33,885 bases of DNA from the NCBI GenBank assembly GCA_017632035.1, contig JAGBSG010000064.1, forward strand, positions 1-33,885, read 5' to 3'. The DNA is from Oscillospiraceae bacterium (GTDB taxonomy: Bacteria > Bacillota > Clostridia > Oscillospirales > Oscillospiraceae). Below are positions 1-33,885 of this stretch, piece by piece. The notes under the pieces were generated by a model, which made no database searches, was not told the origin of the DNA, and worked only from the letters and a program-made list of their open reading frames with translations. The translations under genes were made by a program, and so were the position numbers. Within the stretch, counting starts at the first letter, position 1, and every line of letters begins with the position of its first letter.

Positions 1-1
1 G

Positions 2-1579
2 ACCCATGAGGTTACAGGGTCTTGCACACTTCTGGAGGTGTGTGGCAAGCAGATCCTGGTGGATTGCGGCATGGAGCAGGGGGCTGATATTTACGAAAAC
101 TGTGAGCTGCCCATTGCCCCCGGTGATATCGATGCCGTTTGCTTGACCCATGCCCATATCGACCATTCGGGGAAAATTCCGGCTCTGGTGGCCCAGGGCT
201 TCCGGGGGCCAATCTATGCCACAGAAGCAACAGCTCGCTTGTGCGGCATCATGCTGCGGGATTCTGCCCACATTCAGGAATCGGAAGCCCAGTGGCGTAA
301 CCGCAAGGCTGAGCGTTCCGGCGGAGAACCCTATGTGCCGCTGTATACTATGGCAGATGCGGAGCAGGCTATCCGGCAGTTCCAGCCCTATCCCTATGAC
401 CGACAGATCGAACTGTTCCCCGGTGTGCAGATCTTGTTTCAGGATGCCGGCCACCTGCTTGGCTCCGCCAGTATTTATATAACCATGGAAGAAGCGGGAC
501 AGACGGAAACTGTGCTGTTCTCCGGCGACCTGGGTAACCACACTCGGCCTTTGATCCGGGATCCTAAGCCGGCCCGGTATGCGGACTATGTGGTCATTGA
601 ATCCACCTACGGCGACCGGCTCCATGGCGCAAGGCCTGATTATGTGGGACAGCTGACCCAGATCCTCCAGGAGACCTTTGACCAGGGCGGCAACGTGGTG
701 ATCCCGTCCTTTGCCATCGGCAGGACACAGGAGCTGCTGTACCTGATGCGGACCATCAAGGAGCAGGGGCTTCTTCGGGGGCATGAGGACTTTGCGGTGT
801 ATGTGGACAGTCCTTTGGCTGTGGAGGCTACAAGGATCTATTCCTGCGGTATGCTGGATTACTATGATGATGAGACCCTGGCACTGCTGGAAAAGGGCAT
901 CGACCCCATCAGCTTCCCGGGGCTTAAGCTGTCGGTGACTGCCGATGAATCCAAGCTGATCAACTTTGACCAGACCCCCAAGGTGATCCTGTCTGCCTCC
1001 GGTATGTGCGAGGCGGGCCGTATCCGCCACCATTTGAAGCACAATCTGTGGCGTGGGGATTGTACAATTCTGTTTGTTGGTTATCAGTCTGAGGGTACCG
1101 TGGGCCGTAAGCTCATAGAAGGCGCGCAGGAGGTAAAGCTGTTCGGTGAGACGATCGTGGTCCATGCCCGAATTGAGACCCTTGCCGGTATCAGTGGCCA
1201 TGCTGACCGGGATATGCTGGTCAACTGGCTTAAAGCCATGGGCAAGCCGCCCAAGCAGGTCTTCGTGAACCATGGTGACGATACGGTATGCGACAGCTTT
1301 GCCGACTTTGTGGAAAAGACTGTCGGCTACCCGGCGCTGGCACCCTTCAGCGGTGACGAATACGATCTGATCACCGGCCAGTGTACTGCCAAGGGCAAGA
1401 TCCTCCGCGTTTCCAAGCAGAGCAAGGGCCGTGCCCAGGCCAATGCAGCCTTCGAACGCCTGACTGCGGCAGGAAAACGCCTGCTGTCCGTTATCCAAAA
1501 GAACAAAGGCCTTGCCAATAAGGAGCTTGCCAAGTTTGCCGACCAGATCATTGCCCTTTGTAATAAATACGACAGATAA
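2..1579 (+). CDS. MBL-fold beta-CASP RNase/exonuclease (CPSF73/YSH1-like), 5' partial
   Basis: The reading frame is open from the window edge, and the residues before the first in-window ATG (position 38) already match the family (THEVTGSCTLLEV), so the true start lies upstream. Visible metallo-beta-lactamase motifs are HAHIDH near 149-166, the AGHLLGS histidine near 450, and SGDLG near 521. Beta-CASP motifs follow: ESTYGD near 600, PSFAIGRTQE near 705-735, ASGMCEAGR near 1000, SGHAD near 1194 and a final NHGDD near 1270. The family cleaves or degrades RNA using two zinc ions in the cytoplasm. About 60 residues follow the final motif and end in a lysine-rich helix-like tail. The gene converges on gltX, and the two share a terminator hairpin. 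Confidence 0.9.
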   Translation, partial: THEVTGSCTLLEVCGKQILVDCGMEQGADIYENCELPIAPGDIDAVCLTHAHIDHSGKIPALVAQGFRGPIYATEATARLCGIMLRDSAHIQESEAQWRNRKAERSGGEPYVPLYTMADAEQAIRQFQPYPYDRQIELFPGVQILFQDAGHLLGSASIYITMEEAGQTETVLFSGDLGNHTRPLIRDPKPARYADYVVIESTYGDRLHGARPDYVGQLTQILQETFDQGGNVVIPSFAIGRTQELLYLMRTIKEQGLLRGHEDFAVYVDSPLAVEATRIYSCGMLDYYDDETLALLEKGIDPISFPGLKLSVTADESKLINFDQTPKVILSASGMCEAGRIRHHLKHNLWRGDCTILFVGYQSEGTVGRKLIEGAQEVKLFGETIVVHARIETLAGISGHADRDMLVNWLKAMGKPPKQVFVNHGDDTVCDSFADFVEKTVGYPALAPFSGDEYDLITGQCTAKGKILRVSKQSKGRAQANAAFERLTAAGKRLLSVIQKNKGLANKELAKFADQIIALCNKYDR

Positions 1580-1584
1580 GAAAA

Positions 1585-1615
1585 AGCAGCCGCATTTTGC
1601 ATTGCGGCTGCTTTC
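1585..1615. terminator. Shared terminator of the MBL-fold gene and gltX
   Basis: A perfect 10-bp stem (AGCAGCCGCA at 1585-1594, TGCGGCTGCT at 1603-1612) lies 6 bases past the first gene's stop and just beyond the gltX stop. There are T-rich flanks on + and an A-run (1581-1585) that becomes a T-tract on the minus strand, so it can serve both genes. Confidence 0.8.
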
Positions 1616-1618
1616 TGA

Positions 1619-3265
1619 TTAGTTAAGGGCGTTGATGGCGCTGCGGATGCGCTGTGCGGTGCGCTGGTATCCCAGAACCTGCATCACAGAGTACAGGTCG
1701 GGGGAGTTGGTCTTGCCGGTGACGGCCATACGGATCATGGCGGATACATCGGCAACTGTGCCGGAGAAGGCGGAGGGATCTGCTTTATAGGCCTTCATAT
1801 CCGTGGTAAAGCCGATCTCTTCCGTGATGGCTTTGACCTTATCAAACCAAACGCCGGAGTCATCGGCGATATCGAACCGCTCCAGGAATTTATCCAGCAC
1901 GGTACAGACGGTGGCCTTGTCAAACTTTTCGTCAAACACCGGTGCATCCAGATAGGCGTCGTAGAAGAAGCCCATGTAGGGCTTGGCTTCCTTCCAGGTG
2001 GCCAGATCCTTGCGGGGCTTCTTGCCTCCCCGGCCAATGGCCAGAATGGCGGTGGCAAATTCCGGTGCGGCTTCCAGCTTTTCGGCAAAGTCCGGGTCAA
2101 ATTCTTTTGCCCATTCGGTCAGTAATGCGTAAACCTTTTCTGCGGACATTCTGGCGATCTCGTTTTTCGAAACATCCGTCAGCTTGGCGTAGTCAAACAG
2201 GCTGCCGGCGGGATTCAGCTTTTTGGGGCTGAATTTGAAGTCATCAGCAGGGGCGGTGGGGTTAGCTCGACGCCAGTCCTCAAAATTGGAGTTGAGGACA
2301 GTCATAATATACTCATAAACAGCCTCCACCGGGAAGCCCTCGGCCTTGTAAAAGGTCAGAGCCAGCTCCGGGTCCTTGCGCTTACTGAGCTTGCGCTTGG
2401 AGGTGCCGTCCATCTTCATCAGCGGTCCGATATGGACATACTTGGGCAGCTTGAAGCCCAGAGCCTTAAACAGCTGGATGTGGAAGGGCAGGGTGGGCAG
2501 CCACTCGTCGCCCCGGACCACATGGGTGGTGCGCATGAGATGGTCGTCCACAGCGTGGGCAAAGTGGTAGGTGGGGATGCCGTCGGATTTCAGAAGTACA
2601 TGGTCCACATCGTTTTCGGTAATGGTCAGTTTGCCCTTGACCAGATCGTCAAACTTGAACTGATTTTCGATAGAACCCTCACTGCGGAAGCGCAGTACCC
2701 AGGGGTTGCCGGCAGCGATCTGGGCCTGAATGTCTTCCAGGCTGCGGTCACGCCACATGGCGTACTTGCCGTAGTAGCCGGTATTTTCCTTGTTGGCCTC
2801 CTGCTGCTCTCGCATGGCAGCCAGTTCTGCTTCTGTACAGAAGCAGGGATAAGCCATGCCTTCTGCCACCAGTTTCTTGGCGTATACATGGTAGATGGCT
2901 GCACGCTGCCGCTGGCGGTAAGGGCCGTAGCAGCCGCTGTCGCCATCGATGGTAGCGCCCTCGTCGAACTGGATGCCGTAATGCTTCAGGGTGTTGATGA
3001 GCACCTCCACAGCACCGGGGACCTCCCGTTTGGCATCGGTATCTTCCACCCGGAGAAACAGCACGCCGCCGCTCTGGTGGGCCATGCGCTCAGCGGTCAG
3101 GCCCATGACCAGGTTGCCCAAATGGACAAAGCCCGTGGGGGAGGGAGCCATGCGAGTGACCACAGCGCCTTCGGCAAGATTTCTTGCCGGATACCGCTGT
3201 TCAAGAGTCTCCGGCGTGTCGGTTACATGGGGAAATAAAAGGGCGGCAAGTGCCTGATAGTCCAT
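1619..3265 (-). CDS. gltX: Glutamate--tRNA ligase
   Basis: This is a 548-residue class I aminoacyl-tRNA synthetase that charges tRNA-Glu with glutamate. The HIGH-type signature appears as APSPTGFVHLGN near residue 40 and the KMSKS-type signature as KLSKRKDP in the middle of the protein, both normal variants for GluRS. The start at 3265 is chosen over an in-frame upstream ATG at 3370 because AGAGG sits 8 bases before it and the promoter overlaps the longer version. The gene is longer than the usual 470-500 residues of bacterial GluRS and has an extended C-terminal helical domain. It diverges from trpS, so two synthetase genes are driven from one 130-bp intergenic space. I see no T-box leader. 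Confidence 0.93.
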   Translation of the reverse strand: MDYQALAALLFPHVTDTPETLEQRYPARNLAEGAVVTRMAPSPTGFVHLGNLVMGLTAERMAHQSGGVLFLRVEDTDAKREVPGAVEVLINTLKHYGIQFDEGATIDGDSGCYGPYRQRQRAAIYHVYAKKLVAEGMAYPCFCTEAELAAMREQQEANKENTGYYGKYAMWRDRSLEDIQAQIAAGNPWVLRFRSEGSIENQFKFDDLVKGKLTITENDVDHVLLKSDGIPTYHFAHAVDDHLMRTTHVVRGDEWLPTLPFHIQLFKALGFKLPKYVHIGPLMKMDGTSKRKLSKRKDPELALTFYKAEGFPVEAVYEYIMTVLNSNFEDWRRANPTAPADDFKFSPKKLNPAGSLFDYAKLTDVSKNEIARMSAEKVYALLTEWAKEFDPDFAEKLEAAPEFATAILAIGRGGKKPRKDLATWKEAKPYMGFFYDAYLDAPVFDEKFDKATVCTVLDKFLERFDIADDSGVWFDKVKAITEEIGFTTDMKAYKADPSAFSGTVADVSAMIRMAVTGKTNSPDLYSVMQVLGYQRTAQRIRSAINALN

Positions 3266-3298
3266 GGTAGTTACCTCTTTTTTAGATGTTCTTTCCAT

Positions 3299-3328
3299 AC
3301 TATAGCATATAGCTTGGGGGAAAGTCAA
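3299..3328 (-). promoter_or_regulatory. gltX sigma-A promoter
   Basis: On the minus strand TTGACT (3323-3328) is followed after 18 bases by TATAGT (3299-3304). Transcription would start about 25-30 bases upstream of the gltX start codon, leaving no room for a T-box riboswitch. Confidence 0.65.
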
Positions 3329-3335
3329 TTTCTCG

Positions 3336-3364
3336 TTGCGTTTTTTCGCCGTATGTGGTAGAAT
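3336..3364 (+). promoter_or_regulatory. trpS sigma-A promoter
   Basis: TTGCGT (3336-3341), a 17-base spacer and TAGAAT (3359-3364) lie just upstream of trpS. The -35 element is only 7 bases from the -35 element of the divergent gltX promoter, so polymerases would compete for the site. Confidence 0.65.
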
Positions 3365-3394
3365 ACCCAAAGACTAGGAAAAGAGGCGTAGATT

Positions 3395-4405
3395 ATGGAA
3401 GAAGCAGTTGTAGCAAAAAAGAGAATGTTATCCGGCATCCAGCCCTCCGGAGATCTGCATTTGGGAAACTACCTGGGAGCTATCAAAAATTGGGGTGCCC
3501 GGTCCGATACTTATGAGTGCTTTTATTTCATGGCAGACCTGCATACCATCACGGTCCGGCAGACTCCGGCTGACCTGCGACGGCGTACCTTGGAGCAGCT
3601 GGCCCAATATATTGCCTGCGGCCTGGATCCGGAGAAGAATACCCTGTTCGTCCAGAGCCATGTGCATCAGCACGCGGAGCTTGGCTGGGTCCTCAATTGC
3701 TATACCATGTTCGGTGAGCTGAGCCGCATGACCCAGTTTAAGGACAAGTCTGCCAAGCATCAGGAGAATATCAACGGCGGCCTGTTTACTTATCCTGCTT
3801 TGATGGCGGCGGATATTCTGCTGTACCAGCCGGATCTGGTGCCTGTTGGACATGACCAGAAGCAGCATTGTGAGCTTACCCGGGATGTGGCCCAGCGGTT
3901 CAACGGCATCTATGGGGATGTGTTTAAGGTTCCCGAACCCTTCATTCCCGAAACCGGCGCCCGCGTTATGAGCCTGAATGCTCCGGAAACCAAGATGAGT
4001 AAGTCTATCCCCGAGGGCTGCGTATTCCTGATGGAGCGCCCTGAGGATATCCAGCGCAAATTTAAGCGGGCCATCACCGATTCCGATACGGAAAATTGCG
4101 TCCGTTTTGATCCTGAGAATAAGCCCGGTGTTGCCAACCTGATGAGCATTTATGCCGCAGTTACCGGCAAGAGCTTTGCCGAGATCGAGGCGGAGTTTGC
4201 TGGTCAGGGCTATGGCAAGTTCAAGCCCGTAGTAGGTGACGCCGTCATCGAGACCCTGCGTCCCATCCGGGAGGAAAGCCAGCGACTGCTGAAGGACAAG
4301 GCCTATCTGGAATCCGTGTACCGGGCCGGCGCGGAAAAGGCAAGCTATGTTGCCGAAAAGACCCTGCGCAAGGTCTATAAGAAGGTGGGCTTCCTGGCCC
4401 GATAA
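3395..4405 (+). CDS. trpS: Tryptophan--tRNA ligase
   Basis: This 336-residue class I synthetase charges tRNA-Trp. The N-terminus has the TrpRS signature SGIQPSGDLHLGNYLGA containing the HIGH variant HLGN, and the KMSKS loop is TKMSKSIPEG near residue 197. Length is normal for bacterial TrpRS (about 330). An AGAGG ribosome site precedes the ATG. The gene stands alone between its own promoter and a strong terminator. Confidence 0.96.
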   Translation: MEEAVVAKKRMLSGIQPSGDLHLGNYLGAIKNWGARSDTYECFYFMADLHTITVRQTPADLRRRTLEQLAQYIACGLDPEKNTLFVQSHVHQHAELGWVLNCYTMFGELSRMTQFKDKSAKHQENINGGLFTYPALMAADILLYQPDLVPVGHDQKQHCELTRDVAQRFNGIYGDVFKVPEPFIPETGARVMSLNAPETKMSKSIPEGCVFLMERPEDIQRKFKRAITDSDTENCVRFDPENKPGVANLMSIYAAVTGKSFAEIEAEFAGQGYGKFKPVVGDAVIETLRPIREESQRLLKDKAYLESVYRAGAEKASYVAEKTLRKVYKKVGFLAR

Positions 4406-4418
4406 ACGGAATATAAAG

Positions 4419-4445
4419 AGTGCCGTCGAATGACGGCACTTTTTT
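4419..4445 (+). terminator. trpS terminator
   Basis: A perfect 9-bp stem AGTGCCGTC/GACGGCACT with loop GAAT is followed directly by a run of T residues at 4441-4445. This is a canonical intrinsic terminator 13 bases past the stop codon. Confidence 0.92.
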
Positions 4446-4456
4446 AATATTTGCGG

Positions 4457-4485
4457 TTGACATAATCACTGGAATGAGTTACAAT
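4457..4485 (+). promoter_or_regulatory. Near-consensus promoter of the M23 hydrolase gene
   Basis: TTGACA (4457-4462), exactly 17 bases, then TACAAT (4480-4485). This is one of the best sigma-A matches in the window and lies about 40 bases ahead of the chosen start. Confidence 0.85.
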
Positions 4486-4525
4486 AAATTACACAAAGTT
4501 ACAAATTATGAAAGGCGGCTGCGCG

Positions 4526-5749
4526 ATGAAGAGAAAGATAGGAAACATTGCTGGAGCATGGATCCTGGCGGCAGTGCTGGTGTTCACCGGTACAGCACCG
4601 GTTGCCGGTGCTTCCTCCGATGATATTCGGGAGGAAATCAATGCGCTGCAAAGGGAGGAGGCTGCGCTGCAGGCGCAGATGGATGCCCTGGAGGATAAGC
4701 TGTCAGCGAATATGGAGCAGATCGAGGCCGTAGTTCTGCAGAAGCAGACTGTGGACCAGCAGCTGTTCCTGCTACAGGAAAGCATCGCCAATACCAACGA
4801 ACAGATTGCGGCCTATGCGCTTTTGATCGCAGCCAAACAGGAGCAGCTGGATAAGGCCCGGCTGCGCTTGGAGGGATTGAATGAAAAGTATAAGACCCGC
4901 ATCCGGGCCGTGGAAGAGGAAGGGGATATGACCTACTGGTCTATCCTGTTTCGGGCCAACAGCTTCTCGGATCTTCTGGACCGGCTGGATATGATCCAGG
5001 AGATCGCCGCGGCAGACAGCAGACGGCTCCAAGAGATCAGCGATGCAGCGGAGGAGGTGGCTTCTGCCCAAGTTGCTCTGGAAAACGAGAAAACCCTCCT
5101 GGAGGCTACCCGGCAGAGCTTGCAAAAGGATCAGCTGACCCTGGATGAAAAGCGCGCTCAGGCAGATGCCCTTTTGCAGGAGCTTGTATCCAGAGGACAG
5201 GAATTTGAAAAGCTTTTGGATGAATCAGAGCGGGAGCAGCAGGAGCTGATGCAGCAGATCGCCCAAAAGGAGGACGAATTTGACAAGGCTGCTTACCAGG
5301 AGTGGCTTGCAAGCCAGCCTCCTCAGAGTACACAGAAGCCGGATACATCCCCGGATGGGGAGACCGTCTGGCTGACCCCGGTGACGGATTACAGATTGTC
5401 CAGTCCCTTTGGCATGCGGCTGCACCCTATCCTGGGCATCTACCGTATGCATGAGGGCATAGATATGGCCTGTCCCATGGGCACACCCATCTATGCTGCC
5501 CGTGGGGGTAAGGTGGCCATTGCCACAGAGTCGGACTCCGCAGGCTTCTATGTGCAGATCAATCATGGGGACGGCTACCGCTCTGTGTATATGCACATGA
5601 CACATTTCGTGGTCCAGGCGGGGGACTATGTAGCGGCAGGGCAGGTCATTGGATATGTGGGCAATTCGGGCCTGTCCAAGGGTGCCCATCTGCATTTTGG
5701 CATATCGTACAACGGTACATATGTGAATCCTATGGAGTTCTTAAAATAA
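4526..5749 (+). CDS. Secreted M23 peptidoglycan endopeptidase with coiled-coil stalk (EnvC/PcsB-like)
   Basis: The 407-residue product begins with a basic stretch and a hydrophobic signal segment ending around VAGASSDD. A roughly 220-residue coiled coil rich in Gln, Glu, Leu and Ala follows, then a Pro/Thr/Ser linker and a C-terminal LytM/M23 domain. The zinc ligands are visible as HEGID (H-x3-D) and the HLHF motif near the end. The family cuts peptide cross-bridges in the cell wall, often under control of an FtsEX-like complex; no ftsEX is in this window. The start at 4526 is preferred over the ATG at 4508 because AAGGCGG lies 8 bases before it and the first ATG has no ribosome site. Confidence 0.9.
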   Translation: MKRKIGNIAGAWILAAVLVFTGTAPVAGASSDDIREEINALQREEAALQAQMDALEDKLSANMEQIEAVVLQKQTVDQQLFLLQESIANTNEQIAAYALLIAAKQEQLDKARLRLEGLNEKYKTRIRAVEEEGDMTYWSILFRANSFSDLLDRLDMIQEIAAADSRRLQEISDAAEEVASAQVALENEKTLLEATRQSLQKDQLTLDEKRAQADALLQELVSRGQEFEKLLDESEREQQELMQQIAQKEDEFDKAAYQEWLASQPPQSTQKPDTSPDGETVWLTPVTDYRLSSPFGMRLHPILGIYRMHEGIDMACPMGTPIYAARGGKVAIATESDSAGFYVQINHGDGYRSVYMHMTHFVVQAGDYVAAGQVIGYVGNSGLSKGAHLHFGISYNGTYVNPMEFLK

Positions 5750-5751
5750 AT

Positions 5752-5785
5752 GCAGCCGCGGAGAGCGTTCTCCGCGGCTGCTGTT
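5752..5785. terminator. Bidirectional hairpin between the M23 gene and the minus-strand cluster
   Basis: A perfect 13-bp stem (5752-5764 with 5769-5781) and a 4-base loop sit directly after the M23 stop. There is no strong T-run on +. On the minus strand the stem is followed by ATTTATTTT, so it better suits the convergent minus-strand operon. Confidence 0.7.
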
Positions 5786-6176
5786 ACATAAACAGATATA
5801 AAGCCAAGGTAAGAATAGCGGTGTTCTGGTCTTCGGCGCAGTCGCCTGCCATGAGCAGAAGCAGCAGGATGATCAAAAGATCCCCGGTATCAAAATCCTT
5901 TGGCAGCAGCTGGCGCAGGAAGCTGCCAACGCTGCCTCCTGTCGGAGCGGTATCATGCCTGCCGCAGGGCCGGCGTTCCTGTTTTGTCTGCTGAGATTTT
6001 TCTTCCTTTGCAGGGCGGCAGTCATCTTGCTTGGGGAGGGGGCGGTCCTTTTCCTGCTCCGGAGGGCAGGGGGGCTGCCTGGAAGGTGTGGGCCTCGGTG
6101 GTGCGTGGCGGCTTTGGTCCGGCATTCGGTTGCGCCGGTAAGAGCCGTCTGGCTGGGGAATATAGCGGTTATACAT
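5784..6176 (-). CDS. Conserved hypothetical protein, proline/charged-rich with hydrophobic C-terminus
   Basis: The 130-residue protein starts MYNRYIPQPDGSYRR. A long low-complexity middle rich in Pro, Gln, Lys and Arg (residues about 15-75) is followed by FLRQLLPKDFDTGDLL and one Leu/Ile-rich hydrophobic segment near the end. I recall this architecture from conserved unknowns of Clostridia, but no function can be given. The ribosome site AGGTGA overlaps the stop codon (6183-6185) of the upstream reading frame, which implies translational coupling. It is the last gene of a three-gene cluster. Confidence 0.75.
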   Translation of the reverse strand: MYNRYIPQPDGSYRRNRMPDQSRHAPPRPTPSRQPPCPPEQEKDRPLPKQDDCRPAKEEKSQQTKQERRPCGRHDTAPTGGSVGSFLRQLLPKDFDTGDLLIILLLLLMAGDCAEDQNTAILTLALYLFM

Positions 6177-6182
6177 AGGACA

Positions 6183-6539
6183 TCACCTGGATAATGGGAA
6201 TATGTTGCCCTGATTTCCCAGGGCGGCAGCCGCGACCTTGGCCATTTTGGCGGCGCGCATGGCATTCTCCAGCTTGCGCAGACGCTCGCGGCTTAAGTAA
6301 GGACCCAGTGCCTTTAGCAAGGCCTGCTACTCCTTGTCGATGCTGCCCTGCCGGGCAAGGCCGGAGAATTTCTGCAGCATGCTCAGGTCGATATCCGGCA
6401 AGGCAGGGGCCTGCGGTGCTTCCTTGGGCGGCTCTGGCTGTCCGGCGGAGGGGGCTAAGGATTGAGCCATGGTCATGATCTTTTGCATCATTTCCGGGTT
6501 GTTTAGAATAGAACCCAGCTTTTCTTCCATGCTGTCCAT
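6183..6539 (-). pseudogene. Conserved hypothetical protein interrupted by an in-frame amber codon
   Basis: The frame begins MDSMEEKLGSILNNPEMM at 6539, one base after the stop of the upstream gene, with a G-rich ribosome site overlapping that gene's end. It reaches TAG at 6327-6329 after 70 codons. The same frame continues for another 47 sense codons (QALLKALGPYLSRERLRKLE and on, through MRAAKMAKVAAAALGN) to TGA at 6183-6185. The second part has strong helical amphipathic coding character, and its stop codon lies in the ribosome site of the next gene. A single C-to-T change (CAG to TAG before another CAG) would explain it. It may be a nonsense mutation, an assembly error, or low-level readthrough. 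TAG is an ordinary stop elsewhere here. Confidence 0.75.
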
Positions 6540-6540
6540 A

Positions 6541-6765
6541 CTATCCCCCCAACTGGTTCATCAGGGCTTTTACCTCTTCGTTTTCCATTAGGGAAGCCAG
6601 CGTTTTTTTTACGCTGTCATAATCACCTGCATCGGCCTGGTCCATTGCCTGCTGCAGTGTGCTGCCCTCAGTTTGCTGCAGCAGAGCCAGAAGCCGCTGC
6701 CCGGCAGGGCTTTTGGCCAGACGCAGGGCATCCTGCATGGAAAAATTCTCAGAATTTTTCTGCAT
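6541..6765 (-). CDS. Small conserved hypothetical protein
   Basis: This is a 74-residue acidic, helical protein (MQKNSENFSMQDALRLAKS...). The start at 6765 is fixed by a perfect AGGAGG (6773-6778) 7 bases upstream; an in-frame ATG at 6783 lies beyond that site. It ends in TAG one base before the next gene. Size and character suit a small cytosolic partner of the next two products. No family with known function is recognised. Confidence 0.75.
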   Translation of the reverse strand: MQKNSENFSMQDALRLAKSPAGQRLLALLQQTEGSTLQQAMDQADAGDYDSVKKTLASLMENEEVKALMNQLGG

Positions 6766-6769
6766 TCGA

Positions 6770-6798
6770 TTGCCTCCTGTCAAAATGCCTGCTATAAT
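6770..6798 (+). promoter_or_regulatory. Promoter of the phosphoesterase-coaX operon
   Basis: TTGCCT (6770-6775), 17 bases, TATAAT (6793-6798). It would give a leader of about 100 bases before the phosphoesterase gene. The -35 box overlaps the ribosome site of the oppositely oriented small gene. Confidence 0.6.
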
Positions 6799-6905
6799 AA
6801 TCCTTACAGGCCTATATACTCAGGTGTTCACAGTGCCGTGTTTGCGGCAACATGCGTTCGCGGGAACACTACTACTATATGCGCAAGCAGAACAGTTGGT
6901 GTACT

Positions 6906-7403
6906 ATGAAAATTCTTGTACTGTCTGATTCCCATTCAGGGATCAGCTTTATGCGTCGGTGCGTCCGGTGTGTGAAGCCCGATGCTTTGATCCATTTGGG
7001 CGATTATTTCGAGGATGGCGCTGCCATTGCTGAGGAGAATCCCCACCTGCCTATGCATCAGGTGCCGGGAAATTGTGACCGCTACCGCATGGTGGCCTAT
7101 CAGCCCCCGGTGCTGTGTTATCCGGTGTTTGGGGCAAAGCTGTATATGACCCATGGGCATTTGCACAATGTGAAATTTGATATAGGGCGTCTCCTGTCCG
7201 ATGCCCGGGCAGAGGGCGTGCAGGCGGTGTTGTACGGACACACCCACATTGCGGACAGTCATCAGGAAGAGGACGGCTTATGGGTGCTGAATCCGGGCAG
7301 CTGCGGGTCTTCCGGCGGCAGCGTGGGGGTTCTGGAAGTGGAAAACGGGAATATTATTGCCTGCAGGCTTATAAAACAGGCAGATCTGGAGGAAATGCTA
7401 TGA
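6906..7403 (+). CDS. YfcE/MJ0936-type metallophosphoesterase
   Basis: This 165-residue calcineurin-like phosphodiesterase has ordered metal-binding motifs: LVLSDSH at the N-terminus, HLGDYFED, PGNCD, MTHGH and YGHTH, then NPGS. This set and length match the YfcE/MJ0936 group, which hydrolyses phosphodiesters in vitro; the natural substrate is unknown. The start at 6906 is chosen because homology begins at MKILVLSDSH; the ribosome site is weak. Its stop overlaps the ATG of coaX in an ATGA arrangement, so the two genes are translated together. Confidence 0.88.
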   Translation: MKILVLSDSHSGISFMRRCVRCVKPDALIHLGDYFEDGAAIAEENPHLPMHQVPGNCDRYRMVAYQPPVLCYPVFGAKLYMTHGHLHNVKFDIGRLLSDARAEGVQAVLYGHTHIADSHQEEDGLWVLNPGSCGSSGGSVGVLEVENGNIIACRLIKQADLEEML

Positions 7404-8167
7404 TTTTAACTGTAGATATTGGGAACTCTAACATTGTCATTGGCGGCGTAGAGGGCGATGAGATCACCTTTGAGGCCAGGCTGCGCACAGAGTCCACGAA
7501 GACCTCAGACCAGTACTGTGTGGATCTGAAGATCCTGTTGGATGTGTACGGTGTAGACCCTGCCGGTATCGAAGGCTCTATCATTGCGTCTGTTGTGCCC
7601 CAGGTGCTCAATTCCTTCCAAACTGCCATCAAGAAGCTCACGGGCAAGAATAGCCTGGTGGTAGGTCCGGGGCTGAAGACCGGCCTGAATATTCTGCTGG
7701 AGAACCCCAGCCAGACCGGCGCAGACCTGGTCGTGGGCTGTGTGGCAGCCCTGCGGGAGCATAAGCCCCCCATGATCGTTGTGGATATGGGTACGGCTAC
7801 CACCATGGTGGTTCTGGATAAGAACGGCGCTTTGATCGGCGGCTGTATCTGTCCCGGCGTGAAGATCTCCATGGATGCCCTGACGGACAGGACGGCGTTG
7901 CTTCCCGGCCTGCAGCTGGATCAGCCCAAAAAGGCCATTGGCAGAAACACCATCGACTGTATGCGCAGCGGCATTATGCTGGGTACTGCCTGTATGCTGG
8001 ATGGATTGGTGGAGCGCATGGAGGAGGAGCTGGGCAGCAAGGCTACGGTAGTGGTGACAGGCGGCATCGCCAAATTTGTGACCCCCATGTGCAGAACGCC
8101 TGTGGTCTATGATAAGGATTTGTTGATCAAGGGCCTGGCTGCCCTGTACCGTGAGAATAAGCGTTAA
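7400..8167 (+). CDS. coaX: Type III pantothenate kinase
   Basis: The 255-residue protein phosphorylates pantothenate, the first step of coenzyme A synthesis. CoaX signatures in order are TVDIGNSNIVIGG (phosphate loop with the conserved Asp), GADLVVGCVAAL, VVDMGTATTMVVLD, GGCICPGV and VTGGIAKFV. GGAGG precedes the ATG at 7400, which overlaps the previous stop. Type III kinases are CoA-insensitive, so control is probably at expression. The stop codon overlaps the stop of the convergent small gene by two bases. Confidence 0.95.
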   Translation: MILTVDIGNSNIVIGGVEGDEITFEARLRTESTKTSDQYCVDLKILLDVYGVDPAGIEGSIIASVVPQVLNSFQTAIKKLTGKNSLVVGPGLKTGLNILLENPSQTGADLVVGCVAALREHKPPMIVVDMGTATTMVVLDKNGALIGGCICPGVKISMDALTDRTALLPGLQLDQPKKAIGRNTIDCMRSGIMLGTACMLDGLVERMEEELGSKATVVVTGGIAKFVTPMCRTPVVYDKDLLIKGLAALYRENKR

Positions 8168-8340
8168 GCAAGGGCCAGAAGGAATAGAAGAATGACCACC
8201 ACTGCCAGGGTGATGGCAGCTGCCAGTACGGTGTCCAGCAGCTGCTCCCCAAAATGGCGGCGCTGGGCACTGTTGGGATAGCGGCAGGCTGTACGGCGGT
8301 TGGTGCGGTGATAATTGGTCGGAATGGCTGTAGCTTTCAT
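8164..8340 (-). CDS. Small single-span membrane protein
   Basis: The 58-residue product starts MKATAIPTNYHRTNRRT. It has a basic N-terminal half and a C-terminal hydrophobic helix (AAAITLAVVVILLFLLALA). AGGAGG lies 7 bases before the ATG at 8340; the longer frame up to 8397 lacks a ribosome site. The shape suggests a membrane-anchored protein with a cytosolic basic tail. No function can be assigned. Confidence 0.65.
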   Translation of the reverse strand: MKATAIPTNYHRTNRRTACRYPNSAQRRHFGEQLLDTVLAAAITLAVVVILLFLLALA

Positions 8341-8434
8341 GTTGGTACCTCCTTGGTTTCTTTTCACCCATAGCTTACGAAACAAAAGGTACAACAAAAC
8401 GGACCATATCGATGGCCGGCAGAAAACAGCCCAC

Positions 8435-8463
8435 TTGCATCCTGTGTAAATATATGCTATGAT
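8435..8463 (+). promoter_or_regulatory. Promoter of the 8501 membrane-protein gene
   Basis: TTGCAT (8435-8440), 17 bases, TATGAT (8458-8463), placed about 38 bases before the start codon. Confidence 0.65.
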
Positions 8464-8500
8464 ACCAGAAGTTAGACTTGCCGGAGGTGGCGAAGGAAGT

Positions 8501-8932
8501 ATGGATTCGATTATGAAAACCTTGCGTTCTGTATGGCAGAAGGTGCAGCCTGTGTGGCAAAAAGCACAGCCTGTATTCCGCAGAGCCGGAGAGATCGCGG
8601 TTATGGTAGGGGACTATGCCCGTATCGCCTGGAGATATATTGTGCGGTTGCGCAAGGTTATTTTGGCGGTGCCTGTAGCGATTGCGGCTGTTTGCCTGGC
8701 GATATTTACAAGCAGCCGCCTGCCGGAATATGTGGGTATTGACCTGCAGGCGACGGGAGAATATGCCCAGCTGGTAACAAGGGACATTGCGGTGCTTGGC
8801 CCCCTGGCTGTGACGGCTACCTGCCTGCTGCTGATGTTTTGCTCCCGCCGCACCCTGTATCCCTGGCTCGTCAGTGTTTTTTCTCTGACATTGCCGCTGC
8901 TGATTTTGGTGACAAATCTGTTCTCGGCGTAA
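8501..8932 (+). CDS. Hypothetical membrane protein, two to three helices
   Basis: The 143-residue protein begins MDSIMKTLRSVWQKV with an amphipathic, basic N-terminal stretch (about residues 1-45). Hydrophobic segments follow near residues 55-72 (VILAVPVAIAAVCLAIF), 95-113 (DIAVLGPLAVTATCLLLM) and 118-140. The start at 8501 is supported by GAAGGAAG just upstream; the ATG at 8513 is an alternative. No family is recognised. A terminator hairpin separates it from the next membrane-protein gene. Confidence 0.65.
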   Translation: MDSIMKTLRSVWQKVQPVWQKAQPVFRRAGEIAVMVGDYARIAWRYIVRLRKVILAVPVAIAAVCLAIFTSSRLPEYVGIDLQATGEYAQLVTRDIAVLGPLAVTATCLLLMFCSRRTLYPWLVSVFSLTLPLLILVTNLFSA

Positions 8933-8934
8933 AT

Positions 8935-8960
8935 AATTGCCGCCTTTCGGCGGCAATTTT
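8935..8960 (+). terminator. Hairpin between two membrane-protein genes
   Basis: A 10-bp perfect stem AATTGCCGCC/GGCGGCAATT with loop TTTC begins 3 bases past the stop, followed by TTA. The short T-tract suggests a partial terminator allowing some readthrough into the gene at 8980, which has no clear promoter of its own. Confidence 0.75.
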
Positions 8961-8979
8961 AGCATTTTAGGAGGTAAAA

Positions 8980-9828
8980 ATGAAAGGAATACCCAGACGC
9001 AAGCCACGGGAGGAGCGCGCACCGTGGAAATACTTTCAGGATAAAAAAGTGGTGCTCAGAGTTTATATCATCTTGCGTTTTTTGGTGCTGGCAACTCTGG
9101 TTTGGCAGCTGTTTGAGCATAACTATGAGAACGCGTTTATCTGTGTTTTGACGTTAATTCTGTTTATACTGCCCAGTATTATAGAGCGCAGACTCCATAT
9201 TGATTTGCCGGATACGCTGGAGATCATTATACTCCTGTTTATTTTTGCGGCAGATATTCTGGGGGAGATCCAGGAGTATTATGTGCTGGTGCCCCATTGG
9301 GATACGGTGCTGCATACCATAAACGGCTTTCTGTTTGCGGCGATCGGCTTTTCCATCGTGAATATCTTTAATGAGGATAAGCGGATATCTATGACCTTAT
9401 CGCCCTTCTATATGGCGGTAGCGGCCTTCTGCTTCTCCATGACCATCGGTATCCTGTGGGAGTTCTTTGAGTGGGGAGCAGATCTTCTGATGGGCTTTGA
9501 TATGCAGAAGGATACGATCGTACACAGTCTTTCATCTGTGACACTGCATCCTCAGGGCCGCAACGATCCTTACACCATCCATGGCATCCGGGATGTGATC
9601 GTGGTGCTGTCCGATGGCACGCAGGTAAGTCTGGGACTTGGCGGGTATCTGGACATCGGCCTGCAGGATACCATGAAGGATCTGCTGGTCAATCTGATTG
9701 GTGCGGCAGTGTTTTCTGTGATCGGTTATTTCTATGTTAAAACAAAGGGAAAAGGCAGATTTGCCAGAATGTTTATTCCTGAGGTAGTGGACGCGCCCTC
9801 GCAGATAGAGAGCGGCGAAAAGGGGTAA
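8980..9828 (+). CDS. Polytopic membrane protein, possibly DUF2238/YjdF-like
   Basis: This 282-residue protein has a basic N-terminus and about six hydrophobic segments. The motif HWDTVLHTINGFL and the later ILWEFFEWGADL resemble the conserved His/Asp and W-E-x-x-E-W positions I associate with the YjdF/DUF2238 family. The assignment is from memory and tentative. A hydrophilic loop of about 60 residues precedes the last helix, and the tail is basic. AGGAGG lies 6 bases ahead of the ATG. It may be cotranscribed with the preceding membrane-protein gene through the weak hairpin. Confidence 0.75.
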   Translation: MKGIPRRKPREERAPWKYFQDKKVVLRVYIILRFLVLATLVWQLFEHNYENAFICVLTLILFILPSIIERRLHIDLPDTLEIIILLFIFAADILGEIQEYYVLVPHWDTVLHTINGFLFAAIGFSIVNIFNEDKRISMTLSPFYMAVAAFCFSMTIGILWEFFEWGADLLMGFDMQKDTIVHSLSSVTLHPQGRNDPYTIHGIRDVIVVLSDGTQVSLGLGGYLDIGLQDTMKDLLVNLIGAAVFSVIGYFYVKTKGKGRFARMFIPEVVDAPSQIESGEKG

Positions 9829-9838
9829 TGAATACAAG

Positions 9839-9871
9839 ACGCACGCACTTTTCGGCGGAAAGTGCGTGCGT
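9839..9871. terminator. Convergent hairpin between the membrane-protein and HAD genes
   Basis: A perfect 13-bp stem (9839-9851 with 9859-9871) and a 7-base loop lie 10 bases past one stop and 4 bases from the other. There is no long T-run on either side, so it is a strong hairpin but only a probable terminator. Confidence 0.7.
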
Positions 9872-9875
9872 TAAC

Positions 9876-10511
9876 TTATGTGTTGAGCAACTGCAGAAGC
9901 TCCTCCGGGGAATCGGCAATGGCTGCCGCTCCGGCTTTTTGCATGTCCTCTACAGTTCCGTAGCCCCAGGCGACACCGATGGTGGGGATGCCGTGGGCGG
10001 CGGCTCCAAGCACATCATAGTGGGTATCACCCACCATGACCGCTTCGCTGCCCTGAATCCGTTCAAGCAGACAGGCGATGACGGCATCCTTGGAGTCCCG
10101 GCTTTTGTCCATAGAGGCGCCGCAAATATACGCAAAATACTGGGCAAGGCCGAACCGTTCCAGTACGGCTGTGGCCATACCCTCCGGCTTAGAGGTGGCT
10201 ACGAGCAGCCGATGACCCTGTTGCTTTAGGCTTTCCAAAAGTTCCGGGATACCGGGGTATACGCGGTTTTCCCAAATACCCGTGGGGATATAGCGGCTGC
10301 GGTAGACCGAGATGGCCTCTTCTGCTTTCTCTGGGGGAACACCGAAGCGCACAAAGCTATCCCGCAGGGGCGGACCTACGAATACCCGCATGGTCTGCCG
10401 GTCAGGCACAGGAAGGCCAAAGTGCTCCAGGGCCAGAATGGCGCAATTGATAACGCCCTCGCCTGAGTCGGTCAGTGTGCCATCCAGATCAAATAAAATT
10501 GTTTTGGGCAT
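9876..10511 (-). CDS. HAD-superfamily phosphatase (phosphoglycolate-phosphatase-like)
   Basis: A 211-residue HAD hydrolase with motif I LFDLDGTLTDS, motif II LLVATSKPEG, the motif III lysine in the KSRDSKDAV segment and motif IV MVGDTHYDVLGA. The cap is small and helical (C1 type) between motifs I and II, as in Gph/PpaX-like phosphatases. The substrate cannot be read from the sequence. The start at 10511 is the first residue of homology and has AAAGGA about 10 bases upstream. It is transcribed divergently from the glycerol-1-phosphate dehydrogenase gene. Confidence 0.88.
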   Translation of the reverse strand: MPKTILFDLDGTLTDSGEGVINCAILALEHFGLPVPDRQTMRVFVGPPLRDSFVRFGVPPEKAEEAISVYRSRYIPTGIWENRVYPGIPELLESLKQQGHRLLVATSKPEGMATAVLERFGLAQYFAYICGASMDKSRDSKDAVIACLLERIQGSEAVMVGDTHYDVLGAAAHGIPTIGVAWGYGTVEDMQKAGAAAIADSPEELLQLLNT

Positions 10512-10566
10512 GCCGGTTACATCCTTTCCGCCTGAAAAGTAATTGCTGTTTGTTTGCGTCAAAGCC

Positions 10567-10596
10567 ATTATAACCAAACATCGGTGAAATTGTCAA
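10567..10596 (-). promoter_or_regulatory. HAD phosphatase promoter
   Basis: On the minus strand TTGACA (10591-10596), 18 bases, TATAAT (10567-10572). Both hexamers are perfect. It is back to back with the promoter at 10612. Confidence 0.8.
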
Positions 10597-10611
10597 TGCT
10601 GGAACAGGGTG

Positions 10612-10640
10612 TTGATAATCCCGTTTGTTGGCTGTATAAT
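10612..10640 (+). promoter_or_regulatory. Promoter of the glycerol-1-phosphate dehydrogenase gene
   Basis: TTGATA (10612-10617), 17 bases, TATAAT (10635-10640). The predicted transcript starts about 15 bases before the start codon, giving a very short leader. Confidence 0.78.
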
Positions 10641-10662
10641 ACAGCCAAGGAGCGTGAGGAAT

Positions 10663-11979
10663 ATGAGCATAGAGAATATGCATGACCTGAACGGCGTGAC
10701 TTGTTCGTGTGGGAAAACACATAGATTTGATGCGGAAGTAACTGTGGGAAAAGGCGTGGTCAGACGGATTCCTGAATATGTGCGGCAGTATCACGCCAAG
10801 AAAGTATTTGTGCTGTCAGATATCAATACCTTTCAGGCAGCGGGAGAACAGGTCTGTGGGCTGCTGGAGGATGCAGGAATCCCCTTTGTAAGCTATTGCT
10901 GCCCGGAGAAAAATCCGGAGCCGGATGAAAAGCGTGTTGGCTCCGTGGTGATGCATTATGACAGCGCTTGCGATCTGATCGTGGCTATAGGCTCCGGTGT
11001 GATCAACGACATCGGCAAGATCCTCAGCACGGTTTCGGGCAGACCGTATATCATTGTGGCTACAGCGCCTTCTATGGATGGCTACGCCTCGGCATCGTCG
11101 TCCATGACAAGGGATGGCCTGAAGATATCTCTGCCCAGCCGTTGCCCGGATGTGATTATTGGCGATACGGATATTCTGTGCAATGCCCCTTTGGAGCTGA
11201 TGCGGTCCGGCTTGGGAGATATGCTTGCCAAGTATGTGAGTATCTGCGAATGGCGCCTTTCCCACTTGATAAACGGCGAATACTATTGCGAGCAGATCGC
11301 GCAGTTGATCCGTCACGCGGTAAAACAGTGCGTGGACAATGCACCTGCTCTGCTGCGCCGGGAGGAAGCGGCGGTGCAGGCCGTGTTTGAAGGCTTGGTG
11401 ACTGCCGGTGTGGCGATGAAGTACGCAGGGCTATCCCGGCCGGCCTCCGGCGTGGAGCACTATATATCCCATGTGCTGGATATGCGGGGCGCGGAATTTC
11501 GTACCCCGGTAGCGCTCCATGGAATCCAATGTGCCGTAGGCACTGTGATCGCGGTGAAACTTTACCACAAGCTGAAGGCAATTATCCCCGATAAAGAAAA
11601 GGCACTTGCTTATGTGGCGGGCTTCCGGGTGGATGCGTGGCATGAGACTTTGCGGGGGCTTTTGGGAAAAGGTGCGGAAAGTATGATCGATCTTGAGAGT
11701 AGGGAGAAGAAATATGATCTCGTTTCTCATGCAAGTCGGCTGGAGACTATTCTGAAGAATTGGGACCGAGTGCTGCGGATCATCAAGGAAGAGCTGCCCT
11801 CTGCACAGGAACTGGAAGCGCTGCTGGATGCGATTCAGGCCCCCAAGACACTTGAAGAATTGGGAGTCAGCGAAGCACTATTGCCAACTGTTTTTGGCGC
11901 TACGAAGGATATCCGGGACAAATATGTGCTTTCTCGCCTGATGTGGGATCTGGGTATTATAGAGGAAGTGTTTTTATAG
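10663..11979 (+). CDS. sn-glycerol-1-phosphate dehydrogenase (AraM/EgsA-like)
   Basis: This 438-residue member of the iron/zinc alcohol dehydrogenase-like superfamily matches the AraM/EgsA type. An N-terminal nucleotide-binding half carries IVAIGSGVINDIGK and ATAPSMDGYASASSSMT. The metal-binding half has GLGDMLAKY (Asp ligand), EHYISH (His ligand) and LHGIQC (His ligand). The family reduces dihydroxyacetone phosphate to sn-glycerol 1-phosphate with NAD(P)H, the lipid backbone stereoisomer typical of archaea. In Bacillus it feeds heptaprenylglyceryl phosphate synthesis. The start at 10663 is the first codon with a ribosome site (AAGGAGCGTGAGGA upstream). It ends in TAG and stands alone. Confidence 0.88.
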   Translation: MSIENMHDLNGVTCSCGKTHRFDAEVTVGKGVVRRIPEYVRQYHAKKVFVLSDINTFQAAGEQVCGLLEDAGIPFVSYCCPEKNPEPDEKRVGSVVMHYDSACDLIVAIGSGVINDIGKILSTVSGRPYIIVATAPSMDGYASASSSMTRDGLKISLPSRCPDVIIGDTDILCNAPLELMRSGLGDMLAKYVSICEWRLSHLINGEYYCEQIAQLIRHAVKQCVDNAPALLRREEAAVQAVFEGLVTAGVAMKYAGLSRPASGVEHYISHVLDMRGAEFRTPVALHGIQCAVGTVIAVKLYHKLKAIIPDKEKALAYVAGFRVDAWHETLRGLLGKGAESMIDLESREKKYDLVSHASRLETILKNWDRVLRIIKEELPSAQELEALLDAIQAPKTLEELGVSEALLPTVFGATKDIRDKYVLSRLMWDLGIIEEVFL

Positions 11980-12006
11980 AACGGCATGCAGGCGATCTAT
12001 ATTAGA

Positions 12007-12047
12007 AATCATAACCGCCGGCTGAGGTGAGGCCGGTGGTTATGATT
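12007..12047 (+). terminator. Hairpin downstream of the glycerol-1-phosphate dehydrogenase gene
   Basis: A 16-bp stem with one G-T pair (12007-12022 with 12032-12047) and a 9-base loop lies 28 bases past the stop. It lacks a T-run. It also marks the edge between core genes and the mobile-element remnant. Confidence 0.6.
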
Positions 12048-12536
12048 GATGATTTGAGTTCCGGATACTAAGTCCTTCCACCCCTTCAAAATCCGGGGTT
12101 AAAAAAACGGTTGGATAGAGGCAAGGCACTTACCGGAGGCCAGCTGGCAAACCTTGTGGAAGCCAATGAGAAGCAGTTTGTGGCCGAGGATATGGTCTCT
12201 ATCCAGAGCGCGGCGGAAGGCAGACTTGTGGAGCTGGGGGAGACCGGAGATGTAAGCACCGTTGCGGCAGCCCTGACAAAGCGGGCTGCAGGACAGAAGC
12301 TGACCCGGGCAGAGCAACAGGCTATCTCCAACAGCCGATATGGGCAGTGGGTTGCCAATGAGCTGAATAGCGAGAATATTCGCTCCGGCGAGTATGCTTC
12401 TGCATGGGCGGAGAATATCGATACCCAGAGGATCAATGCACAGGAGTACAGCCGGATGGTGGAGGCTGCGCAGCTGGAGCAGGAGGGTGCGGGGGAGCAA
12501 TCGGCTGAGAATCCCCCAGTCACGGCTGGCGCCGCG

Positions 12537-12563
12537 ACAGCCCCCTTTAGGCAAGGGAGCCTT
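12537..12563 (+). repeat. Short dispersed-type palindromic repeat inside the fragment
   Basis: CCCTT/AAGGG arms around TAGGC form a small hairpin. It resembles intergenic repeats I associate with gut Oscillospiraceae. Here it is translated (APFRQGSLG) without breaking the frame. Copy number elsewhere is not visible in this window. Confidence 0.45.
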
Positions 12564-12587
12564 GGTGCGGAGGAAACTTCCGGTCAG

Positions 12588-12616
12588 GGCGGGAGGGTCA
12601 AGACCCTCCCCTACGG
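12588..12616 (+). repeat. Palindromic repeat GGGAGGGTC/GACCCTCCC inside the fragment
   Basis: A perfect 9-bp inverted repeat (12591-12599 with 12602-12610) with a two-base AA loop, embedded in a coding frame where it reads GGRVKTLPYG. Such a symmetric element within a protein frame is typical of a mobile palindrome rather than of selected protein sequence. Confidence 0.6.
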
Positions 12617-13838
12617 GCAGGAGGTAGAAGCGGCAACCGGTAAGGAAGCCTTACAGGTTGCTGAGAGTGGGAAGACGACTCTGCAGGAGACTGGGCAGGA
12701 GGTGGCGATCAGGGAGATCGTCAAAGCTGCGGACGGAAAGCTGACCCTGCGGCTGGAGGATGGGCGCACAGTGGATGCCGACGAGATTGCCTACGGCTCT
12801 GAGGGAGAGGCGCTTCTGTATGAGGGTGTTGCCACACTGGGCGCGGATCCGGAGGTTTCCAATCTGCTGGTGAACACCTACCGGGATCACGCGGAGGGTG
12901 TGGCTGCCGGGGATTATGCTCTGGGCATGGTGGAGGCTTTCCGGTACGGCACTTACAACATTCCCAAAGCGGAGCTGGAGAGCAACAGCTTTACCGCTAA
13001 GCTGACAGCGCTGCAGCGCAACACAGCCTATGCTTTGGGACAGCGCTACGGCGGCAAGCAGGTGGCGACGGCAGAGGCCAAGGCGCGCAGAGCGCGGTTT
13101 GCACGGAATTACCAGAAGGCTGCCCAGACGGAAAGCAAGGCGGACAAGAAGGGTCAGACGAAAGGATCCGGCAAGGTGCAGTTCATGGAAGGCAGCAAGC
13201 GCAGTGATCTGCGGGAGTATGTGAAGCAAAGCGGCAAGCAGCTTTCCCGGCAGCAGGAAACGGCAATCACCACCATGGAGAAGCTGTCGGCGATTCTGGG
13301 CGTGAATTTCTATGTGTACGAATCCTATGTGAAAGACGGTAAGCGGCTTTATGTGGATGAGAACGGTACAGAGAAGCCTGCGCCCAACGGCAGGTATACC
13401 AACGGCAGGGATATCTACATTGACTTGAATGCCGGTACCGGCGGCAGAGGGACTATGCTGTACACCGTGGCTCATGAGCTGACCCATTACATCCGGCAGT
13501 GGAGTCCCGCCAAGTTCAAGAAGAACGGCAAGAGGAACGCAATACAGAAGACCTGGGATAAAATCGATAATCTTGGCCTGTCTCCTGTCCGAAATGTGGA
13601 GAGAATGTCTGGCTACAATCAAAACTCCTCTCTTCTGAAACTGTTCAAGAAGTTTGAGCAGGGAATCAGAAAGAAGAACAAGTTCGTTATGGAGGCGTAC
13701 AAGAGCTTGCCATTTTTGGTGTCTGCGGGTTGTTTTTGTTGCCTTTTTGCGGTGTGGCATTGTCATTTTGTGTGCTGGATTAACACACATATATATTTCA
13801 AAAGTTCGAAAAGCTCCGGCTTTTGTGGCAAATAAAGA

Positions 13839-13869
13839 AATAACACCACCGAAAATCGGTGGTGTTATT
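13839..13869 (-). terminator. tRNA-Gln terminator
   Basis: A perfect 14-bp stem (13839-13852 with 13856-13869) and 3-base loop lie directly against the tRNA 3' end. On the minus strand the stem is followed by a T-rich stretch (TTTCTTTATTT). Confidence 0.85.
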
Positions 13870-13942
13870 GGCAGAGGATGAGGGATTCGAACCCCCGCAA
13901 ACGGAGTCAGAGTCCGGTGTGCTACCGTTACACTAATCCTCT
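13869..13942 (-). tRNA. tRNA-Gln (anticodon CUG) with encoded CCA
   Basis: A full cloverleaf can be drawn on the minus strand. The acceptor is AGAGGAT/ATCCTCT and the D stem GTGT/GCAC. The anticodon arm CCGGA-CTCTGAC-TCCGT has anticodon CTG and a mismatch at the outermost pair. The T arm is GGGGG-TTCGAAT-CCCTC. The discriminator base is G, and CCA is encoded. It is 71 nt plus CCA. It reads CAG codons. The 3' end faces the decayed mobile-element fragment, as expected if it once served as an attachment site. Confidence 0.95.
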
Positions 13943-13962
13943 GTGTGGCAAGCACGGATATT

Positions 13963-13990
13963 ATTATATCGATTTCAGGGAAAAAGTCAA
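13963..13990 (-). promoter_or_regulatory. tRNA-Gln promoter
   Basis: On the minus strand TTGACT (13985-13990), 16 bases, TATAAT (13963-13968), placed about 20 bases before the mature 5' end of the tRNA. Confidence 0.75.
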
Positions 13991-14061
13991 GAACTTTTTT
14001 CTATTTATGTTGGAATTTTTTCTTCCCCGGCAAAAACTATATTGCCCAAGTGCAAGAGTTC

Positions 14062-14619
14062 TTATTCAGCGTCTGTTTCCCAGGGGAAGGGCTTGCCTGA
14101 AAGGACCTGCCGGCGCAGATATTGGAAGGTTTGCTTTTCGCCGTTGTCCCGGAGCATGACCAGGATATGCTCCAGCTGCCGCTTGGTGACGGGGTGCATC
14201 AGCTCCCGCTCCCGACTTTTCATAAAATACGCAAGGGCTGCGCCATCGGTATATGCCTTGCCTTGGTAGGTCTTGCAGGCAGCAATGCGGTCCATGACCA
14301 TCTCAGCCAGGTATTTTCGGGGCATGGCTACAGATTCGTAGCTCCGGGTCTGCAGATTCATATCCGTCCAGTATTCGTAGTGGTGGCGGTTGCGGCCTTT
14401 GTGATGCATCCAGGCCTCGCTGTAGCTTTTGTCTTCCCGTTCAGCGGCGTTGGGACTGCGATTGCCCTGATAATATTTGGCGCCGTTCCAAAATTCGGTG
14501 GGGGAGTACTTGGACAGATCGTGAGTAAGTCCCTGCCAGATCAGGCCAACCCGAAAGCAACCTGTCATCACCAAAAATCGGTGGTGGGTTATGGTTTTAA
14601 AATGTTTCCAAGGCTTCAT
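14062..14619 (-). CDS. DUF5662 family protein
   Basis: The 185-residue cytosolic protein starts MKPWKHFKTITHHRFLVM and contains GLTHDLSKYSPTEFWNGAKY, EAWMHHKGRNRHHYEYW and a helical tail. The pattern of conserved His and Asp residues (THDLSKYS, HHKGRNRHH) suggests a metal-binding HD-like fold, and I recognise it as the DUF5662 type. Its enzymatic role is unknown. The start at 14619 has GAGGT 8 bases before it; the longer frame to 14901 overlaps the lipoprotein gene and lacks this signal. It lies 67 bases downstream of the lipoprotein gene on the same strand. Confidence 0.8.
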   Translation of the reverse strand: MKPWKHFKTITHHRFLVMTGCFRVGLIWQGLTHDLSKYSPTEFWNGAKYYQGNRSPNAAEREDKSYSEAWMHHKGRNRHHYEYWTDMNLQTRSYESVAMPRKYLAEMVMDRIAACKTYQGKAYTDGAALAYFMKSRERELMHPVTKRQLEHILVMLRDNGEKQTFQYLRRQVLSGKPFPWETDAE

Positions 14620-14686
14620 ATACTGTACCTCGCATGCAATTCTGCAGACCATTATAGAGGAAGCCGCGGCAAATTGCAAGGGTATC

Positions 14687-15100
14687 TTAGGCTCTGTCGC
14701 TGGGCATACTGCTGACGATCGGCAGCAAAGCTGAGCCGTGGACGGGGTCGATTCGTTTCCATGCGCCGTCACCTTCCTGCAGGTATTGGTTATAGATCTG
14801 GCGGTAGATGGTGTTTGTACCGTCTGAATAGGAGACGGTGATCTCGTAGGCATCGGTGCGGAAGGTATCGGGTGTAATATCTGTTGTAGTATAGGGGTCA
14901 AGCAGCCGCAGATAGTTTAGCATGACCTTCATTTTTTCGGGGGCAGTATAAATTTTTTCATAGAGCTGCCCCTCGTTGGTGGATATCACAGATACCTGGG
15001 TGACTATCCGGGAAACAGATTCCGATAGTTCTTTTTTGCGGCAGCCTGTCAGCATACACAAAACCACCGTAAGAAAAATGATAAATTTTCGCCTGTCCAT
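14687..15100 (-). CDS. Small lipoprotein of unknown function
   Basis: This 137-residue protein has a lipoprotein signal peptide: basic start, FIIFLTVVLCML core, then lipobox LTGC with the lipidated Cys near residue 20. The mature part is polar with alternating Thr/Tyr strands. The second of two close ATGs (15100) is preferred because AAGGAGG lies 8 bases before it, versus 2 bases for the first. It would be anchored on the outer face of the membrane. Function unknown. Confidence 0.72.
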   Translation of the reverse strand: MDRRKFIIFLTVVLCMLTGCRKKELSESVSRIVTQVSVISTNEGQLYEKIYTAPEKMKVMLNYLRLLDPYTTTDITPDTFRTDAYEITVSYSDGTNTIYRQIYNQYLQEGDGAWKRIDPVHGSALLPIVSSMPSDRA

Positions 15101-15192
15101 ATCCATCGCCTCCTTGACATTAGCATATGCCTGAAGCGTTTGAATATGGCCGGAAAAATGCAGAAAAATTGAGGATTTCCGATAAAAATGTC

Positions 15193-15224
15193 AAAAAACC
15201 TGCGCCGGTAAAGGCGCAGGTTTT
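15193..15224 (-). terminator. asnS terminator
   Basis: On the minus strand a perfect 10-bp stem AACCTGCGCC/GGCGCAGGTT with loop TTTACC is followed by a T-run (15193-15198 on the opposite strand). It lies about 10 bases past the asnS stop. Confidence 0.93.
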
Positions 15225-15230
15225 GGGATA

Positions 15231-16622
15231 TTACAGCTCGCAGTTGCCTACAGTTCTGGGGAAGGGAAGCACATCACGGATATTGGCCATGCCGGTCAGG
15301 TACATGACGCAGCGTTCAAAGCCCAGACCAAAGCCTGCGTGACGGGCAGAGCCGTACTTGCGCAGATCCATGTAGAAGCCGTAGTCCTCGGGGTTCATGC
15401 CGAGCTCTTCGATCCGGTTCTTCAGGATCTCGTAGTTATCCTCACGCTGGCTGCCGCCAATGATCTCGCCGATGCCGGGGACCAGGCAGTCCATAGCGGC
15501 AACGGTCTTTCCGTCAGGATTGAGCTTCATATAGAAGGCCTTGATCTGCTTAGGATAGTCGGTGACAAACACAGGCTTCTTGAATACCACCTCAGTCAGG
15601 TAGCGCTCGTGCTCCGTCTGCAGGTCGCTGCCCCAATGGACAGGGTACTCAAATTCTGCGTTGTGCTCTTCCAGCAGCTTCACAGCGTCGGTGTAGGTAA
15701 TGTGGCCGAAATCGTTGTTAAGAACGTTGTTCAGCCGGTCCAGCAACCCCTTATCCACAAATTGGTTGAAGAAGTTCATTTCCTCGGAGGCGTGCTCCAG
15801 CACATAGGAGATGATATACTTGATCATATCTTCAGCCAGACGCATATCGTCGGACAGGTCGGCAAAGGCGATCTCAGGCTCGATCATCCAGAACTCAGCT
15901 GCGTGCCGGGTGGTGTTGGAATTCTCGGCCCGGAAGGTAGGACCAAAGGTGTAGATGTTGCGGAAAGCCATGGCGAAGGTCTCGCCGTTGAGCTGGCCGG
16001 AAACGGTCAGGTTGGTGGGCTTGCCGTAGAAGTCCTGAGAGAAGTCTACCTTGCCGTCCTCGGTCAGGGGTACATTGTTCAGATCCAGTGTAGTGACCTG
16101 GAACATCTCGCCTGCGCCCTCACAGTCAGAGCCGGTGATCAGGGGCGTATGGACGTATACAAAGTCCCGGTCCTGGAAAAATTGGTGGATGGCCATAGCA
16201 GCCAGGCTGCGTACGCGGAACACGGCCTGGAAGGTGTTGGTCCTGGGACGCAGATGGGTGATGGTGCGCAAAAATTCCATAGAATGGCGCTTGGGCTGCA
16301 GGGGATAGTCTCCGGTAGAGGGACCTTCAATCTGGATGGAGGCAGCCTGGATCTCAAAGGGCTGCTTGGAGTCAGGGGTCTCCACCAGAGTGCCCTTGAC
16401 GATCAGTGCGGCACCAATGTTGATCTTGGAGATCTCCTGGAAATTCTCGATGGTATCATTGTAAACGACCTGCACAGGGGTAAAATAAGTGCCGTCGTTA
16501 AGCACGATGAAGCCAAACTGCTTACTGGGCCGGCGATTGCGCACCCAGCCGCCGATCTCGATCTGCTTGCCGGCATAGGCGGCGGTATTCTTAAACAGCT
16601 CACGAACAGAAATCAGTTCCAT
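15231..16622 (-). CDS. asnS: Asparagine--tRNA ligase
   Basis: A 463-residue class II synthetase charging tRNA-Asn. The N-terminal OB-fold anticodon-binding domain reads [17 protein letters not shown]. The catalytic domain has class II motif 2 [21 protein letters not shown], beginning FGPTFRAE, and motif 3 near the C-terminus as [15 protein letters not shown]. Length is normal. The start at 16622 is the first residue of homology, with AGAGG upstream. The promoter-to-start distance (about 35 bases) leaves no room for a T-box. Confidence 0.96.
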
Positions 16623-16661
16623 GATCAATAACCTCTCTTGCTGTTGGATAATAATATGAAA

Positions 16662-16690
16662 AGTATACGCCAAGTCAGGGAAATTTACAA
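16662..16690 (-). promoter_or_regulatory. asnS promoter
   Basis: On the minus strand TTGTAA (16685-16690), 17 bases, TATACT (16662-16667). Confidence 0.72.
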
Positions 16691-16897
16691 GAGGAAAGTT
16701 TGCATTTTGGACATTTTATCAAAAAATTACCGATCTGATAGGCAGAAAACCGGCCATAAAGCCGCCAAATCACCACAGCAGACCGGATACGGCGGTGTTG
16801 AGATATCAGAAAGACAGAAGCTTCGCAATGAACCGGCAAAAAGTTTGATACAAATGGGGTATACTAAGGTATCTGTTTTGCGGGAGTGTGTTTATGA

Positions 16898-18826
16898 ATG
16901 AAGCAGCCGAGAGGGAATCGTGACCTGGAGTCAACGCAAGGAGGAAACACGGCCTGGCGTATGCCTGTTTGGGCAGTGCCGGGTGCTTTTTTCCTGGTAG
17001 AGGTATTTGCGTATGTATTTCTTTCAGCCTCCGGAGGCATGAAGACCAACCTGTGGCCTTTGGTATTTGGGAGTCTGTGGGCAGGGATCCTGTCGGGGAT
17101 CGTTCTTGCTGCCCCAAGGTCGGTTGGACGGGTAGTTTTCGGCTTGCTCTACTTTCCTGCCGCGCTCTATGCTGCGGTCCAGACAGGGTACTTTCACTTT
17201 TTTCGGGAGATGGTGTGGCTTTCGGAATTTCGGTATGCCTCCGAGGGTGCCCGGTTCATTTCGGTGCTGCAGGAATACCCTTTGCGGTGGTGGGTGCTTT
17301 TGGCGGCGCTTTTGGGTCTGGGGGTCATGCTGGTGTGGAGGTTTCCTATGTACCGGGTACACCGGCGGCGTACTGCCATCTTGGCCGGGTGTGCGGCAGC
17401 TTGTGCGGTGGGGGCGTTTTTTCTGCCCCGGTGCATTTTTTTGTATGACCGCCAGACCCAATATGCCGGAACGGATTATAGAAGAGCCAGGTCCGCAGAG
17501 GCTGTGTATACCAACATGTATCACGCTCACGGCCTGTATCAGGTCTGCGGTATCTATCAGACTGGGATGAAAGATATCCACCAGCATTGGATCTATCCTT
17601 TGAGTCCCGGCTATGCCCAGATTCGGCGGCAGGCGAGGGCGGAGATCGAGGCTTATTTTAATGCCCGGGGGGAACGGTCAGAAAATGCCATGACCGGCGT
17701 GTTTGCCGGAAAAAACATTGTTCTGGTGCTAATGGAATCCATGGACGACTGGGCATTGGGAGAGCACACGCCTACCATTAACCGGCTGATGGCAGAAGGA
17801 ATCCGATTCAGCAATTTTTATACCCCGCCCTATGGGGGTGTTCGAACCTTCAATACAGAATTTTGTGTCAATACCGGCAGTTTTCTGTCCAGCGGCGGCG
17901 GATATGCCTTTGACTATGTGACCAACAACTATGGGCACTCTCTGGCCAGCCAGCTGTCCCAACAGGGGTATTCTGCCAAGGTCTATCATTATAACAGCCC
18001 GTCTTTTTACAGCAGGGGAACGTTCTCCCGGGCTATGGGGTATGAGGAGTATGTATCCTATGAAAGCTATATAACCGCCGATAACAGGGCTGCGCTGTAT
18101 GACGATCAGTTTCTGTTTGATCAGGGGGCTGTATCCGAAAGCTTTTTCCGGGAAGGCAGGAAGCTGAATTTTATCATTACCCATGCTGCCCATATGAGCT
18201 ACCGTTACAATGAGAGTCTCAGTGCCTGGGGATTGCAGAAGTACCCCCAATACCGGGGACTGACGGGCCATGAGGAAGAGGATTGTATGTACCTCAAGGC
18301 CAGACTCGTGGATGATATGTTTGCCCGGCTGCTGGAGGACCTGGAAGCCCATGGAGAACTGCAGGATACGGTGATCGTGGCCTTTACGGATCACTATACC
18401 TATGGCATCCAGGATACGCAGCTGCTCATGGAACGCTCCGGTGTGGAAGACAGTCTTTTGCTGGAGAAAACTCCCTGTTTCATTTGGAGTGTGGATGGTT
18501 TTTCCATGGAGGTGGATAAAACGCTGAATACAGCGGATCTGCTGCCTACGGTGCTGAATCTGATGGGTATATCATCGCCCTATCAATATTTGGGTCAGGA
18601 TGCTTTTGACCCTGCATATCCGGGCTATGCGGTCTTTTCCGACGGAAGCTGGGTCAGTCAGGGCGCAGCGTATTCCGCTGCCAGTGAAAGGGTGCTGCGT
18701 CTGGAAGAAGGGGCAGATGTGTCAGAGCAGCGCATGGAGGAGATGGCGCGGCTGGTCAATGACTTTGTGCACATCAACAACCTGCTCCTGGAAACCGATT
18801 ATTACGCCCAATCCGTGTATGAATAA
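16898..18826 (+). CDS. LTA synthase-like membrane phosphoglycerol transferase (sulfatase fold)
   Basis: The 642-residue protein has about five N-terminal membrane helices (residues about 22-175) and a large extracellular sulfatase-fold domain. Motifs are NIVLVLMESMDDW (metal-binding Glu), the GVRTFNTEFC segment with the nucleophilic Thr equivalent to the LtaS TSDSEF motif, and FTDHYTYG with the metal-binding Asp/His. The family transfers glycerol phosphate from phosphatidylglycerol to build lipoteichoic acid or related polymers. The start at 16898 follows GGGAG by 11 bases and is the only ATG before the first helix apart from 16961; the next in-frame codon upstream is a stop. A better ribosome site (AAGGAGG, 16940) has no suitable start codon after it. 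LTA polymerase versus other substrate is not decided. Confidence 0.87.
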   Translation: MKQPRGNRDLESTQGGNTAWRMPVWAVPGAFFLVEVFAYVFLSASGGMKTNLWPLVFGSLWAGILSGIVLAAPRSVGRVVFGLLYFPAALYAAVQTGYFHFFREMVWLSEFRYASEGARFISVLQEYPLRWWVLLAALLGLGVMLVWRFPMYRVHRRRTAILAGCAAACAVGAFFLPRCIFLYDRQTQYAGTDYRRARSAEAVYTNMYHAHGLYQVCGIYQTGMKDIHQHWIYPLSPGYAQIRRQARAEIEAYFNARGERSENAMTGVFAGKNIVLVLMESMDDWALGEHTPTINRLMAEGIRFSNFYTPPYGGVRTFNTEFCVNTGSFLSSGGGYAFDYVTNNYGHSLASQLSQQGYSAKVYHYNSPSFYSRGTFSRAMGYEEYVSYESYITADNRAALYDDQFLFDQGAVSESFFREGRKLNFIITHAAHMSYRYNESLSAWGLQKYPQYRGLTGHEEEDCMYLKARLVDDMFARLLEDLEAHGELQDTVIVAFTDHYTYGIQDTQLLMERSGVEDSLLLEKTPCFIWSVDGFSMEVDKTLNTADLLPTVLNLMGISSPYQYLGQDAFDPAYPGYAVFSDGSWVSQGAAYSAASERVLRLEEGADVSEQRMEEMARLVNDFVHINNLLLETDYYAQSVYE

Positions 18827-18836
18827 CGCAAAATAG

Positions 18837-18862
18837 CAGGCTGTACCGAAAGGTGCAGCCTG
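18837..18862 (+). terminator. Hairpin after the LTA synthase-like gene
   Basis: An 11-bp stem with one G-T pair (18837-18847 with 18852-18862) closed by a GAAA tetraloop begins 10 bases past the stop. Only TTCGATT follows, so the T-tract is weak. Confidence 0.65.
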
Positions 18863-18899
18863 TTCGATTGGGCTTCAAATGTCTGCCGAAAACTCTTGC

Positions 18900-18928
18900 T
18901 TGTAAACAGATCGGGGCTTTGCTATAAT
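18900..18928 (+). promoter_or_regulatory. Promoter of the endonuclease/exonuclease/phosphatase gene
   Basis: TTGTAA (18900-18905), 17 bases, perfect TATAAT (18923-18928). Confidence 0.75.
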
Positions 18929-18976
18929 GAAAACAGGCTGTGGAATCAAAAAAAGAGCCCTAAAAGGATGGATTGT

Positions 18977-20047
18977 ATGAAAAAGCGAATCTTCCGGAAA
19001 CTGTTGATTATATTGGGTGGGGTCGTGGGAGTGATTCTCTTGGCCCTGATCGCACTGATCGTTTTTTTGACAGTTACGGAGTATAGGCCGGAGGAACGCC
19101 AGACGGCTGAGCGGATCGAGCTGGATGACGATACTGCCCCCGCAGGGAAGAGCCTGACGGTATACAGCTGGAATATTGGTTATGCCGGTCTGGGTAAGGA
19201 ATCTGACAGCTTTATGGATGGCGGAACTATGGTGAACCCGCCCAGCCAGGAGGCAGTTGAGAAGAATTTTTCCGGGGTGAAGGACTTTATAGCTGCCCAT
19301 AAGGCAGATGCCTGGATGCTGCAGGAGGTGGACCTGAACTCCGCGCGTACCAAAGGAATGGATCAGCTGAAGCGGCTTGCTGAGGTTTATACCGGAAATC
19401 TGGCCTTTGCCTACAACTACAAGTGCGCCTTTGTGCCGATTCCTGTTCCGCCCATCGGTCGGGTGGAGAGTGGAATCGCCACCATGACGAAAGTGCAGAT
19501 GGATGGGAATGCGGAGCGTGTTGCGCTGCCGTGCCCATTCTCCTGGCCTGTGAGGACGGCTAACCTAAAAAGGTGTCTGCTGGTGACTCGGCTGGCTGTC
19601 AGCGGAACAGATCGGGAGCTGGTGCTGGTCAATCTCCATTTGGAGGCTTATGACGATGGAGAGGGAAAGCTGGCCCAGACCAAGCGGCTGCTGGAGCTTC
19701 TTCAGGCCGAATATGAGAAAGGGAATTATGTGATCGCCGGCGGAGATTTTAATCAAACCTTCCCGGGAACTCTGGATACCTTCCCGATCCGTAATGACCG
19801 TTATTGGACACCAGGTGTCATGGAGAACACAGCCTTGCCCGAAGGATGGCAGTACGCTTACGACGGCGATACGGCCACATGCCGTTTGCTGGACCGGCCC
19901 TATGACAAGAACAGCCAGCTTTATGTGCTGGACGGCTTTATCGTATCGCCCAATGTGCAGATCGACGCTGTTGAGGCGGTGGACCTGGGCTTTGCGCATT
20001 CCGACCACAATCCGGTCAAACTGAATGTGACCCTGCTGGAGGGGTAA
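18977..20047 (+). CDS. Membrane-anchored endonuclease/exonuclease/phosphatase family protein
   Basis: The 356-residue protein has an N-terminal signal anchor (LLIILGGVVGVILLALIALI). An EEP domain follows: YSWNIGYAG (metal-binding Asn), LQEVDLNS (catalytic Glu), VNLHLEAY, IAGGDFNQ (Asp/Asn pair) and the terminal HSDHNPV (catalytic His). The catalytic domain would face outside. Substrates in the superfamily range from DNA to phospholipids and inositol phosphates and cannot be chosen here. The start at 18977 is supported by AAAGGAT 9 bases before it. The upstream neighbour is the LTA synthase-like gene, so an envelope role is plausible. Confidence 0.85.
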   Translation: MKKRIFRKLLIILGGVVGVILLALIALIVFLTVTEYRPEERQTAERIELDDDTAPAGKSLTVYSWNIGYAGLGKESDSFMDGGTMVNPPSQEAVEKNFSGVKDFIAAHKADAWMLQEVDLNSARTKGMDQLKRLAEVYTGNLAFAYNYKCAFVPIPVPPIGRVESGIATMTKVQMDGNAERVALPCPFSWPVRTANLKRCLLVTRLAVSGTDRELVLVNLHLEAYDDGEGKLAQTKRLLELLQAEYEKGNYVIAGGDFNQTFPGTLDTFPIRNDRYWTPGVMENTALPEGWQYAYDGDTATCRLLDRPYDKNSQLYVLDGFIVSPNVQIDAVEAVDLGFAHSDHNPVKLNVTLLEG

Positions 20048-20059
20048 ATACAGATTGAC

Positions 20060-20091
20060 GGCCTGCTGCGACAAATCGCAGCAGGCCTTTT
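20060..20091 (+). terminator. Terminator of the endonuclease/exonuclease/phosphatase gene
   Basis: A perfect 12-bp stem (20060-20071 with 20076-20087), CAAA loop, then TTTTA. Confidence 0.88.
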
Positions 20092-20101
20092 AGTTGCAAT
20101 T

Positions 20102-20887
20102 TTATAGCTTGTGAAATACGGGCTTGCGGTTTTCAAAGGTGCACACATGGCCGAAGATATCTTTCAGCAGGGCCAGTGCTTCCGGTACATACTGACCCAC
20201 ACGGGTGGCATTGTGGGCATCGGAGCCGACCGTCACGATCTCGCCGCCCAGCTCTTTGAACCGCTGCAGGTATTCTCTGGAGGGCAGGAAGGTGTGTGCC
20301 CGATCTACGCCGCTGGTATTGAGCTCCATTCCGATACCCTTGGTGATCAGAAGCTTCATGATCTCGTCGGTCAGATCCCGGAAATCATCGAAGGGGACAC
20401 CGCTGTGGGAGGGGTTGTGCGGGGATTTGCATACATAGGTCAGATGGCCCAGCACATCAAAGCTGCTGTGTACCTTCACACAGTCCAGTACGCCCTGCAG
20501 GTATTTGCGAAAGGCTTCATATATGTTGATGCCCTCCCAGTAGGCAGCTTCGTAGGGGTCGTGGCCGGCGACATAGTGTACGCTGCCTATCACGAAATCA
20601 AAGCTGCAGGCCTTCAAAAGGGAATCCAGCTGGGGCGCGTTCCAGACGGTCATGCCAAACTCCACGCCCTTGCGGATGGACAGCCCCGAAAACTCCAGTG
20701 CGTCGTACGCAAGGCGGTAACGCTCCAGGCTGAACAGGTCCGGCGTGTCCGCCGGGTCGGTCTTATAATCGTAATGGTCTGTGAAGCAGATCTCTTTCAG
20801 CCCCAGTTCCTGTGCTGCCCGGCACATGTCAGGGGCAGGGGAGGAGCTATCAAAGGATATGCTGCTGTGCAGATGAAAGTCGAACAT
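20102..20887 (-). CDS. PHP-domain phosphatase, histidinol-phosphatase-like
   Basis: A 261-residue PHP-fold metal-dependent phosphatase. Metal ligands appear in order: DFHLHSS, FTDHYDY, GVEFG, GSVHY, LGHLTY, ELNTSG and GSDAHN. This order matches the HisJ/HisK type histidinol phosphatases, which act in histidine synthesis. No other his gene is in the window, so the substrate is uncertain. The start at 20887 has GAGGAG 8 bases upstream and places the first HxH at residues 5-7, as in the family. It ends convergent with the EEP gene. Confidence 0.86.
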   Translation of the reverse strand: MFDFHLHSSISFDSSSPAPDMCRAAQELGLKEICFTDHYDYKTDPADTPDLFSLERYRLAYDALEFSGLSIRKGVEFGMTVWNAPQLDSLLKACSFDFVIGSVHYVAGHDPYEAAYWEGINIYEAFRKYLQGVLDCVKVHSSFDVLGHLTYVCKSPHNPSHSGVPFDDFRDLTDEIMKLLITKGIGMELNTSGVDRAHTFLPSREYLQRFKELGGEIVTVGSDAHNATRVGQYVPEALALLKDIFGHVCTFENRKPVFHKL

Positions 20888-20917
20888 ACAAAAAACTCCT
20901 CGTTGGTGGATGCTGCC

Positions 20918-20945
20918 ATTATAGCATAATTTCCAAAAATGTAAA
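20918..20945 (-). promoter_or_regulatory. Promoter of the PHP phosphatase gene
   Basis: On the minus strand TTTACA (20940-20945), 16 bases, TATAAT (20918-20923). Confidence 0.72.
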
Positions 20946-21026
20946 TACAACGACATAAGGTGGGGGGAATGGATAATTTCACAAAAAATGTTTGCAAATT
21001 TTGTGGATTATTTTAACGGCTGTGGA

Positions 21027-21055
21027 TTGTCAGGTGGAAAGCTTTGTGCTATAAT
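21027..21055 (+). promoter_or_regulatory. uxuA operon promoter
   Basis: TTGTCA (21027-21032), 17 bases, perfect TATAAT (21050-21055). The leader is about 57 bases. No obvious operator palindrome is seen, though the AT-rich stretch 20975-21020 could bind a regulator. Confidence 0.75.
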
Positions 21056-21118
21056 CATTTTAACATAGTCTGATCTCTAATTGAGAACGGGCGGAATTGA
21101 TTACATGGAGGATTACTT

Positions 21119-22210
21119 ATGCCAATGCAAATGGGTTTCCGTTGGTACGGTGAGGGCAATGACAAGATCAGCCTGTCTGACATCAAGCAGATCCCCGGCG
21201 TGACCAGCATTGTCTGGGCCCTGCATCACAAGATGCCCGGCGAGATCTGGGAGGAAAGCGAGATCGCTGAGGTCAAGGCCCAGTGTGACAAGTACGGCTT
21301 CAATATCGATGTGGTGGAATCCGTCAATGTCCATGACGACATCAAGATCGGCAAGCCTACACGGGATCAGTACATTGAGAACTACAAGATCACTATGCGC
21401 AATCTTGCCAAGTTCGGTGTCAAGGTCATCTGCTATAACTTTATGCCGATTTTCGACTGGACACGGTCCAATCTGTTCCACGAGGTTGGAGACGGCTCTA
21501 CTGCCCTGTTCTATGAAAAGGGTATGATCCAGGATGATTACAATGCTATGGCAAAGTACATTCTGGACTTTACCGAGAAGTACAATATGTCCTTCCCCGG
21601 GTGGGAGCCTGAGCGTATGGCCAAGCTGGACCAGCTGTTTAAAGACTATGCCGATGTGGACCATGAGAAGCTGTGGGCCAACCTGAAATACTTCCTGGAG
21701 GCTTTGATGCCTACCTGCGAGGAGACCGGCATTAAAATGGCCATCCATATGGACGATCCCCCATGGGATATCTTCGGCCTGCCCAGACTGCTGATCAACG
21801 AGGCCAATATCGACCGCTTCCTGAAGATGGTAGACCACCCCTGCAACTGCCTGACCCTGTGCTCCGGCAGCCTGAATGCCGATCCCAACAACAATGTTGC
21901 CGAGATCGTCCGCAAGCACTGCGACCGCATCGCTTTTGCCCACATCCGTAATGTCAAGCATTTCCCCAACGGCGACTTCTCTGAGGCCTCCCACCGGGAT
22001 TGCGACGGCGATACCGGCATTGTGGAGATCCTGAAGGCATACCACGCGTGTGGCTACGAGGGCTACATCCGCCCCGACCATGGCCGTCACCTGTGGACCG
22101 AAGGCCCCGGCAATGTCCGCCCCGGTTACGGTTTGTATGACCGCGCTCTGGGTATTATGTACATGCTGGGCGTTTGGGATCTGCTCGAGAACCAGAAGAA
22201 CAGTAAGTAA
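21119..22210 (+). CDS. uxuA: Mannonate dehydratase
   Basis: The 363-residue enzyme dehydrates D-mannonate to 2-keto-3-deoxy-D-gluconate in glucuronate breakdown. The TIM-barrel metal site is visible as IHMDDPPWDIFG (His), TLCSGSLNADPNNN (Cys), FAHIRNVK (His) and IRPDHGRH (Asp). Length is normal for UxuA. GGAGG lies 8 bases before the ATG. It is followed 23 bases later by an SDR gene in the same operon. Codon choice is strongly biased to C- and G-ending codons compared with its neighbours, which suggests high expression. Confidence 0.96.
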   Translation: MPMQMGFRWYGEGNDKISLSDIKQIPGVTSIVWALHHKMPGEIWEESEIAEVKAQCDKYGFNIDVVESVNVHDDIKIGKPTRDQYIENYKITMRNLAKFGVKVICYNFMPIFDWTRSNLFHEVGDGSTALFYEKGMIQDDYNAMAKYILDFTEKYNMSFPGWEPERMAKLDQLFKDYADVDHEKLWANLKYFLEALMPTCEETGIKMAIHMDDPPWDIFGLPRLLINEANIDRFLKMVDHPCNCLTLCSGSLNADPNNNVAEIVRKHCDRIAFAHIRNVKHFPNGDFSEASHRDCDGDTGIVEILKAYHACGYEGYIRPDHGRHLWTEGPGNVRPGYGLYDRALGIMYMLGVWDLLENQKNSK

Positions 22211-22233
22211 TTTACACTTGGAGGTAATGTAAT

Positions 22234-23079
22234 ATGATCAATCTTCCCTTGAATATCGATTATTCCGGCAAAGTAGCCGTTGTGACCGGCGCCGGTGGTC
22301 TGATCTGCGGTGCTATGGCCCGGGCTTTTGCCCAGAGCGGCGCTAAGGTTGCGGCTCTGGACCTGAACGAAGATGCCGTGAAGAAGCTGGCTGAGGAGCT
22401 GAAGGCCGAAGGCTTTATCTGCGAGGGCTACAAGGCCAACGTTCTGGATCCCGAGGCTCTGGAGGCGGTCCATCAGGCAGTTCTTGCCGATCTGGGTCCC
22501 TGTGACATTCTGGTCAACGGTGCCGGCGGCAACAACCCTCGTGCAACCACCGACAATGAGTATCAGCATGAGGCCAAGGAGGGCGGCAAGTCCTTCTTCG
22601 ACCTGGATGCAGGCGGCGTGGACTTCGTGTTCAAGCTGAACTTCCAGGGTACCCTGCTGCCCACACAGGCATTCGCTAAGGACATGGTCGCCAAGAAGGC
22701 CGGCGTGATCCTGAACATCTCCTCCATGAATGCCTATACCCCCCTGACCAAGATCCCTGCTTACTCCGCAGCAAAGGCTGGCATCTCCAACTTTACCCAG
22801 TGGCTGGCTACCCACTTTGCCGGCACCGGCATCCGCTGCAACGCCATTGCCCCTGGCTTCCTGGTATCTGCTCAGAACAAGGCCCTGCTGTTCAATGAGG
22901 ACGGCACTCCCACAGCCCGCTCCGCAAAGATCCTGAACGGCACTCCCACCGGCCGCTTTGTGGATGCTGCCGAGCTGCTGGGCGCGACTCTGTTCCTGTG
23001 TGACGACAAGTCCGCCAGTGCCATCACCGGTGTTGTGCTGCCTGTTGATGCAGGCTTCGCCGCCTACTCTGGTGTGTAA
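22234..23079 (+). CDS. SDR-family oxidoreductase, probable D-mannonate oxidoreductase (fructuronate reductase)
   Basis: This is a 281-residue short-chain dehydrogenase/reductase. The Rossmann motif is VVTGAGGLICGAMA near residue 17, NGAGG follows near residue 92, and the catalytic set is Ser in ISSMNAY with YSAAK. Next to uxuA, the most likely reaction is NAD(H)-dependent interconversion of D-fructuronate and D-mannonate, as for SDR-type UxuB enzymes. That role rests on context. GGAGG precedes the ATG. It shares the strong codon bias of uxuA, and a strong terminator closes the operon. Confidence 0.88.
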   Translation: MINLPLNIDYSGKVAVVTGAGGLICGAMARAFAQSGAKVAALDLNEDAVKKLAEELKAEGFICEGYKANVLDPEALEAVHQAVLADLGPCDILVNGAGGNNPRATTDNEYQHEAKEGGKSFFDLDAGGVDFVFKLNFQGTLLPTQAFAKDMVAKKAGVILNISSMNAYTPLTKIPAYSAAKAGISNFTQWLATHFAGTGIRCNAIAPGFLVSAQNKALLFNEDGTPTARSAKILNGTPTGRFVDAAELLGATLFLCDDKSASAITGVVLPVDAGFAAYSGV

Positions 23080-23098
23080 TTCTGGTATAACGAAATTT

Positions 23099-23141
23099 GC
23101 CGGGAGGCGTCCATTGGATGCCTCCCGGCGTTTGTTTTTTT
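23099..23141. terminator. Terminator of the uxuA operon
   Basis: A 14-bp stem with one G-T pair (23099-23112 with 23116-23129) is followed by TTTGTTTTTTT on the + strand. It also lies just past the stop of the convergent ECF gene. Confidence 0.92.
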
Positions 23142-23709
23142 ATTCCAGAGTCAGGTGACTCTTTTTTAAAGCAGTGCGGATGGTCACTGCCAGCAGGGGA
23201 GCACCGACGATGGCTACGGCTGCGTTAAATGTGGTGGCGAGCAGCTTGCCGCTCAGGACCGCTGCCAGTGCGGCATAGGGGGCAACGCCACTTATCAGAA
23301 CGGCGGTGAGCCAGCTCTTTGCCAGATACAGCACTGCGTAGATCACTGCGCCTGTGATGGTACCCAGCAGTGCCTTGCTGTAGCCCCATTCCTTATGGCC
23401 TGCGTGGACGATAAGACCGGCGACCAGACCGTAAGCACCCTTCATCAGGAAGGTCAGCCAGCATTCAGAAATGTACATCGGGTCGAACATATCGTAAATG
23501 GCAGAGCCAAGACCAGCTGCCAGACCGCCCAGCCAGGGCCCCAACAGGATACCGGACAGAGCACACAGGATGTTGCCCAAGTGGAAAGCGGATGTGCCTA
23601 CAAGATCCGCCGGTACTTTGATCCGCAACGAGGAGCCTGCCACGGTCAGGGCCGCCATGAGCCCCACCAAGACGATCTTTTTGGTTGTAAGTTTTGCTTT
23701 TCTATTCAT
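23140..23709 (-). CDS. ECF transporter S component
   Basis: A 189-residue integral membrane protein with about six helices and the compact layout of energy-coupling-factor substrate-binding subunits. The N-terminus is basic (MNRKAKLTTKKIVLVGLMAAL). The segment HLGNILCALSGILLGPWLGG is typical of S components. It captures a vitamin or related small molecule and works with a shared EcfA/A'/T module encoded elsewhere. The substrate cannot be read from the sequence, and no riboswitch is visible in the short leader. AAGGAGG lies 8 bases before the start at 23709. Confidence 0.85.
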   Translation of the reverse strand: MNRKAKLTTKKIVLVGLMAALTVAGSSLRIKVPADLVGTSAFHLGNILCALSGILLGPWLGGLAAGLGSAIYDMFDPMYISECWLTFLMKGAYGLVAGLIVHAGHKEWGYSKALLGTITGAVIYAVLYLAKSWLTAVLISGVAPYAALAAVLSGKLLATTFNAAVAIVGAPLLAVTIRTALKKSHLTLE

Positions 23710-23871
23710 TTTTGGTACCTCCTTGGGCTTGTTGCTACCATTATAACACTGGCTGGCTATAAATACAGTGCCAAATTACGAGCAAATAACAAGGCCAGAT
23801 TGCACGCGGAGCGTTCTCTGTATATGCACACTGCTTTTGGGGGAAGCTTTCCATATAAAGGAGGCTTTGCC

Positions 23872-24474
23872 ATGGAACAGAATCATCAGGAAACGATTAG
23901 AAATCTTGCCCGATCCTTTGCCGGAGAATCTCAGGCCCGTACGCGCTATACGGTTTATGCCCAGGTGGCAAGAGAAGAGGGTTGGGAGTGGATCGCACGC
24001 ATCTTCGAGGAAACAGCCGATAACGAGGCAGTCCACGGGGAGGAATTTTTGGAGGAGCTGAAAAAACTGGGCGGCTGTGCAGAAACTATTGATCTTTCTG
24101 CAGGATATCCGTTCCAGCTAGGCACTACCCTTGAGAATCTGGCGTATGCGGCTAAGGGTGAACTGCAAGAGCATGATGAAGCATACCCCGCCTTTGCGGA
24201 AATGGCCAGACGGGAAGGCTGCAACGAAGCGGCAAGACTGTGGTTTCAGATTTCCCGCATCGAGGGTGTCCATCACAATACCTTCCAGCAGCTTCTGGAG
24301 CAGATGGAGAAGGGCACGCTGACGGAAAAGAAGAAACCTATCCTCTGGCGCTGCGCAAATTGCGGCTACACTTACGAGGGTGTTCGGGCCTGTGACCCTT
24401 GCCCCGTGTGCGAAAAGGGTAAGGGCTGGCAAATGGGTGAGCTGGATCAAAAGAAATTGATATCGAAAAAGTAG
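23872..24474 (+). CDS. Rubrerythrin
   Basis: A 200-residue peroxide-scavenging diiron protein. The N-terminal four-helix domain has GESQARTRY, EETADNEAVHGEEF and, after the third helix, ISRIEGVHHNTF with ExxH iron ligands. The C-terminal rubredoxin-like domain has CANCGYTYEG and CPVC for the Fe(Cys)4 centre. It reduces hydrogen peroxide in anaerobes using reduced rubredoxin or NADH-linked electron flow. The start at 23872 is set by AAAGGAGG 7 bases upstream; the longer open frame overlaps the ECF gene. It ends in TAG. Confidence 0.95.
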   Translation: MEQNHQETIRNLARSFAGESQARTRYTVYAQVAREEGWEWIARIFEETADNEAVHGEEFLEELKKLGGCAETIDLSAGYPFQLGTTLENLAYAAKGELQEHDEAYPAFAEMARREGCNEAARLWFQISRIEGVHHNTFQQLLEQMEKGTLTEKKKPILWRCANCGYTYEGVRACDPCPVCEKGKGWQMGELDQKKLISKK

Positions 24475-24493
24475 CAGAATCAGTAACTTTCTG

Positions 24494-24523
24494 TTTACAC
24501 AACCCCTGATCGTGTGATATGAT
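24494..24523 (+). promoter_or_regulatory. Promoter of the DEDD exonuclease gene
   Basis: TTTACA (24494-24499), 18 bases, TATGAT (24518-24523). Confidence 0.65.
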
Positions 24524-24557
24524 ATAAAAAGGATTATCAGGAACAGAGGTTGCAGCA

Positions 24558-25550
24558 ATGGATTATATCGTATTGGATATGGAATGGAATCAGCCCTGGC
24601 CCGGCTCGCCATCGGCCAAAAAGGTGCTGCCGGTGCAGATCCGCGGAGAGATCATCCAGATCGGTGCTGTGCGTATCACGGAAGACCAGCAGGTGGCGGA
24701 CGAATTTCAGGTGCTGGTGCGGCCCAAGTATTACCGCCGCCTCAACCGCCGGGTCAGTAAGCTTACGGGAATTAGAGATGCCCGTCTGAAAGAAGAGGGG
24801 ATCCCGTTCCCGGAAGCCATGGAGAAGTTCCGTTCCTGGTGCGGTGGGGAGGTAATCTTCCTCACATGGGGCTTCGATGACATTACCATCCTGCGGGAGA
24901 ATCTGAGGCTGTTTGGGATCGGTGAAGATTGGACCAGCCGTTGGTTCAATGCACAGATGATCTTCAATAAGCAGACGGACGGTTCTACTGCGCAAAAGGC
25001 GCTGAAAACCGCCATGGAGATATTTGGCATAGAGGCCACCAGGCCCGCCCATGATGCCTTGGGTGATGCCTACCATACGGCGCTGATCTGCGCCAGACTG
25101 GATCTTGCCCGGGGTGCGCAAGAGTATGGACAGGCCCTGAAGGACCATGAGAACGGCTTCCATGGGGCAGAGCTGCCGGGTTGTATCAGCCGTAAGGTAT
25201 TCCATGACTATGCGGATAAGCGTGCGGCCCTCAGTGCCATGGCCGGTGCAGAAAATCAGTGCCCCACCTGTGGGCGGCAGATGCTGGGCTCCCGCTGGTT
25301 TGCCCAGCCGGGTCACCGGTATATGGACCTGGCTACCTGCCCGGAACACGGCAAGTTTTTGATCCGTGTTCGGCTGTCAGACCAGGCAGACGGTACTGTG
25401 CGAGTCAGCAGACTGACCTACGAGGCTACCTCGGAGGCAGCGGAGGCCTATGCCCGCCGGGCAGAGAAGGCTGATCCAGAGGAGCGCAGAGGCACTTCCC
25501 GCCGTCGCCGCCGCAGAAGCAAGCTGCCGCCGACGGAGAATAAAGCATAA
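24558..25550 (+). CDS. DEDDh 3'-5' exonuclease with zinc-ribbon-like and arginine-rich C-terminus
   Basis: The 330-residue protein opens with the exonuclease motif I VLDMEWNQ (DxE), motif II WGFDD and motif III HDALGDAYHT, the DEDDh set of the KapD/ERI1-like group. After residue 200 the helical part ends, and two putative zinc pairs appear (CPTCGRQM and CPEHGKF). A highly basic tail follows, with six consecutive Arg and lysines near the C-terminus. The added nucleic-acid-binding parts suggest an RNA-directed role, but this is inference. The start at 24558 has AGAGG about 9 bases upstream. Confidence 0.85.
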   Translation: MDYIVLDMEWNQPWPGSPSAKKVLPVQIRGEIIQIGAVRITEDQQVADEFQVLVRPKYYRRLNRRVSKLTGIRDARLKEEGIPFPEAMEKFRSWCGGEVIFLTWGFDDITILRENLRLFGIGEDWTSRWFNAQMIFNKQTDGSTAQKALKTAMEIFGIEATRPAHDALGDAYHTALICARLDLARGAQEYGQALKDHENGFHGAELPGCISRKVFHDYADKRAALSAMAGAENQCPTCGRQMLGSRWFAQPGHRYMDLATCPEHGKFLIRVRLSDQADGTVRVSRLTYEATSEAAEAYARRAEKADPEERRGTSRRRRRRSKLPPTENKA

Positions 25551-25556
25551 GAAATC

Positions 25557-25586
25557 GCCAGTCAGCAATGCTGACTGGCTGTTTTG
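25557..25586. terminator. Shared terminator of the exonuclease and YwaF-like genes
   Basis: A perfect 10-bp stem GCCAGTCAGC/GCTGACTGGC with loop AAT, then TGTTTTG on +. On the minus strand the flank is ATTTCTT. Confidence 0.82.
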
Positions 25587-25587
25587 C

Positions 25588-26349
25588 TTATGCTGGAAGC
25601 TTTTTGCCTGCCGTGATCCGGGAAACAAGCCGGACGAACCAGAAAGAGAGGAAGACAAAAAGTACATTTAAGGATGCGTTGATAAGAACGTAGAGGATCT
25701 GGGTTACGGTGTAGCCAAGAACCGGCTGCAGACTCAGGCGGACAGCTTCAAGGGGGGCAATATTGCATCTATAGAAGTTGGCAAAATTGGTTTGGAGCAG
25801 CTGTGCCATTGTGGCAGAAATAGCGCAGAAGCCGCAGGTGAAGAGCAGGGGTGCTTTTACTTCTTTGACATCACCGGGATCGTAGAGCCGAAGAGCCAGG
25901 ATCAGGATAAATTCCAGAACCACTATGTTATGGAAGGCAACGGCGTGGAAGCTAAGATAGTTGGTGAAAAATTCTTTGATGTTGCCGTCGCTGTAGATAA
26001 GTGCGGGGTAGATGAGCAGCAGCAGCGTCATAGCAGCGCAAATGCTGGTGGCAATGGTGAAAACGGTTTGTTGATATTTTCCCCTGTAGAAAGCCATTAT
26101 AGGCAGCATGAAAATGAACAGGGAGCAAAAATGAAAAGGCAGATGATATAGATCATACCCGTGGGTCAGAGAATAAGTTTGTTTGCCGATTTCAATGAGG
26201 ACCAGCAGACAAGCCAGAATCTGAAACGGTATCATGCGGATAGCAAAGCGTTGCTTGCCGATGGTCAGCTTGAGAATAACACCGAGGATCAGAAAAACAA
26301 TGACCGCGGGAAGGAGCGTTTGGGTATGTTCCGAAGTCCAGAGTACCAT
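25588..26349 (-). CDS. YwaF/TMEM164-type integral membrane protein
   Basis: The 253-residue protein has about seven hydrophobic helices. It carries the LPFHFCSLFIFMLP motif characteristic of the YwaF (TIGR02206) group, with a further His-rich stretch NYLSFHAVAFHNIVVLEF. The family is distantly related to the eukaryotic TMEM164 lipid acyltransferase, and the bacterial role is unknown. AAAGGGGG precedes the ATG at 26349. It is the last clear core gene before the AT-rich accessory region. Confidence 0.8.
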   Translation of the reverse strand: MVLWTSEHTQTLLPAVIVFLILGVILKLTIGKQRFAIRMIPFQILACLLVLIEIGKQTYSLTHGYDLYHLPFHFCSLFIFMLPIMAFYRGKYQQTVFTIATSICAAMTLLLLIYPALIYSDGNIKEFFTNYLSFHAVAFHNIVVLEFILILALRLYDPGDVKEVKAPLLFTCGFCAISATMAQLLQTNFANFYRCNIAPLEAVRLSLQPVLGYTVTQILYVLINASLNVLFVFLSFWFVRLVSRITAGKKLPA

Positions 26350-26365
26350 AGTATCCCCCTTTATG

Positions 26366-26394
26366 TTAATATTTTCTTTACAATTTTATCACAA
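26366..26394 (-). promoter_or_regulatory. Promoter of the YwaF-like gene
   Basis: On the minus strand TTGTGA (26389-26394), 17 bases, TATTAA (26366-26371). Confidence 0.6.
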
Positions 26395-26439
26395 TTTGAC
26401 GATGATCTCAACTGATCAAATCCTAAGACTTTTTTAAGA

Positions 26440-26680
26440 TTGAAGATGGTTTGCCGTTCTTTCAAGCCCTTGCAGGCGTTGTAAAAAATGGCTGACAAAA
26501 ACGGATTTATGCCAACAGCCGTAAAGGCTGCCGTCATAAATCCATGGACTTTCCCACGGCCTAAAAACATGCTCTGCCCAGCATGTTTTACCCCAGTGTG
26601 CGCACTGGTGCCGGCCGTTCAAGTCCTTGAGCATGCAGAAAACTCCGACACCAAAAAGGTGTCGGAGTTTTCTGTCTATG
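26440..26680 (+). ncRNA. Probable structured noncoding RNA with terminal terminator hairpin
   Basis: This intergenic stretch holds nested, perfectly complementary helices and no believable protein frame. Helix A is GGATTTATG (26503-26511) with CATAAATCC (26535-26543), enclosing CAGCC/GGCTG (26516-26520 with 26526-26530) across a 4x4 internal loop. A multibranch domain follows. GGACTT (26546-26551) pairs with AAGTCC (26621-26626), and inside it ACGGCC (26556-26561) pairs with GGCCGT (26613-26618). These enclose two hairpins, a 10-bp one (26564-26573 with 26580-26589) and CCAGTG-TGCG-CACTGG (26593-26608). A 17-bp terminator-like stem (26636-26652 with 26658-26674) ends the unit. The + strand is assumed; the minus strand is not excluded. 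No identity is assigned; raiA RNA is one known Clostridia class to test. Confidence 0.6.
26636..26680 (+). terminator. Strong hairpin closing the structured RNA
   Basis: A perfect 17-bp stem with an AAAAA loop. The descending arm includes GTTTTCTG, so the T-tract is partly inside the stem. It is nearly symmetric and could act on either strand. Confidence 0.75.
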
Positions 26681-26753
26681 GGCTACAAAAAAGATGTTTT
26701 GCCGTTTTTGTGTATGAATTTGAACTCGCGCATATATCACATGTATACTAAAA

Positions 26754-26768
26754 TCATCCGCGAAGCGG
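26754..26768. repeat. Small perfect palindrome before the large repeat
   Basis: ATCCGC and GCGGAT flank GAA, giving a 6-bp stem. It marks the left edge of the repetitive block. Confidence 0.45.
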
Positions 26769-26771
26769 ATC

Positions 26772-26906
26772 CCTTTACTTCTTCACTATTCACTATTACT
26801 TATTGCCTAATCGACAAGTTTCGAGAAAAAAGAGTGAAAAGTGAAGTGTGAATAGTGAAGAGTGAAAAAGTAAAATCGACAAGCTTCTTTCGAAACTTGT
26901 CGATTT
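26772..26906. repeat. Large imperfect palindrome (MITE/REP-like) with internal hairpin
   Basis: The left arm, rich in TTCACTATTCACT units (26772-26800), is matched on the opposite strand by the right arm with GTGAATAGTGAAGAGTGAAA (from 26849). AATCGACAAG occurs twice (26809 and 26874). The second copy forms a 10-bp stem with CTTGTCGATT (26896-26905). No coding capacity. I associate repeats of this style with intergenic mobile palindromes in gut Clostridia; this needs a copy-number check. Confidence 0.6.
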
Positions 26907-27030
26907 TGGCAGGGGCACAAGGACTTGAATTGCCATAGATTTTGCATTTGATTAACTTTTGTTAACCATTTAGTACCATTTCTGCGGGTTTTCCGAACAT
27001 TTAACCCCCACTAAACACAATGGTTAACCA
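26907..27030. other. tRNA-tail-like and attachment-like debris
   Basis: On the minus strand TTCAAGTCC followed by TTGTGCCCCTGCCA resembles a tRNA T-loop and 3' end, but neither the T stem nor the acceptor can be paired, so it is not a functional tRNA. Next to it GTTAACCATT (26961-26970) and AATGGTTAAC (27019-27028) form a perfect 10-bp inverted pair, and TTAACTTTTGTTAA is a further small palindrome. Together they resemble an integration-site remnant. No gene is seen in 26907-27136. Confidence 0.35.
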
Positions 27031-27136
27031 CCCACAACCTCCCCAATAAGGGGAAAAATAAGGGAAAACTTTTTAAACCGCTGCCTAGCAGGTACGCAAG
27101 AATGATTGTTTCCAAAGTTTCTAATGCTATTTTACA

Positions 27137-27593
27137 CTATAGGACAATGGATAACTCACTGCAAAGAGCATTGTGTATTGCAAGTTCCCAGCCATTTCCT
27201 GTTAAAACTCCGGTGTCACCCTTGTGATTCCACCGCCAAGCATACTGACCGCCCATTCTGTTTACATTTCCCCAAAAACCGACTCGATAAAAATCTTCAA
27301 GGATATCATCCTTTCTTTCATCCCAAAAAGCACGAGCCTTACTTCCCTTCGTAGTATTTCTGCGAATCTGTTCTGGGGTAATGATTCTAGTTCCACCGCG
27401 CAATAATCTCATTACAATTTCTATTTCTTCGCTTGTATAGAGGGATTGCAACTCCTGTCGTATTTCGGTAAGGCTATTCTTTGAATACTCTTTTCTGAGC
27501 GTATCAAAAGCAGCTTGAGAAAAAGCTGTATCTTGACAATGTAAACTATCATTTTGTGCAGCAATAAGGAATCTGACAATATCTCTTGGGCGG
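27137..27593 (-). pseudogene. C-terminal fragment of an RPRD-type P-loop ATPase
   Basis: Reading the minus strand from about 27620 to the stop at 27137 gives a frame with VIARPRDIVRFLIAAQ (RPRDI at 27578-27592), KEYSKNSLTEI, then FYRVGFWGN and a C-terminal AIHNALCSELSI. The RPRDI helix and the GF-GN and IH-AL segments match my memory of the C-terminal winged-helix part of STAND-like P-loop ATPases of the Sll1717 type. The nucleotide-binding N-terminal half is absent. There is no start codon or ribosome site; the TTG at 27451 is only a frame artefact. Upstream sequence is in another frame, so this is debris from a deletion or frameshift. Confidence 0.6.
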
Positions 27594-27972
27594 GCGATAA
27601 CTGTGAATAAAAATGGTCTCGGGCAACCTGGGCATGTACATATGCAGGAAGCCGGTGGGCAGTGGTCTCCCGAAGATATGTATTGTAGTCTACATCCAGG
27701 AAATTTCGTGCTATGGGGTTGATGAAGTTATCCAGATTTGCTTTAAAGCCGAGAATCCCGGAGAAGAATAAATCAGAGGCGAACTGTTGTTGAATCGCAT
27801 CCCATTCTGCTTTTAGCGCACTTTCTCCAAGGGACCCCTGAAGCTGTTGCGTTGCCTTTTCGCATTGTTTTTGCGTGATCACAAATTCCTCAAAATTATC
27901 TGACATAATTTTTGCCACTGCGTCAACAAGGTGTGTTCCAGTTAGGACCTCTAAAATTGTTTGTGCTTTCAT
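27594..27972 (-). pseudogene. N-terminal part of an unrecognised gene, joined out of frame to the ATPase tail
   Basis: A proper start exists. ATG at 27972 (MKAQTILEVLTG) has AAAGGAT 9 bases upstream. About 125 residues of good coding character follow (DNFEEFVITQKQCEKATQQ, NFINPIARNFLDVDYNTYL, HAQVARDHFYSQLSPAQE). The frame then runs about 50 codons further to a stop at 27421, overlapping the ATPase tail in another frame, with low-quality sequence. I do not recognise the family with certainty. The most economical reading is a deletion fusing two genes, or a single frameshift. A perfect split inverted repeat lies directly upstream. Confidence 0.55.
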
Positions 27973-27988
27973 AGAATTACATCCTTTC

Positions 27989-28029
27989 AAATAAGCTTAT
28001 AGCATTGATTACATACTATAAGCTTATTT
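27989..28029. promoter_or_regulatory. Perfect split inverted repeat, probable repressor operator
   Basis: AAATAAGCTTATAG (27989-28002) and CTATAAGCTTATTT (28016-28029) are exact reverse complements separated by 13 bases. Each half contains the palindrome TAAGCTTA, so the site offers two dyads about 27 bases apart. It lies just upstream of the broken gene's ribosome site and near the XRE gene. The layout fits a dimer-pair repressor site over a promoter (TATAGT or TATAAG on the minus strand). Confidence 0.6.
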
Positions 28030-28084
28030 TACAGGCTCTGTCCCGCGAAAACTGCCGAAAGTTGCCGTAAGGTCTCCGAATATG

Positions 28085-28112
28085 AAAAAAGGAGACACTT
28101 TTTCGTGTCTCC
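28085..28112 (-). terminator. XRE gene terminator
   Basis: On the minus strand GGAGACAC/GTGTCTCC (8 bp) with loop GAAAAA is followed by six T residues, 8 bases past the stop. Confidence 0.93.
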
Positions 28113-28119
28113 TGGGGTA

Positions 28120-28443
28120 TCAGTCAAGATTTCTTACATATGCATCGAGAATATCTGCGGCAGTTTTTCTTTGCTGCGGCGTAAGATCTTTCAGTTTGTT
28201 TGTAATTTCATCGAATATGTATGCCTCGCCGGAACGCAATTCATTTCTCAGAACATAATCTGCAGAGATATCCAGCGCTTCGATGATTTTAATAAAGCTG
28301 TTCAGGCTGGGCATTTTGAGACCTCTTTCAATCTCACCAAGATACACATTGCCAATGCCTGCCTGCTCCGCTAATGCTTGCTGGGTATAGCTCTTCTTCA
28401 GCCTGGCTTCCCGAATCCTTTGACCCAATGCTGTTTTCTCCAA
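28120..28443 (-). CDS. XRE-family helix-turn-helix transcriptional regulator
   Basis: A 107-residue protein with an N-terminal HTH_3 domain: LGQRIREARLKKSYTQQALA, EQAGIGNVYLGEIERGLKMP and the following helices through about residue 66. An acidic helical C-terminal extension follows. The start is TTG at 28443, supported by a strong GAGGAGGTG 6 bases upstream; no ATG is available in the right place. It may bind the split inverted repeat at 27989-28029. A candidate ECF-type promoter precedes it. It is divergent from the sigma-factor gene. Confidence 0.88.
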   Translation of the reverse strand: MEKTALGQRIREARLKKSYTQQALAEQAGIGNVYLGEIERGLKMPSLNSFIKIIEALDISADYVLRNELRSGEAYIFDEITNKLKDLTPQQRKTAADILDAYVRNLD

Positions 28444-28467
28444 AACTGCACCTCCTCTACAGTGTAT

Positions 28468-28495
28468 TATGTATTGACAGAGATAAAAAGTGACA
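28468..28495 (-). promoter_or_regulatory. Candidate ECF sigma promoter, copy 1 (XRE gene)
   Basis: On the minus strand TGTCAC (28490-28495), exactly 15 bases, then ATACATA (28468-28474). It matches the other two copies with one mismatch in the second block. The start codon follows about 25 bases downstream. Confidence 0.45.
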
Positions 28496-28576
28496 GATTA
28501 AATGGAAAAATTGTTGAAAACTGTATAATTTTTTGATAACATGTGGGAAACAGGGGAAGGTAGGTGATGAACAGGG

Positions 28577-29062
28577 ATGGATATGGCACAGAGAAAACAA
28601 ATTGAAGAGCTGTATATGGAGATGTACGATAAGCTGATGGCTTATGCCTGTAGTTGCTTGGCCAGTGAAGCCTTGGCGGAAGAAGCGGTGCAGGAGACCT
28701 TCCATATTGCTTGCAAGAAATCGATGCAGTTATGCTGCAGCTCCAACCCTCAGGGTTGGCTTGTTCTGACACTGAAGAATACCATTCGGAATATGCAGAG
28801 CCACCGGGCAGCTATGAAGAAGCTGGTCGAGAGGTATATGCTGACGCGGATCTCGGAGTGTTCTTATACGGAAGACAAGATCCAGTTTAACATTCTCTAT
28901 GAGGATGTGACAGAGATGGACGAGTTCAAACTCCTGTCAGAAATGGTGATAGAGGGAAAATCTCATCAGGAAATGGCGGAGGCCCGGGGTATTACGGTCA
29001 GTGCATGCAAGAAGCGCGTGCAGCGCGCAAAGGAAGCTTTGCAGAAGAAAATTAACGATTGA
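28577..29062 (+). CDS. ECF-type RNA polymerase sigma factor
   Basis: The 161-residue protein has a sigma region 2 (YMEMYDKLMAYACSCL through AEEAVQETFHIAC, residues about 12-48) and a region 4 helix-turn-helix (EMVIEGKSHQEMAEARGI through KKRVQRAKEALQ, about residues 120-158). This is the two-domain architecture of ECF sigma factors. It would direct RNA polymerase to a small regulon. An AGGTG-type ribosome site precedes 28577, and a second ATG at 28583 is possible. It is followed by a DUF4367 membrane protein, the usual partner position for an anti-sigma. No copy of the TGTCAC motif precedes this gene on its own strand. Confidence 0.9.
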   Translation: MDMAQRKQIEELYMEMYDKLMAYACSCLASEALAEEAVQETFHIACKKSMQLCCSSNPQGWLVLTLKNTIRNMQSHRAAMKKLVERYMLTRISECSYTEDKIQFNILYEDVTEMDEFKLLSEMVIEGKSHQEMAEARGITVSACKKRVQRAKEALQKKIND

Positions 29063-29090
29063 TGTCACCATGTGACGGTTTTGCTACATA
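29063..29090 (+). promoter_or_regulatory. Candidate ECF sigma promoter, copy 2 (DUF4367 gene)
   Basis: TGTCAC (29063-29068), 15 bases, CTACATA (29084-29090), starting at the base after the sigma-factor stop. Predicted transcription starts about 15 bases before the start codon. It would let the sigma factor drive its own partner gene separately from itself. Confidence 0.6.
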
Positions 29091-29113
29091 TATAGATGAA
29101 GGGAGGAAACAGA

Positions 29114-29974
29114 ATGTCCGAGAATCAGGACTGTGGAATTCGGAATCACTCGAAATATGATACCATGGACACAGAAACACTTGAGGAAATTCTGCGGTTG
29201 GATTCTGAAGCCCCAGAGGGGCAGGAATCGGATACAGAGTTGATTCTGTACATAATGGAGGTGTTGGCGAAGAGAAAAAAACTAAGCAGCACCGGAAAGA
29301 CAGCACAGCAAGCATGGGAATCCTTTCAGCAGCACTATCTTCCCCAGGAGGAAGAGATTGCTGAAAAGCCTTTGAAATCCAAGAAGATCAATAAGTCATT
29401 CAGTTCCGGGCTGCGCCGGCTGATTGCGGCAGCGGCAGTGGTGGCACTGTTGGTTGGCCTCTCTGTGGCGGCTGGGGCGTTGCGTTGGGAAGAGATTTGG
29501 AACACCGTTGCCAAATGGGCAAAGGAGACCTTCTCCTTCGTGAGCCCGGACCAGACGGAGCAGACTGGGCCGAGTCCTGACAATATCAATTGCTACACAG
29601 CTTTGCAGGAGGCGTTGGCTGCAGAAAAGAGAGAAACAGATATTGTGCCCACATGGATCCCGGAAGGATATATATTCAATGAGATTATTATTGAAGAAAA
29701 TCCAATGCAAAAAGTATATGTTGCCTTGTATAGTCATGGAGAAACAATTTTAAAAATCCATGTACAGGCGCATTTGATGGCTGATCCTGAGAGAGTGGAG
29801 GCCAATGAGGATCTGCTTGAAGTTTACCAATCGTCCGGTGTGGATTATTATATTCTCGCCAACCATCAGCAGCTGCGGGCTGTTTGGATCAAGGGTTCCT
29901 ATGAGTGCTATATTTCCGGTGAATTGACTGTCGAAGAAATAAAATTGATGATCGATTCTATCGGGAAAGGATAA
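29114..29974 (+). CDS. DUF4367 membrane protein, probable anti-sigma factor
   Basis: The 286-residue protein has an acidic cytosolic N-terminal part (about 100 residues) and one membrane helix (LIAAAAVVALLVGLSVAAGA, about residues 105-125). An extracellular C-terminal DUF4367-type domain follows, with PTWIPEGYIFNEIII and a closing LTVEEIKLMIDSIG. This topology is typical of proteins encoded just after ECF sigma factors and thought to hold them at the membrane. No zinc-binding HxxxCxxC motif is present. The start at 29114 has GGGAGG 7 bases upstream; the ATG at 29096 has none. Confidence 0.85.
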   Translation: MSENQDCGIRNHSKYDTMDTETLEEILRLDSEAPEGQESDTELILYIMEVLAKRKKLSSTGKTAQQAWESFQQHYLPQEEEIAEKPLKSKKINKSFSSGLRRLIAAAAVVALLVGLSVAAGALRWEEIWNTVAKWAKETFSFVSPDQTEQTGPSPDNINCYTALQEALAAEKRETDIVPTWIPEGYIFNEIIIEENPMQKVYVALYSHGETILKIHVQAHLMADPERVEANEDLLEVYQSSGVDYYILANHQQLRAVWIKGSYECYISGELTVEEIKLMIDSIGKG

Positions 29975-29981
29975 GCACTTT

Positions 29982-30440
29982 ATGAATATGAGAAATCGCT
30001 TCAAAATTTTTCGCCTTGTGGCAATCGTCATGGTACTGGTGCTGGCTATGCCTATGAGCGTCAGCGCGGCGGTGATTGAACCAGTACAGCCCTGTGCCAG
30101 TTACTATTTGGATTCCTATAATGCTTTTGTGTACCCTGCGGGAAGTGGAAAGGTACAGGTTTGGTTTTCGGTGACCGGCGTCAATTATATGGATGAGCTT
30201 GGGGCACTGACCATCCAGCTTTACGAATCTACAGACAATAGCACATGGGAATGGGTTGATGCCTACACCCATGATAGAACCTCGGGTATGTTGAGTTACG
30301 ATGACATTTATCACAGCGGCCATGTGGAATACCAGGGTGTGGCAGGCCGGTATTACAAGGCCTATGTCTGCATCTGGGGTGGCAAAGATGGAGACGGCGA
30401 TACCCGCTACTTCTGGACAAGCACGAAACTGGCAACTTGA
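29982..30440 (+). CDS. Small secreted protein of unknown function
   Basis: The 152-residue product has a signal peptide (basic start, LVAIVMVLVLAMPMSVSA, cleavage probably after VSAA). It then has a beta-rich domain of about 120 residues with many Tyr and Trp (KVQVWFSVTGVNYM, STWEWVDAY, YYKAYVCIWGG). It resembles small secreted beta-sandwich proteins (possibly DUF6147) found beside DUF4367 proteins, but I am not sure of the family. It lies 7 bases after the DUF4367 gene, so it is in the same operon, with AAAGGAT as ribosome site. Confidence 0.8.
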   Translation: MNMRNRFKIFRLVAIVMVLVLAMPMSVSAAVIEPVQPCASYYLDSYNAFVYPAGSGKVQVWFSVTGVNYMDELGALTIQLYESTDNSTWEWVDAYTHDRTSGMLSYDDIYHSGHVEYQGVAGRYYKAYVCIWGGKDGDGDTRYFWTSTKLAT

Positions 30441-30474
30441 TTTTTTAAAATCCACGCACAAGAGAATATGCGCA

Positions 30475-30518
30475 ACCCCGGGTAGGCGACTAAAGCCTAC
30501 CCGGGGTCTTGCTTTTTC
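30475..30518 (+). terminator. Terminator of the sigma operon
   Basis: A perfect 13-bp GC-rich stem (30475-30487 with 30495-30507) is followed by CTTGCTTTTTCTT. It separates the sigma operon from the RHS gene, which therefore needs its own promoter. Confidence 0.9.
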
Positions 30519-30556
30519 TTGAGATATACATTTTATGTAAAAAACGGAAAAATAAA

Positions 30557-30584
30557 TGTCACCAATTGTGCAAGTCTCTACATA
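30557..30584 (+). promoter_or_regulatory. Candidate ECF sigma promoter, copy 3 (RHS gene)
   Basis: TGTCAC (30557-30562), 15 bases, CTACATA (30578-30584). Both blocks and the spacing are identical to copy 2, including the A before and CA after TGTCAC. Flanking sequence otherwise differs, so it is not a simple duplication. The leader to the RHS start is about 80 bases. Confidence 0.6.
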
Positions 30585-30671
30585 AATAAGTAGATGGCTG
30601 CCATGGGTGTAGGCAGCCTGTCCGGTTCGTAAGGAATCCCTATATTAGAAACAGAAAAGGAGGAGACTTGT

Positions 30672-33600
30672 ATGTGTAAAACCATGCTCCGTTTTTGCAG
30701 CGTCCTGCTGGTAGTTGTCCTGCTTGCGAATATGCTTCCCCTAAGCACCTTCGCGGCAGAGCTTCAGGCGCGGGCTGCTGAAACCGAGACTACAGCTGCG
30801 GCAGAATCAACTGTTGTATCATCCACAGTCAAAACCGCAGAAGAAATCATCGAAAACAGAACCAAATTTTCTAAGGAATTTAAGCTCTCCGGCGGCCTGC
30901 ATATGGCCGTGGTGTATCCGGAGGCTGTCCACTATGAAGAGGATGGCCAGTGGAAGGAGATCGACAACACCCTAAGAGCCTCCGGCGCAGGAACAAAGGC
31001 GGCCTATACCAACACCGCCGGTGTGTGGGATGTGTCGTTCCCTCAGAGCCTGCGTGACGGCAGCGCCGTCACGATTACTAAGGACGGCTATACCCTGCGC
31101 TTTGCCATGGCCGGCCAGCTTAGCGCGCCCACCGGCGGCCTTTCGACTATGGCCATCGGGTCTGAAAATGCCAGCTTCTCTGTGGAATCCGCTAAGCTCT
31201 CTGCCGCCCAGGTGCAGAAGATCGACCTGAGCGCTGCAAAGGCAGAAGCAGAGTACCCCGAGACCGTGCCGGATAAGCTCTACTCCCGGCTGCAGTATAC
31301 CGGGGTATATAGCAATACGGATATCATCTATGACCTGCAATCCAACCAGGTAAAGGAATCCGTAGTGCTCAGCAGCTACAGCGCGGACCTGCGGGGCTAC
31401 CGGTATACCCTGAATGTGGGCAGGCTGATCCCTGTGCTGGACAGCAGCGGCAGGATCGACCTGTACGACGAAAACCGGGAAAGCATCATTATGACCCTGC
31501 CCGCACCCTATATGGTGGACAGCGCCGGGGCGTATTTCCACGATGTCACCGTGACCCTGGAGGGCAGCGGCAGTACCTATACCCTGTGTTACATCCTGCC
31601 CCAGAGCTGGCTGGCAGACAGCAGCCGCCAGTGGCCGGTGATATTGGATCCCATCGTGGACGCCAATGTGGATGTGAACAACATCAGCGATGTGACTGTG
31701 TATGAGCTCAGCACACCGCTGGACTATCAGAGCGGCGTTCTGGACTGGGGTCATAACACCAGCTTTGGCATCATGCGCTCCTTTGTGAAATATAATTCCC
31801 TTCCCACCCGGACCTCTGCGGATGTGGTGGTGGGAGCTATGTTCCGGGTGTATAAGCCCAATAATTCCAGCAACGCAACTGTAGCCCAGATCCATAAGGT
31901 CAATACGACCTGGGAGTCCTCCGCCATGAATTGGGGGAATCAGCCGGGCCACAGCCCCATCGTTGAGGATTTTGCAACCGTACAGAATATAGACTACTAC
32001 GGGTTCGATGTGACGGATATCGTCCGTGGCTGGTACGAGGGGGAGAATACCGGACTTCTGATCCGGGCATCGGACGAGATAGAGAATACCACCTCCACCA
32101 CCTCCTACCGCAAGCAGTTCTATTCCTCGGACTATTCCATCTATCAGCACGACCAGAAGCCCTACCTGCAGATCCTGTTCCGCAACAATAACGGTCTGGA
32201 AAGCTATTGGGATTATACCGCATCTTCCGCGGGCCGTGCAGGCACAGGCTATGTGAACAACTACACCGGCAATCTGGTGTGGGTGCGCAGTGACCTTGGC
32301 TTCGGCGGCACCCGGATGCCCGTAGCTATCAGCCATGTGTATAATGCCAACGACGCAGCCAATAACGCCTTTGGCACAGGCAGCGGCTGGCGTACTACCT
32401 TCAACCAGAGAGTCAGTATCTGGAACAACAGAAACAGCACCTACTATGTCTGGGAGGATTCTGACGGCACCAAGCACTACTTCTATAACGAGTCCGGCAA
32501 TACCTATAAGGACGAGGACGGCCTGGAGCTGACCCTGACGGTGACAAACACCTCCACACTGGAATGTTATATTGCCGATCAGTACGAAAACCGCTCCTAT
32601 TTCGATGCCTACGGCCGCCTGACCAAGCAGGAGAACAACCAGCAGACCAAGAGCAGTATCAACATCACTTACACCACCGACACGGGCTTCCTGATCAACA
32701 CCGTCACTGATGGCGTAGGCCGGGTGTATGCCTACAGCTATAACGGCAGCGGTCTGCTTTCCCGCATCAGCTACCGGGGCAAGGGAAGCACAGAGCTGAG
32801 CTATGTATCCTATGGCTACAGCGGCACACAGCTAACCACAGTGACCGATCAGGATGGGAAGAGTACTTCCTATACCTACGCCAACGGGAATCTGCTTGCC
32901 TCCGCCCAGGATATCGACAGCTACAAGCTGACCTACGAATATACCACCCATACTCCCGGCAAGCCCAGCCGGGTAAGGAAGCTCTGCGAGTTTGACGGCG
33001 CAAAGCCAGGCAGTGAGCTTGATTTTTCCTACGGCAACAACCAGACAGTCATTACCGACTATAACGGCAATAAGCAGATCTACCAGTTCAACAACTGGGG
33101 CAATACTGTAGCCGTCTATGACGGTGAGGGTCGGGCACAGCTGGCGCAGTACGCCTTTACGGATGCAGAGGACGAAAAAAACAATACAGATGCCACCCGA
33201 AAGACCAATCAGCTGCGGCAGGCATCCAACCTGCAGTACACAGTAACAAACTGGGTTTGGGACATGAGCTTTGAAGGCTATTCCACCTGGAACAATGCCA
33301 GCGGCATGAGCAATGTTGCCACAGGCGCGCAGCGTTATTCCGGCCTTAGCTCTTTGCAGATCAGCGGACCGGGGGAATATGTGTCCGATTTTTGCATAAC
33401 GGTTCCCGCTGGCAAATCGTGCACATTCTCCGCTTATATGAAAGCGTCTGCCAATACCAGCGCGTGGTTGGCCTTAATAGACAGTGGGGGCGCTTCCTAT
33501 ATCAGCGAATACCTTACCGGCGGCGCAAGCGAGACCGGCTGGGAGCGGCTGCAGGCATCCTATACCAACACGACCGGCATGACCCAAACACTGGAAGCCC

Positions 33601-33885
33601 GGGCCTATGTCAACGGCACTGCCTATATGGACTGTGTGCAGCTTGAAGCAAGTCCCACAGCCAGCCGGTATAATATTATTGATAATTGTGACTTCAGCGT
33701 GGGTTCCCACGGCTGGTCCACCGGGGACGGCTTTACAGTCACCAACCAAAGCTCCAGCCCGTCCCCGCAAATGGGCGGCCAGGCATTTACTGTTACCGGC
33801 GATCCTACCAGAACCAAGGAATCCTACCAGCACATCCAGTGTCAGGGTGTCGCGGGGGATACCCTGATCCTTGGAGGATGGGCCA
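30672..33885 (+). CDS. Giant secreted DNRLRE/RHS-repeat wall-associated protein, 3' partial
   Basis: The frame is open from ATG at 30672 (AGGAGG just upstream) to the window end, over 1,070 codons. A signal peptide (VLLVVVLLANMLPLSTFAAE) precedes an N-terminal beta-rich domain with VVYPEAVHYEEDGQWKEIDN. A DNRLRE-type domain follows (from about 31650, SFVKYNSLP, with the DVTDIVRGWYEG signature near 32010). YD/RHS repeats start about 32320, including GLLSRISYRGKG, SYTYANGNLLAS and ITDYNGNKQIYQFNNWGN. A carbohydrate-binding-like jelly-roll segment starts near 33260. The missing C-terminus would normally carry the RHS core and perhaps a toxin. Such proteins are exported wall proteins used in contact-dependent competition or adhesion. 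Confidence 0.9.
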   Translation, partial: MCKTMLRFCSVLLVVVLLANMLPLSTFAAELQARAAETETTAAAESTVVSSTVKTAEEIIENRTKFSKEFKLSGGLHMAVVYPEAVHYEEDGQWKEIDNTLRASGAGTKAAYTNTAGVWDVSFPQSLRDGSAVTITKDGYTLRFAMAGQLSAPTGGLSTMAIGSENASFSVESAKLSAAQVQKIDLSAAKAEAEYPETVPDKLYSRLQYTGVYSNTDIIYDLQSNQVKESVVLSSYSADLRGYRYTLNVGRLIPVLDSSGRIDLYDENRESIIMTLPAPYMVDSAGAYFHDVTVTLEGSGSTYTLCYILPQSWLADSSRQWPVILDPIVDANVDVNNISDVTVYELSTPLDYQSGVLDWGHNTSFGIMRSFVKYNSLPTRTSADVVVGAMFRVYKPNNSSNATVAQIHKVNTTWESSAMNWGNQPGHSPIVEDFATVQNIDYYGFDVTDIVRGWYEGENTGLLIRASDEIENTTSTTSYRKQFYSSDYSIYQHDQKPYLQILFRNNNGLESYWDYTASSAGRAGTGYVNNYTGNLVWVRSDLGFGGTRMPVAISHVYNANDAANNAFGTGSGWRTTFNQRVSIWNNRNSTYYVWEDSDGTKHYFYNESGNTYKDEDGLELTLTVTNTSTLECYIADQYENRSYFDAYGRLTKQENNQQTKSSINITYTTDTGFLINTVTDGVGRVYAYSYNGSGLLSRISYRGKGSTELSYVSYGYSGTQLTTVTDQDGKSTSYTYANGNLLASAQDIDSYKLTYEYTTHTPGKPSRVRKLCEFDGAKPGSELDFSYGNNQTVITDYNGNKQIYQFNNWGNTVAVYDGEGRAQLAQYAFTDAEDEKNNTDATRKTNQLRQASNLQYTVTNWVWDMSFEGYSTWNNASGMSNVATGAQRYSGLSSLQISGPGEYVSDFCITVPAGKSCTFSAYMKASANTSAWLALIDSGGASYISEYLTGGASETGWERLQASYTNTTGMTQTLEARAYVNGTAYMDCVQLEASPTASRYNIIDNCDFSVGSHGWSTGDGFTVTNQSSSPSPQMGGQAFTVTGDPTRTKESYQHIQCQGVAGDTLILGGWA

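Follow-up and report, generated by a model that had tools for sequence, protein, structure and literature searches.

Among structured bacterial RNAs, raiA RNA is a compact RNA of Clostridia, and the tRNA-linked repeat (TLR) copies at the tyrT/tyrV genes of Escherichia coli are the sequences covered by Rfam family RF00391 (RtT). The Oscillospirales elements described here resemble the E. coli TLRs, which PMC8144298 counts as 22 copies at ten loci (one to five per locus) that lie downstream of tRNA or rRNA genes and finish with 18-19 bp repeating the 3' end of the RNA before them. TLRs were first described in 1978, and that paper (2021) gives their function as not known; three TLR small RNAs (rrA, rrB and rrF) are reported there to arise by terminator read-through and to interact with Hfq and CsrA (PMC8144298).

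The element that led us to this family lies in a contig of an Oscillospiraceae bacterium (GenBank assembly GCA_017632035.1, contig JAGBSG010000064.1), the whole 33,885-nucleotide stretch of which is referred to as the window. We consider it probable, though well short of certain, that the element is a TLR-like noncoding RNA of the minus strand, that it belongs to a tRNA-Trp locus, and that its family is made by read-through from tRNA genes.

A structured element on the minus strand of the window

Folding of positions 26400-26690 yielded energies of -124.9 kcal/mol on the minus strand (z -9.6) and -118.3 kcal/mol on the plus strand (z -9.0), and on either strand none of 200 dinucleotide shuffles was as good. 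The original prediction, made from the letters alone, described five nested perfect helices without naming a strand; all five are present in the sequence and nest without conflict, and the evidence assigns them to the minus strand. Its 9-bp helix with an inner stem is H1 (26501-26545), its two-layer closing helix consists of 26626-26621 paired with 26551-26546 and 26618-26613 paired with 26561-26556, its hairpins of 10 and 6 bp correspond to hp1 and hp2, and its 17-bp stem is a terminator-like hairpin at 26636-26674. The parts of the element and of its surroundings, in the order of the minus strand, are as follows.

26907-26929, minus strand: 3' fragment of tRNA-Trp, TTCAAGTCCTTGTGCCCCTGCCA, identical to the intact gene at 22 of 23 bases
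26872-26907, minus strand: terminator-like hairpin after the tRNA-Trp fragment (sequence)
26636-26674, no strand assigned: 17-bp hairpin resembling an intrinsic terminator, upstream of the element in the minus-strand sense (sequence, fold)
26501-26626, minus strand: the TLR-like structured element, covering the whole of covariance model R1 (1-122) at 94.7 bits and E 4.3e-20, the window copy being one of the 65 training rows of this model
26621-26626, minus strand: 5' strand of P2, GGACTT (sequence)
26613-26618, minus strand: 5' strand of P3, ACGGCC (fold, sequence)
26590-26612, minus strand: hairpin hp2, CCAGTG-CGCA-CACTGG (fold, sequence)
26564-26589, minus strand: hairpin hp1, AAAACATGCT/AGCATGTTTT (fold, sequence; the stem covaries in relatives)
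26556-26561, minus strand: 3' strand of P3, GGCCGT (fold, sequence)
26546-26551, minus strand: 3' strand of P2, AAGTCC, the sole remnant of the tRNA 3'-end copy in the window copy
26501-26545, minus strand: H1, with a variable 11-bp outer stem, a conserved inner internal loop and a small hairpin (fold, alignment)

In the relatives examined, a hairpin of the terminator kind stands at the place equivalent to window positions 26636-26674. A mechanically called frame of 87 amino acids (26488-26751, plus strand) overlaps the element.

The element was compared with known RNA classes by scanning the window with Rfam models. At gathering score, the sole match in the whole window was one tRNA (13872-13942), with none at the element, and a permissive scan of 26340-26760 (E up to 10) returned eight matches to microRNAs, a snoRNA, U6 and a viral pseudoknot, every one of them below gathering score. 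The element shares with raiA RNA and other clostridial Rfam RNAs the character of a compact structured clostridial RNA, but it differs from them in matching no Rfam family; it is therefore not raiA, which the original prediction had offered as an example of the known Clostridia class to which it might belong, and the scans rule out the other known Rfam classes as well. Among the literature matches listed for Clostridia and Faecalibacterium, we recognised no description of such an element, which may be present as an unnamed motif in a supplementary list.

The element family is multi-copy in a group of gut bacteria

Copies of the element were collected by sequence and covariance searches. A 321-base query matched six other sites of the window's own genome (E up to 1e-3), one of which is the terminator's own inverted match, and it matched many genomes of the same genus, where some matches cover just the 28-33-nt flank at 26668-26700, a different motif. 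One exact pattern occurred in 112 stretches of the GTDB collection, titled Oscillospiraceae or, more broadly, Clostridia, Clostridiales, Eubacteriales, Bacillota or 'uncultured bacterium' MAGs; among them are one Candidatus Faecousia and a single isolate, Pseudoflavonifractor sp. MSJ-30, whose copy adjoins tRNA-His (L085). A relaxed core search over these stretches produced 137 rows, and removal of four non-element rows left 133 copies. The element family is multi-copy and occurs in a group of gut bacteria. Two or more copies stand in arrays on 19 of 113 locus-strands, with periods of 108-240 bp and one of 299 across an N gap, and the window holds one copy. One exact element pattern had no match in a viral contig collection.

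Covariance model R1, which was built from 65 copies, matches 38 of 60 other genomes in a genus sample, 17 of 294 others in an order sample (weakly, with a best E of 3.5e-9) and 1 of 290 others in a class sample. For a second model, R2, 12 distant copies alone were used, and an alignment of near and far copies (A2), in which P3 was misplaced by one column, was set aside. R2 matches 13 of the 294 others in the order sample and, in a phylum sample, none of 397 genomes besides the window's own; the genus, order, class and phylum samples partly overlap, and stricter filters applied in the large searches. The window copy itself is absent from the R2 matches at E up to 0.001, and R2 finds five other places in the window's own genome, matches that tie the near and far copies together.

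Several neighbouring arrangements were observed along the way. A separate conserved motif lies just past the terminator in the window (26679-26733, reading ...GTTCRAATTCATACGCAAAAAC-GCAAAAATATCTTTTTTGTAGCCCATAGACA on the reverse strand); it adjoins a terminator-like hairpin in seven copies examined and is present in several genera of the order, and since its length varies among copies, a coding frame for it is disfavoured. At locus L082 (G004:C114, 5496-5806), two elements face each other across one terminator with no tRNA between them, so that an element itself occupies the place expected of the tRNA. A second family of structured repeats, bounded by T-loop sequence, stands beside tRNAs at L070, L092, L143, L155 and L160 in the form GGACTCG/TTTGCAT ... 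GCATTTGA../TTCGAGTCC, or as its end, ATGCAAA/CGAGTCCC; at L143 and L155, it is fused into a TLR-like element. Arrays of short hairpins spaced by TGAAAT or ATATAAC-like direct repeats are present at L021, L160 and L211, and the one at L160 is close to a tRNA gene.

The stems of the element are kept by compensatory change

Sixty-four non-redundant copies (of 86 complete ones) and the window copy were aligned on the tRNA strand. Aligned copies were required to have a recognisable H1 stem (101 of the 137 rows passed the H1 score) and T-arm; P3, hp1 and the variable position of P2 were unselected for pairing. RNAalifold returned 38 pairs, 27 of them with double changes. With one conserved G-U pair added, 94.7% of the cells of 39 pairs are paired versus 72.9% after shuffling, the percentage for H1 being inflated because its stem served as a selection criterion, and 27 pairs are again double-changed. 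Double-changed cells number 539, as compared to 165.5 in shuffled alignments and at most 142 in slid controls, and the covariation score is 0.544, as compared to 0.150 and at most 0.099, respectively. Further pair types total 82 versus 75.3 in shuffled alignments, a count that 8 of 500 shuffles reach. The P2 variable pair (n = 65) is C-G in 37 copies, U-A in 19, A-U in seven and G-C in two, the P3 variable pair is C-G in 36, G-C in 28 and of another kind in one, and all four Watson-Crick types occur at many pairs of H1. These computations show that the stems are kept by compensatory change. Covariation among homologues was the test that the original prediction had itself proposed, and it supports the structured noncoding RNA; the suggested membership of a known Clostridia class is unsupported.

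The G-U and A-C cells carry a strand signal. When the alignment is read on the tRNA strand, G-U cells outnumber A-C cells by 81 to 37, by 79 to 21 with four doubtful-register columns excluded, and by 56 to 20 when a single column contributing 23 G-U is removed as well; binomial p-values for this comparison are too small, as the related sequences are not independent. On the same strand, G-U pairs occupy 27 of 1083 H1 cells, which is rare for an RNA. By inspection, the internal loops there take the form of tandem G-A pairs, and several hairpin loops have the pattern GNA; one internal loop, CGAAAGGSC / GSCCGUGGGAGA, is near-invariant.

Most elements follow tRNA or tmRNA genes, and distant relatives often copy their 3' ends

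An RNA gene lies within 1.5 kb on the terminator side of 98 of the 133 copies (95 tRNA and 3 tmRNA genes), and all of these linked genes are on the strand of the element and upstream of it, in one orientation only. For the other 35 copies, neither kind of gene is within reach: 14 of these copies stand where the contig ends, and the remaining 21 have none. Counted by locus, a tRNA is on the terminator side in 78 of 112, and a far-side tRNA, in either orientation, accompanies five copies at four loci. Core and tRNA are no more than 135 nt apart in 65 of the 95 tRNA-linked copies; the distance is 136-450 nt in another 29, most of which belong to arrays, and 1099 nt in the last. The most frequent neighbours are Leu(gag) (23 copies), His (14), Pro(cgg) (12), Glu (9) and Arg(ccg) (9), followed by Gln(ctg) (9), Arg(acg) (7) and Ser(tga) (6); the first copies examined adjoin tRNA-Ser (L037), tRNA-Leu (L039 and L041) and tRNA-Trp (L043). 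The original prediction missed that the element is tRNA-linked, multi-copy, sometimes tandem and on the other strand.

Comparison with the neighbouring genes shows how the fold incorporates the tRNA. P2 closes the body formed by P3, hp1 and hp2, and its 3' strand copies the T-arm of the tRNA, while its 5' strand is the complement. By script, the variable base of P2 equals the T-loop base of the neighbouring tRNA in 83 of 95 copies; ten of the 12 flagged mismatches are regex artefacts (nine Glu and one Ala) that match on inspection, and the remaining two are degenerate copies. In the window's genus, the tail copy is usually shortened to GANUCC, which is followed by H1, and a longer tail copy is kept within this genus at a few loci (L135, L106).

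Longer copies are found among distant relatives. Nineteen remote loci, taken from R1 matches in the order and class samples (L199 and L216 form one array), were scored: 14 have a tRNA or tmRNA upstream on the same strand, and in the remaining five no tRNA lies upstream within the stretch examined. At nine loci, the 3' end of the upstream gene is repeated directly and exactly over 16-21 nt, the threshold being 16 nt. Tail copies of 20 nt repeat tRNA-Ser (L205), tmRNA (L206) and tRNA-Leu (L200), and one of 21 nt repeats tRNA-Tyr (L217). Fourteen further loci were R2 matches outside training, with training loci, tandem neighbours and the window's own genome left out (four are also R1 matches, and L254 is the same element as L198); nine of them have a same-strand upstream tRNA or tmRNA, and eight have a tail copy of 11-21 nt, which in six is at least 16 nt long. 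The copies linked to tmRNA are L138, L146, L206, L214 and L243, the last three with a tmRNA tail copy. The element is flanked by tRNA-Asp and tRNA-Phe at L213 and L252 and by tRNA-Phe and tRNA-Gly at L212, with everything on one strand. Computation thus places the family downstream of tRNA and tmRNA genes on their strand, with a tail copy that in distant relatives often reaches the tRNA 3' end.

Copies are mostly inherited in place

Core identity was compared among 69 copies whose tRNA is known, a single copy being taken for each locus and tRNA. It is 0.76 where copies from different genomes adjoin the same tRNA, 0.68 where copies from one genome adjoin different tRNAs and 0.63 where neither is shared; none of 1000 permutations reached the tRNA effect, and 48 of 1000 reached the genome effect, a weak within-genome similarity. 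In a comparison of flanks that covered element-bearing loci only, the flanking DNA of many locus pairs aligns on the tRNA side and the alignment ends at the far edge of the element, and in some close locus pairs the flanks align on both sides. From the identities and flank patterns together, we conclude that inheritance in place predominates among the copies and that a degree of homogenisation or movement accompanies it. Free spread within genomes as the main mode is unsupported by the identity permutations.

The window copy and tRNA-Trp

The intact tRNA-Trp gene of the window's genome is located on contig C2 (3859-3932); its T-arm is TTCAAGTCC, and a terminator-like hairpin stands behind the gene, with other DNA beyond. 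The complement of this T-arm, GGACTTGAA, is formed in the window by the 5' strand of P2 and the next bases, and a TTTTCCCCTTATTGGG stretch is present near both the intact gene and the tRNA-Trp tail in the window. In a relative (G034, locus L043), tRNA-Met, tRNA-Trp, a terminator and the element follow one another consecutively. Through the tail fragment and this relative, the window copy indirectly fits a tRNA-Trp locus. The simplest reading, pieced together from the separate contigs C2 and C67, is that an island integrated in tRNA-Trp and that its far end lies in the window; no integrase was found among the window proteins scanned. The island would apparently have separated the window element from the tRNA-Trp promoter, so that the window copy, cut off in this way, may be silent. 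An ECF-type sigma factor followed by a DUF4367 protein is encoded on the island side of the tRNA-Trp fragment (28577-29974, plus strand).

A proposed read-through RNA and its alternatives

In the TLR-like noncoding RNA that we favour, RNA polymerase would pass the terminator behind the tRNA, the body of the element would fold as a domain of its own, and the full tail copy, where it is kept, would be trimmed by tRNA 3'-end processing enzymes. The released small RNA could then bind a putative protein via its near-invariant internal loop, and this binding might report or tune the output of the tRNA operon. In the window's genus, where H1 mostly replaces the acceptor part of the copy, H1 may act as the 3' end of the RNA; the sequence after H1 is weakly T-rich (0.37 over the first 9 nucleotides of 95 distinct tails), so that H1 is a tentative candidate for a plain terminator. 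Several points weigh against the read-through RNA: the terminator before the element would limit read-through, the rarity of G-U pairs is also compatible with palindromic DNA that is selected or homogenised, 35 of the 133 copies lack a neighbouring tRNA or tmRNA, the number of further pair types is matched by 8 of 500 shuffles, pairing in H1 is inflated by selection, and a weak within-genome similarity is present.

The main rival, which we regard as unlikely but worth serious attention, is a gene-less mobile or selfish DNA element that inserts itself site-specifically at the T-loop of tRNA genes. The tail copy would then be an attachment-site duplication, the fold a single-strand DNA recombination substrate or a replication hairpin, and any RNA incidental. 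In part of the loci, the body is bracketed by direct repeats of the tRNA 3' end, as after integration into a tRNA; an origin by tandem duplication or copying would leave the same repeats. The arrays, the many tRNA types used with a T-arm copy matching each, the very few G-U pairs and the island that apparently uses tRNA-Trp in the window's own genome would all suit mobile DNA, whereas inheritance mainly by tRNA locus and not by spread within the genome, a G-U/A-C asymmetry that indicates one strand, and the viral contig collection, in which one exact pattern had no match, argue against it.

It is considerably less probable that a small RNA is made from the plus strand, convergent with the tRNA, the two sharing a bidirectional terminator. 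In the examined loci, the shared hairpin is indeed bordered on either side by an A-tract and a T-tract, as bidirectional terminators are, but the excess of G-U over A-C cells on the tRNA strand (81 to 37), the internal loops that by inspection form tandem G-A pairs on that strand, and the embedding of three remote copies (L212, L213 and L252) between same-strand tRNA genes disfavour this orientation. A cis-regulatory, riboswitch-like leader of the gene beyond deserves very little credence: a TMEM164-family gene (25588-26349, minus strand) does begin ~150 nt downstream of the window element on the same strand, but the longest far-side ORF is on the opposite strand in 71 of 102 scorable loci and on the same strand in 31 (ORFs of at least 90 aa within 1.5 kb, called mechanically and not as genes; 11 more loci were unscorable).

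Comparison with the TLRs of E. coli

At the K-12 tyrT locus, the copied tail pairs with a complementary start of the body, forming a 10-bp helix in all four folded TLR copies (5' strand GGGGAAGGAU in three copies and GGGGAAGGGU in one), and this closing helix is common to the K-12 tyrT copies and the Oscillospirales elements. However, R1 has no match at the K-12 tyrT locus, and RF00391, which gives four matches at the E. coli control locus, has none in the window or in the nine loci of relatives scanned. The two groups are therefore alike in layout and at most putatively homologous. The Oscillospirales elements differ from the TLRs in their conserved GAAA/GUGGGA loops and in the terminator that usually stands in front of them, and those of the window's genus differ further in that H1 replaces the acceptor part of the tail copy. 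Like TLRs, the family can have a single copy or several in tandem at a locus. We describe the window copy as TLR-like, and not as a TLR, because its tail is 6 nt long (AAGTCC, before H1), short of the 18-19 bp identity that characterises TLRs. Another RNA of E. coli, 3'ETS-leuZ, resembles the proposed RNA in being a tRNA-transcript trailer that acts as a small RNA, but in the passages of PMC8144298 that concern it, no repeat with a copied tRNA tail is described.

The elements constitute a second family with the TLR layout, from another phylum, and their many diverged copies provide strong covariation, which reveals the helices and loops that are kept, the strand on which they are kept, and the copied tRNA tail as part of the fold. 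It is possible, if doubtful, that a single class, much wider than thought, has the TLRs of E. coli and the Oscillospirales elements as two branches. In such a class, an RNA body would acquire the 3' end of whichever tRNA or tmRNA precedes it and pair this end with a built-in complement, thereby gaining a tRNA-processed tail and a closing helix; it could settle behind many tRNAs and then be kept vertically as a functional RNA. The choice between RNA and mobile DNA for such repeats is now directly testable, for example in the isolate Pseudoflavonifractor sp. MSJ-30.

The TLR bodies of K-12 tyrT (L224) contain C(GAA)G hairpins that are like the loops of the Oscillospirales elements, and a potential C(GCA)G hairpin, absent from the minimum-energy fold, likewise resembles these loops in three of the K-12 tyrT copies.
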